A stretch of DNA of 64,000 nt from Microscillaceae bacterium (lineage in GTDB: Bacteria; Bacteroidota; Bacteroidia; Cytophagales; Microscillaceae). Below the pieces are notes generated by a model. That model was not told where the DNA came from. It did no database searches and saw nothing but the letters and a program-made list of their open reading frames with translations. Within the stretch, counting starts at the first letter, position 1. Each line of letters opens with the position of its first letter. Below are positions 1 through 64,000 of the stretch, piece after piece. Where the stretch lies: positions 62,001-126,000 of the forward strand of contig JANWZA010000011.1 of the NCBI GenBank assembly GCA_025054775.1, given 5' to 3'. The translations under genes were made by a program, and so were the position numbers.

Positions 1-1
1 A

Positions 2-385
2 AGCAGTTTGAACCAAGCACCTGCTTTTTTGTACTTTTTAGCCAAACCTCTATACAAAACTTTATTTGTTTATCACCAGTTTAATTTGTGGTTGTTAGAT
101 AAAATTGCTCCTACACCTGGCGAGTGGGCTACACTCCCCAAGCGTAAGAAGTGGTATATAGGTTCGTTAGTTATGGGCTATTTCGTCTATTTTTTAGTTA
201 TAGGATTACTTACTCGCTTGCTCAATGCCATAGCGTTGAGTATCAATGCATTTATGACTTTGGGCTATGGCGAAATTGTTGCCAAAGGAATTGCACGATA
301 CCTGGCTGTTGCCGAGGGCTTTATTGGTTGGTTTTTACTTTCTATTTTTAGTGCAAGTCTAATTAGTCAGTTGTTACAAAATTAA
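2..385 (+). CDS. Ion-channel-like membrane protein, 5' end outside window
   Basis: The frame is open to the first base, so the true start probably lies upstream; a TTG at 8 is the only start-like codon seen. The visible 125 residues have a hydrophobic helix at about 49-71, then SINAFMTLGYGE (about 78-89) and a second helix at about 96-118. A helix, a TLGYG sequence and a second helix resemble the pore of two-helix potassium channels (Ion_trans_2, signature TVGYG). Known of the family: such pores conduct K+ across the inner membrane. That this is a potassium channel is inference, because the N-terminal part is not visible. Confidence 0.55.
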   Translation, partial: SSLNQAPAFLYFLAKPLYKTLFVYHQFNLWLLDKIAPTPGEWATLPKRKKWYIGSLVMGYFVYFLVIGLLTRLLNAIALSINAFMTLGYGEIVAKGIARYLAVAEGFIGWFLLSIFSASLISQLLQN

Positions 386-396
386 ATTGTTTCTCA

Positions 397-843
397 ATGA
401 AAATGCTATTTTTTGGTAAAATTCTACTCCTCTTTTGTTTTATTTTTGGAGCGGATACTTTTGCTATTGCTCAAGAAAATGATATAGTGGGCACGTGGAA
501 AACTATAGATGATGAAACTGAAAAAGAACGCTCTTGGGTAGAAATTTACAAGCAAGGTACAAAATATTTTGGTAAAATTACCAAAATTTACCTTCGCCCT
601 GGTGAAAAACCTGATGCAGTATGCGAAAAATGCACAGACCACCGTAAAAATCAAAAAGTGATGGGTTTGGTAATCATTGAAAACATGCAGAAGCAAGGAG
701 ACGTGTGGACAGGTGGCAAAATATTAGACCCTAGCAATGGACAAGTGTATAGCTGTAAAATGTGGTTAGAGCAAGGCGTACTTAAAGTGCGCGGTTATTG
801 GGGCATCTTTTATAGGACGCAGAACTGGTACAGAGTAAAATAA
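397..843 (+). CDS. DUF2147 secreted protein
   Basis: 148 residues with a signal peptide (hydrophobic 1-20, cleavage likely after FAIAQ). The mature part carries the DUF2147 pattern: IVGTWKT near the start, a YFGKI strand, a KPDAVCEKC motif, and GGKILDPSNGQVYSCKMWL, ending in a GYWGIFYRTQNWYR strand. DUF2147 proteins are small envelope beta-rich proteins, often made for processing and breakdown of short polymers or found next to carboxylic-acid metabolism; no reaction is established. It starts 12 nt after the channel-like gene and 17 nt before the next, so the three probably form one transcript. Confidence 0.8.
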   Translation: MKMLFFGKILLLFCFIFGADTFAIAQENDIVGTWKTIDDETEKERSWVEIYKQGTKYFGKITKIYLRPGEKPDAVCEKCTDHRKNQKVMGLVIIENMQKQGDVWTGGKILDPSNGQVYSCKMWLEQGVLKVRGYWGIFYRTQNWYRVK

Positions 844-859
844 ATTTTGTTTCAATAAA

Positions 860-1582
860 GTGAAATTATTTTTTTTATGGTTAAATGTTGCATTAATTAT
901 TCACGTAAATAGAAGTATAGCCCAAGTCAATAATGGTGCGGAAGATTTTTTACAAAAATACGCTCAATCTTACCAAGAAACCCTTGCCTTTTTGAAAGAA
1001 AATAAAACCCTTACTCAAAAAATATTATGTGCTTATCACAAGGATTGGCGATTTGTGTTAGCCCTTGCCTTCCCTGAAATGATACGTTACAACGAAACAC
1101 AAAACTTTTACGAAACTGCTAGCCTCTCACTCTTATATATACGTTGGGGAACAGATTATGCTAATTTTTCAGTAGGAAGGTTACAAATGAAGCCCTCGTT
1201 TGCAGAAATAGTTGAGCAAGAAATTATTAAATACAATTTAATACCTCAATACAAAGCCCTACTTTTTTCTAAAAATATTTCTGCTACTGAACAGCGGCAA
1301 ATCCGTATACAACGCCTCAATGATTGGAAATTTCAACTCCTTTACCTTGCAGCCTTTGTAAGTTTGATAGAAAAAAAATTTGCCTTATATTTGCAGAACT
1401 ATTCTGTACTTCAAAAACTTACTTTCTGTGCTTCAGCTTACAATTTGGGCTTGCAATACTCCGCAGAAATAATTGAACGATGGGCAACCACAGCCGCCTT
1501 TCCCTACGGCAAGAACAGCCGTACCTGTCGTTACAATTATACCCAAATAGCTTTATTCTTCTATCAAAACATTCATTTCTGA
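860..1582 (+). CDS. Lysozyme/lytic transglycosylase-like secreted protein
   Basis: 240 residues with a GTG start, chosen because it gives a signal peptide (hydrophobic 2-20, ending SIAQ). Three sites match the SLT-type transglycosylase pattern in order: a glutamate in FPEMIRY (E73), SVGRLQMKPS (104-113, compare SxGxxQ), and SAYNLG (192-197, compare AYNAG). SLT enzymes cleave the glycan strands of peptidoglycan in the periplasm using that glutamate. Overall similarity is low, so a diverged transglycosylase is an inference. It follows the DUF2147 gene by 16 nt. Confidence 0.55.
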   Translation: MKLFFLWLNVALIIHVNRSIAQVNNGAEDFLQKYAQSYQETLAFLKENKTLTQKILCAYHKDWRFVLALAFPEMIRYNETQNFYETASLSLLYIRWGTDYANFSVGRLQMKPSFAEIVEQEIIKYNLIPQYKALLFSKNISATEQRQIRIQRLNDWKFQLLYLAAFVSLIEKKFALYLQNYSVLQKLTFCASAYNLGLQYSAEIIERWATTAAFPYGKNSRTCRYNYTQIALFFYQNIHF

Positions 1583-1799
1583 AAACTTATATCTAAAAAA
1601 TTATACTTTATATACAAAACTAACTAAAATTTTAACTTTGTATGAATTATATAACCCTGTAAATCAGCTATTTAATTCTTGGAAAATCTAAAACCTTTTT
1701 TGCTTCGTATGATTAGTGTAAAATAGCAAAAAACATGACGTATCGCTTAGTTTGGTCTTTTATTTGCAAAAATGTAAATTAAACATAATTCCAAAAAAT

Positions 1800-2414
1800 A
1801 TGTCCTCGCATCATGTAGTAAGAAATGAACAAGAGCCTGCCCTTTTCATTATAGAACCTAAAGCCTGTGATTTTGCCATTGTGCAGGAACTTTTAGAGTG
1901 GAATCCTACCATAATAGTGTTGGAGTCTGCTGTGGAAACTGTGTTAAGTTGGGGTATCAAAATTGATGTTGTGATATGTCATTTAGAGAATTTTGATGCT
2001 ATGAAAAAGCTAACTACTAAACAATCCCCTGTGGAAATTTTGGCAATGGATAGTGATTTAATTGCTAATGGTGTAAATTATTTGAAGCATCGTAAGCATA
2101 AGACTGTCAGCTTATTAGCAAATTTTGAGCAAGCTATAGAACTGCCTACCAAGCAAACTGCTTTGGAATTAGTTTTGTATAACCAAAACTTCAAGGCCTT
2201 TTGGGTAAAAGAGGGGGTATGGAAAAAGTGGGCTTCCAAAGGTACAAACTTCAAGATATACGTGCCTAATAATAATTTTGAGGCTCGTTATACTAATTTA
2301 GTATTAGACAAGGGCCAAAACCACGGCTTTTGGCATCTGAGAACCGAAAGAGATGACTTTGTTGAAATTGATACACAAAATCAACCTTTCTGGCTCTTTG
2401 AACAATTATGTTAA
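1800..2414 (+). CDS. Thiamine pyrophosphokinase-like protein
   Basis: The ATG at 1800 gives MSSHHVVRNEQEPALFI, an N-terminus I associate with Bacteroidota proteins labelled thiamine pyrophosphokinase; an in-frame TTG at 1752 would add 16 residues of no recognisable type. The family transfers pyrophosphate from ATP to thiamine. Here the segment that normally reads GDFDS is ICHLENFD, so the usual metal-binding aspartates are mostly missing. It may be a non-catalytic or altered relative. The gene stands alone, with about 210 nt before it and 140 nt after it. Confidence 0.5.
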   Translation: MSSHHVVRNEQEPALFIIEPKACDFAIVQELLEWNPTIIVLESAVETVLSWGIKIDVVICHLENFDAMKKLTTKQSPVEILAMDSDLIANGVNYLKHRKHKTVSLLANFEQAIELPTKQTALELVLYNQNFKAFWVKEGVWKKWASKGTNFKIYVPNNNFEARYTNLVLDKGQNHGFWHLRTERDDFVEIDTQNQPFWLFEQLC

Positions 2415-2556
2415 TAAAAACTTTAATTAAACAACATTAAAAAAAACGACTTACACAGAAAAAATTTGGCTTTAAGCAACAAAAAATACAGGGCAGAGTG
2501 TTCTTTGTAAGAAAAAAGTTTGTAAAACCTAAATAGTAAAACTACTATTTTTTATC

Positions 2557-3696
2557 TTGGTGTACGATTACATTTTTGCAGGAGCAGGTTGTGCTGCGTT
2601 GAGTTTGGTTTACAAAATGAACCAACTACCTGAATTCCAAGACAAAAAAATTCTTTTGATTGATAAAACTCCTAAAAATCAAAACGATCGTACTTGGTGC
2701 TTTTGGACCCAAGAACCTACCGCATTTGAGAAAATAGTATCCAAGACTTGGGAAAAAATTTATTTTCATGCCCCACCTTTTGAAAAAGTTATTCCTACTA
2801 CTCCTTACCGTTACCAAATGATACGAAGTATAGATTTTTATGAATTTATCCTAAAAAATCTTTCTAAAAATCCAAATATTACTTGGCTTTATGGTAATAT
2901 TTCTCAATTATATTCAGATAAAAGAGCAGCCTACGTACAAGTAGAAGGTAATACCTACCAAACGAAATGGGCTTTTAATAGTCTTTTCGCTCACCAAAAT
3001 CCTAATCCTAATAAATATCATTACCTTTTGCAACACTTCAAAGGGTGGCTCATTGAAACCCCACAACCTACTTTTAATGAAAATATACCTACCTTTATGG
3101 ATTTTAGCATAGACCAACATCACGAAACGAGATTTATGTATATATTACCTCACAGCCCTACACGAGCCTTAGTGGAATTTACACTCTTTTCTAAAAAAAT
3201 ACTTACTCAGGAGCAGTATGAAAATCAAATTCAAGAGTATTTGAAAGGTAAATATCACTTGACAAATTTCAGCATTTTAGAAAAGGAGTTTGGAATAATA
3301 CCTATGACTAACATGCCTTTTCAACAAAAGCATAGCCCGCGTATTATCAATATCGGCACGCAAGGTGGTTATACCAAAGCCAGCACAGGCTATACTTTTA
3401 TGAACATTCAGCGAAAAACGGATAAGATATTACAAAACCTTATTCGAAAAAATCAACCTTTTTTTAGGCAACCGCTTTACAATAGGTTTCGGCTATATGA
3501 TGCTACCTTGCTAGATGTATTGGCACGCAACCGTTACGAAGGCAAGGAAATTTTTAGAATTATGTTTGAAAAACATCCGCTTACCCGCATTTTTCGTTTC
3601 CTTGACGAGCAAAGTCATTTTTGGGAAGAGTTGCAAATCATGGCTTCTATGCCCACCTTCACGTTTAGCAAAGCATTTCTTTCACAGATGTTTTAA
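2557..3696 (+). CDS. crtY: Lycopene beta-cyclase
   Basis: 379 residues with a flavoprotein N-terminus (DYIFAGAGCAALSL, 4-17), the cyclase signature DRTWCFW at 44-50, and the late motif IGTQGGYTKASTGYTF at 266-281. These mark the CrtY/CrtL family, which closes the ends of lycopene to beta-carotene. This is a step toward membrane carotenoids and, in rhodopsin-bearing species, retinal. The start is TTG at 2557 or GTG at 2560; no ATG fits. No other carotenoid gene adjoins it. Its stop overlaps the stop of the convergent esterase gene by 4 nt. Confidence 0.85.
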   Translation: MVYDYIFAGAGCAALSLVYKMNQLPEFQDKKILLIDKTPKNQNDRTWCFWTQEPTAFEKIVSKTWEKIYFHAPPFEKVIPTTPYRYQMIRSIDFYEFILKNLSKNPNITWLYGNISQLYSDKRAAYVQVEGNTYQTKWAFNSLFAHQNPNPNKYHYLLQHFKGWLIETPQPTFNENIPTFMDFSIDQHHETRFMYILPHSPTRALVEFTLFSKKILTQEQYENQIQEYLKGKYHLTNFSILEKEFGIIPMTNMPFQQKHSPRIINIGTQGGYTKASTGYTFMNIQRKTDKILQNLIRKNQPFFRQPLYNRFRLYDATLLDVLARNRYEGKEIFRIMFEKHPLTRIFRFLDEQSHFWEELQIMASMPTFTFSKAFLSQMF

Positions 3697-4637
3697 GCAA
3701 ATGCCTTTTTCAAAGTCTTTGCTATCAATTTTTGGGCTTCGTCAGCTTGGCGTAAGAACTTGGGTAACTGAATAAAGGCATGAATCATGCCCAAATAGTT
3801 TATTTCGGTAGTTGGTACACCTGCCTGTAATAACTTTTGGGCGTACAATCTCCCTTCATCTTTGAGTGGGTCGTACTCTGCTGTTATGATAAGTGTAGGC
3901 GGTAAGCTTTTCAGGTCTTTGGCAAACAAAGGTGATAGATAGATATTAGTTCTATCTTGATTTTCAGGCACGTATTGTTTAAGAAACCAAAACATCATTT
4001 CACGAGTAAGCAAATAACCTTCTGCTAATTGATTAATTGAAGAACAGCCGAAAGTAGCGTCAAGGGTTGGGTAAATTAGAATCTGTTGGCAAATTTTAAT
4101 AGTTTGCTTTCTATCGCGAAGCATCATAGCTACGGCATTAGCCAAGTTGCCGCCTGCGCTATCGCCACAAAGGGCTATTTTTTGGGCATTTCCACCAAAG
4201 GTGTGGGCATTTTGGTAAGCCCAAAGTGTAGCTTTGTAACAATCTTCGTGGGCTGTAGGAAAAGAATACTCAGGAGCAAGCCGATAGTCTGCAGCTATAA
4301 CAATGCAGTTCGCTAAACTTGCTAGTCTTTTGCATAGAGGTTCGTAGGTATCTAAATCGCCGACTACAAAACCGCCTCCGTGGAAAAACATACAAATTGG
4401 CAAATTTGGTTCGGCAGTGGGATGGTAAATGCGCAATTCTATGTTACCATTATCTACTTCAATAGTTTGTTTGGTTATATTATGAACAGGAGTAACAAAA
4501 TTAGCAATTTTGTCTACTTCTTGCATCCTTTTTTTGTATGCCAAACGTGCCTCTTGGGGAGATAGCTGATTAAGTGGTTTATCTCCGCGTAGTTTCTGCC
4601 CCCAAAGCAAAAGTTGAAGTTTATAGTGTAGTGCCAT
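3693..4637 (-). CDS. Alpha/beta hydrolase (HSL-type esterase/lipase)
   Basis: 314 residues. HGGG at 86-89 forms the oxyanion hole, the nucleophile elbow is GDSAGG at 158-163 (S160), and the likely acid and base are D256 in ITAEYDPL and H286 in GMIHAF. This is the hormone-sensitive-lipase family (bacterial group IV), which hydrolyses short-chain esters. There is no signal peptide, so it is probably cytoplasmic. The natural substrate cannot be told. It lies 34 nt downstream of the adenylate cyclase gene on the same strand and may be co-transcribed with it. Confidence 0.85.
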   Translation of the reverse strand: MALHYKLQLLLWGQKLRGDKPLNQLSPQEARLAYKKRMQEVDKIANFVTPVHNITKQTIEVDNGNIELRIYHPTAEPNLPICMFFHGGGFVVGDLDTYEPLCKRLASLANCIVIAADYRLAPEYSFPTAHEDCYKATLWAYQNAHTFGGNAQKIALCGDSAGGNLANAVAMMLRDRKQTIKICQQILIYPTLDATFGCSSINQLAEGYLLTREMMFWFLKQYVPENQDRTNIYLSPLFAKDLKSLPPTLIITAEYDPLKDEGRLYAQKLLQAGVPTTEINYLGMIHAFIQLPKFLRQADEAQKLIAKTLKKAFA

Positions 4638-4670
4638 AACAGAAAGAAGTTTTTAGGTTTAGGTTTATCT

Positions 4671-6494
4671 TCATGTGGTTTTTCTACCTACTACAAAATA
4701 CATATCTATTTCACCTTTGTTTTTAGCTAGTATTTTTCCCCTGTATTCGCATTCAAATTCATCTTTAACGTATTGGTAAGTTGCCCCGGAAATATTAACT
4801 TTTCCTACCTCTCCGCTACTTTCCATGCGCGAGGCAATGTTCACGGTATCTCCCCAAACATCATAAGCAAATTTCATTTTACCTATAACCCCTGCTACCA
4901 ACGGACCAGTGTGTATACCTAGGCGAAGTTCCCAGGTAGGTTCGTTGTTTTGGCGTTTTCTTTTATTGATTTCTTGCATGACTTTTTGCATTTCTAAGGC
5001 AGCATTTACGGCATCAATAGGGTTAGTGGTGTTAGGTATAGGGATACCTCCTGCACACATGTAGGCATCTCCAATAGTTTTGATTTTTTCTAAACCATAT
5101 TTTTCGATAATTTCATCAAATTTTAGGAAGCACTCGTTTAATTCTTGAATAATAATTTCAGGTCTCATTCTTTCGGCATGGTATGTAAAGCCTTTGAAGT
5201 CGGTAAACATTACTGTTACCATTTCATAGTACCTTGGTGTGGCTTTGCCTGTTTCTTTCAGTTCGGCAGCCACTTCACGAGGTAAGATATTATAGAGCAA
5301 TCTATCGGCTTTACTTCTTTCTAATTCTAATTCCCGATAAAGTTCTTCTAGTTTATCTCTTTGGGCTTCTATCTCTTCTTTTTGTTGTTGTAAGCTAATA
5401 TTCGCCTCGGCGAGGCTATCACGTTGGGCTTCAATCTCCTCTTTCTGTTGGTTGATTTGAACATTTTGTTCGTTGAGTTTTTGGTTGAGAGCCTTCTGCT
5501 TTCGGAGGTTGAGAAAAACCACTACTAAGAAGCTAATAGCTAAGATACCAATAACAATCAACGAAATGATTAAAATTCGTTGTTTTTGGGCTTGCTCTTC
5601 GTGCAAGGCTTTTTCTTGGGCTAATCTTTCAGCTTTAGCTTGCTCTTGCGAGAGCTTGAGGGCTTGTTTTTGGAGTTTTAGCTCTCGCTCTTGTAAAATA
5701 AGCTGTTGGTTGAGCAAACTATCCGACAGGGCAAGGGCTTGTTTTTCCTTCTCCTGCAAGTTACCTGATAGTCTTATTTTTTCTAAAATCAATGCTCTTT
5801 CGCTCATTTTTTTTTCTTTGAGCTTCATATTAGTTTCTGAGAGTTTGGAGGCGGTTTCAGAGAGAGCTGAGGCAATTTCTGATAAGGCAGTAGATTTTTC
5901 TGAAATCACTTCACTAGCTTTATTGAGTTCCTCACGTGTATCGGCAGCGATACTTGTAAGGTAGAGTGTCATTTCGGCATTTAGTTTTTCATAGTTTTGA
6001 ATAGCTTTTCTATCTTTTCGTGTTTTTCTCCCTTCTTTTTCAGTTACAAATTTGTAGGTGGGAACGGCGTTTTCGCTGATAAATTCATACATTTTCCATT
6101 TGTCTATCTTGTTCTGTTCATAAAGTTTTTTGTAAATTTGGTAGGCTTTTTCGTGGTATTCGTAGGCTTTAACTGCATTTTGTTGAATTAGTCCTTCCCA
6201 ATTGCCTAAATTAGCATAAGCATCTGCCATGCCTGTTTCATAGTTGAGCGAGGTAGCTATTTTAAGGGCTTTTTGGGCATATTCTTGGCTATTTTTTTTA
6301 TCGGTTTTTATCAATGATTTGCTTAATTGGTTTAGTATATTTACTTGCTCGGGAGTATCTGGAGCAGTTTTTTCCAGATTATCTTTAAGCGATTGTACCG
6401 TGGCAGTTTGAGCATGAGTATTAAAAAATATAGATACATTGAACAGCCACGTAGTAATAGCAAGAAGACCTAATTCTATACGAAAAAAAGACAT
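4671..6494 (-). CDS. Membrane-bound class III adenylate cyclase with TPR-like and coiled-coil regions
   Basis: 607 residues. N-terminal signal/anchor (7-27), TPR-like helices (about 35-150), a long heptad-rich stretch (about 190-305), one membrane helix (307-330), another coiled coil (335-395), then the cyclase domain (about 420-600). Metal ligands are D432 in FTDFKGFT and D476 in IGDAYM. K472 and D549 are the Lys/Asp pair typical of ATP rather than GTP use, and N552/R556 sit in WGDTVNIASRMES. It should make cAMP in the cytoplasm in response to an input from the extracytoplasmic half. IEAQRD is repeated in the coil. Confidence 0.88.
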   Translation of the reverse strand: MSFFRIELGLLAITTWLFNVSIFFNTHAQTATVQSLKDNLEKTAPDTPEQVNILNQLSKSLIKTDKKNSQEYAQKALKIATSLNYETGMADAYANLGNWEGLIQQNAVKAYEYHEKAYQIYKKLYEQNKIDKWKMYEFISENAVPTYKFVTEKEGRKTRKDRKAIQNYEKLNAEMTLYLTSIAADTREELNKASEVISEKSTALSEIASALSETASKLSETNMKLKEKKMSERALILEKIRLSGNLQEKEKQALALSDSLLNQQLILQERELKLQKQALKLSQEQAKAERLAQEKALHEEQAQKQRILIISLIVIGILAISFLVVVFLNLRKQKALNQKLNEQNVQINQQKEEIEAQRDSLAEANISLQQQKEEIEAQRDKLEELYRELELERSKADRLLYNILPREVAAELKETGKATPRYYEMVTVMFTDFKGFTYHAERMRPEIIIQELNECFLKFDEIIEKYGLEKIKTIGDAYMCAGGIPIPNTTNPIDAVNAALEMQKVMQEINKRKRQNNEPTWELRLGIHTGPLVAGVIGKMKFAYDVWGDTVNIASRMESSGEVGKVNISGATYQYVKDEFECEYRGKILAKNKGEIDMYFVVGRKTT

Positions 6495-6556
6495 TTTTTA
6501 GAAAAAAAATGATAAAAATCTCTTAATAAAAAATACTAGATGGCAAAAGTAACTTG

Positions 6557-6564
6557 CAAAGATA
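6557..6564 (-). promoter_or_regulatory. -7 box of the adenylate cyclase gene
   Basis: The minus strand reads TATCTTTG, an exact match to TAnnTTTG, about 60 nt upstream of the cyclase start. I see no TTTG at the expected -33 spacing, so support is from one box only. Confidence 0.45.
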
Positions 6565-6637
6565 CTAAAATATTTGTCGAAAAATAGTTAGAAATATTAC
6601 ATCAAATTTCAGATAGTTGCTTCAACATATTTAACCA

Positions 6638-7352
6638 GTGTTGTTAATTTTGTATAGATTTGCAAAAAAATTACTACAACCCTGAAACTATGGAACGATG
6701 TCCCAAATGCAAATCAACAAAATTTTGTAAAGAGGGTATAGTTAAAGGCAAACAATGTTTAAATAAAGACTGCAGTTTTCGTTTTACCCCATAGGAAAAC
6801 CTGAAAAACTAAAACGTGATGCATTAATAATTATATCTTGAAGGGCTGAGATTTCGCTCCATTGGTCGCTTCTTAAAAGTGAGCCACGTTACAGTCTTTA
6901 ATTGGATTAAGGCATACGGAAAAAAACTTGATGAAATTCGGAGCAGTGATGTTATTGAAGTTATTGAAATAGATGAGATGCACATATATTGGTTCAAAAA
7001 AAACTATTGTTGGAGATGGATTGCTGTTGATAGAGCTGGGCGTAAATTCATTTATTGCGGAGTTGGTACCAGGGGAACTGGAACTGGTGAAAAACTTTGG
7101 AAGAAGATTGAACCGAAGATAAAGGGAGAGGGTTTGTACGGCTTATTGGAAAGCATACGAAGCATTTGTGCCAGAGCATATACAATCCAAAGCGGAAACG
7201 TTTATGGTTGAAGGATAGAATAGTCTTTTTCGTCATTTTTTAGCACGATTAAGAAGGAAAACTAAATGTTATTCTAAAGTTGTTTACATGCTAGTCTATT
7301 CAGTTAAACTTTTAATGTTTAAAATGATTTATCTATACTATTTTAACAATGC
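6638..7352 (+). mobile_element. Degenerate IS1-family insertion sequence
   Basis: A broken IS1-type transposase lies between imperfect inverted repeats: 6638-6659 and the reverse complement of 7331-7352, identical at 17 of 22 positions and sharing ATCTATAC at the inner end. The total of about 715 bp fits the usual IS1 size. I could not find a clear 8-9 bp target duplication, so the outer limits may be off by a few bases. It lies in the 1-kb gap between the cyclase and oligopeptidase genes. Confidence 0.7.
6690..7340 (+). pseudogene. IS1-family transposase remnant (several frameshifts and stops)
   Basis: The ATG at 6690 begins a zinc-finger start (MERCPKCKST, then CLNKDCSFRF) like IS1 InsA, ending at a TAG near 6792. 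Shifting frame restores GKPEKLKRDALIIIS. After another shift GLRFRSIGRFLKVSHVTVF continues into the open stretch 6879-7211, which carries the DDE-type catalytic region (EIDEMH and AVDRAGRKF). A third shift near 7140 restores YWKAYEAFVPEHIQSKAE, then a TAG interrupts VEG-NSLFRHFLARLRRKTK. No transposase can be made from it without correcting all of these lesions. Confidence 0.8.
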
Positions 7353-7475
7353 AAAATCTAATATGGTTAAGAAAAATCTCCCATTTTTACTTATCCATTT
7401 CAATTTAATTGCATAAGCCCGATAAATTTTATTTTCTTTTTGGTAAGATTTTTCAAAGTATTATTCATTTTTTCT

Positions 7476-7483
7476 TACTTTTG
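7476..7483 (+). promoter_or_regulatory. -7 box of the oligopeptidase B gene
   Basis: TACTTTTG matches TAnnTTTG and lies about 70 nt before the ATG at 7556. No -33 TTG is seen at the right distance. The gap 7353-7555 holds nothing else that I recognise. Confidence 0.4.
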
Positions 7484-7555
7484 TATATATTTTTTCCTTA
7501 ACAATAGCAAAACTACTTAACAAACAACCATTCATTTTTCAACATTCGGAGAGTT

Positions 7556-9697
7556 ATGAATAATGTTTACTTCTCTTTCAAAATTGTTTTGCTTAATAGC
7601 TTTATTATCTTGTTTGCTGGTGCACTTATTGCTCAAAAAGAAGTTTCCGCTCCCCGAGCCCCTAAAAAACCTACCATTTTAACTGCTTTCGGCAAACAAC
7701 GAATTGACAATTATTACTGGCTTAAAGACCGTCAAAACCCTGAGGTCATTCAGTATTTAGAACAAGAAAACCGCTATGCAGAACAAATGTTAGCCCCTGC
7801 CGCACCTCTGAAACAAAAAATTTTAGAAGAAGTAAGGAGTCGCATTAATCCACAAGAAAGTTCGCCTTATTATCAAATTGGGAATTATTTTTACTATCAA
7901 CGTTATGAATTAGGACAAGAATATCCCAAATATTGCAGAAAAAAAGGGAACATACAAGCCGAAGAAGAGGTACTCTTTGATGTGGCAATGATGGCACAAA
8001 ATAAAGAAGTGTATGAATTAGAAACCTTCACACCGAGCGATGACCACAACTACGTTGCCTTAGCTATTGATACCTTAGGTAATAATATTTTTACATTATA
8101 TTTCAAAGATTTACGCACAGGGAAAATGCTTGACGATGTAATCCCCTATTGTGCAGGTGTAGTAGTATGGGCAAGCGATAACAAAACAGTCTTTTACAAT
8201 ACCATTAATCCACAAACCCTGAGAGCAGACCAAATCAAAAAGCACATTCTAGGCACACCCGTAAGCAAAGATGAAATACTAATAAATGAAAAAGACACGC
8301 AGTTTTCCGTGTCTCTCATGCGAAGTCGTAGTCGTGAATATATTTTTTTTAGTATTGATAGTGTAACTTCTACAGAACAGTACTTCATCAAAGCAAATCA
8401 GCCTGACCAAAAGCCCGAAATGATCGTTAGCAGAAAACAAAAAGGAAGTTATTTTACAGAACATATAACCGAAAAAGGTGAGGATGTGTTCGTTATGCTC
8501 ACTGATTACCAAGCACCTAATGGCAGAATTATTAAATGCCCCGTCAAAGAGTATAAAAAAGGCACCTGGCAAGAAGTAGTACCTCACAGCGATAGCACTC
8601 TAATTGAGAGTTTTCAAGCCTATAAAGGATTTCTTGTGCTAAAAGAACAAAAAAATGGGCTAGATGCTATTCGTATTATCAACTTACTGAAAAATACTCA
8701 ATATTATTTGCCTTTCATTGAGCCTACTTTTAGTGTAGAACTAGACGAAAACATGCGTACTGATACACAAACACTTCGCTATATCTATACCTCTTTTACT
8801 ACACCTACGACTTACTTTGATTTAGACTTAGTAAACCAAAAGCAAACACTTGTAAAACAAGAAAAAATCTTAGGCAATTTCTCTCCTGCTTTTTACGATA
8901 CAGAACGAATTTTCGCCCCTGCCCCTGACAGCACTCTCGTGCCTATTTCATTAGTTTATAGAAAAGGTCTAGTAAAAAATGGTGAAAATCCCCTCATCTT
9001 ATACGGCTATGGTGCCTATGGAATTAGTGAAAAACCCGCTTTTTTACCTGATTTACTCAGTCTCTTGGATAGAGGGTTTGTATATGCTATCGCCCATGTA
9101 AGAGGCGGAAAAGAAATGGGGAAAGCATGGTATGAACAAGGTAAGCTTTTGAACAAAAAAAATTCCTTTTCAGATTACATAGCTTGTGCTGAATATTTGA
9201 TACAAAAACAATACACTAAACCTCAATATTTAGTAGCTATGGGAGCAAGTGCAGGTGGCTTATTAGTAGCTACCGTACTAAACCAACGACCTGAACTTTT
9301 CAAAGCTGCTGTTTTAGAAGTCCCTTTTGTAGATGTGGTTACCACCATGTCCGACGAGACCCTACCCCTTACCACTGGCGAATTTGAGGAGTGGGGCAAT
9401 CCTAAGGAAAAAATTTACTATGATTACATGCTTAGCTATTCTCCCTACGACCAAATAAAAGCCCAGAACTATCCTCACATTTTAGTTACTACTGCCCTAA
9501 ATGACTCGCAAGTGCAATACTTTGAACCTGCCAAGTGGGTAGCTAAAATGCGCGAAATGAAAACAGATAATAATTTACTATTGCTAAAAATCGATAAAAA
9601 TACAGGACATGTGGGTAAAACAGGAAGATTCCAGCAATATGAAGATATTGCAACCAACTATTCCTTTATACTGTATGCCCTCGGCATAAACGAATAA
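7556..9697 (+). CDS. ptrB: Oligopeptidase B (S9A prolyl-oligopeptidase family)
   Basis: 713 residues. A hydrophobic signal peptide (about 8-27) is followed by the family opening (RIDNYYWLKDRQNPEV), a beta-propeller middle, and a C-terminal alpha/beta-hydrolase domain. The triad is visible: S565 in GASAGG, D650 in ALNDSQV, H685 in TGHVGKTGR. Oligopeptidase B cleaves short peptides after Lys or Arg. The signal peptide predicts an exported enzyme, whereas the classical E. coli enzyme is cytoplasmic. It is a single gene in its own transcription unit. Confidence 0.88.
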   Translation: MNNVYFSFKIVLLNSFIILFAGALIAQKEVSAPRAPKKPTILTAFGKQRIDNYYWLKDRQNPEVIQYLEQENRYAEQMLAPAAPLKQKILEEVRSRINPQESSPYYQIGNYFYYQRYELGQEYPKYCRKKGNIQAEEEVLFDVAMMAQNKEVYELETFTPSDDHNYVALAIDTLGNNIFTLYFKDLRTGKMLDDVIPYCAGVVVWASDNKTVFYNTINPQTLRADQIKKHILGTPVSKDEILINEKDTQFSVSLMRSRSREYIFFSIDSVTSTEQYFIKANQPDQKPEMIVSRKQKGSYFTEHITEKGEDVFVMLTDYQAPNGRIIKCPVKEYKKGTWQEVVPHSDSTLIESFQAYKGFLVLKEQKNGLDAIRIINLLKNTQYYLPFIEPTFSVELDENMRTDTQTLRYIYTSFTTPTTYFDLDLVNQKQTLVKQEKILGNFSPAFYDTERIFAPAPDSTLVPISLVYRKGLVKNGENPLILYGYGAYGISEKPAFLPDLLSLLDRGFVYAIAHVRGGKEMGKAWYEQGKLLNKKNSFSDYIACAEYLIQKQYTKPQYLVAMGASAGGLLVATVLNQRPELFKAAVLEVPFVDVVTTMSDETLPLTTGEFEEWGNPKEKIYYDYMLSYSPYDQIKAQNYPHILVTTALNDSQVQYFEPAKWVAKMREMKTDNNLLLLKIDKNTGHVGKTGRFQQYEDIATNYSFILYALGINE

Positions 9698-9712
9698 GCA
9701 AACACTGAAAGG

Positions 9713-10303
9713 TTACTGGCGTCGGCTAATCCGAAGCGTATCCGTACTGACTTCATTGCTCAAATTCAAGGCTCTATCTGCAATTTGTATCTTAAAACGT
9801 AAAGTAACAAAATCTAAAATACGATTAGGGTTGTTCAAATCTCTAAAATTATTGATATCTCGCTGAAAAAAGGCAAAGTCAATACCATAATTAATTACAC
9901 CTTCTAAAGGTGTTCGCCTCAAGTCAGGATTAAGTAGAGGAAAGCGACCATCATAAGTAAGATTGTTCAGGATAATCTCACTTTCCGTATTGCCTACTAC
10001 TCTAAAAATGCGCACAAAGAAATTGTTAAAAAAGCGATTAAGAACTGTTCCACTCACAAACCTGCGATATGCCCCCACTGTATCTCTATCGGCTAAGCCA
10101 AGATCGCCATCACCATCTCGATAATTAATATTGATACGCACAGAATCTCCTGTAAGAAAAGGATCGCGTTTAAGAAAGCGATCAAATCGCTTGAAACTTA
10201 TCTCAGGTACAAATGAAAATGAGGGCTTTTGAAAAAGACATCGACTAAAAAGTAATAGCCCTAACGTAGCTATGATAATACTTAGAATCCGTTGTAATGG
10301 CAT
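9713..10303 (-). CDS. Putative lipoprotein of unknown function
   Basis: I chose the ATG at 10303 over one at 10354 because it places a lipoprotein signal first (MPLQRILSIIIATLGLLLF, then SRC) and lies just downstream of a strong promoter. The mature part contains NYRDGDGDLGLADRDT, an acidic loop that resembles the calcium-loop-like segment of many Bacteroidota surface lipoproteins, then beta-rich sequence. I do not recognise a named family. Probably an outer-membrane-anchored protein. It is convergent with the oligopeptidase gene, 15 nt away. Confidence 0.6.
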   Translation of the reverse strand: MPLQRILSIIIATLGLLLFSRCLFQKPSFSFVPEISFKRFDRFLKRDPFLTGDSVRININYRDGDGDLGLADRDTVGAYRRFVSGTVLNRFFNNFFVRIFRVVGNTESEIILNNLTYDGRFPLLNPDLRRTPLEGVINYGIDFAFFQRDINNFRDLNNPNRILDFVTLRFKIQIADRALNLSNEVSTDTLRISRRQ

Positions 10304-10325
10304 AATAATAGAATTTGAATTTATG

Positions 10326-10355
10326 CAAAGATACAAAATTTGCTCTAATTGCAAA
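10326..10355 (-). promoter_or_regulatory. Promoter of the 9713-10303 lipoprotein gene
   Basis: Minus strand TTTG (10352-10355), 18 nt, then TATCTTTG (10326-10333): both Bacteroidota promoter boxes at standard spacing. The predicted transcript starts near 10320, about 17 nt before the ATG at 10303. This supports that start over the one at 10354, which would lie upstream of the promoter's transcription start. Confidence 0.65.
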
Positions 10356-10412
10356 GATCTCTTTCAACTATAAAGTTGTATTAATTACATTAAGTTAGCA
10401 GAGATCTCAAAA

Positions 10413-10444
10413 TTGTTTTTTTTTCCTAAAAAACTATATCTTTG
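10413..10444 (+). promoter_or_regulatory. Promoter of the GAF/PAS sensor gene
   Basis: TTG (10413-10415), 21 nt, then TATCTTTG (10437-10444), about 29 nt before the ATG at 10474. It is divergent from the lipoprotein promoter at 10326-10355. Confidence 0.6.
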
Positions 10445-10473
10445 TGAAATCATTGGACTTTGAGGCAAAGTAA

Positions 10474-13002
10474 ATGACAAAACCCACTAAAAATAACAAA
10501 CTACGTTTCAGTACGGCTATCTTCTATTCTTTTTGGTACAGACTCGTATTCGGAGCTGGCGGAGTGGGGCTTTTTTTTATTCTTGTGATGTCAGTCGCCT
10601 TTTTAGTTAATACAGATACGTACAATCACAGCCAAAAAGTTATTAAATATTACAAGCCTCTGCACCAACAAACTATTCAAATTCGTGAAGGAATACAAGA
10701 CTGTATTAACGTTTTCAACAAAGGTATTTATTCCAAAACTAATATCCAAGAAAAAGAAAGCCAAGAGGCCTATTTTTCACAAGAATTACAAGAAATTTGG
10801 CGATACGAAGTGAAACGCAGTTTAGACTCGGTAGCTACTCTCATAAAAAATACTCCTAATGAAGCTGTAGAAGATATTTTTAATGAAATAAAAACCCAAC
10901 TTAACCGCTTATATCGCGACTTTAACAGTGCTATACAAGCCGTAGGGCAACCTAAACAAGAATTCCTAACGGAAAAAAAAGATAAAATTTATTTCAACCC
11001 TACCTTAGCCGAAGTAATTGAACGCGAAATTTTACCTACACAACGGCAAATAAATAAACTTTTTGATCAACTTAATGAAAAACAACAAATAGACCTCTCT
11101 AGTAAAAATATCGCCTTAGCTACCAACCTGCAAATTTATAATTGGGTAATTACTGGATTAATCATCTTCTCAATGATTATCCTCTATTTAGCAGTTGGAA
11201 ATATTCACTCATTTCTATTACAAGAAGAAGCTCCAATCAAACTCTTTTTAGAGCAGCTCAATCAAGGGAATATTCCCCCCAAAGTCAAAGTAAAAAGTGC
11301 CGAATTTACTCAAATTGCCACACTCTTAAACCTATTTGCCCGACAATTGCATGAAGTAGAAAAATTTGCCTTAGAAGTAGGCAAAAAAAATTATGAAAGC
11401 GATATTAAAATGTTTGGGGATAAAGGAAACCTTGGAGAAGCCTTAGCTAAAATGCGCGATAGCCTGCGCCAAATTGCCGAAACTAATGCCATTCGGTACT
11501 GGACTAATACAGGAATTGCCAAATTTAGTGAAATCCTTACCCGAAATGCTGACAACCTAAACAAACTAGCAGACGAGTTTTTGAAGGAACTTGTAAATTA
11601 CTTAGAAATTAACCAAGGAGGCTTCTTCATTGTAGAAGATACCCCTCAAGGGCAAGTCATGGAACTCAAAGCAACCTATGCATATAATAAGAAAAAATAC
11701 ATTCACCGAACCATAGAAAAAGGAGAGGGCTTATTAGGGCAAGCTTGGAACGAGGGAAATACCATCTATCTCAAAGAAATTCCCAAAGATTACATTGAAA
11801 TCACTTCTGGGCTAGGAGGAGCAGTACCACAAAGCCTTCTAATCGTACCTTTTGCCTCGTTAGGTAAAATATTTGGCTTGTTAGAACTCGCCTCCTTTCA
11901 GGATATACCTACTTACAAGCGCGAATTTGTAGAAAAAATTGCCGAGTTTGTAGGCTCAGCTATTGCAGGCACAAAAAATAACGAACATACTAAACGCCTC
12001 TTGGAAGAATCCCTACAAAAAACACGCATGCTCCAACAACAAGAAGAATTACTAAGGGCTAATATGCGTGAACTGCAAGCCGCACAAAAACAAATGCGCA
12101 TCACCCAAGACATCCTAGCAAGCAAAGAAGCTAACCTTGATGCCGTAATTAACAACACCTCCCACGCCATCATAGCCTTTGATAAAGACTATAACATTAC
12201 TGTCGTTAATAACGTAATGCGAGCCCTCTATTGGCAAGAAGGAGTGAAGTTAGAAGTAGGAAAAAATCTTCTACAAGAAATCCCCTCCAAAGTACTCTTC
12301 AAACGACAATTAGATTTCCAACGTGTACTAAGGGGAGAAAAATTTACTAAATTAGAAATAGAAGAAAACGGCTTCGAAAAAGTATACTATGAACATAGCT
12401 ATAACCCCATCTTTAACGAGAACAAAGAAGTAATCGGTGCTTCTATTTTTACTGAAAATATTACCCAAAGTAAGCTAGCCGAAGAAGCCGTAAAACAAAC
12501 CGAAGCTAATCTCATTTCACTTATCAATAACACCACAGACGGTATCCTAGCTTTGAACCGCAGATACCAAATTATTGTTATCAATGAGGTATACGCAAAA
12601 GAATTACAAAAAAATACTAACAAAGAAGTAAAGCTCAATACTTCTATTTTTGAGTATTTACCCGAAGTAAACCACGAAGATTGGCGAAAACTTTACAACC
12701 AAGCCCTTCAAGGAGAGCGATTCGTAAAAGTATTTGAACGCGGAAAATATCCTAATAAAACATATCGCGAAAACTGGTTCAACCCTATCCGAAATGAAAA
12801 GGGGGAAGTAGTGGGCTTATCTATCTTTGCACGAGATATCACCGAAGCTAAAAAATCAGAAATTAAAATCAAACAATTACTCCTTGAAACCTTAGACGCC
12901 GCAGACCAACTTAAACAACAAGAAGAGAAAATGATACAGCAAGTGAAAGAATATCAAAAACAAATTGAAATTTTAGAACAAAAACTTAAACAGCAAAACT
13001 AA
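10474..13002 (+). CDS. Membrane sensor protein with GAF and two PAS domains, no kinase domain
   Basis: 842 residues. Membrane helices at about 23-46 and 224-246 bracket a periplasmic helical sensor region (about 50-220). A HAMP-like linker follows, then a GAF domain (about 345-500), a coiled coil rich in Q and E (about 505-555), two PAS domains (about 553-675 and 676-800; each has an ISLINNT- or VINNTSH-type start and a YNPI or FNPI strand), and a C-terminal coiled coil. There is no HisKA/HATPase, GGDEF, cyclase or methyl-accepting domain, so the output must go through a partner. It ends 37 nt before hslU. Confidence 0.75.
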   Translation: MTKPTKNNKLRFSTAIFYSFWYRLVFGAGGVGLFFILVMSVAFLVNTDTYNHSQKVIKYYKPLHQQTIQIREGIQDCINVFNKGIYSKTNIQEKESQEAYFSQELQEIWRYEVKRSLDSVATLIKNTPNEAVEDIFNEIKTQLNRLYRDFNSAIQAVGQPKQEFLTEKKDKIYFNPTLAEVIEREILPTQRQINKLFDQLNEKQQIDLSSKNIALATNLQIYNWVITGLIIFSMIILYLAVGNIHSFLLQEEAPIKLFLEQLNQGNIPPKVKVKSAEFTQIATLLNLFARQLHEVEKFALEVGKKNYESDIKMFGDKGNLGEALAKMRDSLRQIAETNAIRYWTNTGIAKFSEILTRNADNLNKLADEFLKELVNYLEINQGGFFIVEDTPQGQVMELKATYAYNKKKYIHRTIEKGEGLLGQAWNEGNTIYLKEIPKDYIEITSGLGGAVPQSLLIVPFASLGKIFGLLELASFQDIPTYKREFVEKIAEFVGSAIAGTKNNEHTKRLLEESLQKTRMLQQQEELLRANMRELQAAQKQMRITQDILASKEANLDAVINNTSHAIIAFDKDYNITVVNNVMRALYWQEGVKLEVGKNLLQEIPSKVLFKRQLDFQRVLRGEKFTKLEIEENGFEKVYYEHSYNPIFNENKEVIGASIFTENITQSKLAEEAVKQTEANLISLINNTTDGILALNRRYQIIVINEVYAKELQKNTNKEVKLNTSIFEYLPEVNHEDWRKLYNQALQGERFVKVFERGKYPNKTYRENWFNPIRNEKGEVVGLSIFARDITEAKKSEIKIKQLLLETLDAADQLKQQEEKMIQQVKEYQKQIEILEQKLKQQN

Positions 13003-13039
13003 TTTTATCAAATTCAGACCCAATTAGAACAGCTTAACC

Positions 13040-14428
13040 ATGAGCATGGAAAAGTATCTTACCCCTAAACAAATTGTTGCCGAATTAGATAAATATATCG
13101 TTGGGCAAGCCGAAGCTAAACGACAGGTAGCTATCGCCCTACGAAACCGATGGCGAAGATTACACAGCCCTGCTGACATGAAACAAGAAATTATGCCTAA
13201 CAATATTCTCATGATCGGAGCCACAGGTGTAGGGAAAACAGAAATTGCCCGTAGACTCGCCAAACTGGCTGATGCTCCCTTCGTCAAGGTAGAAGCCTCT
13301 AAATTTACCGAAGTAGGCTACGTAGGGCGAGATGTAGAAAGTATGGTACGCGACCTTATGGAACAGGCTATCAACATGGTAAAATCTCAAAAAAGAGAAC
13401 AAGTAAAACAAAAAGCCCTAGAAATGGCAGAAGAGATTATCTTAGACATCTTAATCCCCGCTGTCACAGAAAAAAAGTCTAAAACCATGCTTGGATTTGA
13501 CAACGAAGAGGTAATAGATGAAGAATATGCCCTCAACCAACGCACTCGTGAAAAATTTAGAGAAAAAATACGCAGAGGTGAACTCGACGACCGAAAAATT
13601 GAAATTGAAATCCAGCAAAGCCCAGTCCACAGCGTTGGAATTGCAGGACCAGGCGTTGATGAAGTAGCAATAATGAATCTACAAGAAATGATTAGTGGAA
13701 TACTACCTAAAAAAAGCCGTAAACGAAAAATGTCTATTGCCGAAGCCCGAAAATATTTGTTAGAAGAGGAAATCAACAAACTCATTGACATGGACGAAGT
13801 TAAAGAAGAAGCCTTGAAAAAAGCAGAAAATGCAGGAATTATTTTTATTGATGAGATAGATAAAATTGCAAGTAAAAATAGAGGTGGCTCAGGCGGACCT
13901 GACGTGAGCCGTGAAGGAGTACAACGCGATTTGTTACCAATTGTAGAAGGAAGTGCTGTAAATACTAAATACGGTGTAGTCAATACTGAACATATTCTTT
14001 TCATTGCCGCAGGTGCCTTTCATTTCGCCAAGCCCTCTGACCTAATTCCTGAATTACAAGGGCGCTTCCCTATTCGTGTAGAATTACAAAGCCTCACCAA
14101 AGAAGACTTTTATAGAATATTAAAAGAACCCAAAAATTCGCTTACCAAACAATATACCGCCCTATTAGCTGCCGAAGGTGTAACCCTCTCTTTCAATGAA
14201 GATGCCTTATTAGAAATTGCTGAGATTGCTTATCAAATCAATACTGAAATTGAAAATATTGGAGCAAGACGCTTACATACCGTTATGAGTCATTTGCTTA
14301 ATCAATTTATGTTTGAAGTTCCCGATGTTATTCCTCCTAATGCTCATATTGTAGTTACTGCTGAATTAGTACGCGAGCGGCTACAAGAGCTTGTTAAAAA
14401 CAAGGACTTGAGCCAGTATATCTTGTAA
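13040..14428 (+). CDS. hslU: ATP-dependent protease ATPase subunit HslU
   Basis: 462 residues, close to the usual size for HslU (about 440-460). It opens with [17 protein letters not shown]; Walker A is GATGVGKT at 60-67, the intermediate I-domain is present (about 110-245), Walker B FIDEIDKI lies near 270, and the arginine-finger segment is LQGRFPIR. The C-terminal tail DLSQYIL is the part that docks into HslV, so it looks able to activate the peptidase. Partner hslV is not in this window. HslUV unfolds and degrades proteins in the cytoplasm. Confidence 0.95.
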
Positions 14429-14475
14429 TCAATCACCGAATCAATAAATTGTCAAATCCTCTTCACTCAGTCTCT

Positions 14476-15795
14476 ATGCAAACTTTTACTATATATTTGC
14501 TTGTAACTCAAGCCTTTATCTTAGCAATTACCCAAAACCTATTTGCTCAAAAACCGATGCCTGCTAAACCTCAAACCAAACCTATCGTATTAATCGGCGG
14601 AACAGCACACTTAGGCAACGGACAAATAATCGAAAATGCTTTTATCCGCTTCGAAAAAGGCATAATCACTGAGATTACTACAACTAATCCAACTCTAGAA
14701 AGCCAAACCGCAGGAGCAGACGTAATCAGAACCACAGGAAAACATATTTACCCAGGTTTTATTTTACCCAACTCCTCCCTTGGACTAACTGAAATTCAAG
14801 CAGTTAGAGCCTCTAATGACCTAATAGAAGTAGGAACCTACAACCCCCACATACGCAGCTTAATTGCTTACAACACTGACTCTGACATCATCCCCACTAT
14901 TCGCAACAATGGTGTCTTATTAGTACAAACGCGACCACAAGGAGCTACCATTTCAGGACAATCCTCTATCTTTGAACTTGACGGATGGAACTGGGAGGAT
15001 GCCGTACTCCAACCTGACGACGGCATACACCTAAACTGGATACCAATGTTTACACACACTAGCTGGCGAGAGGGAGATAGAAACCTCAAAAAAAATGAAA
15101 ATAGAACCCAAGCTATCGCCGACTTGGAAAACTTTATGAACGAAGCCCTAAGCTATGCACAAACCCCCAACCCAACCCCTAAAAACTACAAACTAGAAGC
15201 TATGAAAGGGTTATTTGACGGCTCAAAACGACTTTATATTCACGTTAATTTCAGCCGTGAAATTGTAGAGAGTATACAATTTGCCCAAAAAATGAAAATA
15301 AAAAAAATTGTAGTGGTAGGGGGACGTGATGCCTTACAAGTAGCAGACTTTCTTAGAGATAACCAAATTCCAGTACTTTTAGAGCGAGTTCACCGCCTAC
15401 CTAGTTACGAAGAGGAAGGTGTATTCAACCCCTATCAATTGCCCATGTTGCTCAAAAAAGCAGGAATTTTAGTAGGCTTAACCTACGATAGCAATGAGCC
15501 TATGGGTTCGCGAAACTTACCCTTTTTGGCAGGAACAGCCGCCGCCTATGGATTGAGCAAAGAAGATGCTCTTATGACTATTACGCTAAATACAGCTCAA
15601 ATCCTAGGAATTGACCAAAAAGTAGGTTCCTTAGAAAAAGGTAAACACGCTACACTCTTTGTCTCCTCAGGTGATGCCCTAGATATGCGAACAAATATTG
15701 TAGAAGTGGCTTTTATTCAAGGAAAGCAAATCCTATTAGAAGATAAGCAGAAGTATCTCTTCCGAATGTATCAAGAGAAATACAACTTGAAATAG
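14476..15795 (+). CDS. Secreted amidohydrolase-like protein lacking the HxH motif
   Basis: The ATG at 14476 puts a signal peptide first (to about residue 24, ending LFAQ); an in-frame TTG at 14449 is less likely. The fold follows imidazolonepropionase-like amidohydrolases: IVLIGGTAHLGNGQIIENAF, KHIYPGFILP, and a late LGIDQKVGSLEKGKHATLFV. Where active members have GLIDxHxH, this protein has GFILPNSSLGL, so the first metal pair is absent. It may be non-catalytic or use another chemistry. It lies between hslU and the divIC-like gene, 11 nt before the latter. Confidence 0.7.
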   Translation: MQTFTIYLLVTQAFILAITQNLFAQKPMPAKPQTKPIVLIGGTAHLGNGQIIENAFIRFEKGIITEITTTNPTLESQTAGADVIRTTGKHIYPGFILPNSSLGLTEIQAVRASNDLIEVGTYNPHIRSLIAYNTDSDIIPTIRNNGVLLVQTRPQGATISGQSSIFELDGWNWEDAVLQPDDGIHLNWIPMFTHTSWREGDRNLKKNENRTQAIADLENFMNEALSYAQTPNPTPKNYKLEAMKGLFDGSKRLYIHVNFSREIVESIQFAQKMKIKKIVVVGGRDALQVADFLRDNQIPVLLERVHRLPSYEEEGVFNPYQLPMLLKKAGILVGLTYDSNEPMGSRNLPFLAGTAAAYGLSKEDALMTITLNTAQILGIDQKVGSLEKGKHATLFVSSGDALDMRTNIVEVAFIQGKQILLEDKQKYLFRMYQEKYNLK

Positions 15796-15806
15796 TAAAA
15801 ACTACC

Positions 15807-16106
15807 ATGTGGAATATCACGCAACGAATCCTTAGTAATTTTTACGTATGGGCTTTTTTGCTTTTTGCTCTATGGATTACTTTCCTAGATACCAACAGCT
15901 TAATTGTGCAGTACAAGCGCTATCATCGCCTCAAAGAGTTAGAGCAAGAGAAGGCCTATTACGAAAAAAGCATAAAAGAAATTGAAAAAAGCCGTAAAGA
16001 ATTGATAAATAACCCTAATTTGCTAGAAAAATTTGCACGTGAAAAATACTTTATGCGAAAAAAAGATGAGGAAGTATACGTAATTACACCACCCAAAAAA
16101 CCCTGA
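15807..16106 (+). CDS. Septum formation initiator (DivIC/FtsB family)
   Basis: 99 residues: one membrane helix (about 12-30), a coiled coil (about 40-70, ELEQEKAYYEKSIKEIEKS), then the family's closing motif NLLEKFAREKYFMRKKDEEVYVI. FtsB/DivIC is a bitopic division protein that pairs with FtsL to stabilise the divisome. An FtsL-like gene is at 41046-41444 in this same window, far from here. No other division genes are adjacent. Confidence 0.85.
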   Translation: MWNITQRILSNFYVWAFLLFALWITFLDTNSLIVQYKRYHRLKELEQEKAYYEKSIKEIEKSRKELINNPNLLEKFAREKYFMRKKDEEVYVITPPKKP

Positions 16107-16241
16107 CCTACAAAGTTACGTAGTATTTTAAGAGACTATCCTTCTTAAAACACTTATTATCTTTTCTTACTTTGACAAGTTAGGCAATAAGTTACATATT
16201 TGTATGCACAACTTTTGGATACACAACCTTTCTAAAATCAC

Positions 16242-17594
16242 ATGGTACAAAGCATCAATCCATATACGCAAGAGGTTATTCAATCTTTTACTCTACATAC
16301 CCAAGCTGAAATAGAACTAATTTTGCAAAATGCTCAAAAGGCTTTCCTAGGCTGGCAATCTACTGAAGTAAGCGAAAAAACTGCTCTCTTGGGCAAAATT
16401 TCTTATCTACTTAAAGAAAAAAAGCAAGAATTAGCAAAAAGAATTAGCCAAGAGATGGGAAAACCCTTACAAGAAGCTATCGCCGAAATAGAAAAATGTA
16501 GCTTCGCTTGCGACTACTACAAGAACGTAGCCAAACAATATCTACAACCTACTCACACAGCCACAGAAGCCAAAGAAAGTAGAATATTGTACGAACCATT
16601 AGGAGTGATATTAGGCATTATGCCATGGAATTTTCCTTTTTGGCAGGTATTCCGCTTTGCTATCCCTTGTTTGGTGGCAGGTAACACAGTCTTGCTAAAA
16701 CATGCTCCCAACGTTTGGGGATGTGCTGAAGCCATAGAACAACTTTTCAGAGAAGCAGGTTTTGAACAAGGTATTTTTCAAATACTAAAAATTCAGGTGG
16801 AAGAGGTAGAAAAAGTAATTGCTTCCCCCGTGGTGAAGGCTGTCAGTTTTACAGGAAGCACCCAAGCAGGGAGTAAGGTAGCTCAATTAGCTAGTAAGTA
16901 TTTGAAAAAAAGTGTGTTAGAACTGGGAGGGAGCGATGCTTTTATCGTATTGCCCGATGCGGATTTAGAAAAGGCAAGCCAAGTGGCGGTTCAGTCGCGT
17001 ATGCTTAATACAGGGCAGAGTTGCATTGCAGCAAAGCGATTTTTGGTTGAAAAAAGCGTTTACCATACCTTCTTGCAATTGCTTTTAGAGAAAATAAAGA
17101 TGCTTCGTACAGGCAATCCTCTAGAAATCAATACACAAATTGGTGTATTAGCTCGCCCTGACCTAGCAGATAAAGCCGAACAACAACTTCGCCAAAGTAT
17201 TGCTCTTGGAGCTAAACTTTTGACAGGGGGAGTACGTCAAAATAATTTTTTCGCACCTACGCTTTTAGCTGATGTAACCCCAGAAATGCCTGTGTTTCAA
17301 GAAGAGGTATTTGCTCCCATTGCTGCCGTTATGCCTTTTGATAACATACAAGAGGCTATTCACCTCGCTAACCAAAGCCCTTACGGTTTAGCTGCTACCC
17401 TTTGGACAAGTAACACGAACAAAGCCAAAGAGTGGGCAAAGCAATTAGAGGTAGGCTGCGTAACAATAAATAACCTAACCAAATCCGACCCACGTATGCC
17501 TTTCGGAGGAGTAAAGCAATCAGGTTTTGGCAGAGAGTTGAGCTACTTTGGTATTTATGAATTTTGTAATATTAAAAGTTTGTGGCTATATTAG
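16242..17594 (+). CDS. NAD(P)-dependent aldehyde dehydrogenase, succinate-semialdehyde type
   Basis: 450 residues. It opens with INPYTQEVIQSF; the cofactor region includes PWNFPFWQVFR and FTGSTQAGSKVA, the general base is in LELGGSDAF, and the catalytic cysteine is C261 in NTGQSCIAAKRF. The end, MPFGGVKQSGFGRE, is typical. Best match from memory is the GabD-like succinate-semialdehyde dehydrogenase group, which oxidises the aldehyde to succinate. The exact substrate is inferred. It is slightly shorter than E. coli GabD (about 480) but appears complete. Single gene, convergent with the next. Confidence 0.85.
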   Translation: MVQSINPYTQEVIQSFTLHTQAEIELILQNAQKAFLGWQSTEVSEKTALLGKISYLLKEKKQELAKRISQEMGKPLQEAIAEIEKCSFACDYYKNVAKQYLQPTHTATEAKESRILYEPLGVILGIMPWNFPFWQVFRFAIPCLVAGNTVLLKHAPNVWGCAEAIEQLFREAGFEQGIFQILKIQVEEVEKVIASPVVKAVSFTGSTQAGSKVAQLASKYLKKSVLELGGSDAFIVLPDADLEKASQVAVQSRMLNTGQSCIAAKRFLVEKSVYHTFLQLLLEKIKMLRTGNPLEINTQIGVLARPDLADKAEQQLRQSIALGAKLLTGGVRQNNFFAPTLLADVTPEMPVFQEEVFAPIAAVMPFDNIQEAIHLANQSPYGLAATLWTSNTNKAKEWAKQLEVGCVTINNLTKSDPRMPFGGVKQSGFGRELSYFGIYEFCNIKSLWLY

Positions 17595-17601
17595 CCCAAA
17601 A

Positions 17602-18837
17602 TTATCCTATGTAAAAAATATAGCTGATATAAATCGCACTAGTTAAACCAATAAAAGCCGCTAACAAGCCACAAGTCGCCGCATAGCGTGTCTGTTTTAC
17701 ATTGATTGAGCCAAAATATACGGCTAAAATATAAAGTGTAGTATCGGTAGTACCTTGAAATACACAAGCTAGCAAGCCCATAAAAGTATCAGGTCCGTAG
17801 GTCTTCATAATTTCTAACATCATACCCGTAGAACCACTACCGCTCAAGGGCTTCATAAAAGCTACAGGTAAAGCTTTAGTAAATTCTCCTTCTATACCAA
17901 AAAATTGAAAAACATCCTCTAGAGTATTAGTAAGTAATTCCAATGCTCCCGCAGTACGAAAAACTCCTATGGCAATCAAAATACCTACTAAATAGGGAAT
18001 AATTTTTACGGCAATATCAAATCCTTCTTTGGCTCCCTCTATAAAAGCATCATAGATATTAATACGCCGAATTAGCCCTAAAACAATAAAAAAAATTATC
18101 AATGAAAAAAGCATAAAATTGCTTACTATACCTGAAACGGTTTTTATCTCTTCTTGAGGTAAGCTAGCAAAATAGCTGATTGTCAGCCCAATAAATGCAA
18201 TAATACCTAATAGGTAGGCTAAAAGTACTCTATCCCAAAGTTTAATACGTTGATAAATTGCCACTAAAATCATACCTGAAAGTGCCGTAATACTAGTAGA
18301 AAGCAAAATCGGAATGAATACATCAGAGGGATTAGCGGCACCCGCTTGCGTACGATACATCAAAATTGTAACAGGAATAAAGGTTAGCCCTGTGGTATTG
18401 AGTACAGCAAACATAATTTGGGCATTAGTAGCCACGTCAGGGTTAGGGTTGAGGGTTTGCATCTCCTTCATTGCTTTAATGCCTAGCGGAGTACCTGCAT
18501 TATCTAACCCTAACAAATTGGCTGATAGTTTCATAAAAATAGGGGCGATAGCAGGATGCCCCTCAGGAATTTCAGGAAAGAGCCGCTTAAAGAAGGGACC
18601 AAAGCCCCAAGCTAATAACTTAACGATACCTGCTTTCTCTCCTATTTTCATAATCCCCATCCACATTGCCATCGTGCCTGTGAGTCCAAGTGCTACTTCA
18701 AAACCTGTTTTCGAGTTTTTGAACGTAGAGTCTACTAATTTGGCAAAAATTTCGGTATCTCCATAAACGAATAGCTGAAAGCACGCTATTAGAAATGCAA
18801 TGACAAAGAAAGATATCCAAATGTAGTTTAGTGCCAT
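17602..18837 (-). CDS. SpmA-SpmB fused nucleoside-recognition (Gate) membrane protein
   Basis: 411 residues with about ten hydrophobic helices. The first half carries SpmA features (MWMGIMKIGEKAGIVKLLAW, then LLGLDNAGTPLGIKAMKEMQ) and the second half SpmB features (AIGVFRTAGALELL, MKPLSGSGSTGMMLEIM, FQGTTDTTLYILAVYFGS). In Firmicutes these are separate spore maturation proteins; in Bacteroidota a fused form is common and has nothing to do with spores. The Gate domain is thought to move nucleosides or other small molecules. The substrate is unknown. Confidence 0.85.
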   Translation of the reverse strand: MALNYIWISFFVIAFLIACFQLFVYGDTEIFAKLVDSTFKNSKTGFEVALGLTGTMAMWMGIMKIGEKAGIVKLLAWGFGPFFKRLFPEIPEGHPAIAPIFMKLSANLLGLDNAGTPLGIKAMKEMQTLNPNPDVATNAQIMFAVLNTTGLTFIPVTILMYRTQAGAANPSDVFIPILLSTSITALSGMILVAIYQRIKLWDRVLLAYLLGIIAFIGLTISYFASLPQEEIKTVSGIVSNFMLFSLIIFFIVLGLIRRINIYDAFIEGAKEGFDIAVKIIPYLVGILIAIGVFRTAGALELLTNTLEDVFQFFGIEGEFTKALPVAFMKPLSGSGSTGMMLEIMKTYGPDTFMGLLACVFQGTTDTTLYILAVYFGSINVKQTRYAATCGLLAAFIGLTSAIYISYIFYIG

Positions 18838-18984
18838 GCAGACAGCGACATTGCAAGTTGAGGGTTTATTTTGGCAAAAATACGAAAATTAAGCAATTAA
18901 AATATATCGAAAGCAGTATTTTTTGTTTACCTATCCAAAATTATGCAAAATTTGTAAGATAATTGCAAATTTTTGGGGCTTTTA

Positions 18985-19758
18985 TTAAGCATACCCCATT
19001 ATCTTATAGGTCAGAAAACCTACAATTTCGTGAATAAGCACGTACCAACGGTATAAGTTTTTCTCCGAAGGCAGGAAAAGAGAGGCAGGTGTGTAGCTTA
19101 TATCCGTAGAATGAAAATCCACGGCAAAGGTTTCAAAATTTTTTAGCCCTGCCTTCTGAAAGCAAGCCTTTGCACGCGGTAAATGAAAAGCTGACGTAAT
19201 AAGCAAACAGGAGGAGTTTGGAGGCATGGTATTTTGCACAATGTAGGTCGCATATTGCGCATTTTCACGCGTGTTACGAGCTTTTTCCTCTAAAATAATA
19301 TCTTGCGGAGGTATATTGGCTAATCGCAATACTTCGGCTAATTGTTGGGCTTCGCTCTTGTAACTCTTGCCCCATATTGTAACTGTTCCCCCTGTAATCA
19401 ATATCTTTTTTATTTTGCCTAAACGATACAAGTGAAGAGTATGTAACACCCGGTCCGCCCCTTTATCAAAGTACACTCTATCATGAGGGCTTTTATCATA
19501 AATTGTAATGCCTGTAAGTACTATCCCCACATCATAATTTTTTATTTCGCTTAAAGGTTTGGGAGGCTCTTCCCACCATAAAAAGGCTTGGTTTACAAGA
19601 AAAGGATTAGTAAAAAAAAGTAATAAACCTAATGAAATAGAAAGCCAAAAGTGTTTCTTCTTTGGGTTTTTGTGCCACAGCCCTAAAATAAAACTCAATA
19701 ATATCCAAAAAATAGGCATCAGCACGTAGTATAAGGTTTTAGATAAGAAGAAAAACAT
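18985..19758 (-). CDS. YdcF/SanA-type membrane protein (DUF218)
   Basis: 257 residues, two membrane helices at the start (about 6-25 and 36-55), then a DUF218 domain: YDVGIVLTG, a GADRVLHTLHLYRLGK helix, ILITGG, NTRENA, LLITSAFHLPRAKACF. This set is characteristic of the YdcF/SanA/ElyC family, inner-membrane proteins linked to envelope integrity and lipid-linked peptidoglycan precursors under stress. The biochemical activity is not settled. It lies between two intergenic gaps of over 100 nt, so it is probably its own unit. Confidence 0.8.
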   Translation of the reverse strand: MFFFLSKTLYYVLMPIFWILLSFILGLWHKNPKKKHFWLSISLGLLLFFTNPFLVNQAFLWWEEPPKPLSEIKNYDVGIVLTGITIYDKSPHDRVYFDKGADRVLHTLHLYRLGKIKKILITGGTVTIWGKSYKSEAQQLAEVLRLANIPPQDIILEEKARNTRENAQYATYIVQNTMPPNSSCLLITSAFHLPRAKACFQKAGLKNFETFAVDFHSTDISYTPASLFLPSEKNLYRWYVLIHEIVGFLTYKIMGYA

Positions 19759-19879
19759 AGTTCTTACTTATTAAGTGAAAAATAAATAACCACCAACTTT
19801 GGGAGCAGTAAATTATCCAACTTCATAAAACGCAAGCAATTAAAGCAATTAGCTTTGAGAGTCAAGTCAAGAAATTTTA

Positions 19880-21094
19880 CTATTGTAACTTTGCTAAGGC
19901 TTGCTTAATGCGTACAAAGGCTTCCTTCAAATCCTCGTCAGAGGCGGCAAACGAGATACGAATAAAGCCTGGGGCCCCGAAAGCTGAGCCAGGAACCGTA
20001 GAAACATGGGCTTCGTTAAGCAAGAACATACACAATTCATCATCCGTTTGGAGAACTTGCCCTTGATAGGCTTTGCCTAAATGGCTACCCACATAAGGAA
20101 AAACATAAAAAGCCCCGTCAGGGACGTAGAGCCGCCAACCTTCAATTTCTTGAATAAGCGAAGCAACTAAATTGCGTCTTCGCAAAAAGGCATTTCGCAT
20201 TTCCAAGGTGGGGGTAAGGTCAGAGGTAATAGCGGCTAATGCGGCACGCTGAGCAATTGAGCAAGTGCCTGAGGTGAATTGCCCTTGTAATTTATCGCAA
20301 GCATCGGCTAGCCACTTGGGGCCTGCCATATAGCCCACGCGCCAGCCCGTCATAGCAAAACCCTTGGAAAAGCCGTTTATCGTAACCACCCGATGGCTAA
20401 TATTTGCAAAACTCCCGATGCTTGTGTAAGTAGGTAAGAAAGTAATATACTCGTAAATTTCGTCAGCAATTACAAATACATGTTCATAGGGAGCAAGCAC
20501 CTCAGTAAAGGCTTCCAATTCGTCAGCGGTATAGACTGTTCCTGTGGGATTAGAGGGAGAAGAATACAAAACCACACGCGTTCTTTCGGTAAGGGCTTCG
20601 GCTAATTGCTGTGGGGTAACCTTGAAGTTATTCTCTATTTTGCCCTCTAACAACACAGGTACACCTTCGGCTAATTTCACCATTTCAGAATAGCTTACCC
20701 AGTATGGAGTAAAAATAATTACCTCATCTCCTGGATTTACCAAACAAAGTAATGCATTGATAAGTGCTTGTTTTGCTCCCGTAGAAACGATAATATTTTC
20801 GGCTTTTACAGCCAATCGGTTCTCACGAGATAGTTTCTCGGCAATTGCTTTGCGAAGTTCAGGAATACCCGCTACGGGGGTGTAGAATGTGTAGCCCTCG
20901 TCGATGGCTTTCTTTGCGGCTTCTTTTATGTGTGTAGGGGTCTGAAAATCAGGTTCTCCGAAATCTAATTTAATTATTTTATGCCCTTGTGCCATAAGTT
21001 CGCGGGCTTTTTTTGCCATAGCTATCGTTTGCGATTCGGCTAAGGCATTGACTCTTTGCGAAAGAAGAGAATAGCTAGAAGCGAGAGTGGACAT
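19880..21094 (-). CDS. aspC: Aspartate/aromatic aminotransferase, class I PLP-dependent
   Basis: 404 residues. PLP lysine K244 sits in NGFSKGFAMTGWRVGY; SNPTG is at 181-185, the cofactor aspartate region is VIADEIYEY (208-216), and the substrate arginine is in FIRISFAASDE near the end. The start KLDFGEPDFQTPTHI is typical of the class Ib group (aspartate, prephenate or N-succinyl-DAP transaminases). Aspartate aminotransferase is the usual label; the precise substrate cannot be read from sequence. A TAAGTTTG box (21126-21133, minus strand) could be its -7 element. Confidence 0.85.
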   Translation of the reverse strand: MSTLASSYSLLSQRVNALAESQTIAMAKKARELMAQGHKIIKLDFGEPDFQTPTHIKEAAKKAIDEGYTFYTPVAGIPELRKAIAEKLSRENRLAVKAENIIVSTGAKQALINALLCLVNPGDEVIIFTPYWVSYSEMVKLAEGVPVLLEGKIENNFKVTPQQLAEALTERTRVVLYSSPSNPTGTVYTADELEAFTEVLAPYEHVFVIADEIYEYITFLPTYTSIGSFANISHRVVTINGFSKGFAMTGWRVGYMAGPKWLADACDKLQGQFTSGTCSIAQRAALAAITSDLTPTLEMRNAFLRRRNLVASLIQEIEGWRLYVPDGAFYVFPYVGSHLGKAYQGQVLQTDDELCMFLLNEAHVSTVPGSAFGAPGFIRISFAASDEDLKEAFVRIKQALAKLQ

Positions 21095-21147
21095 ACTTGT
21101 AAATACATTTAAGCTAAAAATCTTGCAAACTTACAAAACTGAACAAA

Positions 21148-21948
21148 TTATTTGAAATTTTGACTAATGATTGGGCTTAGCAAGGCGTGAATAGTAGGAT
21201 TAGCGGCTAATATTTCTCCTGTAAAAAGCAAATTATTTTCTTGGTGAGCAAAATTAGTAGCTATTCCACCCGCTTCTCTTACTAAGAGAATACCCGCTGC
21301 TATGTCCCAAGGTTGGAGGTTGTACTCAAAATAGGCCTCGAACCTGCCACAAGCGGTATAAGCCAAATCCATAGCGGCTGAACCTAGGCGCCGCAGCCCA
21401 CGCGTTTGGGGCATAATCTCTCCCAAGATGCGTAAGTGGGCAGGCAGTTGGCCTTTGTATTTGTAAGGAAAGCCTGTGGCAATAAGCGAAGTTTTAAGTT
21501 CCTGACTAGAGGATACTTGAATAGCTCTCCCATTAAGAAATGCCCCTCCGCCTTTCCAAGCATAAAATACTTCGTTTTGCATTACTGAAAGCACCACGCC
21601 TGCCACTACCTCCTCACCTTGCAGCAAACCCACACTGATAGAAAAAATAGGGATTTGGTGAATGAAATTGGTTGTACCATCAAGTGGGTCTATTATCCAA
21701 TGAAATTCTTTGTCAGTAAGTTGTTTATTGTCAGGATTCTCCTCTGTAATAAAGCCCGCCTGTGGGAGAAGTTGCGCAAGTTGCTCAACCAACATTCTCT
21801 CGGCAGTTTTATCTACATACGAAACAAGATCGTTTGCTCCTTTGTATTCGGTTTGATTTTTATCAAAATTCTGGTACTCTTGCCGAATAAATTGACCCAC
21901 TGCTTGGCAAATAGCAATTACCTGCTGACAAATCCCCTTCAAATTCAT
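21148..21948 (-). CDS. suhB: Inositol-1-monophosphatase family protein
   Basis: 266 residues. The metal site is complete: ITEE (67-70), WIIDPLDGTTNF (84-95) and the late WDIAAGILLVREAGG. This is the SuhB/IMPase fold that removes phosphate from inositol monophosphate or related sugar phosphates with Mg2+; some homologues act on 3'-phosphoadenosine phosphate or fructose bisphosphate. It lies 53 nt upstream of the aminotransferase gene on the same strand and could share a transcript with it. Confidence 0.88.
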   Translation of the reverse strand: MNLKGICQQVIAICQAVGQFIRQEYQNFDKNQTEYKGANDLVSYVDKTAERMLVEQLAQLLPQAGFITEENPDNKQLTDKEFHWIIDPLDGTTNFIHQIPIFSISVGLLQGEEVVAGVVLSVMQNEVFYAWKGGGAFLNGRAIQVSSSQELKTSLIATGFPYKYKGQLPAHLRILGEIMPQTRGLRRLGSAAMDLAYTACGRFEAYFEYNLQPWDIAAGILLVREAGGIATNFAHQENNLLFTGEILAANPTIHALLSPIISQNFK

Positions 21949-21994
21949 AGGGCCTAGGCTAATTAGTTCGTGAAAACTTGAAAATCATTCCTAT

Positions 21995-22435
21995 TTATTC
22001 CCGTATCTCAGGATGGCGAATTTTACCTCCTGTCTGACTGACTTGGGCAAGCATTACCAAAGTAATACAACTAAAAACAAGAGCAATCCAATACACTATG
22101 CGTATTTTGGCATACTGCCGATAACTCAAATACAGGCTCGCAAGGGCTAATATGCCCGTCAGATGTACGAATATGATGGCTCTTTCGGCAGACTCCTCGT
22201 GTTCGTGAACAATTTTATGGCTTACCTCAGGAAGTTTCTCTACTATCTCCTCTGCTCCCTCCCCAGAGGCAAACGTAGGAATAGCCGTAAGCCACGCAAA
22301 AACAATTACCATTAAACCAATTTGCACCGCAGGATAACGCTTGGCAAGCATACCATAAAGCAATATGCCTATCCCAATTAGTAAGCTAATAAACGGAAAA
22401 TGATTGAAAATGAGGTGAATATGAGCAGCGTTCAT
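21995..22435 (-). CDS. DUF2231-like four-helix membrane protein
   Basis: The ATG at 22435 gives MNAAHIHLIFNHFPF; an ATG at 22456 would add seven residues (MYFWTNF). There are four hydrophobic helices, a histidine-rich start (HIHLIFNHFP) and a periplasmic EEIVEKLPEVSHKIVHEHEE loop. This layout resembles DUF2231 membrane proteins, often near cytochrome or copper genes, and the His residues could bind metal or haem. Function is not known. It ends 46 nt before the IMPase gene on the same strand. Confidence 0.6.
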   Translation of the reverse strand: MNAAHIHLIFNHFPFISLLIGIGILLYGMLAKRYPAVQIGLMVIVFAWLTAIPTFASGEGAEEIVEKLPEVSHKIVHEHEESAERAIIFVHLTGILALASLYLSYRQYAKIRIVYWIALVFSCITLVMLAQVSQTGGKIRHPEIRE

Positions 22436-22531
22436 GAAGTTGGTCCAAAAATACAATTACACTTTTTTGGGTTTGGAAGTGCAAAGTAAGTATTTTTTTG
22501 CAAATAACTTACGAACAAAAACAAATAAAAA

Positions 22532-22590
22532 ATTCGTGCCCCCGTGGCCAAGAAACGGAGAACCACTCATTTACGAATGAGCCAAAGGTT
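22532..22590. other. Intergenic segment with alternative hairpins, between tracrRNA and the DUF2231-like gene
   Basis: CTCATT (22566-22571) pairs perfectly with AATGAG (22576-22581) around TACG, enclosed by AACC (22561-22564) and GGTT (22587-22590). A competing pairing is ATTCGT (22532-22537) with ACGAAT (22573-22578), and CCGT (22542-22545) with ACGG (22555-22558). The two arrangements exclude each other. It lies past the tracrRNA terminator and upstream of the DUF2231-like gene. It could be a leader RNA or just chance structure. I recognise no known riboswitch. Confidence 0.3.
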
Positions 22591-22641
22591 CAGGATTTTA
22601 TCTTTCAATAAATCCACAAACGCTCTACTCTCAGGCACAAT

Positions 22642-22668
22642 AATAAAAAGCCCCCACAGAGTGAGGGC
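22642..22668 (-). terminator. tracrRNA terminator
   Basis: Minus-strand stem GCCCTCAC / GTGGGGGC (8 bp including one G-U, loop TCT) followed by TTTTTATT. Confidence 0.8.
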
Positions 22669-22740
22669 ATAGGCTTTCGCCTGCGACATTACGTCTTATT
22701 GTGAAAAGATTACAATAAGATCAAAAAAGTTTTTTACATT
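22642..22740 (-). ncRNA. tracrRNA of the type II-C CRISPR system
   Basis: On the minus strand, 22740 to about 22697 reads as an anti-repeat: AATGTAAAAAAC matches the array repeat, followed after interruptions by TTGTAATC and TCACAA. It can therefore pair with nearly the whole crRNA repeat, perfectly over the last 18 nt of the repeat (through AAAAAAGTTTTTTACATT). Downstream come a small GC hairpin AGGC-GAAA-GCCT (22671-22682) and a terminator hairpin, GCCCTCAC-TCT-GTGGGGGC (22650-22668), followed by a T-rich tail. Length is about 99 nt. It guides Cas9 and RNase III processing of pre-crRNA. Confidence 0.88.
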
Positions 22741-22742
22741 TG
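22735..22742 (+). promoter_or_regulatory. Candidate -7 box for cas9, on the end of the anti-repeat
   Basis: TACATTTG fits TAnnTTTG and lies about 52 nt before the cas9 ATG. Its first six bases are the end of the repeat-like sequence (TACATT). No TTTG is seen at -33. It is separated by only two bases from the opposing tracrRNA -7 box. Confidence 0.45.
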
Positions 22743-22744
22743 TG

Positions 22745-22776
22745 CAAAGGTACGAAATAAAAAATTATTCTCCAAA
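22745..22776 (-). promoter_or_regulatory. tracrRNA promoter
   Basis: Minus strand TTTG (22773-22776), 20 nt, then TACCTTTG (22745-22752), both exact matches to the Bacteroidota promoter. The predicted start falls within a few bases of 22740, exactly where the anti-repeat begins. Confidence 0.75.
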
Positions 22777-22794
22777 TAAATTTCAAAAAAAAAT

Positions 22795-23793
22795 ATGAAA
22801 ACTCTCGGTTTAGACATCGGTACAAATTCTATCGGCTTTGCTTTGCTAGACGATACGCAAGGTGAAATTTTGTGGCAAGGGGTGCATATTTTCCAAGAAG
22901 GGGTGAACAGAAACAAAGGACGTGAGGAAAGCAAAAATGCTGAACGCAGAGCCGCCCGCCAAGCACGAAAATTGACTCGGAGAAGGCACGACCGCAAGGT
23001 TACTCTCATGCGCCTGTTGCAAGCCATAGGGCTTTGCCCTACCTCAGAGGAAGAACTAGCCCACTGGAAAGCCCTAGACCCTTATGAACTCAGAAAAAGA
23101 GGACTCGACGAAAAACTCTCTCCTTTTGAGTTCGGTAGGGCTATTTATCACCTCAACCAAAGGCGCGGATTCAAAAGTAACAGAAAAGCAACCTCAGAAG
23201 AAGAAAAAGGAACTCTCTTTAAGGGAGATAAAAAAATGGGAAAAAGGGGCATCGATGAAATTAAAGACGCTCTGCAAAATCAAAACTTTCGTACCTTAGG
23301 TGAATATTTGTATTCCCTCAACCCACACGACGAACGCCGACGCAACCGCTACACCTTGCGTGCTTTCTACGAACAGGAATTTGACCTGCTTTGGAAAAAA
23401 CAAAACCCTACTATTGAAGCTAATTTTGAGGAAGTAGTTAGGAAATTTGTTCATAAAAAATTCCAGCCCAAAGTATTGCAACACGACTGGAAATTCCTTA
23501 TCAAAGATTACATTATTTTTTACCAAAGAAAACTCAAATCGCAAAAAGAACTTGTAGGCAAATGTACGCTTGAACCTAAAAAAAGAAGATGCCCCAGTAG
23601 TATGCTTATTTTTCAGGAGTTTAGGTTACTGGATAAACTACATTCTATCCGAATTACAAGAGAAACTGATACCCAAGATAGTTCTCTTTCATCAAAAAAA
23701 AAAGTTCGGGAAAAAGAACCAGTATTAAAAGTCTTATTTCTTTGTTTGAAAAGCCACTCGATACCCAAGAAAAACACAAAGATACTCCTTTAA
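22795..23793 (+). CDS. cas9: Cas9, N-terminal part (RuvC-I, bridge helix, REC), frameshifted
   Basis: 332 residues as read. RuvC-I is KTLGLDIGTNSIG with catalytic D7; the arginine-rich bridge helix follows (about 45-75, with RRAARQARKLTRRRHDRK), then the REC segment including HLNQRRGFKSNRK and LVGKCTLEPKKRRCP. Homology to Cas9 stops at an A10 tract (23694-23703); the last 30 codons after it are out-of-frame residues ending at TAA 23791-23793. A -1 shift at the tract joins it to the frame that carries the rest, giving a 1112-residue protein, the usual type II-C size. The start codon follows an A-rich leader, normal for Bacteroidota. Confidence 0.85.
   Translation: MKTLGLDIGTNSIGFALLDDTQGEILWQGVHIFQEGVNRNKGREESKNAERRAARQARKLTRRRHDRKVTLMRLLQAIGLCPTSEEELAHWKALDPYELRKRGLDEKLSPFEFGRAIYHLNQRRGFKSNRKATSEEEKGTLFKGDKKMGKRGIDEIKDALQNQNFRTLGEYLYSLNPHDERRRNRYTLRAFYEQEFDLLWKKQNPTIEANFEEVVRKFVHKKFQPKVLQHDWKFLIKDYIIFYQRKLKSQKELVGKCTLEPKKRRCPSSMLIFQEFRLLDKLHSIRITRETDTQDSSLSSKKKVREKEPVLKVLFLCLKSHSIPKKNTKILL
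23694..23703 (+). other. A10 slippery tract in cas9
   Basis: Ten adenines, read in the upstream frame as TCA AAA AAA AAA GTT. This includes the slippery heptamer A AAA AAA in the correct phase for -1 slippage, and long A tracts also cause RNA polymerase slippage. The two cas9 frames are both open only between 23682 and 23793, and this is the obvious place for the join. It could equally be a real one-base deletion or a read error. Confidence 0.8.
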
Positions 23794-26132
23794 AGCCTGA
23801 AGAATTACAGTTAAAGCCTGAAGAATTACAGTTGGCTTTTGAAGAATTTAATCTCAAAAAAGAATGGACAATAAAAGATTTGCTTAAATTACTCAATCTC
23901 CAAAACTGTAAAACCAACTATTCTCCCGAAGAGAAATTTAAGGGAAATACTACCGCCCATGCCCTTGCTAGTGTGTTTGGAGAAGAAAAATGGCTTAGTT
24001 TTTCAGAAGACAAAAAGCATCATATTTGGGAAGTATGCTATAATGCTACCGACGAAGATTGGCTACTGAATTATGGCAAAACCCATTGGCAACTCAATGA
24101 GAAGCAACTTGAAAAACTTAAAAAAGTGAGTTTTGAGAAGGATTATGCCCGCTTGAGCTACAAAGCCCTCGCAAAACTCGTCCCAAAAATGAAACAAGGC
24201 TTATCTTATGCCGATGCCTGCCAAGAATTAGGCTATCACCATTCGGAAAGTGCCAGCAAATATGATGAAAAATTAGGACTTTTAGGAGAGCCTCCAAATA
24301 TTCGCAATCCTATCGTACAGCAAGCCCTCTTTGAAATCCGAAAAGTAGTAAATGCGATTATTCAACAATTTGGCAAACCTGATATTATTCGCATAGAGTT
24401 GGCTCGTGAACTAAAAAATAGCAAAGAACATCGCGAAGAAGAACAAAAAAAGATTAAAAAAAATGAGGAGAATAATCAACGTATCAAAAAGATACTGCTC
24501 CAAGAATTGCCTGCTCTTGGAGGCAAAGAGGAAAATATTAGCCGAAATGACGTTATAAAGTACAAACTTTGGGAGGAGTGCAAAGGAATATGCCCTTATA
24601 CAGGCAGAAATGTATCGGTAGCACAACTATTTAATGGCGAGTTCGAGGTAGAACACATTTTGCCCTATAGCCGAACCCTTGACGATAGCTTTGCCAATAA
24701 AACCATTTGTGAACGAGAGTTCAACCTAAAAAAAGGCAACCTAACCCCCTGGGAAATGTATGCACAAGGCATAATTACCAAAGAACACTACAATGCTATT
24801 TTGCAAAGAGTTAAAAATTTTAGCTACAACAAATACAAAAAATTTGAGCAAGAGGAATTAGATGAGGACTTTATTAAACGACAACTGAACGACACGGCTT
24901 ACATTGCGCGCGAAGCTAAAAAATGGATTTGTACCATTCTGGACGAAAACAACGTACAAGTTTCCAAAGGAGAGGCTACTAGAACGCTCGGAAGGCTGTG
25001 GGGGCTAGACAAAATCCTTAATAAATATCATTTAAACATAAAAAATCGCGAAGACCAACGACACCACGCCATCGATGCTATAATAGTGGCTTGCACTACC
25101 CGAAGCGTATTGCAAAAACTTTCTACCTATAAAAGCAAAGGACTAAAACACGAAAAAAAAGATTTTCCAGCTCCTTGGGAAAGCTTTCATTCTGACGTAA
25201 AAAAGGCAGTCAATCAAATCTTGGTACACTATAAAATCCGTAAGCGGTTGCGTGGTCAATTGCATAACGAAACCATTTATGGGGCCGTCTTGGATAAAAA
25301 TAGAAACCACCTCACTGATGAGTCTAAACAAAAAGTATATGCAGTTCGCAAGCCCTTGCATAGCCTTACCCCTGCTCAAGTTCACAAAATTGCAGACAAA
25401 ACCATCAGGGAATTAGTAAAACAAAGAATTAGAGAATTTGGAGCAGACCCCAATGCGAAGAAGTGCAAAATCCCCAAAAACTGCTTTAATGAACCTATTT
25501 ATATGCCATGCAAAAATGGCAGAGGAAACCCTATTAAAAAGGTAAGGATACATGATGTAGCAAAGCACAACATTTTGTTACGAGAGTTTTCTGACGTAAA
25601 ACCTGAAAAAAAACGCCCCCACAAGCACGCTTACGTGGAAACAGAGAATAACCACCATATTGTGATTTATGAAGAAAGCGAATGGGATAGCAAAAAAAAG
25701 AAAACCACTACCAAGCAAACAGGTGAAACAATTTCCTTGCTAGAGGCTATTGAACGCAAAAAACAAGGCTTGCCTGTAATCCAAACAGATTTGGGCGAAG
25801 GAAAAAGGTTTTTATTGAGCCTCATGAAAAATGAAATGGTACTTTTGGATAACCCAGACGAGCATTTTTTGACAGCCAAATTGCGCTGGGACGAGCAGAA
25901 AAAACAATTTTTTGACCAAAATGACCAACCCCTAAGCCACCAAGAACTAAGCAAATACCTTTACAGAGTACAAAAATTTGACAAGAACCTGAGTATCGTC
26001 TTTCGGCATCATTTGGCTTCAAAAGTAGATGAGGTGACAAAAGAAGCAGGCTACTTCAATCGCAGCGCCTCTAAATTCAAGGGCATTAAGGTAGAAATTA
26101 GTATTTTGGGAGAAATTTCGCCTGCTAAGTAA
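23742..26132 (+). CDS. cas9: Cas9, C-terminal part (RuvC-II, HNH, RuvC-III, PAM-interacting)
   Basis: The frame is open from 23682; the first ATG is at 23742, but this is probably not a true start. From that ATG: RuvC-II IRIELARELKNS (E219), HNH core FEVEHILPYSRTLDDS with H305 and N328, and RuvC-III QRHHAIDAIIVACTT (H442, D445), then a 340-residue C-terminal region for the guide and PAM. All nuclease residues are intact, so nothing but the frameshift suggests decay. In the joined protein these sit near 535, 621/644 and 758/761. A 7-residue unit LKPEELQ occurs twice near the start (exact 21-bp duplication). Confidence 0.88.
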   Translation: MFEKPLDTQEKHKDTPLKPEELQLKPEELQLAFEEFNLKKEWTIKDLLKLLNLQNCKTNYSPEEKFKGNTTAHALASVFGEEKWLSFSEDKKHHIWEVCYNATDEDWLLNYGKTHWQLNEKQLEKLKKVSFEKDYARLSYKALAKLVPKMKQGLSYADACQELGYHHSESASKYDEKLGLLGEPPNIRNPIVQQALFEIRKVVNAIIQQFGKPDIIRIELARELKNSKEHREEEQKKIKKNEENNQRIKKILLQELPALGGKEENISRNDVIKYKLWEECKGICPYTGRNVSVAQLFNGEFEVEHILPYSRTLDDSFANKTICEREFNLKKGNLTPWEMYAQGIITKEHYNAILQRVKNFSYNKYKKFEQEELDEDFIKRQLNDTAYIAREAKKWICTILDENNVQVSKGEATRTLGRLWGLDKILNKYHLNIKNREDQRHHAIDAIIVACTTRSVLQKLSTYKSKGLKHEKKDFPAPWESFHSDVKKAVNQILVHYKIRKRLRGQLHNETIYGAVLDKNRNHLTDESKQKVYAVRKPLHSLTPAQVHKIADKTIRELVKQRIREFGADPNAKKCKIPKNCFNEPIYMPCKNGRGNPIKKVRIHDVAKHNILLREFSDVKPEKKRPHKHAYVETENNHHIVIYEESEWDSKKKKTTTKQTGETISLLEAIERKKQGLPVIQTDLGEGKRFLLSLMKNEMVLLDNPDEHFLTAKLRWDEQKKQFFDQNDQPLSHQELSKYLYRVQKFDKNLSIVFRHHLASKVDEVTKEAGYFNRSASKFKGIKVEISILGEISPAK
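23792..23833 (+). repeat. Exact 21-bp tandem duplication inside cas9
   Basis: 23792-23812 and 23813-23833 are identical, beginning AAAGCCTGAAG, and encode LKPEELQ twice in the downstream cas9 frame. The duplication keeps frame. It starts at the stop of the upstream frame and about 90 bp after the A10 tract. Confidence 0.85.
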
Positions 26133-26133
26133 A

Positions 26134-26196
26134 AAAAGTGTAAATTAGAGGGTAGGTACGCAACCGCAAAGCCTATCTGCCCTTTTTTACACTTTT
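26134..26196 (+). other. Long hairpin between cas9 and cas1
   Basis: AAAAGTGTAAA (26134-26144) pairs perfectly with TTTACACTTTT (26186-26196). Inside, GGG-TAGG can pair with CCTA-TCTG-CCC with a 4-nt bulge. The structure fills almost all of the 78-nt gap between the cas9 stop and the cas1 start. It could be an attenuator or mRNA processing site that uncouples the effector from the adaptation genes. There is only a short T tract after it. Confidence 0.5.
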
Positions 26197-26210
26197 ACCA
26201 ACGTAAAAAT

Positions 26211-27101
26211 ATGCTTAAAAGAACACTTTTATTTGTCAATCCTGTACGTATCCGTACCAAAAACGAGCAGCTGATAATTCAGTTGGAAAATGAAACACAA
26301 CCCATCCCTATTGAAGATGTGGGCTACATAGTCTTGGATAATGCCGAAATTTACATTTCGCCTCCTGCTATTGAAAAGTGCTTGCAATACAATGTAGCTA
26401 TTGTCTATTGTGATAGCAAGCACTTGCCTTGCGGTATGTTGCTCAACTTGGAAGCTAATACCCTCCAACAAGAACGCTTTGAGGCTCAAATCCAAACTTC
26501 TGAGCCACTCAAAAAGCAGCTTTGGAAACAAATCGTAGAAGCTAAAATCTTGAATCAAGCCCTGCTTTTAGAAAAAATAGGGCAAAAGGCTGAAGTCCTT
26601 TTCCAAAAAAGCAAACAAGTGCAAAGTGGAGATACTACCCAACAGGAAGCCCAAGCTGCTCGTATCTATTGGGCAAACCTCTTCCCCAAAGAAATAGCAT
26701 TTTACAGAGCCAGAACGGGCAATCCACCTAATCATTTGCTCAACTATGGCTATGCTATCATTAGAGCAGCTATGGCACGAGCCCTAGCAGGAGCAGGGCT
26801 ATTAGCTACCCTAGGCTTGCACCACCACAACCGCTATAATGCCTTCTGCCTTGCAGACGATATGATGGAACCTTACCGACCATGGGTAGATAGAGCCGTT
26901 TGCGAACTAGTGGGCTCAGGAGAAGACTACCAAGCAATAAACAAAACGCACAAAATACGACTACTCAACGTTTTGGCAGAAGACTCCGAACTGAAAAACG
27001 AAACCATACCTCTTATGAATGCTATGCAAACCTCAGCTGTTTCGCTGGTTAAGTGTTTTATGGGAAAGAGCAGAAAATTAGTGTTTCCTACAATTTTTTG
27101 A
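26211..27101 (+). CDS. cas1: Cas1 integrase, type II
   Basis: 296 residues, standard for type II Cas1. An N-terminal beta domain (to about 80) is followed by the helical catalytic domain, with E146 in QQEAQAARIYW, H205 in GLHHHNRYNAF, and D217/E220 in LADDMMEPYRPW as the metal ligands. Cas1 with Cas2 inserts new spacers at the first repeat. The gene is intact, so the adaptation part of the locus looks functional. cas2 begins 2 nt after its stop. No csn2 or cas4 is present, which makes this subtype II-C. Confidence 0.95.
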   Translation: MLKRTLLFVNPVRIRTKNEQLIIQLENETQPIPIEDVGYIVLDNAEIYISPPAIEKCLQYNVAIVYCDSKHLPCGMLLNLEANTLQQERFEAQIQTSEPLKKQLWKQIVEAKILNQALLLEKIGQKAEVLFQKSKQVQSGDTTQQEAQAARIYWANLFPKEIAFYRARTGNPPNHLLNYGYAIIRAAMARALAGAGLLATLGLHHHNRYNAFCLADDMMEPYRPWVDRAVCELVGSGEDYQAINKTHKIRLLNVLAEDSELKNETIPLMNAMQTSAVSLVKCFMGKSRKLVFPTIF

Positions 27102-27103
27102 CT

Positions 27104-27472
27104 ATGCCACGCAAAAAGAAAAAATTTTTGTCCACTCACCAAACTGCCCTTAGTGCTTATAGAATTATGTGGATTTTTGTTTTTTTTGATTTACCCACAG
27201 AAACCTCCGAGTTGCGAAAAGAGTACACCCTGTTTCGCAAAAAACTGCTCAAAGACGGATTTCAAATGCAGCAGTTTTCGGTATATCGCCGCTTTTGTGG
27301 AAGCCGCGAAAATGCAGACGTACACATCAGACGAGTGAGAAAAGCCGTTCCCCCCGAAGGAATGGTAAGCATTTTGCTTGTAACCGACAAGCAATTTGGG
27401 GAGATGATAAACATTGTGGGTGCAAAACGGCAGCCACCCCCCAAACCACCCCAACAATTGACCTTGTTGTAA
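27104..27472 (+). CDS. cas2: Cas2, type II
   Basis: I chose the ATG at 27104 (MPRKKKKFL), just after the cas1 stop; an upstream in-frame ATG at 27053 would run 16 codons inside cas1 and is not typical. 122 residues. The core strand WIFVFFDLPTETSELRKEY carries the conserved aspartate, then KKLLKDGFQMQQFSVYRRFC and VSILLVTDKQFGEM. The C-terminus is proline-rich (QPPPKPPQQ). Cas2 dimers hold two Cas1 dimers in the spacer-integration complex. Intact. Confidence 0.93.
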   Translation: MPRKKKKFLSTHQTALSAYRIMWIFVFFDLPTETSELRKEYTLFRKKLLKDGFQMQQFSVYRRFCGSRENADVHIRRVRKAVPPEGMVSILLVTDKQFGEMINIVGAKRQPPPKPPQQLTLL

Positions 27473-27488
27473 AAACACAAACAAAAAA

Positions 27489-27530
27489 ATGAGCATCCAA
27501 AAGAGGATAACCTCTTTTGGCACTCATTTT
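27489..27530. terminator. Bidirectional terminator between cas2 and the CRISPR array
   Basis: ATGAG...CTCAT encloses a perfect 10-bp stem CCAAAAGAGG (27497-27506) / CCTCTTTTGG (27511-27520) with loop ATAA. It is flanked by an A run on the left and TTTTTT on the right, so it can stop transcripts from either side. It would end the cas operon (plus strand) and pre-crRNA if that runs leftward (minus strand). Confidence 0.8.
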
Positions 27531-27596
27531 TTCTTTTCTAAACATCGCCTTTTTCAGTTACAAAGAACTGATTTTCAGAACAATGTAGGATTTAAT

Positions 27597-28749
27597 AATG
27601 TAAAAAACTTTTTTTTGTAATCAAATCACAACGGTACAATGCGTGTAAAGCCAGTAATCTTTAATGTAAAAAACTTTTTTTTGTAATCAAATCACAACTA
27701 GGAATGGATTTGAAGAAAATAAATGAAAAATGTAAAAAACTTTTTTTTGTAATCAAATCACAACGTGTAATGCGTGTAAAGCCAGTAATCTTTAATGTAA
27801 AAAACTTTTTTTTGTAATCAAATCACAACAGTTTGTCTATCAATTTAGACAAAGCCTCAATGTAAAAAACTTTTTTTTGTAATCAAATCACAACGATACC
27901 AACCCAACTCCGAACCAACTCTTTAATGTAAAAAACTTTTTTTTGTAATCAAATCACAACCACTATATCGCTTGCCTTGAGGGTAAACTTAATGTAAAAA
28001 ACTTTTTTTTGTAATCAAATCACAACACCGCCACCTGCTACCCCCGAAAGCCCTTTAATGTAAAAAACTTTTTTTTGTAATCAAATCACAACACACATAA
28101 CGTACATAACGCCAACTATAGAATGTAAAAAACTTTTTTTTGTAATCAAATCACAACCCGTGCGCTAACTTGGCTTGAAGCCTTTTTAATGTAAAAAACT
28201 TTTTTTTGTAATCAAATCACAACAAGTAATAGTTAATTGTGTTGTGTTCATAAAATGTAAAAAACTTTTTTTTGTAATCAAATCACAACATATCACGTTG
28301 ACGCAAATCGGGGTCGTCCAATGTAAAAAACTTTTTTTTGTAATCAAATCACAACATAATCGTCTAAGCGTTGCTTTTGCTCAGTAATGTAAAAAACTTT
28401 TTTTTGTAATCAAATCACAACTCGTTGCGAAACGGAGAAAATTGCAATTTTAATGTAAAAAACTTTTTTTTGTAATCAAATCACAACTGTTTTCTGGCTT
28501 AGCCGCACAAAGCGTTTAATGTAAAAAACTTTTTTTTGTAATCAAATCACAACAGATATTGCAAGTTTGCAGTGCGAAAATCAAATGTAAAAAACTTTTT
28601 TTTGTAATCAAATCACAACTAATGATGCGGGCGTGAATTATGTAGCAAGAATGTAAAAAACTTTTTTTTGTAATCAAATCAGCACAGAAACGTTTTTTTG
28701 TGGTTCAGAGTTTCAATGTAAAAAACTTTTTTTGTATACAAATATTATC
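27597..28749 (-). CRISPR. Type II-C CRISPR array: 17 repeats of 36 bp, 17 spacers of 29-30 bp, plus a degenerate terminal repeat
   Basis: On the plus strand the repeat starts AATGTAAAAAAC, then T8, then GTAATCAAATCACAAC. On the minus strand it starts GTTGTG, the usual start of type II repeats, and that is the strand able to pair with the tracrRNA; hence crRNA is assigned to the minus strand. Repeats begin at 27597, 27663, 27729, 27794, 27859, 27925, 27991 and so on to 28650. The first 16 are identical. The 17th (28650-28685) ends AGCAC in place of ACAAC. The last (28715-28749) is strongly degenerate. Spacers 1 and 3 share 25 nt. Confidence 0.97.
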
Positions 28750-28753
28750 TTTG
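28746..28753 (+). promoter_or_regulatory. -7 box for the M28 peptidase gene, overlapping the terminal degenerate repeat
   Basis: TATCTTTG is an exact TAnnTTTG match. Its first bases are the last bases of the degenerate repeat. A TTTG lies only 11 nt upstream, too close for -33, so support is partial. Confidence 0.4.
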
Positions 28754-28863
28754 CTTGAGATTTCCATAGAAGGGCTATTTCAGGTTAAATGCTTAGGAAT
28801 AAGCCTTTGGTCGGAAATTCTTTACAATCCTATAAACTTCACTCTAATCCCCACAAGAAACCC

Positions 28864-30495
28864 ATGGAGAAAAAAATTTTGTCTTCTCTTACGATGCTAT
28901 GCCTTTGGGGGGGGCTAGCCATAGCCCAGCAAAGTATGCTTTCAGTAGCACAAAAATATGCCGAACTAATCACCCCTGAGGAACTAGAAAAACACCTACG
29001 CGTCATTGCTGCAGACTCTATGGAGGGGCGCCACACAGGCAGCTTAGGGCAAAAAAAAGCCGCTAAATACATAGCCCAACACTTTGAGCGCATCGGGCTA
29101 AAGAAGGTAGAAATCCCTAATATAGGAAAATCTTACTTTCAGCCCTTTGAGATAGTGGAACGAAAATGGAACTTGACCGAAACCTACCTCATTATCGGTA
29201 ACCAAAAAAAAGAACTCTTTAAGGACTTCTTTGTCAAAGACGCGCCCCCTAAAGACCGCTTCGCTCTGGGCAATTCGGCTATCCCAACAGAAATCAACGG
29301 AAGTGCTATTTTTGCAGGTTTCGGGATAGAAACAGCTCAATATTCCGACTTCACTGACCTGAACGTAAAAGATAAATTCCTGGTCGTTTTCGATGGTGAG
29401 CCTAAAAACACCAAAGGAGAAAGCCTAGCAGGAGCCAATGCCCAAACCAAAGACACCGAAAAATATCTGCTCGCCCTGCAAAAAGGCGCTAAAGGCCTCA
29501 TGCTTATCGCAGGGACAGACCAACCCACCTTCCAAGAAATAGCAGACGACAATAGACCCATCCTAGAACGCGGACGCATAGGGCTAAAAGCCAAAAACCC
29601 CGATGAAATGCCTATTATCTACCTCTCTATTTCTACCGCCGCACAACTCCTCAAAACTACACCAAAAGATTTGCTAGCCAAACGAAACGAGCCAACCCAC
29701 CCTAAAAAAAAGACCCCCAACCTACCAGAACCTACTTATCCCTTCCGTATCAAAGCCCCACGTGAGGATAAAGTACGTATTAGTTCCGAAAACGTAATAG
29801 GCTACCTAGAAGGAACCGACAAAAAAAACGAAGTGGTAATCCTCACCGCTCATTATGACCACGTGGGCATAAGCAAAACAGGAGAAATACACAACGGAGC
29901 CGACGACGACGGCTCAGGTACCGTCTCAGTAATGAAAATCGCCGAAGCTTTCGCCAAAGCCTACCAAGAGGGCATAAAACCCCGCAGAAGTATCGTGTTT
30001 ATGACCGTAGCCGGAGAAGAAATAGGACTCTTCGGCTCAAGATTTTATACAGACATCCAACCCCTCTTCCCCCTAGAGAAAACCGTAGTAAACCTGAATA
30101 TCGATATGATAGGGCGAGTTGATGAAAAATACGAAAAACTGAACAATCCTAACTATATCTACCTAATCGGCTCTGACAAACTCTCTACCGAACTGCACCA
30201 CCTAAGCGAAGAAGTAAACCAAAAAACCGAAAAACTCATCCTCGACTATACCTATAACGACGAGAACGACCCTAACCGCTTCTATTACCGCTCCGACCAC
30301 TACAACTTCGCCAAAAATAATGTACCAATTATTTTCTATTTCAACGGTACCCATGCCGATTACCACAAACCCACTGACGATGTAGAAAAAATTAACTTCG
30401 CTAAAATGAACAAAATTGCAAGACTCATCTTTTACACCGCCTGGGAAATCGCCTCACGTGAGAACGCCCCCAAAGTAGATAAAAAAGGAAACTAG
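28864..30495 (+). CDS. M28-family zinc peptidase with PA domain, secreted
   Basis: The ATG at 28864 gives a signal peptide (MEKKILSSLTMLCLWGG, ending AIAQ); an ATG at 28789 would add 25 polar residues ahead of it. 543 residues. A PA-like insert (about 140-270) precedes the catalytic domain, whose zinc ligands lie in ILTAHYDHVG, HNGADDDGSG, TVAGEEIGLFGS and NLNIDMIGR, with a last histidine in FYFNGTHADYHKP. M28 enzymes are aminopeptidases or carboxypeptidases acting on exported peptides. It follows the CRISPR array directly but has no evident link to it. Confidence 0.88.
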   Translation: MEKKILSSLTMLCLWGGLAIAQQSMLSVAQKYAELITPEELEKHLRVIAADSMEGRHTGSLGQKKAAKYIAQHFERIGLKKVEIPNIGKSYFQPFEIVERKWNLTETYLIIGNQKKELFKDFFVKDAPPKDRFALGNSAIPTEINGSAIFAGFGIETAQYSDFTDLNVKDKFLVVFDGEPKNTKGESLAGANAQTKDTEKYLLALQKGAKGLMLIAGTDQPTFQEIADDNRPILERGRIGLKAKNPDEMPIIYLSISTAAQLLKTTPKDLLAKRNEPTHPKKKTPNLPEPTYPFRIKAPREDKVRISSENVIGYLEGTDKKNEVVILTAHYDHVGISKTGEIHNGADDDGSGTVSVMKIAEAFAKAYQEGIKPRRSIVFMTVAGEEIGLFGSRFYTDIQPLFPLEKTVVNLNIDMIGRVDEKYEKLNNPNYIYLIGSDKLSTELHHLSEEVNQKTEKLILDYTYNDENDPNRFYYRSDHYNFAKNNVPIIFYFNGTHADYHKPTDDVEKINFAKMNKIARLIFYTAWEIASRENAPKVDKKGN

Positions 30496-30504
30496 CACAA
30501 AGCA

Positions 30505-30542
30505 CCCGTACCTCCCAAGATATTAAATTTGGGAAGTACGGG
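30505..30542. terminator. Strong hairpin after the M28 peptidase gene
   Basis: CCCGTAC-C-TCCCAA pairs with TTGGGA-A-GTACGGG (13 bp with one mismatch). No T run follows, so it may be a factor-dependent terminator or mRNA-stabilising end. It begins 10 nt after the stop codon. Confidence 0.5.
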
Positions 30543-30744
30543 CATAGAATGTTCACAATTCAATCCAAAAAAACCTTGGGTCAGCGTAAAAATTTTGGTT
30601 TCAAAGTTCAACCTTATTACTTCTCTTTTTATCTAATCTAACTATTCAAACTGCCCTCTCTAAGTATAGGGTAGAATTTGTATAGAACCTTCCAAAAATT
30701 CCTAAACCTTTGAAAGGTCGCCTTCTTGCATTAGAAGTTAAAAG

Positions 30745-30845
30745 AGCCAACCCTGCAAAAGCTTAGTGCAAAGCACTGAAGCATTAGCAAAGCTCAAGCC
30801 CGCAGCTTCTTACCTTTTGAGTAAAAGCAAAAAGAGCGAAAGGAA
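30745..30845 (+). repeat. Dispersed intergenic repeat, copy 1
   Basis: It shares TGCAAAGCACTGAAG (30767-30781) exactly with copy 3 at 56336-56350, and then similar blocks (AAGCTC, CTTTTGAG, AAAGC, AAAAAG) in the same order. This is the most diverged copy on its left side. It sits between the M28 gene and the porV stop. The rest of the 30496-30908 gap shows nothing recognisable beyond the hairpin at 30505. Confidence 0.6.
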
Positions 30846-30908
30846 CATCAGAAAAAACAACTTATCTATTCCCCCCAACCCTTTAACATACTTATACCTG
30901 GTGAGTAT

Positions 30909-32144
30909 CTATTCTTGTTCGGTTTCTACGGGAATAATGCTTCCTCCTTTTCGATTTCTGATTTTATACAAGAATGTAAAGCGAATGGTATCAGAAAGGG
31001 CATTTTGGCTGGCTTGAGAGGCGGCTAACAGATACGAAAGGTCTAATCCAAACTCTTTGTAACGTATGCCTGTACCAAGGGTAACGAACTTTCGGTTTCC
31101 TTTGGTAGGGTGTTCGTGAAAGTAGCCTATCCTTGCAGCAAAAATATCGTTTCCGCTGGCATCAGTATACCAGTATTCCAATCCTGTACCTATGGTAAAT
31201 TCGCGTAGCTTTTCAGAAAAGCCATCAGGGGCTTCCACCAAACCACTATAAATTCCTCCTAATACGGTCAAATTGCGAGGATCCACTCCTCTAACTATAC
31301 GTCCTGTGCTATCTCTCAAAGGCGGGGTAGGAACGAGCAACTTATTAAAATCGGTTGCCCAGGTGATGCGGTTAAAGTTATCTATTTTAGCGGTTAGCCC
31401 GTTACTTAAGCGAAGATTTACAGGAATAAAGTCGGTTTGGTTAGCATTAGAGTACGAAATTTTCGCTCCAATATTATTAAAACTCACCCCTAGAGCCCAT
31501 TGTACTTCTTTATCAGCTATCATGAGGTTATCTTTTTTGTAATAAGCAGACACCTCTGCTCCTCCTGTAACCCCTGGCTTAGCTTCTACTTGATTAGGAA
31601 GCGTAAGGCTGGCAGCGAGGTTGGAATACACCATAAACCCTCCTACCGAAACCGCAAAGGCTTCGGAGAGCTTGCGAGCATATATTGCATTTAGAGCAAA
31701 TTCACGAGGGCTAAAGCGTTGGATAATATTAGCATTATTGTCTGTAAAATCCATATCGCCGAGGTTAAAATAGCGAAGCGAAAAGGCGAGGGTTTGCAAC
31801 CTATCCAAGCGATAGTATCCTGAAAGATAGGAAAGAAACATATCGTTTACGCCTAACCTGCGGAGCCAAGGAGTATAGGATAGGGAAATTTCTGCTCTTT
31901 CAGGGGCAAAGGCTAGCTTAGCAGCGTTCCAATGCACGGCATTAGCATCGGCTGATAGGGCGCCCCCCGCATCCCCCATGCCTGAGGCTCGTGAGTCAGG
32001 AGCTATCATTAAAAAAGGCACTGACGTAGTAACAGGACGCGTATTTTTGTCTTGACCTAACAGTATAGAGGTCTGAGCGAAGGAAATGCGAAATAAACAA
32101 ACCGCAAAATATATTATGCCAAGAAAAACATAAGAATTACGCAT
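30909..32144 (-). CDS. porV: Type IX secretion outer-membrane protein PorV
   Basis: 411 residues: signal peptide (1-24, ending SFAQ), then the PorV opening TTSVPFLMIAPDSRASGMGD and VHWNAAKLAF, followed by repeated beta strands of a FadL-like barrel (for example SLRYFNLGDMDF). PorV is the shuttle that takes cargo from the T9SS translocon to the PorU attachment complex at the cell surface. Its presence implies T9SS secretion of C-terminal-domain proteins in this organism. porU, which often adjoins porV, is not in the window. Confidence 0.88.
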   Translation of the reverse strand: MRNSYVFLGIIYFAVCLFRISFAQTSILLGQDKNTRPVTTSVPFLMIAPDSRASGMGDAGGALSADANAVHWNAAKLAFAPERAEISLSYTPWLRRLGVNDMFLSYLSGYYRLDRLQTLAFSLRYFNLGDMDFTDNNANIIQRFSPREFALNAIYARKLSEAFAVSVGGFMVYSNLAASLTLPNQVEAKPGVTGGAEVSAYYKKDNLMIADKEVQWALGVSFNNIGAKISYSNANQTDFIPVNLRLSNGLTAKIDNFNRITWATDFNKLLVPTPPLRDSTGRIVRGVDPRNLTVLGGIYSGLVEAPDGFSEKLREFTIGTGLEYWYTDASGNDIFAARIGYFHEHPTKGNRKFVTLGTGIRYKEFGLDLSYLLAASQASQNALSDTIRFTFLYKIRNRKGGSIIPVETEQE

Positions 32145-32152
32145 GAGCTTAA

Positions 32153-32181
32153 CAAAGGTAAATGTTAAAATTATCTGACAA
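32153..32181 (-). promoter_or_regulatory. porV promoter
   Basis: Minus strand TTG (32179-32181), 18 nt, then TACCTTTG (32153-32160). The -7 box ends only 8 nt before the porV ATG, so the transcript would start within a few bases of the start codon (near-leaderless). Confidence 0.55.
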
Positions 32182-32339
32182 TAAATATGGAAAAAAACTT
32201 CGGCTCTTTTTAGCCTAGTTCTAAATTAAATATTGGTTGCGTAAAGTTTTTGTTTCATGGATATTACTGAGGAGAAATTCTTGTCTGATTTCTGTTGTTT
32301 TATGCACAAATTTAACACTTTTTCAAATTCAAAAAAAAA

Positions 32340-33050
32340 TCAGGGCTGTAATTTCATTAAAACATTATCGTAAAGAGCAGGAATTACATCATACTTATCT
32401 TCTGAGAGGCAAAAAAATATGTCTTCGGAGTGTCCTAATTTATTTAACCTATGGAAGTGCGAACTGTTGGCTAATAAGACAAGTAAATCGTGTTTGCTAT
32501 ATTGATAAGTGCAGTATGCTAGAAGCGCGGCATCATTTTCGAAATGAAAATGCCCCATGACTGCCGTTAAAACTGCTCCTGCAAATAAGGTATCTTCTAG
32601 ATTTACTTTGCCTTTCCAGCCTGCACATACAATTACTACGTCGCGGTTTTGGCTAAGAATATGTTTTACAATAGCTGTCTTGTTGAGAAAGGCCCCGATA
32701 ATAACTTGGTGTGCATTTTTTGACATTGCAATAGCTTGCGTTCCGTTAGTGGTAGTTATGGCAATCGTTTTACCTGCAAGTGAGGGTTGCATGTAGCTAA
32801 AAGGCGAATTATCTAAATCAAATCCTTGTATTTTTTTGCCATCTCGTTCAGCGGCAGCCAAAAAGCCTTGCATCTGAAGGGCTCTACACTCCTCAATTTT
32901 AGCTACAGGAATAATTTTTTCTACCCCATGCGCTATGGCTGTTACCATACAGGAGCTAGCTCGCAATATATCTGCCACCACCACCACCTTCTCCTCTAGG
33001 CTTGTCAGATGGAGCAGTTCAGGGGTAAGACAAACTTCAATGTTTTGCAT
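32340..33050 (-). CDS. comB: 2-phosphosulfolactate phosphatase family protein
   Basis: 236 residues. The family is marked by VVVADILRASSCMVTAIAHG near the start, AAERDGKKIQGFDLDNSP, and TIAITTTNGTQAI. ComB removes phosphate from 2-phosphosulfolactate in coenzyme M synthesis in archaea; many bacteria without coenzyme M carry it, where it may belong to sulfolactate or sulfonolipid metabolism. Sulfonolipids occur in Cytophagales, so a role there is an attractive inference. It has its own promoter. Confidence 0.85.
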   Translation of the reverse strand: MQNIEVCLTPELLHLTSLEEKVVVVADILRASSCMVTAIAHGVEKIIPVAKIEECRALQMQGFLAAAERDGKKIQGFDLDNSPFSYMQPSLAGKTIAITTTNGTQAIAMSKNAHQVIIGAFLNKTAIVKHILSQNRDVVIVCAGWKGKVNLEDTLFAGAVLTAVMGHFHFENDAALLAYCTYQYSKHDLLVLLANSSHFHRLNKLGHSEDIFFCLSEDKYDVIPALYDNVLMKLQP

Positions 33051-33110
33051 AGAAAGTTAGTAGTTATTTCAAGATTTTAGTTTTTAGAAAGGATAGCTTA
33101 GAAAGGACAG

Positions 33111-33138
33111 CAAAGATAGTAAAATTAAGCATTTCAAA
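33111..33138 (-). promoter_or_regulatory. comB promoter
   Basis: Minus strand TTTG (33135-33138), 16 nt, then TATCTTTG (33111-33118), about 60 nt before the comB start. The spacing is slightly short. Confidence 0.5.
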
Positions 33139-33168
33139 TGTTTCAAAGGTAGATTTTAATAGGTTTGT

Positions 33169-33918
33169 TTAATTTAAGCCAACCTTTTCTTTGATTTTCC
33201 GTTTTACTTTCTCTTCTAGAATAAGAGCTTGGGGGAAAAGTAGTTCGTCTTCTATTTGTGCGTGTAATCGGAGTTCGTTCTCTAGGGATTTGAGTTCTGC
33301 AAAAATTACTTGTAGAAAAAGTGGAGCATCGGGTTCAACGGTATAATTTTGGGTAATTTCACGAATACCTTTCATTTCGTCGTCGTGGGTGTTGTGTTTA
33401 AGGGCAAAAGTTTGTACCGAATTTTTTTCTAATTGGTAATACAACTTTCCCCAGTTTACATTGCCTTTAAGGGCTTGGCTCAATATGGTGATATGATAAA
33501 AAAATGTATCTTCCTCTTCGTGGATATGGTGGATAAAGTCCTCTACGAAAAGTGGGCAAAGTACTTGTAAATCCTTGATAATGAAGCGATATTTTGCAGG
33601 TGTTTTGAGGTTATAGTTCTCTACAAGGTGCAAAATGTAGGGCATCTTTCGGTGAATAAAAAAGCTGTGTGCTTGTCGTAAATGTTCAATCAGCATATCT
33701 ACACTAAGGTTCTGCAAAGCACGTTCAGTGTAGGGGGTAGGAGGTAATTGTTCTAAGTTTTTGAGTACCTGTTCTATTTTTAGCCCTTTGGAAAGGCATA
33801 CCTGCTCTAGGGTTTTATCAATATGATGGTAAAAAGGTATTCCTAAGTGATGCAAGACAGCGGCATAAGCGTAATTTTCTGCTACCAACTCCTCTATTTT
33901 TTTACTAATAATTTCCAT
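33169..33918 (-). CDS. Hemerythrin-domain protein, RIC/ScdA-like
   Basis: 249 residues. Residues 1-60 match the N-terminal ScdA domain of RIC di-iron proteins (VAENYAYAAVLHHLGIPF, LEQVCLSKGL), but the usual FCCGG-type cysteine pair reads FYHH. The remainder is hemerythrin-like with metal-type histidines and glutamates (HLRQAHSFFIHRK, DFIHHIHEEEDTFFYH, HNTHDDEMKG, LHAQIEDELLFPQ). RIC proteins repair iron-sulfur clusters after nitric oxide or oxidant damage. The lost cysteines suggest a related oxygen/NO-binding or repair role. Confidence 0.75.
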   Translation of the reverse strand: MEIISKKIEELVAENYAYAAVLHHLGIPFYHHIDKTLEQVCLSKGLKIEQVLKNLEQLPPTPYTERALQNLSVDMLIEHLRQAHSFFIHRKMPYILHLVENYNLKTPAKYRFIIKDLQVLCPLFVEDFIHHIHEEEDTFFYHITILSQALKGNVNWGKLYYQLEKNSVQTFALKHNTHDDEMKGIREITQNYTVEPDAPLFLQVIFAELKSLENELRLHAQIEDELLFPQALILEEKVKRKIKEKVGLN

Positions 33919-34037
33919 GCGAACTTGACTTGCTTTGAGCCGATTTACACAATATGCAAATTACGTTGCAAAATACGATTTTTTTTTGAAATCCGAAAAT
34001 TTTACTCTCGTTTGCAGTAGCTTTTTTGTCTAATTCA

Positions 34038-35063
34038 TTAACCTAAAATCTTGTAAATCAATTCTTTGAGAATAGCACTGTCATTCGGATTAGCTACCCC
34101 AATACCTTTGGCGTGCAAATCGGCAGTACGAATATGGCCAATAATTTCAATAATTCTATTGAGATTAAACACGCAAAAGGCTTCTCGGTATTCTTTAATA
34201 AAGTGGGTACTATTTAGCCCTATAGCTTGGGCTAGTTCGGCATCAGAAAGGTGTGCTAATTCTATGCCTGCCAAAAGTTTTGTAAAATACTGAAATAGGA
34301 ACGCAATAGTAGGGATAAGGGCTTGAGCTTTGGGGTTTGCCTCCCAATATTTGAGAATTCTGTACACTTGGCTTCGGTTTCGGCTTACAAGGGCTTTTTG
34401 TAATTCAAACACATTGTAATCTTTACTTATACCGATATTAGTTTCTACCATGTGTGGGGTGATTTTTTCTCCTTTTTTTAAGTTGAGCAAAAGTTTATCT
34501 ATTTCATTAGAAATTTTACTCAACTCGTTGCCAAGAGCCTCTTGTATCATTAAAACCGCTTTAGGTTCTATGCTTACTCCTCGCTGGGCTACATATTGTG
34601 TTATCCATTCAGGGAGTTTGCTCTCAGCTATTCTTTTAGTTTCTACCACAATGCAATGTTTTTCAAGCAATTTATACAAATTTGTATTTTTATTAAAAGT
34701 TTTGTGCTTATATGCCAAGACCAAAATGGTAGAAGGTTGTGGATTTTTAATATAATTTTCTATCAATTTTTGGGTATCAGCTTTTCCCCATTCAGACATC
34801 TCTTGCAATTCTTTCACGATGAGTACTTGCCGTTCTGACATTATAGGGAAGCGTCGGGCATAGTTGAGCAAATTGCCCATAGTCAAGTCTCTGCCATAGG
34901 CAATAGTCTGATTAAAACTCTTCTGCTCATCTTTGAGGGCATATTTCTCTATGTAATTTGTAATTTCATCAATATAAAAACTCTCTTCACCGTGCAGGAA
35001 GTAGATAGGAGCAAAATTTCCTTTTTTCAATTCTGCTAATATAGTTTCAGGTGATTGTAACAT
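34038..35063 (-). CDS. holA: DNA polymerase III delta subunit
   Basis: The ATG at 35063 gives MLQSPETILAELKKGNFAPI, the normal start of Bacteroidota HolA; a longer frame to 35165 would run into the preceding gene. 341 residues. FLHGEESFYIDEI, RRFPIMSERQVLIVKELQ, STILVLAYKHKTF and EALGNELSKISNEIDKLLL follow the delta pattern of clamp-loader subunits. Delta opens the beta clamp during replication. It begins 7 nt after the stop of the outer-membrane protein gene, so the two are probably co-transcribed. Confidence 0.9.
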   Translation of the reverse strand: MLQSPETILAELKKGNFAPIYFLHGEESFYIDEITNYIEKYALKDEQKSFNQTIAYGRDLTMGNLLNYARRFPIMSERQVLIVKELQEMSEWGKADTQKLIENYIKNPQPSTILVLAYKHKTFNKNTNLYKLLEKHCIVVETKRIAESKLPEWITQYVAQRGVSIEPKAVLMIQEALGNELSKISNEIDKLLLNLKKGEKITPHMVETNIGISKDYNVFELQKALVSRNRSQVYRILKYWEANPKAQALIPTIAFLFQYFTKLLAGIELAHLSDAELAQAIGLNSTHFIKEYREAFCVFNLNRIIEIIGHIRTADLHAKGIGVANPNDSAILKELIYKILG

Positions 35064-35070
35064 AGTTAAA

Positions 35071-36606
35071 CTAAAAGATAAATCCCAAAGTGAGTACACT
35101 ATGAATAAATAGGGTTTGCATTTTGTTAATAGGTTCTGTACCTTCGTGTAGAGAATATGGTGCAAAAATACCTTTTTGGCTGCGATAAATGACAGCCCAA
35201 TCCACGTACATATCGTCAGTTCGCAAGCCTAGCCCTGTGCTAAACATTAGTGTTTGGCGATTTACCTCTTGAGGCAAGGCAAAAGGTGAGTCTGCCCAGG
35301 CCACCCCTGCTCGGAGGCGTAGCCAGTTACGTCGAAATTCACCTCCTGCTCGGAGGTTGAAAACATCACGATAAAGCCTGTGAATTTCCTGATTTTCAGC
35401 TTCAAAAAGGGCTTTATCACTTCCTGATAGGCGTGCTGAGGCATAATCTACATATTCAACGTCAAGGTTGATAAAGCCATTTTTACCTGCCAAGATAGCC
35501 AAACCTATGTTTGCCCTCCAAGGAGTACGAACATTAAATGTATATTCTCCTGGCACGATAGCCGCTTGGGTAATGTTTATTTGCCTGCCGTTAATAAATA
35601 AGTTAGCAAGTTCAGAGGTAATTTCTGTACTATAACTTTCTTTAAGTGTGTACCAAGTAAAGGTTTGCATTTGCAATCCAAGCCGAAAGGCATCGTTAGG
35701 GCGAATAATCAACCCTGTTGCCAAGCTAAATCCTGCCCCTCGCATCTCTAATTCATCAGTAAGTGTAAAACGAATTAAATCTTTGAGTTGGTTTGGTCTA
35801 TAAAGCACTTCTTCATTGTATTGGTGACGAGTAAAATAGCGTAAGGTATGCACTCCGATTGATAAGCCGAGATAGAGCTGGTCGTTATAGTTCCAGGCTT
35901 GGGTAAGAGTGATTTGGTTTTGTGAGCCTTTAGTTCTTACATGACCTGTTTGCTGTATGGGAGCTACTAACTGGTTTTGAGCATCACGCACCCAAGTAAA
36001 ATATCGCTTATTGTCATTGTCATAAGGATTGATAAGGTAAGTCTGAAAAGCTAGTTCTTGACGCGTAAAAATAGCATCTAGAGGAACGCTCAAATCTGAG
36101 GCAGGTATACCTTCAGCCTCGTCGGTAAGGGCATCGGTAAGCGAATTTTGCGTGTTAATGCCCTTATACTTAAAATTTTCTTGAAAAAAATTATTTCGTA
36201 TTATGCTAATTCCTACGTTATTGGCTTTCCATTTTTCCTCAGGCTTACCATCATTTTTGGGAGTGGCAAATATCATAGCTATTTGACTAATATTAGGCGC
36301 AACATAACTATCAATGCGTTTTTCGCCTAAATAGTCGCCTTGGTTTTGAACAAACATTAAACTAGGTGAGAAGCTAAATTCAGATCTTCGGAAGAAACCT
36401 ACCCCTGCTGGGTTGAGTTGCGTATGGCTGGCATCTCCTCCCAAGGCCGTACCTGCTCCCGCTAATCCTTGCATACGTGCCGTACCACTGGGCAACAATT
36501 GAGAAAACCGCAGTGCCTCTCTAAAATAGCCTGCAGGTTTTACTTGTGCTAAAAGTAGGTTTGAAAATAAAGAGAATATTAAAAAATGATTAACGAAAAT
36601 TCGCAT
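35071..36606 (-). CDS. Outer-membrane beta-barrel protein, FadL/OmpP1-like
   Basis: The ATG at 36606 starts a signal peptide (MRIFVNHFLIFSLFSNLLLAQ); an upstream ATG at 36780 would add 58 residues with no signal. 511 residues. It opens with SGTARMQGLAGAGTALGGDA and LNPAGVGFFRRSEFSFSPSL, the plug-like start shared with FadL/TodX transporters, then alternating beta strands and a C-terminal FIHSVLTLGFIF strand. Such proteins carry hydrophobic compounds across the outer membrane; the cargo is unknown. A TATCTTTG box (36645-36652, minus strand) lies about 39 nt upstream. Confidence 0.75.
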   Translation of the reverse strand: MRIFVNHFLIFSLFSNLLLAQVKPAGYFREALRFSQLLPSGTARMQGLAGAGTALGGDASHTQLNPAGVGFFRRSEFSFSPSLMFVQNQGDYLGEKRIDSYVAPNISQIAMIFATPKNDGKPEEKWKANNVGISIIRNNFFQENFKYKGINTQNSLTDALTDEAEGIPASDLSVPLDAIFTRQELAFQTYLINPYDNDNKRYFTWVRDAQNQLVAPIQQTGHVRTKGSQNQITLTQAWNYNDQLYLGLSIGVHTLRYFTRHQYNEEVLYRPNQLKDLIRFTLTDELEMRGAGFSLATGLIIRPNDAFRLGLQMQTFTWYTLKESYSTEITSELANLFINGRQINITQAAIVPGEYTFNVRTPWRANIGLAILAGKNGFINLDVEYVDYASARLSGSDKALFEAENQEIHRLYRDVFNLRAGGEFRRNWLRLRAGVAWADSPFALPQEVNRQTLMFSTGLGLRTDDMYVDWAVIYRSQKGIFAPYSLHEGTEPINKMQTLFIHSVLTLGFIF

Positions 36607-36881
36607 AGAGGCAAATAGGAATTTGATTAGAACATAATTTTTTTCAAAGATAATAAATTTGCGATCAAATTTTTTGCTCAATAAGTCTGAAATTAGCTCT
36701 TTTTTGTCATTAGGTAGAAAAGACTGATGGTTAAATCTAATATTTTGTAGTCTTTTGTCTCCAAAATAGTTTTGTGTCAAGGTAAGGGCTTATGGATGGT
36801 GTACTTTTTAAGAAACAAATTAGGCTAGCCTTGTCAAGATTAGAAGTGGGAATAAGTGCGTGAAAGAAATTATAAGTAAGT

Positions 36882-36924
36882 ACATCCTCACTAAGTTTAG
36901 TCAGCGAAACTTTGTTGAGGATGT
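36882..36924. terminator. Hairpin downstream of ald
   Basis: ACATCCTCA (36882-36890) pairs with TGAGGATGT (36916-36924), and AAGTTT / AAACTT extends the stem after a bulge. It lies about 40 nt past the ald stop on the minus strand. No long T run follows. Confidence 0.45.
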
Positions 36925-36966
36925 GTAAAATTATGCTTCTAAAAAATCTAAATAAAACTGTTTTGT

Positions 36967-38097
36967 TCAGTTTACTAATTCACATTCAAGAATCTCTTCT
37001 ACAGGAGTATACTCTAGATTGAAAGCATCGGCTACATTTTTGTAAACAACTTTTCCTGCTACTATGTTAAGCCCGAGTTTGAGTTCTGTATTTTCTTGGC
37101 AGGCTCTTCGCCAACCTTTATTAGCTAATTGTATAGCATATGGTAAAGTTGCATTAGTAAGGGCTACAGTAGAGGTATAAGGTACAGCACCTGGCATATT
37201 AGCTACGCAGTAATGTAGTACGTCATCAACGATATAAGTTGGGTTTTCGTGGGTAGTGGGGCGGCAAGTTTCAACACAACCACCTTGATCTACAGCGACA
37301 TCTACAATCACGGTACCTGGTCGCATGGTTTTCAACATGTCCCTTGTAACTAAATGGGGAGCTTTGGCTCCAGGGATAAGAACTGCTCCTATAATCAAAT
37401 CAGAATATTTTACGGCTTCGGCAATGTTATATTTATTAGACATCATAGTATGTACGTTAGGAGGCATAATATCGTCTAAATATCGTAAGCGAGGCAAACT
37501 CACGTCCATGATAGTTACATTTGCTCCGAGTCCTGCCGCCATTTTTGCTGCATTAGTACCTACGACTCCTCCTCCAATAATGAGTACATTAGCAGGTTTT
37601 ACCCCTGGAACGCCCCCGAGCAGAATACCACGTCCTTTAACAGGTTTTTCCAAATATTTTGCTCCTTGTTGGATAGCCATTCGCCCTGCTACCTCTGACA
37701 TTGGCACAAGTAGAGGTAAAGAGTGATCAGACTTTTCTACTGTTTCATAAGCTAAACAGACGGCCTTGGTTTTAATCATAGCACGGGTAAGCTCTTCAGA
37801 AGAGGCAAAATGAAAATAAGTGAAAACCAGATGCTTTTCAGTAATCAGGTCATACTCTTGGGCAATAGGTTCTTTCACTTTTATAATCATTTCCGAACGC
37901 TCATACACTTCTTTTGCAGTGGGTAAAATTTCTGCTCCTGCACTTTCATACTCCTCGTCCGTAAAACCGCTACCTACTCCTGCTTGGGTTTCTACATAAA
38001 TCGTATGGTGAAAGTTTTTGAGTTCAGCTACCCCTGCGGGAGTAAGTGCCACGCGATTTTCATTGTTTTTAATTTCTTTGGGTACTCCAATAACCAT
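36967..38097 (-). CDS. ald: Alanine dehydrogenase
   Basis: The ATG at 38097 (MVIGVPKEIKNNENRVALTP) is the family's standard start; the frame to 38175 adds 26 unrelated residues. 376 residues. Typical features are SGFTDEEYESAGAEI, IKVKEPIAQEY, LPLLVPMSEVAGRMA, the NAD fold VLIIGGGVVGTNAAKMA, and a late VDVAVDQGGCVE with NMPGAVPYTSTVALTNATLP. The enzyme interconverts L-alanine and pyruvate plus ammonia with NAD. Single gene with its own promoter. Confidence 0.94.
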   Translation of the reverse strand: MVIGVPKEIKNNENRVALTPAGVAELKNFHHTIYVETQAGVGSGFTDEEYESAGAEILPTAKEVYERSEMIIKVKEPIAQEYDLITEKHLVFTYFHFASSEELTRAMIKTKAVCLAYETVEKSDHSLPLLVPMSEVAGRMAIQQGAKYLEKPVKGRGILLGGVPGVKPANVLIIGGGVVGTNAAKMAAGLGANVTIMDVSLPRLRYLDDIMPPNVHTMMSNKYNIAEAVKYSDLIIGAVLIPGAKAPHLVTRDMLKTMRPGTVIVDVAVDQGGCVETCRPTTHENPTYIVDDVLHYCVANMPGAVPYTSTVALTNATLPYAIQLANKGWRRACQENTELKLGLNIVAGKVVYKNVADAFNLEYTPVEEILECELVN

Positions 38098-38143
38098 ATT
38101 TTTAGAGAAATTTAGATTAAAAAAATAGTACAAATAATTCTTG

Positions 38144-38175
38144 CAAAGATACATTTTTTTTGCAATTTCATACAA
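38144..38175 (-). promoter_or_regulatory. ald promoter
   Basis: Minus strand TTG (38173-38175), 21 nt, then TATCTTTG (38144-38151), about 47 nt before the ald ATG at 38097. This supports the shorter start, because the longer frame would start upstream of the promoter's transcript start. Confidence 0.55.
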
Positions 38176-38276
38176 TAAGGCTCACATGGCTAAAAAATAA
38201 AAAGCAAAAGTTTTGACTACTTTGCGTGATTTTAGCAGTTCAAAACTTTTGCTCTAAAAAACTAAGTAAAGTGAAG

Positions 38277-38747
38277 TTAAACCTGTTCGGTAACTAAGGG
38301 TGCAAATTCAGGGAGAGGTAATTGCTCTAAAAGTTCCTCTTCTAGCATATCTGCCCAAGTGAGCATGTAAGTAATAACATCTTGACGAAGATTGTACTGT
38401 AAATTTCTTTTTTCTTTGGGTAAGCGCTGCAAGATTCGCTCATCGGAAAGTCGTTCTAAATGTTGTAAATCGGTAATAGTGAAACCCACTTCCAGCATTT
38501 TAGTTATTAAGCTATCTAAGGGAAGTTTACTATCACCACAGTACTCTGCAGTCTGTTCTGACCAGTCCCCTTCACGTGTACGTAAGGCGTGGGCATGAAT
38601 TTCAGCTTCTGTCATGTGTACAATCTCTTGGGCTAAATTACCACAGTTGCACTGTCCCATATGCCCCCATTGATATTTTGCCCCTTGTGCTAGTTTCTGT
38701 GCAGTTCGGCGTAATGCCTGAATAACTTGAAGGTTGGGTGTTGCCAT
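38277..38747 (-). CDS. Conserved hypothetical protein, cytoplasmic
   Basis: 156 residues with no signal peptide or membrane helix. It has GQCNCGNLAQEIV with two cysteines (C33, C35), a third at C70 in AEYCGDSKLPLDSLI, and a leucine-rich helical second half (ITDLQHLERLSDERIL, then DMLEEELLEQLPLP). I recognise it only as a protein found in Cytophagales-type genomes without an assigned function. The cysteines and histidines could bind metal, which is speculation. It is a single gene between ald and the DUF2892 gene. Confidence 0.6.
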   Translation of the reverse strand: MATPNLQVIQALRRTAQKLAQGAKYQWGHMGQCNCGNLAQEIVHMTEAEIHAHALRTREGDWSEQTAEYCGDSKLPLDSLITKMLEVGFTITDLQHLERLSDERILQRLPKEKRNLQYNLRQDVITYMLTWADMLEEELLEQLPLPEFAPLVTEQV

Positions 38748-38984
38748 AGAAATAGAGTAAGAGTTAGGATTACAGTTTTGTGAAAAGATGATTACCTTTA
38801 CATAACTTTAGCTTTCTTTTGAACGTAAGCATGAAGTAATTTGTTTAACAAAATTAAATTAAAATCTACATCTACTTTTTTGTAAGGCAAGAGTATAAAA
38901 TTTCAAAGCATTGAAATTAACAAAAAACTTTGTAATTTCAGGTAAAACATTATATTTACTTGCTAAAACTAAATTTGCAGGAAT

Positions 38985-39194
38985 ATGAAAACAAACGTAG
39001 GCAGAACAGACAAGATTTTACGTATTGCCCTTGCTATTATACTTTTTGTAGTTTGGATTGCCAAGGGCATAACAGGTACTTTGGGTATTATAGCCCTATT
39101 AGTAGCAGTTATCCTATTAGCTACCAGTTATATGCGTTTTTGTCCTTTGTATAGTATATTAGGCATTAGCACTTGCCCTATTAACAGAAAGTAG
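38985..39194 (+). CDS. DUF2892 (YgaP-like) small membrane protein
   Basis: 69 residues. It opens with MKTNVGRTDKILRIALAIIL, the DUF2892 start (NxGxxDRxxR), then two membrane helices (about 12-29 and 33-49) and the cysteine-bearing end MRFCPLYSILGISTCPINRK, which are standard for the family. In E. coli YgaP this domain is the membrane anchor of a rhodanese; here it is alone. Function unknown. A TAAATTTG box (38970-38977) sits only 7 nt before the ATG. Confidence 0.85.
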   Translation: MKTNVGRTDKILRIALAIILFVVWIAKGITGTLGIIALLVAVILLATSYMRFCPLYSILGISTCPINRK

Positions 39195-39213
39195 GAATTA
39201 TCAAAATATTTCA

Positions 39214-39244
39214 AACCTATAAGGTAAGAACCTTATAGGTTTTT
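39214..39244. terminator. Bidirectional terminator between the DUF2892 gene and lpdA
   Basis: AACCTATAAGGT (39214-39225) and ACCTTATAGGTT (39230-39241) form a perfect 12-bp stem with loop AAGA, with AAA before it and TTTTT at its end. It serves two convergent genes. Confidence 0.8.
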
Positions 39245-39254
39245 GAAAAAATCC

Positions 39255-40643
39255 TTACAGGTGGATTACCTCTTCATAAGCGGCGGCGGTAGCTTCCATG
39301 ATAGCCTCAGACATGGTAGGATGTGGGTGAACCGATTTAATAATTTCATGTCCTGTGGTTTCTAATTTGCGGGCAACTACTACCTCACCAATCATTTCAG
39401 TAACGTTTGCTCCAATCATATGCGCACCTAAAAACTCACCATATTTAGCATCGAAAATTACTTTAACAAAGCCATCAGAGGCCCCTGCGGCTTTGGCTTT
39501 ACCTGAGGCACTAAAAGGAAATTTGCCTACTTTTACCTTGTAACCCGCTTCTATGGCTTTATCTTCCGTATAACCTACAGAGGCAATTTCAGGTACGCAG
39601 TACGTGCAACCAGGAATGTTGTTATAATCCAGAGGTTCAGGGTGATGCCCTGCAATCTTTTCTACACAAATAATACCTTCGGCAGAGGCCACGTGGGCAA
39701 GGGCTTGCCCTGGGGTAATATCGCCAATAGCATAGATGCCCGCTACATTAGTACGATAAAATTCATCTACCACTACTTTGCCTTTATCCGTCTTTACACC
39801 AACCTCTTCTAAACCAATGCCCTCAATATTTGCCGTTATGCCCACAGCAGAAAGTACTGTATCCACTTGCAATACCTTTTCACCTTGAGGGGTTTTTACA
39901 AACACTTTACAACCCTCGCCTGAGGTATCCACGTGAGTTACCTCAGAACTGGTCATAATCTCTATGCCATTCTTTTTGTAAATTTTTTCTAATTGTGCTG
40001 AAATATCTTTGTCTTCCAAAGGCACAATTCGGGGCATAAACTCTACAATAGTTACTTTTGTGCCGATAGAATTGTAAAAATAGGCAAATTCTACGCCAAT
40101 TGCTCCTGAGCCGACAATCACCATAGATTTAGGCTGTTGTTCTAAAACCATTGCCTTGCGATAGCCAATAATTTTTTTATTGTCAATCGGTAAACTAGGT
40201 AGCTCTCGCGCTCTGCCTCCTGTGGCTAAGATAATATGTTTAGCTTCATAAATTTTTTTGCTTCCATCCCCAGCAGTTACCTCTACTTTTTTGTCTTTGG
40301 TCAATTTGCCGAAGCCTGTAATTACCTCAATTTTATTCTTATTCATTAAAAACTTAATGCCTTTGCTCATACCATGAGCAACTTCACGGCTACGCTTTAT
40401 CATTTGCTCAAAGTTAGGTTTAGCTTCGCTCACTTCTATTCCATACTCCTTGGCGTGTTGAATATACTGAAACACTTGTGCCGACTTGAGCAAGGCCTTG
40501 GTTGGAATACAGCCCCAGTTCAGGCAAACTCCACCCAACTCTTCTTTTTCTATAACAGCAGTTTTTAGTCCTAATTGTGAGGCTCGGATAGCAGTAACGT
40601 AACCACCAGGTCCGCTACCGATTACAATAACATCATATTGCAT
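39255..40643 (-). CDS. lpdA: Dihydrolipoyl dehydrogenase
   Basis: 462 residues. FAD site VIGSGPGGYVTAIRASQLG, redox disulfide C40/C45 in GGVCLNWGCIPTKA, NAD site VIVGSGAIGVEFAYFYNSIG, and the catalytic His-Glu pair H441/E446 in HPHPTMSEAIMEA. This E3 component reoxidises the lipoyl groups of pyruvate and 2-oxoglutarate dehydrogenase complexes and the glycine cleavage system. E1/E2 genes are not nearby. A TATTTTTG box (40689-40696, minus strand) could be its -7 element. Confidence 0.95.
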   Translation of the reverse strand: MQYDVIVIGSGPGGYVTAIRASQLGLKTAVIEKEELGGVCLNWGCIPTKALLKSAQVFQYIQHAKEYGIEVSEAKPNFEQMIKRSREVAHGMSKGIKFLMNKNKIEVITGFGKLTKDKKVEVTAGDGSKKIYEAKHIILATGGRARELPSLPIDNKKIIGYRKAMVLEQQPKSMVIVGSGAIGVEFAYFYNSIGTKVTIVEFMPRIVPLEDKDISAQLEKIYKKNGIEIMTSSEVTHVDTSGEGCKVFVKTPQGEKVLQVDTVLSAVGITANIEGIGLEEVGVKTDKGKVVVDEFYRTNVAGIYAIGDITPGQALAHVASAEGIICVEKIAGHHPEPLDYNNIPGCTYCVPEIASVGYTEDKAIEAGYKVKVGKFPFSASGKAKAAGASDGFVKVIFDAKYGEFLGAHMIGANVTEMIGEVVVARKLETTGHEIIKSVHPHPTMSEAIMEATAAAYEEVIHL

Positions 40644-40696
40644 ACTTTCTTTAGGAGATAATTTGAGGAAATAAATAAACTATATGGGCAAAAATA

Positions 40697-41009
40697 AGAA
40701 TATTTTGTAACTATTGAGCTATGCTTTTGTATACAACGCTGAAGCTAACAAATCAACGATTTTCCACTACTCTGCTTGAAAAAAAATAACACACTCCTGA
40801 AAAGTAAAAAATTTTTTATCCCACCTTTTAATAAGATGACTTTCGTACCCAAAGTAAAGCAATTTTGATATTTTTGGGAGAAATAGATTTTTGACAATCA
40901 GCTCAGCCAAGCAAGCTAACCTCAATGAATTAAAACATTGTGAGAAAGTATACAATTCACCTTGCTACTGTTATTCTACCTCAAATTTTCAAATTTCATT
41001 ACACTTTAC
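40697..41009. other. Intergenic region with nothing recognised
   Basis: The gap between lpdA and the FtsL-like gene (40644-41045) is AT-rich. It holds a possible lpdA -7 box at its left and TAATTTTG (41010-41017), a possible -7 box for the FtsL-like gene, at its right. I see no gene, tRNA, repeat or convincing hairpin between them. Confidence 0.5.
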
Positions 41010-41045
41010 TAATTTTGAAGGCGAAACCACAAAGAAATAAAAACT

Positions 41046-41444
41046 ATGGTAGAAAACTTACCCAAAAAACTCAAACAACCTAAACCTGAAAACTTACAAA
41101 AGCGAGCCAAACGCACCATTAACTCCTTTTTTGAGGTTTTCGGAGAAATTGACACCAGTTTAGATGCAGGTTTATCTACTAAATATATCCCCTATCTGCT
41201 ATTTTTAGCAGTTTTGGCTATTTTGTATATCGCTAATGCCCACCAAGCAGAAAAAATGGTACGAAAAATTAACAAATTAGAGGCAGAGGTAGAAAACGCA
41301 CGTGCTGATTATATCACCCTCAAAGTGGAATATATGTATTTAGGTAAGCAATCAGAAATTAGCAAACGTGCTGCTGAGTTGGGCTTGAGTCAAGAGGTCG
41401 GTAAAATAAAACGCATTACCACAGAGCCACCAAAAGAAAAATAA
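41046..41444 (+). CDS. FtsL-like cell-division protein
   Basis: 132 residues: a basic cytoplasmic start with KPENLQKRAKRTINSFFEVF, one membrane helix (about 46-64, YLLFLAVLAILYIANAH), then a coiled coil (about 70-105) and an extracytoplasmic tail (ISKRAAELGLSQEVGKIKRI). This is the arrangement of the Bacteroidota FtsL group, bitopic proteins of the FtsQLB divisome complex. In many genomes ftsL sits in the dcw cluster; here it is followed 6 nt later by ridA and then ispE. Confidence 0.75.
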   Translation: MVENLPKKLKQPKPENLQKRAKRTINSFFEVFGEIDTSLDAGLSTKYIPYLLFLAVLAILYIANAHQAEKMVRKINKLEAEVENARADYITLKVEYMYLGKQSEISKRAAELGLSQEVGKIKRITTEPPKEK

Positions 41445-41450
41445 AATTAA

Positions 41451-41870
41451 ATGGAAACACAAGACATTTACTCCTCCAAAGCTCCTGAGCCAGTAGGGCT
41501 TTACCCTCACGCTAAACGCGTAGGAAATTTACTCTTTCTCTCTGGGGTAGGACCGCGTGAACGCGGCTCAAAAAAAATTCCTGGTGTGGAATTAGACGAA
41601 CATGGCAACATTTTAAGCTATGATATTGAAACTCAGTGCCATTCCGTTTTCCAAAATGTTCGCTACATCCTAGAAGAGGCAGGCTCATCTTGGAATAAAA
41701 TCGTAGATGTTACCGCCTTTTTAACTAATATGAAAGCTGATTTCGCTACCTACAACCGTATCTACGCCGAGTACTTCAAAGACAACCCACCTTGCCGTAC
41801 TACTATCGAAGTTAAATCCTTACCCACACCAATTGCTATTGAACTTAAAGTAATTGCTACTATTGACTGA
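41451..41870 (+). CDS. RidA-family enamine/imine deaminase
   Basis: 139 residues. The catalytic arginine R116 lies in PPCRTTIEV and the conserved acid is E131; GNLLFLSGVGP and VFQNVRYILEEAGSSWNKIV are typical. RidA hydrolyses reactive enamines made by PLP enzymes; subgroup members near 140 residues with the ERGSKKIPGVELD insert are close to 2-aminomuconate deaminase-like proteins. It is tightly packed between the FtsL-like gene and ispE (5 nt before the latter). Confidence 0.85.
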   Translation: METQDIYSSKAPEPVGLYPHAKRVGNLLFLSGVGPRERGSKKIPGVELDEHGNILSYDIETQCHSVFQNVRYILEEAGSSWNKIVDVTAFLTNMKADFATYNRIYAEYFKDNPPCRTTIEVKSLPTPIAIELKVIATID

Positions 41871-41875
41871 CGCGC

Positions 41876-42697
41876 ATGGTTACTTTCCCTAATGCTAAAA
41901 TCAATATCGGTCTGCAAATCTTACGCAAACGCCCTGACGGATACCATGACCTCGCCTCATGCTTTTACCCTGTAGCTTGCCACGATATCTTAGAAATCTT
42001 ACCCGCACAAATGCCCGAGTTTCAGACCTCAGGCATACCCATTCCCCAAGACGGGAAACCTAATATCTGCCAACGTGCCTACCAACTTTTAGCCCAAGAT
42101 TTCAGATTACCTCCCGTGTATATGCATCTGTATAAAAACCTGCCCATCGGAGCAGGTTTAGGAGGAGGCTCAGCCGATGCCGCCTTTACCCTCAAAATGT
42201 TAAATGAAATCTTTGAACTACATCTGCCTGTTGAAAAACTGCAAAATTATGCTCGCCAACTCGGAAGCGATTGTGCCTTCTTTATCGAAAACCAGCCTAA
42301 ATATTGCACCCAAAAAGGAGACCACTTTCAAGATATTACCCTTTCACTTAAAGGCAAACAAATCGTAATTATTTACCCAAACCTACACATCAGCACCGCC
42401 GAAGCCTACCAAAACATAATCCCTAATGACAAGGTTACCCCTCTATACCAACTCCTGCAACAACCTATCCATACTTGGAAAGATTGCATAACTAATGACT
42501 TTGAAAGCCCCCTTTTCGCCAAATATCCGCTTTTAGCTCAAATTAAACAGACCTTGTACGCAAACCACGCCATTTATGCAAGCCTGACAGGCTCAGGCTC
42601 TGCAATTTTTGGTATCTTCGAAAAGCAAAACTTTACCTCACTTAAAAGACTTTTCCCTACTCATTACTGGATTTGGGAAGGAGAAATGGAAGTTTGA
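41876..42697 (+). CDS. ispE: 4-diphosphocytidyl-2-C-methyl-D-erythritol kinase
   Basis: 273 residues. GHMP-kinase features: FPNAKINIGLQILRKRPDGYH at the start (catalytic K8), the phosphate loop LPIGAGLGGGSADAA (89-103), ARQLGSDCAFFIE, and a late SLTGSGSAIFGIF. It phosphorylates CDP-methylerythritol in the MEP route to isoprenoids. ispD is at 59525-60220 in the same window, on the other strand. It is the last gene of the ftsL-ridA-ispE run. Confidence 0.93.
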   Translation: MVTFPNAKINIGLQILRKRPDGYHDLASCFYPVACHDILEILPAQMPEFQTSGIPIPQDGKPNICQRAYQLLAQDFRLPPVYMHLYKNLPIGAGLGGGSADAAFTLKMLNEIFELHLPVEKLQNYARQLGSDCAFFIENQPKYCTQKGDHFQDITLSLKGKQIVIIYPNLHISTAEAYQNIIPNDKVTPLYQLLQQPIHTWKDCITNDFESPLFAKYPLLAQIKQTLYANHAIYASLTGSGSAIFGIFEKQNFTSLKRLFPTHYWIWEGEMEV

Positions 42698-42775
42698 AGC
42701 CAACTTTACAATTTCGTGCTATATACTTGATAAAATATATTTACTTTTATTTTCTTGGGTATTTCTCTTGTCTTT

Positions 42776-42878
42776 TTTCGTTCTGTTCAAAAGGGCAAAG
42801 GAGTGGGCTTTACAGGGTTTCGCCTACGCTTCAGCGCTTTGCAGTAAGCCTCGGGGGCTTGTCTTTTCAATCCCTAAC
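42776..42878 (-). repeat. Dispersed intergenic repeat, copy 2 (minus orientation)
   Basis: Read on the minus strand it contains GGGATTGAAAAG, AAGCCCCCGAGGCTTA, TGCAAAGCGCTGAAG (42829-42843), CGAAACCCTGTAAAGC and CCCTTTTGAACAG, in the same order as the other copies. The AAGCC...GGCTT part can form a short hairpin. Confidence 0.65.
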
Positions 42879-42974
42879 GCAATTTGTAGATATTTCACTT
42901 AGTAAAAGTACAAATTTACCTCACTCTCCAAAAGATAGCTAGCTAATTCCTAACTTTTTATATCATTTACAAAG

Positions 42975-43331
42975 CTTTTAATACTAAATACTTAATTTTT
43001 AATACTAAATGTTTAATTTTTAATACTATATACTTAGTTTTTAATGACAGATATTTATTTTTTAATACTAAATGTTTAATTTTTAATGTCAATTGTTTAG
43101 CATTTAATGTTAAATGTTTAATACTAAATATTTAATAATTACTATTTAATATTATATACTTAACATTTAATAATAAGTACTTAATTATTAGTGCTAAATA
43201 TTTACTATTTAACAATCGAGGTTTAACATATAACATCAAATATTTATTATTGAATAATAAGTATTTAGTTTATAATATTAAATACTTACTTTTTAACATT
43301 AGAAGCTTACTATTTAATACCATTTTTGTAC
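42975..43331 (+). repeat. Phased array of about 17 degenerate 21-bp AT-rich units
   Basis: Units start every 21 bp from 42975 (42975, 42996, 43017 ... 43311) with no insertion or deletion. A common form is TTTTTAATACTAAATACTTAA. Units differ at several positions, and unit 8 (43122-43142) is the most altered, but the period holds throughout. 21 bp is two turns of B-DNA, so A/T tracts stay on one face of the helix. Because 21 is a multiple of three, one frame shows a 7-residue pattern (like KYLLFNI), but it has no start codon and a TAA pair in unit 8. Confidence 0.85.
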
Positions 43332-43567
43332 AACTCAAAAATCAAGTGAATACTACACTTATTATTAATGATTTGCATCGTCATTTTGTGGCATATTATA
43401 GTATTAAATGGCTCATGCGTATATTCAACTGCTCTTATTTAGCTACAAAATGATACTCTCCTCTCCGTATCGTGGGCTTTTCAGAGGTCAGAGTCAGAAG
43501 AGTTGTTATGCAGAGCAGATTGGCAAAGGGTATAACTTCAAATAGTGGGAGGTATTTCAGTCTCAAG
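43332..43567. other. Intergenic remainder before purN
   Basis: Between the 21-bp array and the purN stop. The frame of the array runs on to 43453 (with QLKNQVNTTLIINDLHRHF) and could be a worn-out gene end, but there is no plausible start and no family I recognise. Nothing else is visible. Confidence 0.35.
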
Positions 43568-44140
43568 TTATTGCGTTTCTAAGATAAGTTTTTCCAAGAT
43601 AGGAGCAAACCAAGTATATTCTAATTGATGCACCTTTTGAGCTATGCTTTCAGGTGTATCATAGGGCAAAACTTCACACTTAGCTTGGAAAATAACTTTC
43701 CCCTCATCAAAATTTTCATTTGCGTAATGGATGGTAATACCTGTTTCCTTTTCCTTGTTTCGTACTACTGCCTCGTGTACGTGCATACCATACATTCCTT
43801 TGCCTCCATACTTGGGCAATAAAGCAGGGTGAATATTAATAATTTTCTCAGGGAACTGCTTAATCAAATAAGGAGGAACTAACCACAAAAAACCTGCAAG
43901 TACAATCCAATCTATTTTATTCTTTTCAAGAATTTCTCTTATTTGTTCAGTTTCGTAGAAAGTTTTTCGGTCAAATACATAAGTTGGTACTCCTAACCGC
44001 TGAGCCTTCTCTAACACAGGTGCCTGGGGTTTATTACTTAAAACCAGTACTACTTGTGCAGTGCGTTTCTCTTGGAAATATTGAATTATTTTTTCAGCAT
44101 TGGAGCCAGTGCCAGAGGCAAAGATAGCAATATTGGGCAT
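43568..44140 (-). CDS. purN: Phosphoribosylglycinamide formyltransferase
   Basis: The ATG at 44140 gives MPNIAIFASGTGSNAEKI, the family start; an ATG at 44155 adds five residues (MVSLS). About 190 residues. The catalytic set, counting from the longer start, is N107 and H109 in NIHPALLPKYGG and D150 in ENFDEGKVI; VLAGFLWLVPPYL precedes it. PurN adds a formyl group from 10-formyl-tetrahydrofolate to GAR in purine synthesis. It is a single gene with a tRNA gene upstream on the same strand. Confidence 0.93.
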   Translation of the reverse strand: MPNIAIFASGTGSNAEKIIQYFQEKRTAQVVLVLSNKPQAPVLEKAQRLGVPTYVFDRKTFYETEQIREILEKNKIDWIVLAGFLWLVPPYLIKQFPEKIINIHPALLPKYGGKGMYGMHVHEAVVRNKEKETGITIHYANENFDEGKVIFQAKCEVLPYDTPESIAQKVHQLEYTWFAPILEKLILETQ

Positions 44141-44205
44141 GGATAGGCTAACCATTCGGTTACTGATGTATATAGGTTTGGTGTTTTTGCTGGTCTTACC
44201 AAGTC

Positions 44206-44242
44206 AAAAAAAAAGCCTTTTACAAATTAGTTTGCAAAAGGC
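44206..44242 (-). terminator. Terminator of tRNA-Ser
   Basis: Minus strand GCCTTTTGCAAA - CTAA - TTTGTAAAAGGC (12 bp including one G-U; 44215-44242) followed by nine T. Confidence 0.88.
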
Positions 44243-44261
44243 TTTCCGATTTTCTTTGCAG

Positions 44262-44346
44262 TAGAGGAAGAGGGATTCGAACCCCCGGACCTGTTACAGT
44301 CTTCGGTTTTCAAGACCGACGCAATCGACCACTCTGCCATTCCTCT
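44262..44346 (-). tRNA. tRNA-Ser (anticodon UGA)
   Basis: 85 nt. Acceptor stem AGAGGAA / TTCCTCT; D arm with GCAGAGTGGTCGATTGC; anticodon stem-loop TCGGT-CTTGAAA-ACCGA with TGA (plus-strand 44310-44312); a long variable arm (GACTGTAACAGGTC), as expected for a class II tRNA; and T arm CGGGGGTTCGAATCCC. CCA is not encoded. It reads UCA and related serine codons. Confidence 0.95.
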
Positions 44347-44400
44347 ATGCGTATATATTTTATATTTTTCATGCAAAATGAGGCTTTAATTTTTTGCGTG

Positions 44401-44431
44401 CAAATATACAGCATCTTTTTTGAATATCAAA
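44401..44431 (-). promoter_or_regulatory. tRNA-Ser promoter
   Basis: Minus strand TTTG (44428-44431), 19 nt, then TATATTTG (44401-44408): both boxes at standard spacing, about 55 nt upstream of the tRNA 5' end. The rest of the gap 44347-44653 shows nothing recognisable. Confidence 0.65.
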
Positions 44432-44653
44432 ATTTTTTAAGCTGTTTTTTTAACTTCAACTATCAATAAATTTTATCTACTTTCGCCCAACTTGGGAATT
44501 TTAGATTTTTTTACTACAAATACACAGACTTTGAATAGGGTGCATTCAATTAAAAATTGAGTCAGCTATTTTACTTTGAAAGATATTAGCCCTGTTGGTC
44601 AAAACTTTTACAAGCCAAAACTCACAAAAACTTTTTTTCTCAAACTTTATTAG

Positions 44654-45094
44654 TTATCGCTTAAAGCTAAGCACAGCACCTGCACAATAGTCGCGTGCAT
44701 TTTCAAAAAAGAAAGTAATAAAGTAAATTCCTGTGGCATTACACTTAAAGTTTAGCCCTGAGTAATACTTCCCCCCTTTGAAACTGCTTGCAATCTCTTT
44801 ACGTGAGGAGTCAAAAATCTTGATAATAATTCCCTTACTTTCAGGATCGCTATTAGCTACGTTAATCAAATAATTAGTATTTTTACTAAAAATGTAAGAG
44901 TACTCTATTTTTTTCTTCGTACCATTTTGCCCGTCTACTTTATAGCTCTTCAAGAAGGTGTAGCCGTCAGGTAATTTCTCTAAACACTTGTCAGTAAATT
45001 GTTTAGAGTCACAATTTTGGGCTACAAGGGTTGCTAAAGGCACAAAGCACCCAAGCAATAGGGCTGTAATGTAGGCAATAATTTTTCTTTTCAT
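44654..45094 (-). CDS. Secreted protein of unknown function
   Basis: 146 residues with a clear signal peptide (1-25, ending LVAQ). The mature protein begins with two nearby cysteines (NCDSKQFTDKCLEKLPDGYTFL) and ends in beta-rich sequence with two more (KCNATGIYFITFFFENARDYCAGAVLSF), which could form disulfides in the periplasm. I recognise the pattern from unnamed Cytophagales proteins only. The SDPESKGIIIKIFDSSRKEI stretch resembles a small beta-sandwich. It is a single gene. Confidence 0.6.
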   Translation of the reverse strand: MKRKIIAYITALLLGCFVPLATLVAQNCDSKQFTDKCLEKLPDGYTFLKSYKVDGQNGTKKKIEYSYIFSKNTNYLINVANSDPESKGIIIKIFDSSRKEIASSFKGGKYYSGLNFKCNATGIYFITFFFENARDYCAGAVLSFKR

Positions 45095-45433
45095 TTTGTT
45101 AGTAATTTTGAAATTTAGCTAATAAATTAGGATAAAAATTTTATGAACAGAGGTTCGTTGGTTCAAGAAAAATTATTTTTTCACGTCTTTGCCTTTCTAT
45201 CCCTTCAAAAAAACTACGATAGTAGTTTTAGTAATAGGACAAGAAATATTTGCAATTGCAAGTTTCAATTTTTTTTTCTTTTTACAAAATTTTAATGAAA
45301 AAAAATAACCAAATTAACTCAAACATTGTTTATCCACTGGTTTAATTTAGATACGCTGAATACTTAAAAAAGTTGCTCTTTAAGAGTTCTTCTCAAGAAA
45401 ACATACAAAAAACTAACAAAACTAGTTTACAAT
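45095..45433. other. Intergenic region with a palindrome and weak hairpin
   Basis: TTGCAATTGCAA (45250-45261) is a perfect 12-bp palindrome and could be an operator for the secreted-protein gene or hemH. AAAACTAC-GATA-GTAGTTTT (45209-45228) is a small hairpin. TTATCCACT near 45331 is one base from a DnaA box but stands alone. No gene is visible. Confidence 0.35.
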
Positions 45434-46537
45434 ATGAACACAACTAGCCCACGTATAGGTGTTTTATTAGTCAATCTAGGTACACCTGATAGCTATCGCA
45501 CCTCTGATGTTCGTAAATATTTACGTGAATTTTTAATGGATAAACGTGTGATAGATATTCCTTTCATACCACGTTGGCTTTTGGTCAACTTAATTATTGC
45601 TCCGTTTCGTGCTCCTAAATCTGCCAAAGTATATAAAAAAGTTTGGACTAAGCATGGCTCTCCGCTCAAATATTATGGCTATCGCATTAAAGAAATGTTA
45701 CAGGGAAGTTTAGGAAATAATTTTATAGTAGAATTAGCTATGCGTTACCAAAGCCCAAGTATTAAAGAGGCTTTGCAAACGTTACGAAAGAAACAAATAC
45801 ACAAAATTATTGTCATACCGCTTTTCCCTCAGTATGCTTCAGCTACCACGGGCTCAGTACACCAAAAAGTAATGGATATTGTGCGTAAGTGGCAAATTAT
45901 TCCTGAAATTAGCTTTGTGCAAAGTTTTTTTGACCATCCGCAGTTTATTGAAGCCTTTGCTAACGTTGCTCAAAAATATTTACAAGAGCGACCTCCTTAC
46001 GATCATTTTATCTTTTCCTATCACGGCTTGCCTGAACGCCAAATTCGCAAAGGAGATGATACAAAAACTTGTTTGGTAGAAGCTCAAAAAAATCCTGAGA
46101 AACGTAATGAAGCTAACTGTTGTGCTACTATACACAATGGTAATAGAACTTGTTACCGAGCACAATGCTTTGCTACGACCCGCCTCCTGGCAAAACGATT
46201 AGGTATAGCTGAAACGGACTATACGGTAGCTTTTCAATCAAGACTAGGTAACGACCCTTGGATACGCCCTTACACAGATGAAATAATAAAACAACTTGTA
46301 AAGCAAGGCAAGAAACGCATTTTGGCTTTCTCACCTTCTTTTGTAGCTGATTGTTTAGAAACTACTATTGAAATCGGAGAAGAGTACAAAGAAGTTTTTG
46401 AGAAGCACGGCGGCGAGCATTGGCAATTAGTAGAAAGCCTCAACGACAATGCCCTGTGGATAGAAACTTTGAAAAGCCTTGTATTACAGAATGTTCCTGT
46501 CGCTACCTCCTCATATGTAGCTAACCTCATAGCATAA
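45434..46537 (+). CDS. hemH: Ferrochelatase
   Basis: 367 residues. It opens with IGVLLVNLGTPDSYRTSDV, has LAMRYQSPSI, the metal-site histidine H197 in FSYHGLPERQ, and the acidic helix PSFVADCLETTIEIGEE (glutamate near 310). CYRAQCFATT with a preceding CC pair is usual in this bacterial group. HemH inserts ferrous iron into protoporphyrin IX, the last step of haem synthesis, at the inner membrane. No other haem genes adjoin it; it stands alone upstream of a small hypothetical gene. Confidence 0.94.
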   Translation: MNTTSPRIGVLLVNLGTPDSYRTSDVRKYLREFLMDKRVIDIPFIPRWLLVNLIIAPFRAPKSAKVYKKVWTKHGSPLKYYGYRIKEMLQGSLGNNFIVELAMRYQSPSIKEALQTLRKKQIHKIIVIPLFPQYASATTGSVHQKVMDIVRKWQIIPEISFVQSFFDHPQFIEAFANVAQKYLQERPPYDHFIFSYHGLPERQIRKGDDTKTCLVEAQKNPEKRNEANCCATIHNGNRTCYRAQCFATTRLLAKRLGIAETDYTVAFQSRLGNDPWIRPYTDEIIKQLVKQGKKRILAFSPSFVADCLETTIEIGEEYKEVFEKHGGEHWQLVESLNDNALWIETLKSLVLQNVPVATSSYVANLIA

Positions 46538-46625
46538 AACAGAGTTAGACATTTTGCTGGCTCAAAGTTTTTTTGCAATTTTGAGCAAAATTGTATTCAT
46601 ATTTGCGTTATTATCATTCAAAATA

Positions 46626-47030
46626 ATGACTGAGCTAGATAAAATCATTTCCAAGATTATAGAAGGGCGCAACAAGTTGAGCCGATTAGCCTACAACGAC
46701 CCCAGATACGACCGTATAGAAGAGAAATTGCACGATATAGAGGATATTTTCTTAGATAAATTCGGTAGCCGTTTGGAACGTGTCATTTTTCAGGTATATC
46801 AAAAATATAAAATTCCTAGTGAAATGCTTTCACCTTTGGCTTACATTGCTAAAAGCTATGTTTCGCAAGGGAAAAATGAAGATGAAACCGAGAACTATAC
46901 CATTGCTTCACTTGACGTGGCTTTGAGTGTAGATGATGATACTTTTTTGGTACTTGTTCCTAATCCTACGCGCCTGCTCTTGTATAAAAACGGTAAGAGC
47001 CAAGAAGTATGGAATAGTTTGAAGGATTAA
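46626..47030 (+). CDS. Conserved hypothetical protein, cytoplasmic
   Basis: The ATG at 46626 (MTELDKIISKIIEGRNKLSR) is preferred; a longer frame from 46554 adds a hydrophobic lead that looks spurious. 134 residues, helical first half (YDRIEEKLHDIEDIFLDKF), then a beta-type second half (ASLDVALSVDDDTFLVLVPN, RLLLYKNGKSQEVWNS). No known family comes to mind and no catalytic motif is seen. It starts about 90 nt after hemH and may share its transcript. Confidence 0.55.
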   Translation: MTELDKIISKIIEGRNKLSRLAYNDPRYDRIEEKLHDIEDIFLDKFGSRLERVIFQVYQKYKIPSEMLSPLAYIAKSYVSQGKNEDETENYTIASLDVALSVDDDTFLVLVPNPTRLLLYKNGKSQEVWNSLKD

Positions 47031-47123
47031 GCCATGAATACGAAAGATTGGATAGGTTGGTATCCTGTAAAGAAATACATAAAATAGCAAAAAAGTATGT
47101 AACTTTGTAAAAAGTTAGCTAAA

Positions 47124-48413
47124 ATGTTTGAAAATATTACCATAGACAAGTCTTGGAGTTTTACCGAATGTTCAGTAAAAGACACTTCTTTATATTACAC
47201 ATAATTATTACACTTATCCCGCTAAATTTATTCCACAGTTGGCGAGTAGGCTTATTATAGAACATAGCCAAAAAGGAGATATAGTCATAGACCCTTTTAT
47301 GGGAAGTGGCACAACCATTGTGGAGAGTATTGTAAATCAACGAATTGGAATAGGAACAGATATTAACGAAATAGCCTATTTGGTCGCAAAGGCAAAAACT
47401 ACGCCTATTAAATCTACTGAGTTAGCCAAAGAATTGCTACAATTAGAAGTGGATTTGAAAAACCGTACCAATGGGAAAAGAGATTTTTATTTGATTTTTA
47501 TTTGGAAAAGGCTTACGAAAAACTGCATTTTCACGAAAGAATAGATTATTGGTATAAACCTACTCAAAAAGAAAGTTTAGCCATTTTGCTTTGTAGAATT
47601 TTAGAAGTTGAAAACGAAAGTATCAAAAATTTCTTTTTAGTTGCTTTTGCTCAAATATTAAAAACCTGCTCTATTTGGTTGCAAAAAAGTATTAAACCCA
47701 CACGAGATTTAAAGAAAAAAGACTATGATGTTTTGAGTACATTTTTACAGCAAGCCAAAAAAATGCTCAAAAAAAATGATGCTTTTTGTAAAATTTTGTC
47801 CCAAAATGTTTTAGATAACATTGAAAATTTTAGAAAAATTGCTTGCCAAGATGCTCGAAATGTGCCTTGTGAAAATGAAAAAGCAAGTCTAATCGTAACA
47901 AGCCCGCCTTATGTAACAAGTTATGAATATGCCGATTTGCACCAACTTCCTTTATATTGGTTAGGACATTTAGACGAATTAGCACAATTTCGCAAAAAAT
48001 TTATTGGTTCTTCGGCTACACAGAGAAAAGAAACTAAACTGCATAGTGATTTAGCAAATGAAATAGTGTCAAAATTGGGCAATAATAAAAAAGGGCGTGA
48101 AGTCCGAAATTATTTTGCGGATATGTACGAAACTTTTGTAGAAATGCACCGAGTTTTGAAACCGCAAGGAAAGGCTTGTATTGTGATTGGCAACACTAAT
48201 TTTAAGGGTGTAGAAATTCAAAATGCAGAAGTTTTTGTAGAACAAATGCAAACGATTGGTTTTCAGGTTTTTGATATTATCAAGAGAGAAATCCCTTCTA
48301 AAATGTTACCTTCCACAAGAGATAGTAACACAGGGCAATTCGCAAAAGTAACAGAGGCTAATTTGACTTTGGCATACCCGACAGAGTACATTTTAATTAT
48401 GCAAAAACAATGA
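47124..48413 (+). pseudogene. DNA methyltransferase (restriction-modification), two frameshifts
   Basis: The N-terminal bit from ATG 47124 (MFENITIDKSWSFTECSVKD) shifts near 47195 into THNYYTYPAKFIPQLASRL and motif I DPFMGSGTTIVES. A second shift at 47483-47504 leads into a long frame (47502-48413) with motif IV TSPPYVTSYEYAD and a late GKACIVIGNTNFKG. Motif I comes before motif IV with a long segment between, as in alpha-type amino-methyltransferases (N6-adenine or N4-cytosine). Removing one copy of an 11-bp direct duplication exactly restores the second join (RDFYLEKAYEKL). Its stop overlaps the start of the endonuclease remnant. Confidence 0.82.
47483..47504 (+). repeat. 11-bp tandem duplication in the methyltransferase gene
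   Basis: ATTTTTATTTG occurs twice head to tail (47483-47493, 47494-47504). 11 is not a multiple of three, so the second copy creates the frameshift. Confidence 0.9.
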
Positions 48414-48761
48414 CGATTAAAGACCTGATAACGATTTACGAAAGTAAAAAGCCCAATACGGCGAAAATGCTTACAAACATATTTCTAACCTACTTACAGA
48501 GGCAAAAGAACAACACAAAGCAGACTTTTTGACAAGTGAAGTTGCTAAAAAAGCCCGAAAAGAAGGTAGAGAACCCGACCAAGAACAATCTTGGCGTGCT
48601 TTCAAAGGTAAGAATCTAGAAAAACTAATTGAGTACATTATCACTGATGAAATTCAAAGTTTGGGTTTATAAAGTAGAGTGAAACTACCATAGAGGAAAG
48701 CGACAAAGTAAAGATGTTTGACAAGTTTTTTCCCGACTTGAAAAGGTTGATGCAACAATAA
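48410..48761 (+). pseudogene. Restriction endonuclease remnant (frameshift plus internal deletion)
   Basis: The ATG at 48410 overlaps the methyltransferase stop. MTIKDLITIYESKK is followed by a -1 shift, probably in the A5 run near 48447, into YGENAYKHISNLLTEAKEQH and the stretch PDQEQSWRAFKGKNLEKLIE that ends at TAA 48670-48672. After that, IEESDKVKMFDKFFPDLKRL (to 48761) looks like the far C-terminus of the same kind of protein, so the middle catalytic part seems deleted. The name rests on position after a methyltransferase and on remembered resemblance to type II endonucleases. Confidence 0.6.
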
Positions 48762-48913
48762 AAACATCAGCCAACCATATCTTTGACAACAAGCTAAGTG
48801 ATATACTTTTTGTAAATTCATATCTTTTGTATAAATTCGCACCCATTTGACTTTGGGTGCTTTACAAATCCTAGTTTTGTTTGAAGTGAACTTAGATTTA
48901 TATACAAAAAAAT

Positions 48914-49576
48914 ATGCAAGTAAAAATCGCAGAGTCATGGAAGCCTATCTTACAAGCAGAATTTGAGAAGCCTTACTTTGAGCAATTGGTCAATTTTGTA
49001 AAAAAAGAATATCAAAAATACACAGTTTATCCGCCTGGGGGCCTAATTTTTAATGCCTTCAATAAATGCTCTTTTGAGGAGGTGAAAGTGGTTATCATTG
49101 GTCAGGACCCGTACCATGGGACAGGGCAAGCAAATGGGTTATGCTTTTCGGTAGCCGATAATATACCTATTCCTCCTTCTTTACAAAATATTTTCAAGGA
49201 AGTACAAGATGACGTAGGTGCTCCTATTCCCAAAACAGGGAATTTAGAAAGGTGGGCTGTGCAAGGTGTACTTTTGCTCAATGCTATCCTTACTGTGAGA
49301 GCTAAAGAACCTGGCTCGCACCAAAACAAAGGGTGGGAAATTTTTACTGATGCCGTTATCCGAAAGATTTCAGACCTGAAAGAGAATATAGTATTTATGC
49401 TTTGGGGCAAATATGCTCAAGAAAAGGGCAAAGTTATAGACACAAATAAGCACTTTGTCCTGAAAGCAGGGCATCCTTCGCCACTAAACCGTAGTTCTAA
49501 TTTTTTAGGTTCTAGGCATTTTAGTCAAGCCAATAATTACCTAATTGCCAAAGGGTTCAGCCCTATTGCTTGGTAA
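48914..49576 (+). CDS. ung: Uracil-DNA glycosylase
   Basis: 220 residues, the normal UNG size. Water-activating loop GQDPYHG (63-69, D65), LCFSV, the LLLNAILTVRAKEPGSH segment, MLWGKYAQEK, and the minor-groove loop GHPSPLNRS with the catalytic histidine near 187. It removes uracil from DNA to start base excision repair. It is a single gene directly after the decayed restriction-modification pair, with no sign of decay itself. Confidence 0.96.
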   Translation: MQVKIAESWKPILQAEFEKPYFEQLVNFVKKEYQKYTVYPPGGLIFNAFNKCSFEEVKVVIIGQDPYHGTGQANGLCFSVADNIPIPPSLQNIFKEVQDDVGAPIPKTGNLERWAVQGVLLLNAILTVRAKEPGSHQNKGWEIFTDAVIRKISDLKENIVFMLWGKYAQEKGKVIDTNKHFVLKAGHPSPLNRSSNFLGSRHFSQANNYLIAKGFSPIAW

Positions 49577-49862
49577 CAGAAGTTTTACTCTTGATGATAT
49601 GTTAGGTGTATTTTTCTTTGGATTAGAATGACAAAAAATATATCTATAAATAGCCATTAAATTATAAAAAGTTAAAATTTGTAGCAAAAAAAATACCACT
49701 TACGTTATATTTTTAGAGTATAAAACTACAAGCTTGGTTTAATTTGAACTACTGCCCACGTTTTTCAATTTTGTACACAATATTACCTCTGCTGTATGTA
49801 AAGAATAATCTTCCTATTTTTGTAAGGAGTACTTTGAACTTAATAAATTGCTTGTTTATTTT

Positions 49863-50309
49863 ATGCTGCCTGTCAAGAGAGAACCTTGCTTGCCTATTCA
49901 AATTGAGCGTATGCCCATAGCAATTGAACAATTACCTGCTGTATTGCAAGTAGAGGCCCCAGCCATAGTAAGTCATATTCTGGCAAACTTCGGTGAAACT
50001 ACCACTTATTTTGAAGTGCAATTATTGGTAGGTAATTTGATAGAAAATAGTGTACGTATTCAACTAGTAGGCAATTGGCTTATTGTTAAGGGAGCAATAC
50101 AACCTATTGAACCTATTGAACAGGAAAAAGAAAAAATATATTGGCACGTTTGCGAAATAGTAGCAGGAAATTTTGAAAAACGCTTTTTTCTACCACAAGA
50201 AATTGATGAGCAGAAAGTAGTAGCTTATTACAAAGCAGGAATTTTGAGTATTTTACTATTGAAAAAAAACAATAAACAAATTACTGATACCGTTGTTCAA
50301 TACTTATAG
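49863..50309 (+). CDS. Hsp20/alpha-crystallin-like protein
   Basis: The ATG at 49863 (MLPVKREPCLPIQIERMP) is preferred to a TTG at 49848. 148 residues. Its core follows the alpha-crystallin beta-sandwich: TYFEVQLLVGNLIENSVRIQ, LVGNWLIVKGA, then CEIVAGNFEKRFFLPQEID and VVAYYKAGILSILLLKK (the usual GVL replaced by GIL). Small heat-shock proteins bind unfolding proteins without ATP. The C-terminal IxI motif is not evident (end ITDTVVQYL), so oligomer assembly may differ. It is 23 nt from the following gene. Confidence 0.75.
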   Translation: MLPVKREPCLPIQIERMPIAIEQLPAVLQVEAPAIVSHILANFGETTTYFEVQLLVGNLIENSVRIQLVGNWLIVKGAIQPIEPIEQEKEKIYWHVCEIVAGNFEKRFFLPQEIDEQKVVAYYKAGILSILLLKKNNKQITDTVVQYL

Positions 50310-50332
50310 CAGTAAGGTGATGTATTAAACTC

Positions 50333-50971
50333 ATGAAAATCAAATTTTCTTTTATAATTTTTTTTACGGCTGTTTCCCTTCCGTCAGGTAGAGCTTGGTC
50401 GCAGTATTTTGCAGAACGTGAATGGCAAAACGGAAGTGTTTTTCTAGAAGAAGATACCCTAATAGGTAACTTTAAGTATGAATTAGAACGTGAAACTGTA
50501 ATTTTTGAGTCAGGAGGGCAATTACAAACCTTCTCTTCACGTAAAGTAGTAGGCTTTCAGTTTTATGATAATTATTACAGAAAGAACCGCTTTTTTTATA
50601 CCTTACCTTTCGCTAAACGAAGTAATTACAAAACACCTACTTTTTTTGAACTCCTGTATCAAGGGGAAACAGTAAGTTTGCTCTGCAGAGAACAACTTAC
50701 TTCACGCACTCAATCCGTGCTAACACCTAACCCGTGGGGGATAGGTGTACCTAACACGATAATAACCTACAGCATAAAATACGATTTTTACTTTTTGTTT
50801 AATAAAAACAATCAAGTAAAATATTTCAATAGTACTAAAAAAGACCTGCTAAGGCTCTTACCTGACCAAGCTAGCGCCCTACAAAATTATTTAGAAAAAA
50901 ATAAAGTCCGCTTTAATAGTCCCGAAGATATGACTAATTTGATTGCTTTTTACAACTCACTTAAAAAATAA
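50333..50971 (+). CDS. Hypothetical protein, probably exported
   Basis: 212 residues with a signal peptide (1-23, ending RAWSQ). GSVFLEEDTLIGNFKYELE, VIFESGGQLQTFSSRKVVGF and TPTFFELLYQGETVSLLCRE are beta-rich; the last part (DLLRLLPDQASALQNYLEKN) is helical. I recognise this as a type of unnamed Bacteroidota envelope protein. It ends exactly where surE begins, so the two are translated from one message. Confidence 0.6.
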   Translation: MKIKFSFIIFFTAVSLPSGRAWSQYFAEREWQNGSVFLEEDTLIGNFKYELERETVIFESGGQLQTFSSRKVVGFQFYDNYYRKNRFFYTLPFAKRSNYKTPTFFELLYQGETVSLLCREQLTSRTQSVLTPNPWGIGVPNTIITYSIKYDFYFLFNKNNQVKYFNSTKKDLLRLLPDQASALQNYLEKNKVRFNSPEDMTNLIAFYNSLKK

Positions 50972-51760
50972 ATGCAAACAAAAAATAAACCGCTTATTTT
51001 GGTATCTAATGATGATGGTATTACTGCCAAAGGCATAGCTACTTTGGTGGAAATTATGCAGGAAATTGGTGAGGTGGTAGTAGTAGCCCCCGACAAACCA
51101 CAATCAGGTATGGGGCATGCTATTACTGTAGGTAATACACTGCACCTGCACGAAAGTCCTATTTTCGGTAAAGAGGTTTTGGCTTACGAATGCTCAGGTA
51201 CCCCTGCCGATTGTATAAAATTAGCTAAACATTATGTGCTAAAGGAGCGTAAACCTGACCTCGTGGTAAGTGGTATTAACCACGGGGCGAATACTTCTAT
51301 AAGCGTATTATACTCAGGCACGATGTCTGCAGCTATTGAAGGTGCCGTAGAAGGTTTTCCAGCCATAGGTTTCTCACTTGCAGATTACAGTTCCCAAGCT
51401 GATTTCTCACATTGTTATTACTATGTGAAGAAAATCGCTCTTAAAGCCTTGGAAGAGGGCATTCCCAAAGGTGTTGCTCTAAATGTAAATATTCCTAAAA
51501 AATCGGAAGAGCAAATTAAAGGTATTAAAGTTTGCCGTCAGGCTAAAGCCCGTTGGATAGAAGAATTTGACCAACGAGTTGATCCACGCGGCAGAACCTA
51601 TTTTTGGCTCACAGGCGAATTCTTGAATGAAGAACCACGCGCCACAGATACCGACGAGTTCGTTCTCTCTGAAAATTACATTTCTATTGTGCCATGTCAA
51701 TATGATCTTACGGCTTACTATGCCCTTAGCCAAATTAATGCATGGAAATTTGAAGTATAA
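50972..51760 (+). CDS. surE: 5'/3'-nucleotidase SurE
   Basis: 262 residues. SurE signature LILVSNDDGITAKGI (metal aspartates D14, D15), VVAPDKPQSGMGHAIT, ECSGTPADCIKLA, and VVSGINHGANTSISVLYSGTMSAA. It removes phosphate from nucleoside monophosphates and some polyphosphates and is a survival factor in stationary phase. Its ATG directly follows the TAA of the exported-protein gene with no gap. Confidence 0.95.
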   Translation: MQTKNKPLILVSNDDGITAKGIATLVEIMQEIGEVVVVAPDKPQSGMGHAITVGNTLHLHESPIFGKEVLAYECSGTPADCIKLAKHYVLKERKPDLVVSGINHGANTSISVLYSGTMSAAIEGAVEGFPAIGFSLADYSSQADFSHCYYYVKKIALKALEEGIPKGVALNVNIPKKSEEQIKGIKVCRQAKARWIEEFDQRVDPRGRTYFWLTGEFLNEEPRATDTDEFVLSENYISIVPCQYDLTAYYALSQINAWKFEV

Positions 51761-51872
51761 TTAAAACTCCGAAAAGTACAACCTTTTCTTAAAAAGAAGC
51801 AAAAATAGACTACCTGGGAAAAAAAATGTATGTTTTTTCATGCATTTTTCTTTTCATTTCAGTAAAACACTG

Positions 51873-51880
51873 TATCTTTG
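51873..51880 (+). promoter_or_regulatory. -7 box of the Lys/Glu-rich lipoprotein gene
   Basis: TATCTTTG, an exact TAnnTTTG match, about 84 nt before the ATG at 51964. No -33 box is seen at the right distance. Confidence 0.45.
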
Positions 51881-51963
51881 CAGCATACTTGAAAACAATA
51901 CAAATCAGTTTTTTATTCGTTTATTTTTTTATTAACCACTTAATCTAAAAACATTTAAGAACA

Positions 51964-52185
51964 ATGAAAAAATTATTTTTGTTATTCACAGCTGCTGGTC
52001 TTTTGACCTTCACTGCTTGCGGTAGCGGTGAGAAAAAAGAAGAGAAAAAAGAAGAAACTGAACAAAAAGCCGAAGAGCCTAAAGCTGCTGAAGAGCCTAA
52101 ATCTGAAGAGAAAAAAGACACAGCAGTGAAAAAAGAAGAGAAAAAAGAAGAGAAAAAAGAGGAGAAAAAGGAAGAGAAAAAATAG
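51964..52185 (+). CDS. Small Lys/Glu-rich lipoprotein
   Basis: 73 residues: a lipoprotein signal (MKKLFLLFTAAGLLTFTAC, cysteine 19) then GSGEKKEEKKEETEQ and repeated KKEE units to the end. There is no folded domain; the charged tail should be extended and would lie between the membrane and the cell wall. Function unknown. The tail is encoded by repeated GAAAAA-type codons and may vary in length. It is a single gene with its own terminator. Confidence 0.75.
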   Translation: MKKLFLLFTAAGLLTFTACGSGEKKEEKKEETEQKAEEPKAAEEPKSEEKKDTAVKKEEKKEEKKEEKKEEKK

Positions 52186-52212
52186 TTACTTTCTTACTCT
52201 CTTACAAAAAAA

Positions 52213-52237
52213 GTTCTACGCAAGTAGAACTTTTTTT
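52213..52237 (+). terminator. Terminator of the Lys/Glu-rich lipoprotein gene
   Basis: GTTCTAC-GCAA-GTAGAAC followed by seven T; seven A precede it. Confidence 0.88.
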
Positions 52238-52301
52238 GTTTATTAGGCATATCTTTTCTGACTTTGCTAAATCACTAAATCAGAAAAACGTATCTTAAAC
52301 T

Positions 52302-53054
52302 TTGAATCAAATTGTTATGCTTATTGTTAGGTATCTACTTAGTGTTTTGCTCAGGCTTGGGGCCGTATTAGTGGTATTTTCATGGCTGTGGGTAATTGTT
52401 CTCAAATTTTTACCCGTTCCATTTACCTTTACTATGCTAGAACGTAGCCTAAAAGCTCTTTCGGAAGGTAAAGATGGCACTATTTATTACGAATGGAGAG
52501 CCCTCCATGAGATAAGCCCATATGCCCAACTTGCCGTCATCTCATCTGAAGACCAAAACTTTCCCAAACACTTAGGGTTTGATTGGCAGGCGATACAAAC
52601 AGTCATAGAAGAGAATAAATGGCGAAAAAAACAAGGATTACCTATTCGCGGGGCAAGTACAATTAGCCAACAAGTAGCTAAAAATGTGTTCTTGTGGCAA
52701 GGACGTAGTTACTTCCGTAAAGGACTAGAAGCTTACTTCACCATCCTTATTGAACTTATTTGGGGCAAAAAACGGATTATAGAAGTATATCTCAACATTG
52801 CTGAAATGGGTAAACATACTTTTGGTATACAAGCCGCTTCACGCAGATTTTGGGCAAAAAATGCCAAACAACTTACCCAAGCTGAATGTGCTATCTTAGC
52901 TGCTGTTTTGCCTAATCCAGTTGTTTACTCTGCTAAAAACCCTAACCAATATGTCTGGATACGACAACAGCAAATCTTATATCAGATGCAGCTACTTGGT
53001 GGATTAAATTATTTACAAAAATTTAACCTATGCATAAAAGATAAACATAACTAA
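52302..53054 (+). CDS. mtgA: Monofunctional peptidoglycan glycosyltransferase
   Basis: About 250 residues, start TTG 52302 or ATG 52317. One membrane helix (about 8-30), then the glycosyltransferase-51 motifs: SSEDQNFPKHLGFDW (catalytic Glu), RGASTISQQVAKNVFLWQGR, EAYFTILIELIWGKKRIIEVYLNIAEMG, and ECAILAAVLPNP. MtgA polymerises lipid II into glycan strands at the inner membrane. It has no transpeptidase domain, as expected for this type. Confidence 0.93.
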   Translation: MNQIVMLIVRYLLSVLLRLGAVLVVFSWLWVIVLKFLPVPFTFTMLERSLKALSEGKDGTIYYEWRALHEISPYAQLAVISSEDQNFPKHLGFDWQAIQTVIEENKWRKKQGLPIRGASTISQQVAKNVFLWQGRSYFRKGLEAYFTILIELIWGKKRIIEVYLNIAEMGKHTFGIQAASRRFWAKNAKQLTQAECAILAAVLPNPVVYSAKNPNQYVWIRQQQILYQMQLLGGLNYLQKFNLCIKDKHN

Positions 53055-53112
53055 CTTTCAGCAACAAGCTATCGTATAATCAGCGAAGAATTTACCTCAT
53101 TTAGAGCTAAGT

Positions 53113-53898
53113 ATGAAAATCATTTTAATAGGTGCAGGTAATCTAGCATGGCATTTAACATGTAACTTCATACAAAAGGGAATAGAAATTGTAGCTATAT
53201 ATAGCCAAACGCTTACCAAAGCCCAAGAATTAGCCCAAGAATTTGGTTTAGAGCAGGTATTAGTTACCAACCACTTGAAAAAATTAGCTCAGCTTCAAGC
53301 TGATGTTTGCTTACTTGCCCTCAAAGATGATGTTTTACCTAATATATGCCAACAACTTCAACTCCAACCGAACATATTGGTCGCTCACACGTCAGGTAGC
53401 CAGCCATTGAATATTTTGCAACATTTCAAAAATTATGGTGTGTTTTATCCCTTGCAGACATTCACAAAAGGAAAAGCAATTGATTTTAGTATCATACCAC
53501 TTTGCCTGGAAGCCAATACACCTAACAATGAATTGATTTTGAGAAAATTAGCTCAAAAACTCACTTCTAGTATTTATACTGTCAATTCAGAGCAGAGAGT
53601 AGTTTTACACATAGCAGCAGTAATGGCTTGTAATTTTACTAATCACCTTTGGGCTTGTGCTGATAGAATTTTACAAAGAGAACATCTTGATTTTCATATA
53701 CTTCAACCCCTTATTGCAGAAACCTTGCAAAAAGCTTTTGCACTCTCCCCCAAACAAGCCCAAACAGGTCCTGCCAAACGAAACGATGTGCAAACTATTA
53801 GCAAACACGAACAGTTTTTAGCCCAAAATCATACTGATTTACTACCTTTGTATCAAATCCTAACAAAAAGTATTTCTTCATATTACTACCCATCGTGA
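53113..53898 (+). CDS. Rossmann-like DUF2520 oxidoreductase
   Basis: 261 residues. The nucleotide-binding start is KIILIGAGNLAWHLTCNFIQ, followed by ADVCLLALKDDVLPNI, VAHTSGSQPLNIL and FYPLQTFTKGKAIDF, then the helical DUF2520 half with VLHIAAVMACNFTNHLWACAD and QTGPAKRNDVQTI. The set resembles pyrroline-5-carboxylate or 6-phosphogluconate dehydrogenases; the substrate is unknown. Its stop overlaps the GTG start of the prenyltransferase by 4 nt, so expression is coupled. Confidence 0.85.
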   Translation: MKIILIGAGNLAWHLTCNFIQKGIEIVAIYSQTLTKAQELAQEFGLEQVLVTNHLKKLAQLQADVCLLALKDDVLPNICQQLQLQPNILVAHTSGSQPLNILQHFKNYGVFYPLQTFTKGKAIDFSIIPLCLEANTPNNELILRKLAQKLTSSIYTVNSEQRVVLHIAAVMACNFTNHLWACADRILQREHLDFHILQPLIAETLQKAFALSPKQAQTGPAKRNDVQTISKHEQFLAQNHTDLLPLYQILTKSISSYYYPS

Positions 53899-54746
53899 AA
53901 TTAGTTTGGGCTTTTTTTACGCTAATTCGTAGCTTCAATTTGCTCATTATTGCTTTTACACAATACATGATTAAGTTTTTTTTAATTGATAGTAAACAAC
54001 TATCCATAGAGCAGTCTTTGTTTAATATTGAACTCTTTTTAGTAAGTTTTTCTACAATCTGCATTGCAGCAGCAGGGTATATTATTAACGATTATTATGA
54101 TATAAAGATAGATACCATAAATAAACCACACAAGGTGATTATTGGAGTGTATATTAGCCGAAGAGGAGCCATTTTATGGAATTTTGCCCTCAATGTGATT
54201 GGCTTGGGTATCGCCTATTGGCTGAGCAAACAGCTTTTTTTAGTACATTTAGGAGCGGGAGTATTACTTTGGTTTTATTCTAATTATTTGAAAAGAACAG
54301 CACTATTAGGAAATGTAGTCATAGGTTTTCTTACGGCAGTTTCGGTATTAGTGATGGCAGTACAATATCCTCAGAATCAAGAGTTAGTAGGTGTATTTGC
54401 TTTATTTGCTTTTTTTATTACCATAGTGCGCGAAATTATTAAAGATATAGAAGATGTGAAAGGTGATGCCACGTTTGGTTGCCGCACTTTGCCCATTATT
54501 TGGGGAATTAGGCGAGCTAAACGCGTGATTTATGTTTTTTTTGTTATTTTTTCTATCATTCTTTTATCTACGTATTTCAGTTTTCACCAAAGGTTCGTTT
54601 TTTATCTTTATTTCGTGTTATTGCCTTTGTGGGGTTATTTTTTTGTACGATTAGTACGTGCTGATACTAAAAAAGAATTCGCTTTTTTGAGTGCGTTTTG
54701 CAAGTGGATTATGATTTTAGGTGTATTAAGTATGTTTTTCTTATAA
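53895..54746 (+). CDS. UbiA-family prenyltransferase
   Basis: 283 residues, start GTG 53895 (4-nt overlap with the preceding stop). About eight membrane helices. The two acidic motifs of the family are NDYYDIKIDTINKPHK and DIEDVKGDATFGCRT. Bacteroidota proteins of this form are often labelled geranylgeranylglycerol-phosphate geranylgeranyltransferase, but ubiquinone/menaquinone-type or other acceptors are possible. It transfers a polyprenyl group to an acceptor inside the membrane. Confidence 0.85.
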   Translation: MKLVWAFFTLIRSFNLLIIAFTQYMIKFFLIDSKQLSIEQSLFNIELFLVSFSTICIAAAGYIINDYYDIKIDTINKPHKVIIGVYISRRGAILWNFALNVIGLGIAYWLSKQLFLVHLGAGVLLWFYSNYLKRTALLGNVVIGFLTAVSVLVMAVQYPQNQELVGVFALFAFFITIVREIIKDIEDVKGDATFGCRTLPIIWGIRRAKRVIYVFFVIFSIILLSTYFSFHQRFVFYLYFVLLPLWGYFFVRLVRADTKKEFAFLSAFCKWIMILGVLSMFFL

Positions 54747-54768
54747 ACTCTTGGTACAAAGAGTTTAT
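54743..54768. terminator. Possible shared terminator of convergent genes
   Basis: ATAAACTCTT (54743-54752) and AAGAGTTTAT (54759-54768) form a perfect 10-bp stem between the prenyltransferase and serine hydrolase stops. There is no long T run. Confidence 0.5.
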
Positions 54769-56054
54769 TTGGGCAAATGATACCGATAATCTAATTTGAA
54801 CTTGCTTAAATCTGGAGGGTAAGGGCGTTTCCTGCTGCGTTCATGCCAATAAATTACTCTTCCTAATCGTTCCATAAAAGGCAAGCCAATGGTTTTGTAT
54901 TCGTAGTTATCATCGTTTAGGATTTCATTCTCATTTACATAAATCACTGCCGAGAGTAAAAACTCAATTTTATTCTCAAAATCCACTATATAAGCATTAT
55001 CAAGTACAAAGCCATAGGCAAGTCCTGTTTTGTTGAATACTCTTATATGTCGCGGAATTTTCTCATATTTGTCTCCAAACATAAGAAATTTATTGTAATT
55101 GTCTTTATATTCTTTGCTATCATATTTCGGATATTCACTTTCAGAGGGATAGCCAGACATAGCTTTGTAAAGCAATTGGTAATCATCTTCGGAGAGTAAA
55201 AATTTTCTTTGCGTAGGAGTAACTTCGGGAAAAAGGATAGCTTTGAGCATCTCGTGCATAGCTTCGAGAGATAAGTAATTGCGAAATTCCATATTCATAG
55301 GTTGAGGTATGATTCTCTTCTTGCCCTCGTGATATTCTATGTAGGCTTTTCCTAGTTTGGCATTTTTGATTTTAGGCTTAAATGAATGTGGGTTGTATAC
55401 TGCAGCCTGCTCGTAAATTACTTTATTTTTTGAATTGTAAAACGTAAAGGGATTAGTAAAGCGATTGCTTTCTTTATTAAACCCTGGTACGCCTAAACGG
55501 TGCACAATTTGCACATCCCGATAGCCTTTTTGCCAAAGAGTTCGGTTCAAGGTTTCTTGCCCTACAAACTCGTACAAGCGATTATAAGCGTCGTTGTCGC
55601 TGACTACAAAAAGTTTATGTATATAGTGGGCAATGCTTGGATAGCCCGTAGGTGAGGTGCTATCAGTGGTTACAGCGGTTTGTGGGGGCTGTTCGGCGCC
55701 TATCCTTAGGCGCGAATATTTGCTTAAGCCTTCTATTTTTAGTTTGTTCAATTTCTCTAAGGCAACCAAAGCCGTAGGTAATTTTACAGTACTTGCAGGA
55801 TAAAAATATTCGTTCCTGTTTACACGATATTTGAAAGTTTTGAACTGTGGTACATTATTTCTATTCCGATTGATTTGAGTGTAAATAATTTGAACTTTGT
55901 ACTTAGCAGGATTTCGTAGAATTGTATCAAACAAATCTCGTCTATTTCTCATCAAAGATTCTATCAAATTGCTCTCTTGAGCTTGGAGAGCTTTTAGTTC
56001 ACAAAGCAAGAGCAAGCAGCCTAAAATAATCGTAAAAAATAAAATCTTCTGCAT
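54765..56054 (-). CDS. Secreted serine hydrolase, class A beta-lactamase fold
   Basis: 429 residues with a signal peptide (1-25, ending LQAQ). The penicillin-binding-type motifs are present: STVK at 88-91 (nucleophile S88), SDN at 152-154, and KTG at 342-344. It is much longer than a typical class A beta-lactamase (about 290), with an insert around 190-260 and an extended C-terminus, so it is better called a beta-lactamase-related serine hydrolase of the periplasm. The substrate is not known and resistance should not be assumed. Confidence 0.82.
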   Translation of the reverse strand: MQKILFFTIILGCLLLLCELKALQAQESNLIESLMRNRRDLFDTILRNPAKYKVQIIYTQINRNRNNVPQFKTFKYRVNRNEYFYPASTVKLPTALVALEKLNKLKIEGLSKYSRLRIGAEQPPQTAVTTDSTSPTGYPSIAHYIHKLFVVSDNDAYNRLYEFVGQETLNRTLWQKGYRDVQIVHRLGVPGFNKESNRFTNPFTFYNSKNKVIYEQAAVYNPHSFKPKIKNAKLGKAYIEYHEGKKRIIPQPMNMEFRNYLSLEAMHEMLKAILFPEVTPTQRKFLLSEDDYQLLYKAMSGYPSESEYPKYDSKEYKDNYNKFLMFGDKYEKIPRHIRVFNKTGLAYGFVLDNAYIVDFENKIEFLLSAVIYVNENEILNDDNYEYKTIGLPFMERLGRVIYWHERSRKRPYPPDLSKFKLDYRYHLPK

Positions 56055-56117
56055 CTTGTACTACATAGTTGGTGCTATAAAGCAAAACAAGGCAAATGAG
56101 CAAGTTTTCAAAATTTA

Positions 56118-56163
56118 CAAAGGTAATTTTTTAGCAAACGAACTAAAACCACGTGCAAAGATA
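56118..56163 (-). promoter_or_regulatory. Two candidate -7 boxes for the serine hydrolase gene
   Basis: Minus strand TACCTTTG (56118-56125) and TATCTTTG (56156-56163) both match TAnnTTTG upstream of the ATG at 56054. Neither has a clear -33 TTTG at standard spacing. Confidence 0.4.
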
Positions 56164-56302
56164 GTAAGGAAAAAAGAGCTTTGCTTCATTTTGTACCGTT
56201 TGCGAAACCTACTTTTTGCAGTTTTATCTTACACGGTGGTTTTTTGGCATAAAAAATGAATAATTTAGATAGTTCTGAGGTGTAATAAAACTTTGCATCC
56301 AT

Positions 56303-56410
56303 CAGGGATTGAAAGGGCATGCCCAAAGCGCCTGATGCAAAGCACTGAAGATTCAGCTGAAGCTCTGTAAAAACTGCTCTTGTAGCTTTTGAGCAAAGAA
56401 AAAAAATCTA
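56303..56410 (+). repeat. Dispersed intergenic repeat, copy 3
   Basis: CAGGGATTGAAAGGGCATGC, TGCAAAGCACTGAAG (56336-56350, identical to copy 1), ATTCAGCTGAAGCTCTGTAA, and TAGCTTTTGAGCAAAGAAAA follow one another. The rest of the gap 56055-56478 holds only the promoter boxes of the serine hydrolase gene. Confidence 0.7.
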
Positions 56411-56478
56411 TAAAAACACCTAAACCCTAAAAATTAAGATAAAATGAGACACAAAAGTAGATCTTTAGCTACTATTTT

Positions 56479-58689
56479 ATGAAGATAAGCAAATTCTTTA
56501 CTATCTTATTTGTTTGCATTTTCTCAGTCTTGACTTTGGCAGGCATCGTAATTTATTTTCAGGTGTACAGCCTGCGAAACAATATTGAAAATATTGTAAA
56601 CAAAAAAGAACCTTTTGAAAAGACCGTGCTAGAAATGGAAACGATTGCCTCTGCCATTTCTAATGCGGTATTAGGCTACATTAACAATAACCAAATAAAA
56701 TATCGTAACCAAGTACACACATATCGTAAAAAATTTGAAAAACATCTTAAAGAATATAAAAAATATGCAGAAACACAGCAGGAAATTCGGTTGGGAAAGC
56801 GGTTAGATACACTGTATAAAAACTTCATGAACTTTGCCGACAGCATTATCAACATTTCTAACCTGCAACAAGATTTGATAGAAAAAATGAAAGAACAGGC
56901 AATTATTATGAAAGAAGTGCCTGAGTATCAGCTTAGTAAAATCGTTTCGGAAATTAGCCCTGCCAATTTACGAAAAACACAATTACTCTTGCAAATTCGT
57001 TCTATCAACGAGGATATGCTGCTTTCTATGGGTAACTACATTATTACAAGAGATGTACGAAGTGTAGTGAAAATTGTAGAAAGCGAAAAGAATTATCCCC
57101 TGATTAAGAAGGCATTCCTTCGCGAGTTTCCTGCAGATACGGCATGGTTTAACAAAGTGGATAAAAGCTACACTGAATTAGTAAGGATAGGACATCGCAT
57201 CATTTCGGTAGAAGATGACAAAAGACACTTGATAGTGAATTTTAAGAACGAACTAAATAGTTTAGACGCCTTACTAAACAAGGAAATTCAGCCACTAATA
57301 GTAGAAGGAAACCGATCCTTATTAGCAGAGTCTAAAAATACTGCATTTTACACAGTTAATTTCTTGACCTTAGTGGCATTAATCATGCTAGGCATTTTTT
57401 TCTTTGTGCATAAACTTATACGGCAATGGATTATCTCTCCTTTATTAGAATTATACCGAGGTATTAAGAAATTAGAAAGAGGGCAATTTAGCCAAAAAGA
57501 TTTACAAGAGAGTATAAAAACAAAAAATGAAATTGGCGATTTAGCAATAGCTTTTGGCAATATGGCAAGTAACCTCAAAAAATCATTTGAGGATATACAA
57601 ACTCTTTGGAAAGAGCAAATTGAACTTACCGAACAGTTAGCACTCAATAATAGAGAATTAGAAAAAACCCAGTCCGAGCTATTAGCAAGTAAAATGGAAC
57701 TGGAAGTAAAAGTAGAAGAACGTACTGCCGAACTACGTGAAGAGCGTAATCGCTTGACTGCTAGCATTAACTACGCCAAACGTATACAAGAAGCAATGCT
57801 CCCCCTAGCAGAAACTATGCGTAGCCTGTTGCAAGATTATATGCTTATCTATAAGCCAAGAGATATTGTTTCAGGGGATTTTTACTGGATTGGGCAAAAA
57901 AATGACTATACCATTGTAGCAGCAGTAGACTGTACAGGGCATGGTGTGCCAGGTGCCTTTATGAGTATGATTGGCAACGAACTGCTAAACGAAATTGTGC
58001 AAATGCGAAATATCACGCGCCCTGATTTAATTTTGAATGAACTACATAAATTAGTACGAAAAGTATTACAACAAGAGGAAACTCACAATAGCGACGGCAT
58101 GGATATTGCCCTTGTAGCTATACACTACCAGCACCAAGAACTACTTTTTGCAGGAGCAAAAAATCCATTAGTATATCTCAAAACCATTACCACAGAGGTA
58201 GATTCTCCATTTCACCTCAATTTTTTGCAAAAGGATACCCCTTTCAAACATATTCATAAAATAAATGAAAACAAAGTCAATCTAGTGGAGCTTGTAGCTA
58301 TTAAAGGGGATATTATGCCCATAGGCGGAATACAGAGAGAACAAGAGCGGTTATTTACGCTACATACCCTTAATTTGGCTACCGAAAAAGCTAAAATCCA
58401 CTCCGAATTGCTACCTGCTACCATAGTACTTTCAGAAGTAGAATATATTTTAGCAGACCAAGAGCCAGAAATTAGCTTTACTTTTTATCTCTTTTCTGAT
58501 GGTTTTCAAGACCAATTTGGTGGCGAGAGAGGTAGAAAATTTACAACGAGTCGTTTATACGAAACTTTATTACAATGTAATCACCTAAGTTTTGAAGAGC
58601 AAAAACATTACCTTGAATACACACTCAAAAATTGGATGCAAGGTTACAAGCAACTAGATGATATTCTTTTACTCGGCTTTCGGGTTTGA
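56479..58689 (+). CDS. HAMP-SpoIIE membrane protein phosphatase
   Basis: 736 residues. Membrane helices at about 7-29 and 291-314 flank a helical extracytoplasmic sensor (30-290); a HAMP linker (about 315-370) and a coiled coil (375-435) lead to a SpoIIE/PP2C domain (about 440-736). Metal-site motifs are SGDFYWIG near 465 and AVDCTGHGVPGAFMSMIG near 482-499; a late FYLFSDGFQDQFGGERGRKF is also typical. Such enzymes dephosphorylate anti-sigma-factor antagonists; the partner genes are not nearby. Confidence 0.9.
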   Translation: MKISKFFTILFVCIFSVLTLAGIVIYFQVYSLRNNIENIVNKKEPFEKTVLEMETIASAISNAVLGYINNNQIKYRNQVHTYRKKFEKHLKEYKKYAETQQEIRLGKRLDTLYKNFMNFADSIINISNLQQDLIEKMKEQAIIMKEVPEYQLSKIVSEISPANLRKTQLLLQIRSINEDMLLSMGNYIITRDVRSVVKIVESEKNYPLIKKAFLREFPADTAWFNKVDKSYTELVRIGHRIISVEDDKRHLIVNFKNELNSLDALLNKEIQPLIVEGNRSLLAESKNTAFYTVNFLTLVALIMLGIFFFVHKLIRQWIISPLLELYRGIKKLERGQFSQKDLQESIKTKNEIGDLAIAFGNMASNLKKSFEDIQTLWKEQIELTEQLALNNRELEKTQSELLASKMELEVKVEERTAELREERNRLTASINYAKRIQEAMLPLAETMRSLLQDYMLIYKPRDIVSGDFYWIGQKNDYTIVAAVDCTGHGVPGAFMSMIGNELLNEIVQMRNITRPDLILNELHKLVRKVLQQEETHNSDGMDIALVAIHYQHQELLFAGAKNPLVYLKTITTEVDSPFHLNFLQKDTPFKHIHKINENKVNLVELVAIKGDIMPIGGIQREQERLFTLHTLNLATEKAKIHSELLPATIVLSEVEYILADQEPEISFTFYLFSDGFQDQFGGERGRKFTTSRLYETLLQCNHLSFEEQKHYLEYTLKNWMQGYKQLDDILLLGFRV

Positions 58690-58729
58690 CAAACACAAAA
58701 CTATTTTCAATTTAACAAGGGAATAATAA

Positions 58730-59521
58730 TTATTTCTTGTTCTCTTGGGCTATTTGAGTAAGATATACAAAATCTTGTACTGAGAGTTGCTCAGCGCGTT
58801 TGTCTAATAACCCTGTTCTTTCTAATCTTTCATTCAACTGCAATACTTTCAAAGCATTACGAAGAGTTTTACGGCGATTATTAAACCCTTGCTTAACTAT
58901 TTTTCTGAACATCGCTTCATCACAGGCTAAATGCTCTACTTCATTTCTTTGTAAACGAATTACTCCTGACTGTACTTTTGGTGCAGGATTAAAAACCTCA
59001 GAAGGTACCGAAAAAAGGTATTCTATCTTGTAGAAAGCCTGCAAAAATACACTTAAAATACCATATTCCTTGCTATTAGGGGGCGAGGCTAACCGCTCAG
59101 CCACTTCTTTTTGAAGCATACATACAATTCGTTTTACTACTTGTTTATGCTCTAAAATCTGAAAAAAAATTGGAGAAGAGATATTGTAAGGAAAATTTCC
59201 TATAATAGCAAGTGGTTGATTTCCAAAGTACTGAGAGAGATTAAATGCTAAAAAATCGGTTTCGCAAATCGTAAGGTTAGCTCTTAAGTCTTGATATTTT
59301 TTCTCCAAAAAATGCACCGACTCAGTATCAATTTCTACAACAGTAAGAGGCAGTTGGAAAGGATTGTAAAGCAAAAAATCGGTTAAAACGCCTGTACCTG
59401 CTCCAATTTCTACGATATGCAAAAAATCAGGAGGAGTATCAAAAAGGGCTTGCGTAATTTTTTGAGCAAGATGTAGATCTGTTAGGAAATGTTGCCCTAG
59501 ATGCTTTTTAGGTTTTACCAT
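58730..59521 (-). CDS. rsmA: 16S rRNA dimethyladenosine transferase
   Basis: 263 residues. It opens with KPKKHLGQHFLTDLHLAQKI; the SAM site is VEIGAGTGVLTDFLL, the catalytic loop is GNFPYNISSPIFFQ, and the C-terminal helical part has FNNRRKTLRNALK. RsmA (KsgA) dimethylates two adjacent adenines near the 3' end of 16S rRNA during small-subunit assembly. It follows ispD by 3 nt and is co-transcribed with it. Confidence 0.95.
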   Translation of the reverse strand: MVKPKKHLGQHFLTDLHLAQKITQALFDTPPDFLHIVEIGAGTGVLTDFLLYNPFQLPLTVVEIDTESVHFLEKKYQDLRANLTICETDFLAFNLSQYFGNQPLAIIGNFPYNISSPIFFQILEHKQVVKRIVCMLQKEVAERLASPPNSKEYGILSVFLQAFYKIEYLFSVPSEVFNPAPKVQSGVIRLQRNEVEHLACDEAMFRKIVKQGFNNRRKTLRNALKVLQLNERLERTGLLDKRAEQLSVQDFVYLTQIAQENKK

Positions 59522-59524
59522 AAA

Positions 59525-60220
59525 TTAAAGGGTTTGGGTAAGATTTAATTTTTGACACAAGGTTTCAGCAATCCATAAATCTTCGGGAGTAGTAATTTTG
59601 ATATTTTGAGGGTTACCTTCCACGAGGTGTATCGGAAAACCTATTTTTTGCACTACGCTAGCATCATCTGTAAGGTGTTGGATATCACTCTGTTGATAAG
59701 CTTTTCGTAAGACTGAAAGCCAAAAAGTTTGTGGAGTCTGTACAAGCCGAAATTGCGTACGGTCTAAGGCTTCACTTTGCCCATTTTCTTTAAGCATACG
59801 TATAGAGTCTTTGAGTGGTATGCAAGTAACAGCAGAGCCAAGTTTTTGAGCCATTTCAAAGTTTTGTTTAATAATAGCGGTACTTACGAAAGGTCTTACG
59901 CTATCGTGAATAGCTACTACTGCTTCTTCAGTAGTTTTGATAGCTTCAATACCATTTTTTACTGAAAGTACTCGCGTAGCTCCCCCAATAACAATTTGGT
60001 GTAAAGCATTAAATTGATACTTCTCACAAAGCTTTTTCCAAAAATTTACATAATTTTCAGGCAAAACAAGTATAATTTTGAGGCAACGGTCATACCGATA
60101 AAATGCCTCAATGGTATGCATTAAAATAGGTTTTTGGGCAATGGGCAAAAATTGCTTTGGAATTTCAGTCTGCATTCGTGAGCCACTTCCCCCTGCTACA
60201 ATCAAAACAATTTTTTGCAT
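59525..60220 (-). CDS. ispD: 2-C-methyl-D-erythritol 4-phosphate cytidylyltransferase
   Basis: 231 residues. The nucleotide-binding start VAGGSGSRMQTEIPKQFLPI, VAIHDSVRPFVS, and DRTQFRLVQTPQTF are the IspD set; the end has VEGNPQNIKITTPEDL. It makes CDP-methylerythritol, the substrate of IspE (41876-42697). Operon order is ispD-rsmA on the minus strand. A TATTTTTG box (60259-60266, minus strand) could be the -7 element. Confidence 0.94.
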   Translation of the reverse strand: MQKIVLIVAGGSGSRMQTEIPKQFLPIAQKPILMHTIEAFYRYDRCLKIILVLPENYVNFWKKLCEKYQFNALHQIVIGGATRVLSVKNGIEAIKTTEEAVVAIHDSVRPFVSTAIIKQNFEMAQKLGSAVTCIPLKDSIRMLKENGQSEALDRTQFRLVQTPQTFWLSVLRKAYQQSDIQHLTDDASVVQKIGFPIHLVEGNPQNIKITTPEDLWIAETLCQKLNLTQTL

Positions 60221-60284
60221 AAAGAATGAATGAACCTACTCCTTGTTTGAATCTTGCTCAAAAATAGCAAAGATTTTGCAATTC

Positions 60285-60315
60285 TTGTTGTATTCAAATT
60301 ATTTTATTAGCTTTG
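60285..60315 (+). promoter_or_regulatory. Promoter of the HtrA-type protease gene
   Basis: TTG (60285-60287), 20 nt, then TAGCTTTG (60308-60315), about 97 nt before the ATG at 60413. Confidence 0.5.
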
Positions 60316-60412
60316 CCATTCCTTTCTCTTCTTTGTAAGAAATCAACTTTTTGGCACACAAATACGTTAATAACAAAGAAGAGCACAAACCAAATTAAAC
60401 CACAAAACAACT

Positions 60413-61924
60413 ATGGTAAACACAGTGGAAAAAAGACAACTGATTTTGTATCTTTTTTTGGCTTCCTTTTTAGGCGGTTTAATAGCATTAGGAACTTATA
60501 CCTACTTTATACCCCGTGAGAAATACACTTCAATTGAAGAAAGGCAAAATATAAAATTCGCCAAAAATAAATACCTTTTAGATACTGCATTTGCCACCAA
60601 AAGTGGATTAAATTTTGTCTATGCGTCTGAGTTAGTTTGCCCTGCCGTGGTGCATATTAAAGTACAAGCTGAACGAAAAAGCCGACAAACGGATATCATG
60701 GAAGAGTTATTTAATCAATTCGGAGGCGGGCAATTTAAACAAAGACCTATCCAATCCTCTGGCTCTGGAGTAATTATTACTGACAACGGCTATATTGCTA
60801 CTAATAACCACGTGATTGACGGCGCCACCGAAATTAAAGTAGTATTGAACGACAAGCGCTCTTACACGGCACGCATTATTGGACAAGACCCTAATACCGA
60901 TTTAGCCCTCATTAAGATAGAAGAAACAGGGCTACCTTTCGTAAAATATGGCGACTCAGATAAACTACGTGTAGGTGAATGGGTGCTAGCAATAGGTAAT
61001 CCATTTGACTTAACTTCTACCGTAACAGCAGGTATCGTAAGTGCCAAAGCTCGCGGAAATTTAGATTTGCTTCGCTTCAATCGCGAAACTAATCAATATA
61101 ACAATTATGCCATAGAGTCTTTTATTCAAACTGATGCCGCAGTCAATCCAGGCAATAGTGGCGGTGCTTTGGTTAATTTGAAAGGAGAGCTGGTAGGTAT
61201 CAACACGGCAATTGCTTCAAGGACAGGCTCTTACGAAGGTTATTCCTTTGCTGTGCCTGTACGCATAGTAAAAAAAGTCATGGAAGACCTCATGAAATAT
61301 GGTGAAACCCAGCGTGCTTTGTTAGGGGTTTCTATTAGTGATATTTCTGCTGAATTTGCTGAGAAAAAAGGGATTAAGAAAATCCGTGGCGTATATGTAC
61401 AAGAGGTAAATCCCAACAGTGCAGCAGAGGCAGCAGGTATCAAACCGAATGATATTATTTTAGCTATTGATGGGCAAAAAGTGAATAGTGTTTCTGAATT
61501 ACAAGGAATTGTAGGTACTTATCGCCCTGGAGATAAAATCACCATCTTATATGAGCGAAACGGTGTAGAAAAAACTACACAAGCCGTTCTTAAAAGTATT
61601 TCAGGCTCTACACAAATTACTGCCAAAGAAAATACGGGGGATTTTGGCAAGAACCGTGCTTTCGGTGCAGAATTCGCTCCTGCTTCTATTAGCGAAAAAG
61701 AGAGTCTTGGAATTGATAATGGTGTGAAAGTAGTTAGTGTATCTCCAGGAAAATTCAAAGATGCAGGAGTTAGGCCTGGTTTTATTATTACACGTGCAGG
61801 TGAAGATGGCAAGAGTGTAAATTCACCACAAGAGCTAATTGATATGCTAAAAAATAAAAAACGCCTCTTCCCTATTGAAGGTTACTACCCTAATGGAGAT
61901 AAAGCCTACTATATTATCCCATAG
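60413..61924 (+). CDS. HtrA/DegP-type periplasmic serine protease
   Basis: 503 residues with an N-terminal membrane anchor or signal (about 9-32). The trypsin-like triad is H133 in ATNNHVIDGA, D163 in NTDLALIKI, and S249 in VNPGNSGGAL. A PDZ domain follows (about 285-395, with GVYVQEVNPNSAAEAAGIKPND) and a second, more diverged PDZ (about 410-500). It degrades or refolds damaged envelope proteins, and the PDZ domains recognise exposed C-termini. Single gene with its own promoter and terminator. Confidence 0.93.
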   Translation: MVNTVEKRQLILYLFLASFLGGLIALGTYTYFIPREKYTSIEERQNIKFAKNKYLLDTAFATKSGLNFVYASELVCPAVVHIKVQAERKSRQTDIMEELFNQFGGGQFKQRPIQSSGSGVIITDNGYIATNNHVIDGATEIKVVLNDKRSYTARIIGQDPNTDLALIKIEETGLPFVKYGDSDKLRVGEWVLAIGNPFDLTSTVTAGIVSAKARGNLDLLRFNRETNQYNNYAIESFIQTDAAVNPGNSGGALVNLKGELVGINTAIASRTGSYEGYSFAVPVRIVKKVMEDLMKYGETQRALLGVSISDISAEFAEKKGIKKIRGVYVQEVNPNSAAEAAGIKPNDIILAIDGQKVNSVSELQGIVGTYRPGDKITILYERNGVEKTTQAVLKSISGSTQITAKENTGDFGKNRAFGAEFAPASISEKESLGIDNGVKVVSVSPGKFKDAGVRPGFIITRAGEDGKSVNSPQELIDMLKNKKRLFPIEGYYPNGDKAYYIIP

Positions 61925-62002
61925 GCTTGGTATTCTTGGCAAATTTACTATCTAAGTTATTGTTCAAGATTTCCCGATCTTTAGAAAGCAAGTTTGTTTA
62001 GC

Positions 62003-62038
62003 CCTACAAGATTTTTAGAAATCTTGTAGGTTTTTTTT
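62003..62038 (+). terminator. Terminator of the HtrA-type gene
   Basis: CCTACAAGATTT (62003-62014) and AAATCTTGTAGG (62019-62030) form a perfect 12-bp stem with loop TTAG, followed by eight T. Confidence 0.92.
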
Positions 62039-62046
62039 AATCTATA

Positions 62047-63231
62047 TTAGCCAAGTGCCTTCACCCCAGGAAGCTCTCTTCCCTCTATATATTCAAGCAA
62101 AGCTCCTCCTCCTGTGGAAACATAGGAAACTTTATCCCCAAAACCTAATTGATTAACTGCCGCTGCTGAATCGCCACCTCCTATTAACGAAAATCCACCT
62201 TTTTCTGTGGCTTTTACTACGGCTTGGGCTACGGCAATCGTACCCTTAGCAAAGGTAGGCATTTCAAATACACCCATAGGGCCGTTCCAAAGAATGGTTT
62301 TTGAGCTTTCTATCACTTGACTAAATGCTTCAATAGCTTTTTGCCCAATATCCAAACCCATATAGCCCTCGGGAATAGTCATATTATCAGCTATTTGTGT
62401 GTGGGCATCGTTAGTAAAGGCATTAGCCACTATGGAGTCGGGTGGTAAAAGTAAGTTTACACCTTTTTGTTTAGCTTTTTCTAGGAGTTGTAATGCTAAT
62501 TCTAAACGGTCTGGCTCTACCAAAGATTTTCCAATTTCTCCTCCCATAGCTTTGAAAAAGGTATAAGCCATCCCTCCACCAATGATTAGGTTATCTACTT
62601 TGTCTAATAAGCGTTCAATAATCAAAATTTTATCCGAAATCTTTGCCCCCCCTACGATAGCTGTGAAAGGTCTTTGAGCATTTTCTAATACTTTTTGAGC
62701 ATTCTCTAATTCAGCTTGCATTACATAACCACACACTTTGTCAGGCATAAATTGAGCTACAATCGTGGTAGAGGCATGGGCGCGATGGGCTGTTCCAAAT
62801 GCATCATTTACGTAAACATCTCCTAAACGGGCTAACTTTCGGGCAAATGTTTCATCTCCTTTTTCCTCCTCTTTGTAAAAGCGTAAATTTTCTAGTAATA
62901 ACACCTCCCCTGCTTTCAAGTTTTGAGCAAGTTGCAAGGTCTCTTCGCTAATGCAGTCTTTGGCAAATAGCACGGTTCGCCCTAAACGTTCTGTTAAAGG
63001 TTTTACTAGATGTTCTAATGAGAATTTAAGTTCATAGCTGCCTTTGGGTCTACCAAGATGCGACATAAGAATACAACTTCCCCCATCATTCAAGATTTTT
63101 TGGATAGTGGGCAAGCTGGCATCAATGCGGTTGAAATCTGTAACTTCAAACTGCTCATTAAGTGGTACATTAAAATCCACGCGAATTAAGGCTTTTTTGC
63201 CTGCAAAATTGAAATCGTCAAGTTTAACCAT
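62047..63231 (-). CDS. pgk: Phosphoglycerate kinase
   Basis: 394 residues, standard length. [14 protein letters not shown] with the substrate arginine region, [52 protein letters not shown], and the late ATP site [16 protein letters not shown] and [19 protein letters not shown] are all present. It makes ATP and 3-phosphoglycerate from 1,3-bisphosphoglycerate in glycolysis. Neither gap nor tpi adjoins. Single gene, convergent with the HtrA gene. Confidence 0.97.
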
Positions 63232-63290
63232 AAAAAAGTTCTTTAGGTTAATGTTTGGAAATACAAAGAATTAGAGAGAATTACAAGTCA

Positions 63291-63749
63291 TTATCGTACA
63301 GAAAATTCATGTGTTACAAAATTTCGTCTATCACTTGGATTAGTGCCATAGTGCATAATAAAACGGTATTTGCCTTTGGCAACTGCCCTTTTTTTAGATT
63401 GATTATTTTCGCAAAGTGTTTCGTGCAAATCCCAAGTAAAAATAGCTGTTTCATTTTCATCCATTTCCTTGATACTTTGAGGAGCAGGGCAGACTTTATC
63501 GCACGGGCAGTAAGGGACTTGGAGAGGTTGCCATTTTTCACCCACTTTTTGTTCTATCTGCAGTTCCATTGGATCAAATAAGTAGATGTGGTTGCCTGTG
63601 GTATTTTTAATTTCTATTTTTAGGGTATGTCCTCGCTTTACACGTTTGTTGCCTCTAATTTGAGGTACATTTTCTTTTTGGGCACACACGTATGTTGAGA
63701 TAAGCACACAATTGACTATAATCGAAACAAAGAACATGATTTTTTTCAT
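63291..63749 (-). CDS. Secreted protein of unknown function
   Basis: 152 residues with a signal peptide (1-23, ending YVCAQ). The mature part resembles an Ig-like/beta-sandwich: GHTLKIEIKNTTGNHIYLFD, GEKWQPLQVPYCPCDKVCPA with four cysteines close together, then ETAIFTWDLHE and GKYRFIMHYG. The cysteine cluster may form disulfides or bind metal. I do not recognise a named family. It follows a good promoter and stands upstream of pgk on the same strand. Confidence 0.6.
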   Translation of the reverse strand: MKKIMFFVSIIVNCVLISTYVCAQKENVPQIRGNKRVKRGHTLKIEIKNTTGNHIYLFDPMELQIEQKVGEKWQPLQVPYCPCDKVCPAPQSIKEMDENETAIFTWDLHETLCENNQSKKRAVAKGKYRFIMHYGTNPSDRRNFVTHEFSVR

Positions 63750-63809
63750 AATTGACGATAGGAACGCAAGCGATATATATTGATAGAAGTTCCTTTATTA
63801 GCTTGTACA

Positions 63810-63841
63810 CAAAGGTAGCTAAAAGGAATAGAAATAACAAA
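63810..63841 (-). promoter_or_regulatory. Promoter of the 63291-63749 secreted-protein gene
   Basis: Minus strand TTTG (63838-63841), 20 nt, then TACCTTTG (63810-63817): both boxes at standard spacing, about 60 nt before the ATG. Confidence 0.65.
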
Positions 63842-63859
63842 TTTTGGTGTTCTTTTACC

Positions 63860-63965
63860 CTTTTCGCTTTTTTGGCTCAAGGAGCGGAGCAGAGCTTGTA
63901 GGGCTTCGCTGAACTTCAGTATTTGAATAAGCCTTACAAAGGCTTGCCTTTCCAATCCTTAACGT
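63860..63965 (-). repeat. Dispersed intergenic repeat, copy 4 (minus orientation)
   Basis: On the minus strand: AAGGATTGGAAAGGC, AAGCCTTTGTAAGGCTTA, TACTGAAGTTCAGCGAAGCC, CTACAAGCTC, CTTGAGCC and AAAAAAGCG, the same block order as the other copies. CTGAAGTTCAG is nearly self-complementary and AAGCC...GGCTT forms a hairpin. It lies upstream of the secreted-protein promoter. Confidence 0.7.
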
Positions 63966-64000
63966 GTTTTATAGGACTTTCAATTGAGCATAATCACAAA

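Follow-up and report, generated by a model that had tools for sequence, protein, structure and literature searches.

Opposed −7-like boxes between the tracrRNA gene and cas9 of a Bacteroidota type II-C CRISPR locus

Genes and features of the locus

The window (the whole 64-kb stretch of DNA that was analysed) contains a type II-C CRISPR locus made up of a tracrRNA gene on the minus strand, cas9, cas1 and cas2 on the plus strand and an array of 17 repeats. A Cas9-family nuclease was recognized across two plus-strand ORFs, the first (22795–23793) encoding the N-terminal part (TIGR01865 positions 2–310) and the second (23742–26132) encoding the remainder (TIGR01865 positions 304–1070). The gene as a whole (22795–26132) is frameshifted at a run of ten A (23694–23703), which may be a real defect, slippage or a sequencing error; a perfect 21 bp tandem duplication (TTAAAGCCTGAAGAATTACAG twice) occupies 23790–23831, shortly past the frameshift. 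Downstream, also on the plus strand, are a type II (NMENI) cas1 (26211–27101; TIGR03639) and cas2 (27053–27472; TIGR01573 from residue 39), the true start of which probably lies further in than 27053. Neither csn2 nor cas4 was found between cas9 and the array, and no other coding-strand ORF of at least 80 amino acids was present in this interval.

The array (27597–28685; crRNA sense on the minus strand) is built from the repeat GTTGTGATTTGATTACAAAAAAAAGTTTTTTACATT. In the crRNA sense each repeat carries TTTG-N19-TACATT (score 8/8, p = 0.025), with the last two letters of the promoter falling in the spacer; at the level of sequence this element would constitute a repeat-embedded promoter of the Bacteroidetes type. 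The last true repeat (28650–28685) carries two changes, and past the right end of the array a degenerate repeat (28707–28743) keeps TACATT at a shorter spacing from TTTG. Two of the spacers (27633–27662 and 27765–27793) have 25 nt in common, the differences between them being confined, in the crRNA sense, to the final five bases.

From its fold, the tracrRNA was predicted to occupy 22640–22740 on the minus strand, running from a predicted start at 22740 to a terminator-like GC hairpin followed by a T-run; its CACAATAAG core is conserved and was present in relatives. The 43 nt anti-repeat (22698–22740, minus strand) forms 33 pairs with the repeat (duplex energy −31.4 kcal/mol), interrupted by a 7 nt bulge and by a 3 nt internal loop opposite repeat positions 8–10, and the pairing extends to the last base of the repeat. 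The 3′ end of the anti-repeat at 22698 was taken from this duplex, the scripted placement having fallen 5 bases short. The plus strand of the anti-repeat resembles the repeat.

The two −7 boxes upstream of cas9

The predicted tracrRNA is preceded on the minus strand by a perfect −7 box, TACCTTTG (22745–22752), and by a −33 box, TTTG (22773–22776), correctly spaced from it by N20. The complete element (22745–22776) is a perfect match to the Bacteroidetes sigma-A promoter (TTTG-N19–21-TAnnTTTG) with a score of 10/10, which was reached by none of 100 dinucleotide shuffles; only 11 perfect full matches occur in the whole window with both strands counted. Taking the box at −12 to −5, as reported for TAnnTTTG relative to mapped starts in F. 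psychrophilum (PMC9723704), we obtain 22740, the first anti-repeat base, as the predicted start of the tracrRNA. A second, −7-like box, TACATTTG (22735–22742), faces cas9 on the plus strand at a distance of 2 bp from the minus-strand box. Its TACATT (22735–22740) is anti-repeat sequence read from the other strand, its TG (22741–22742) lies outside the anti-repeat, and its predicted start (22747) falls within the tracrRNA −7 box, 48 nt before the cas9 ATG. An earlier, sequence-only reading of this DNA had described the boxes, the 2 bp gap, the N20 spacing, the overlap with the anti-repeat and the plus-strand start inside the tracrRNA −7 box; all of these proved to be exact.

The same reading went on to propose that the two sites compete, as a built-in balance of guide and effector. 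Two face-to-face, mutually exclusive promoters are suggested by the two perfect −7 boxes and by predicted starts that lie inside or at each other's boxes. A perfect plus-strand −7 box (6/6) arose in 3.5% of shuffles of the 92 bp region and a perfect face-to-face pair in 0.09%, although these values overstate the surprise, because pairing with the repeat forces four of the six letters of the plus box. The plus side is also without a −33 box: at spacings of 19–21 the sequence reads ACAA, TACA and TTAC in place of TTTG, the best of which (TTAC, spacing 21) agrees at 2/4 positions, and the resulting combined score of 8 was attained by 20% of shuffles. Together with the counts in relatives given below, this makes competition between the two sites a distinctly unlikely account of the region.

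We think it probable that the region is the divergent tracrRNA–cas9 control region of an ordinary Bacteroidota type II-C CRISPR locus, that the plus box is a passenger of base pairing and that no special competition between guide and effector, or balance of the two, is needed. The tracrRNA would start, from a canonical sigma-A promoter, with the pairing partner of the repeat's final base. Because pairing of the anti-repeat runs right through to the end of a repeat that terminates in TACATT, this motif is forced onto the cas9-sense strand; the end of the repeat would in this manner be copied there through the anti-repeat, and the two adjoining bases would complete the inherited TACATT to TACATTTG. 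The resulting box would be at most a weak start site, with promoter activity on the plus side presumably lacking. The box has no −33 partner because the TTTG of the repeat falls in the internal loop, where repeat positions 8–10 are unpaired and the anti-repeat has AAAG, and because the 7 nt bulge spoils the spacing. This offers a simple reason why repeat-like promoter boxes should lie next to cas9: when an RNA has to pair with a promoter-bearing repeat, it copies the promoter onto the other strand.

Several observations argue against treating the plus box as a passenger. A recognisable −33 element can be missing from F. johnsoniae promoters (as cited in PMC7366714), so that a perfect −7 box might suffice by itself; in terms of its predicted start, the plus box is favourably positioned for cas9; and between 22300 and 22800 only one other plus-strand promoter candidate was found, namely TTTG-N21-TATTTTTT with its box at 22491–22498.

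Comparison with Bacteroidota relatives

Cas9 loci were drawn from 392 Bacteroidota genomes, with 67 above the family cut-off, and were supplemented with named genome-collection loci and with four loci from the order. Among the Cas9 relatives obtained, the nearest belongs to a Microscillaceae metagenome bin (locus L106), with 49% identity in its best segment in one search and 52% in another. Cas9 matches were present in only two of 15 genomes of the family and in seven of 390 genomes of the order (E ≤ 1e-60), no relatives of the window Cas9 were found among viral contigs, and an array pattern search for further repeats of the window type gave few new ones. The full promoter score was counted in 59 of 67 Bacteroidota loci (the window and L041–L106), leaving out L058 (no cas9 start) and L065, L081, L084, L096, L098, L100 and L104 (no accepted anti-repeat within 450 bp). 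Single boxes and pairs were counted in 79 loci, consisting of these 59 and another 20 Bacteroidota loci out of a second set of 25 (dropped were the duplicates L107, L117 and L138, L167 for want of a start and L187 for want of an anti-repeat); in the 20 added loci the anti-repeat ends were located with a short regular expression, which makes them less sure.

A perfect TAnnTTTG was found on the tracrRNA strand in 41 of the 79 loci compared with 7.05 expected from shuffles, although such locus counts are not strict probabilities because related loci are not independent. On the tracrRNA side the full −33/−7 score reached p ≤ 0.05 against dinucleotide shuffles in 19 of the 59 usable loci, and in 15 of 20 other loci with 36 nt repeats and a perfect box the end of the box lay 38–42 nt before the 3′ end of the anti-repeat. 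The placement seen in the window is common to relatives, which bears out the earlier proposal of a canonical promoter from which the tracrRNA begins with the first base of the anti-repeat; the promoter appears to be placed for the transcript, whose ends are predicted, to begin at the anti-repeat.

No such enrichment was obtained on the cas9 strand, where a perfect TAnnTTTG occurred in 10/79 loci with 8.98 expected from shuffles. A cas9 promoter with both −33 and −7 boxes was sought in the 59 loci and was obtained at p ≤ 0.05 in one of them, so that the region searched yielded no conserved promoter on the plus strand. Perfect face-to-face pairs were limited to two of the 79 loci, the window and L118, where about 0.6 would be expected had the observed boxes fallen independently, and the pairing tracrRNA-strand box in L118 is a second, off-place box and not the box whose position suits the tracrRNA best. 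When one mismatch was allowed (each box at least 5/6), pairs were present in 24/79 loci against 18.63 expected. Given that tracrRNA-strand boxes are enriched, whereas cas9-strand boxes and the perfect pair are near expectation, we take the predicted tracrRNA promoter to be real and conserved in place and the paired arrangement not to be. The comparison thereby sorts conserved features (the position of the tracrRNA promoter and the tracrRNA start) from a non-conserved one (the matching cas9 box). The earlier reading had named the absence of paired boxes from relatives as a refutation of its proposal; that is the outcome here, and the proposed guide/effector balance is not supported. Its observation that anti-repeat DNA carries the plus-strand box holds as sequence; a promoter role for that box is supported neither by its frequency on the cas9 strand nor by a −33 element. 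A conserved palindrome spanning both −7 boxes was likewise rejected, as on inspection by eye it is not kept in relatives.

In 23 of the 79 Bacteroidota loci the cas9 ATG lies within 76 bp of the 3′ end of the anti-repeat, and cas9 control signals must therefore often overlap tracrRNA signals somehow. This spacing leaves little room for a separate promoter and, together with the TTTG-N21 candidate upstream in the window, could point to a cas9 promoter situated within the tracrRNA gene or on its far side, giving cas9 a leader that would run antisense to the anti-repeat and might pair with the tracrRNA. We consider such an origin of the cas9 transcript very unlikely, since a terminator-like tracrRNA end intervenes in the window and the search for a conserved plus-strand promoter was negative.

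Four aligned Bacteroidota loci keep TACATT in the anti-repeat. The two plus-strand bases that follow are TG in the window and GG, TA and GC in L041, L046 and L049, respectively, the perfect plus box being peculiar to the window among the four. In L106 an imperfect AACATTTG was identified by eye opposite the tracrRNA promoter, which counts against a passenger origin of the plus box.

In a Flavobacterium-type group (L054, L085, L091–L093, L101, L114, L130 and L137) the tracrRNA 5′ end upstream of cas9 keeps GATTAAA. This is complementary to TTTAATC in the same anti-repeat, and the hairpin so formed could compete with the repeat.

Repeats and anti-repeats in other type II-C loci

These results bear on the little-known question of how II-C loci proportion Cas9 and its two RNAs. 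In the type II-A system of Streptococcus pyogenes a long tracrRNA reportedly guides Cas9 to its own promoter; the likeness to the window is that the tracrRNA locus is tied to cas9 control, and the difference is that control is exerted there by RNA-guided binding and not by overlapping promoters. The II-C locus of Neisseria meningitidis is said to have repeat-embedded promoters. The window, Campylobacter jejuni and N. meningitidis have in common a −10-type box at the end of the repeat, crRNAs started from repeats (as predicted for the window) and a small cas9–cas1–cas2 locus, whereas the box in the window has the Bacteroidetes TTTG-N19-TAnnTT form. For C. jejuni, the repeat-embedded promoters of the II-C locus were established by dRNA-seq (PMC3656092); they have also been noted for C. 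cellulolyticum (PMC7038990) and, with a general predictor, were reported to be absent in Riemerella anatipestifer (PMC5006608). Closer to the window, it has been suggested for F. columnare and F. psychrophilum that a TTG located ∼33–35 bp ahead of every spacer serves as a promoter encoded by the repeat, and a TAnnTTTG box has been proposed for cas9 in F. psychrophilum (PMC8092290, PMC10309648). Both features resemble those of the window; unlike in the window, the F. psychrophilum cas9 box is located in an inserted transposase gene, and neither the tracrRNA promoter nor the −7 half of the repeat-encoded one is described in the text consulted. The searched literature on II-C tracrRNA and cas9 promoters, which takes in few of the subscription papers, yielded no description of an anti-repeat in the role of cas9 promoter. 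Should a repeat-like box beside cas9 prove to drive the gene, a single sequence would be both guide-pairing element and effector promoter.

All 39 distinct 36 nt repeats from non-Bacteroidota II-C loci end in TAnnnT. When scored for sigma-70, the best −35 element of these repeats lay at the same repeat position (N16) in 26/39, and ten of the 39 beat shuffles at p ≤ 0.05. On the cas9-sense strand TAnnnT was kept in 27 of 40 non-Bacteroidota anti-repeats and was lost in the other 13, among them L216, in which the anti-repeat has GACAAT against TACAAT in its Neisseria-type repeat, a single change that abolishes the −10 box on the cas9-facing strand. The first six positions were Watson–Crick paired in 21–23 of 23 aligned anti-repeats, with no G–U pairs. 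The sample of 40 (which includes L218, a locus with an unconfirmed cas9 start) took in 17 of 26 gammaproteobacterial loci; L219 was omitted as a duplicate of L128, and the other eight were left out because the array, the cas9 start or the position of the anti-repeat was missing or because they were not aligned. In the gammaproteobacterial sample, every anti-repeat for which a position with respect to cas9 could be assigned was divergently upstream of it, so that the sample supplied no non-divergent tracrRNA as a contrast for the promoter idea. A repeat-like box beside cas9 and aimed at it thus appears to be a common II-C geometry.

These frequencies, the strict pairing of the first six positions and an anti-repeat-to-ATG distance of only 28–50 bp in some loci would agree with the anti-repeat being the cas9 promoter throughout type II-C, as a repeat copy with a −10/−7 box that is shared by crRNAs and cas9 and for which −33/−35 is dispensable. 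We regard this as quite unlikely: besides the 13 losses, of which the Neisseria-type GACAAT is one, only 4/8 Bacteroidota loci with repeats ending in TAnnTT keep TAnnTT in the anti-repeat, the anti-repeat of the Flavobacterium GATATT group stops short of the repeat end, and repeat pairing alone accounts for retention of the box. It is also unlikely, if slightly less so, that throughout type II-C the tracrRNA starts opposite the last base of the repeat while the opposite strand carries the promoter box of the repeat towards cas9, the anti-repeat doubling as cas9 promoter. If this were true, guides and effector would be driven by one shared element with pairing keeping the register, and the window would be the Bacteroidetes version of it, in which the −7 box is perfect. 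The box is kept strictly in repeats and more loosely in anti-repeats, which fits promoter selection in the former and mere pairing in the latter, and some anti-repeats may drive cas9.

Among the 45–47 nt Bacteroidota repeats, those of L062, L063, L071 and L097 have a full internal TTTG-N19/20-TAnnTT promoter, which in L063 reads TTTG-N19-TAAGTTTG.

What the first reader, a model, noticed from the sequence alone, without database searches (positions are those of the whole stretch)
22795..26132. Cas9 is split by a frameshift at an A10 tract with all catalytic residues intact
The N-terminal frame (RuvC-I to REC) and the C-terminal frame (RuvC-II, HNH, RuvC-III) overlap only at 23682-23793, where TCA AAA AAA AAA GTT contains a phase-correct slippery heptamer. 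A -1 slip gives a 1112-residue protein of normal II-C size. Because the rest of the locus looks healthy, three readings are open: programmed or transcriptional slippage that limits Cas9 dose, a phase-variable on/off switch, or a simple indel or read error. The first two would be new for Cas9 (inference).
Basis: partly seen in the sequence, partly recalled or inferred. Interest (0 to 1): 0.75.

Follow-up and report, generated by a model that had tools for sequence, protein, structure and literature searches.

The report
Cas9 gene frame-broken at A10 tract
In this bacterium's assembled genome the cas9 gene of an otherwise complete CRISPR locus is cut into two reading frames at a run of ten A's, most likely through an ordinary small slip in that run, although the run could still let the cell make a little full-length protein or switch the gene back on.

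Summary
cas9 is split into an N-frame (22795-23793) and a C-frame (23682-26132) that overlap only around A10 (23694-23703). The RuvC and HNH motifs, cas1, cas2, tracrRNA and the array look intact, and no second Cas9 was found.

New here: the break lies in an expanded linker at the tip of a REC-lobe hairpin. Nearly all relatives lack this expansion. It is bounded by an 11-bp direct repeat 92 bp apart (chance about 0.3%), with a perfect 21-bp tandem duplication just downstream. None of 31 related cas9 genes has A10 or more, and all have one open frame. So the tract is lineage-specific and not a conserved recoding signal.

The assembly reads long runs well: 29 intragenic A/T runs of 9 or more in 864 kb lie in intact frames, and only one other run (A9, in a Uma2 gene) is broken.

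Most likely this is a real, recent replication slip in A10, leaving cas9 off or strongly reduced. Low-level full-length Cas9 through transcriptional slippage is plausible from published A9-A11 genes but is not shown here. Programmed dosage control or phase variation is not excluded, but nothing specific supports either. Assembly error cannot be ruled out without reads.

The parts
22635..22765 (-). tracrRNA: anti-repeat, hairpins and terminator
   Evidence: Folds far better than shuffles (z -4.5). Conserved with the cas9-linked region of the nearest relative L043, with matching changes on both sides of the terminator stem. A 20-nt exact match to the array repeat lies here.
22795..23793 (+). cas9 N-terminal frame: RuvC-I, bridge helix, start of REC
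   Evidence: 332 aa; TIGR01865 positions 2-310, E 3.3e-67
23668..23678 (+). left copy of the 11-bp direct repeat GATACCCAAGA
   Evidence: frame-relevant repeat expected by chance in about 0.3% of windows
23694..23703 (+). A10 tract where the frame changes
23760..23770 (+). right copy of the direct repeat, 92 bp from the left copy
   Evidence: the stretch between the copies has no other copy in the genome
23790..23831 (+). perfect 21-bp tandem duplication (KPEELQL twice) in the linker
23682..26132 (+). cas9 C-terminal frame: rest of REC, RuvC-II, HNH, RuvC-III, PAM-interacting part; first ATG only at 24189
   Evidence: 816 codons open; TIGR01865 positions 304-1070, E 2.1e-128; PF13395 and PF18541
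26211..27101 (+). cas1, type II
   Evidence: TIGR03639, E 1.3e-85
27053..27472 (+). cas2
   Evidence: TIGR01573, E 9.2e-18
27597..28720 (-). CRISPR array: 16 identical 36-nt repeats with 29-30-nt spacers, then degenerate repeats at the far end
   Evidence: orientation inferred from pairing with the tracrRNA

Best explanation
A real, recent loss-of-frame allele of an ordinary type II-C cas9. The linker at the tip of a REC-lobe beta-hairpin was expanded in this lineage, probably by an in-frame insertion of about 31 codons with a short flanking duplication, plus a 21-bp tandem duplication. This brought in a long A run. Replication slippage in that run then put the two halves out of frame (inferred). 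As assembled, the gene encodes a 332-aa N fragment and no full Cas9, so interference is off or strongly reduced. Because the run is as long as known transcriptional slippery sites, and insertion of an A, the favoured direction at A runs, is the change that restores the frame, a minority of transcripts may still give a full-length 1112-aa Cas9 (inference). The allele is also revertible by a further slip.
For: Frame break exactly at the only run of 10 or more in the window. Homology is continuous across the break and the C-frame is undamaged for 2.4 kb. Relatives keep one open frame and have at most A9. The linker expansion is absent from nearly all relatives, sits at a beta-hairpin tip (L043 residues 301-313, local pLDDT 82-89; numbering), and is bounded by a direct repeat unlikely by chance. 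The 92-bp spacing equals an in-frame 93 minus one. Long runs elsewhere are in frame: 12 and 17 runs of 9 or more in two samples, and 5 of 6 clearly intragenic exact A10 runs among 30 examined. Another gene, Uma2, is also broken at an A9 run. tracrRNA and array are intact. Slippage precedents: A11 in tssM1, 20-25% (PMC4256274); A9 in Thermus dnaX, about 50% (PMC1088944).
Against: No reads were available, so an assembly error in the run length is possible. No second strain or same-genus genome was available to show an in-frame allele. The nearest cas9 is only 52% identical. The in-frame history of the linker is inferred: codon usage of the inserted stretch does not separate coding from non-coding. 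The C-frame shows no further decay, which also fits a gene still in use.
Confidence: 0.57

Rival explanations
1. Assembly or sequencing error: the true run has a different length and cas9 is intact.
For: Homopolymers are the classic error site. The genome is a 65-contig draft. Everything else in the locus is intact.
Against: 29 other intragenic A/T runs of 9 or more in 864 kb are in frame, and 5 of 6 clearly intragenic A10 runs among those examined are in frame. Frame breaks are rare and found in dispensable genes.
Confidence: 0.18
2. Transcriptional slippage or a phase switch at A10 is used by the cell to limit or toggle Cas9 (functional, selected).
For: A10 is long enough for slippage in other bacteria (PMC4256274, PMC1088944). 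The needed direction, one added A, is the favoured one in E. coli reporters with 7-11 A (PMC6260861). The C-frame and all catalytic motifs are undamaged.
Against: Tract and linker are not conserved in any relative. No structure follows the run. Other A10 runs in this genome sit in ordinary in-frame genes. No switching or dose data. No paper on a phase-variable cas9 was found in the held library.
Confidence: 0.13
3. The 92-bp repeat-bounded insertion itself, not a slip in A10, broke the frame, and the A10 came in with it.
For: 11-bp direct repeat 92 bp apart, joining the frames if one copy plus the intervening 81 bp are left out; about 0.3% by chance. Relatives lack this segment.
Against: It needs the inserted DNA to carry, by coincidence, an A10 and an open C-frame. 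A10 runs are rare: 40 exact A10 or T10 runs in 3.0 Mb. The segment has no other copy in the genome and no clear element structure.
Confidence: 0.09
4. A natural two-piece Cas9 in which N and C polypeptides assemble.
For: The break falls in a linker of the REC lobe, and split Cas9 works in engineered form (own knowledge).
Against: The C-frame has no ATG before 24189, about 400 bases past the N stop; only a TTG at 23742 would give the whole C part.
Confidence: 0.03

Closest known systems
Type II-C CRISPR-Cas9 (nearest: Cas9 of Microscillaceae bacterium Prado074, L043, same protein as L003)
   Same: Gene order tracrRNA-cas9-cas1-cas2-array, Cas9 motifs, conserved tracrRNA
   Different: cas9 here is in two frames; expanded linker and A10 tract
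tssM1 of Citrobacter rodentium (transcriptional slippage at A11, PMC4256274)
   Same: Prematurely ended gene with a long A run just before the stop; adding an A to the transcript restores the full protein
   Different: Slippage was shown there by RNA mass, protein and function; here only sequence, and no conservation
Naturally truncated Cas9 in Mycoplasma gallisepticum house-finch isolates (PMC11893278) and degraded CRISPR in Spiroplasma (PMC4607517)
   Same: Natural inactivating mutations of cas9, including a frameshift and REC-lobe truncations
   Different: Those M. gallisepticum mutations are mostly stop codons, some seen in several isolates; here a single genome with a revertible A run

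Membership tests
Type II-C CRISPR-Cas | Cas9 with RuvC I-III and HNH, of compact size | tested here: met
   motifs present across two frames
Type II-C CRISPR-Cas | Only cas1 and cas2 besides cas9 (no csn2 or cas4), with tracrRNA and array | tested here: met
Type II-C CRISPR-Cas | One open reading frame for Cas9 | tested here: not met
   this copy is broken, relatives are intact
Transcriptional-slippage gene (tssM1 type) | Run of 9 or more A/T at the frame junction, in phase | tested here: met
   A10
Transcriptional-slippage gene (tssM1 type) | Heterogeneous transcripts and full-length protein | not testable with these tools
   needs RNA and protein
Transcriptional-slippage gene (tssM1 type) | Conservation of the tract in relatives (supporting feature for functional use) | tested here: not met
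   31 related cas9 genes, none with 10 or more A; linker absent
Programmed -1 ribosomal frameshift (dnaX type) | Slippery heptamer in phase | tested here: met
   A AAA AAA in the N-frame
Programmed -1 ribosomal frameshift (dnaX type) | Stimulatory structure downstream | tested here: not met
   z +0.26 for 23694-23793
Phase-variable contingency locus | Tract length varies between cells or strains with on/off phenotype | not testable with these tools
   no reads, no second strain; no same-genus genome appeared among the genomes searched

The most novel reading that the evidence does not exclude
The A10 tract is a working control on Cas9 dose: transcriptional slippage, or reversible replication slippage, keeps type II-C interference low or off in most cells while the array and guide RNAs stay ready.
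Probability: 0.12. Interest if true: 0.65.

Novelty: new member of a known kind. Interest (0 to 1): 0.32.

Why it matters
If the tract proved to be a working switch, it would be a simple way to carry CRISPR immunity at low autoimmune cost, and it would mean that some cas9 genes annotated as pseudogenes are still expressed. If it is an ordinary slip, it is one more case of natural, easily reversed loss of Cas9, and a caution about calling such loci active or dead from the consensus alone.

Tried and rejected
Transposable element as the source of the linker segment: no second copy in the genome, no clear inverted ends. Codon usage to date or place the frame switch: not discriminating. Independent copies of the locus: none in plasmids or viral contigs, and the genome-contig scan gave only relatives of 49% identity or less. 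Self-targeting spacers as a reason for loss: no strong match in the genome. Protospacers: none convincing in phages, and no exact match of the shared spacer core in viral contigs. The structure model of the relative is of modest overall quality (pLDDT 68, pTM 0.37), so only the locally confident hairpin is used.

Full report
What is there. Window 22795-26132 holds one cas9 in two frames. The N-frame (332 aa) runs from RuvC-I into the REC lobe. The C-frame (816 open codons) holds the rest of REC, RuvC-II, HNH, RuvC-III and the C-terminal part. The two halves match the Cas9 model TIGR01865 at consecutive positions, 2-310 and 304-1070. The frames overlap only at 23682-23793, and the overlap contains A10 at 23694-23703, the sole single-base run of 10 or more in the window. 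No second Cas9 was found in the genome (one RuvC_III match).

Health of the locus. cas1 and cas2 are intact. The array has 16 identical repeats and degenerate ones at its far end. A tracrRNA lies upstream on the minus strand. It folds much better than shuffles (z -4.5) and is conserved in the nearest relative, with matching changes on both sides of the terminator stem. No spacer has a strong match elsewhere in the genome. The locus therefore looks either recently inactivated or still in use.

Relatives. Among relatives, cas9 was found in one other genome of the family (L003; the same gene is L043, from a Microscillaceae bacterium in Cytophagales, which places the window's family by inference). 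That Cas9 is intact, 1069 aa, 52% identical to the C part. In all, 33 related loci (31 distinct genes) were compared. The searches report one open frame for each match, and none has an A run of 10 or more (two have 9). The tract is therefore not a conserved recoding site.

The linker. Aligning the region shows that the stretch between the strand ending SIRI and the helix AFEEFN is about 40 residues longer here than in the nearest relative. In that relative the site is a beta-hairpin tip, residues 301-313, with good local confidence in an otherwise modest model (numbering). One other Cas9 (L007) also has an extended linker here, so insertions at this site are tolerated. The expansion has two visible sources: a perfect 21-bp tandem duplication (23790-23831) and a stretch bounded by the direct repeat GATACCCAAGA at 23668 and 23760, 92 bp apart. 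A repeat with frame-joining spacing occurs in about 0.3% of comparable windows or shuffles; this was found after looking and is not a planned test. The stretch is single-copy in the genome.

Order of events (inference). If the 92-bp insertion alone broke the frame, it must by coincidence also carry an A10 and an open C-frame. A10 is rare: 40 exact A10 or T10 runs in 3.0 Mb. An in-frame insertion of 31 codons followed by a one-base contraction of the run explains the position of the break, the open frames and the spacing of 92 together. Codon usage cannot decide between the two.

Error or real? No reads are available. In the window plus two samples (864 kb, about 640 coding frames), 29 A/T runs of 9 or more lie inside intact frames. 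Of 30 exact A10/T10 runs looked at, six are clearly inside genes and five of these are in frame. The other clear break at a long run is a Uma2-family gene at an A9, whose two halves match the profile at 18-114 and 113-169. Run lengths thus seem well called, and breaks fall in dispensable genes, which favours a biological slip over an error.

Mechanism. By replication slippage the allele is off and can revert (inference from the run length). Full-length Cas9 could still arise at low level: A11 in tssM1 gives 20-25% frame-restored product (PMC4256274), A9 in Thermus dnaX about 50% (PMC1088944), and insertion is at least twice as efficient as deletion in E. coli lacZ reporters with 7-11 A (PMC6260861). 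The rate in this lineage is unknown. Ribosomal -1 frameshifting lacks a downstream structure. Separate translation of the C part lacks an ATG before 24189.

Compared with what is known. Natural loss of Cas9 is documented, for example four truncated forms in Mycoplasma gallisepticum, one by frameshift and two cut in the REC lobe (PMC11893278), and degraded CRISPR in Spiroplasma (PMC4607517). Slippage rescue of broken bacterial genes is also documented. No paper on a phase-variable or slippage-controlled cas9 was found in the held library, which is limited. The finding is therefore a new member of known kinds unless function of the tract is shown.

Verdict. Observation confirmed. Most likely a recent A-run slip in a rapidly changing linker of an ordinary type II-C cas9, with possible leaky expression. 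The striking readings remain open but unsupported.

Noticed in passing
L070:4295-4835 (same genome, contig C34 about 24295-24836): Uma2-family putative restriction endonuclease gene broken at an A9 run (profile 18-114 then 113-169), with a probable further frame break upstream.
   Followed up: partly
C34:19743-24143 of the same genome (L069-L070): Long surface-type protein with a T9SS sorting domain split into two frames without a homopolymer.
   Followed up: partly
22785-22793: An A9 run ends one base before the cas9 ATG; slippage there could affect transcript starts or the leader.
   Followed up: no
27633-27662 and 27765-27793: Two spacers share a 25-nt core (AATGCGTGTAAAGCCAGTAATCTTT), as if taken from variants of one target; no viral-contig match.
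   Followed up: partly
42976-43301: AT-rich array of about 21-bp units (15.5 copies), not examined.
   Followed up: no
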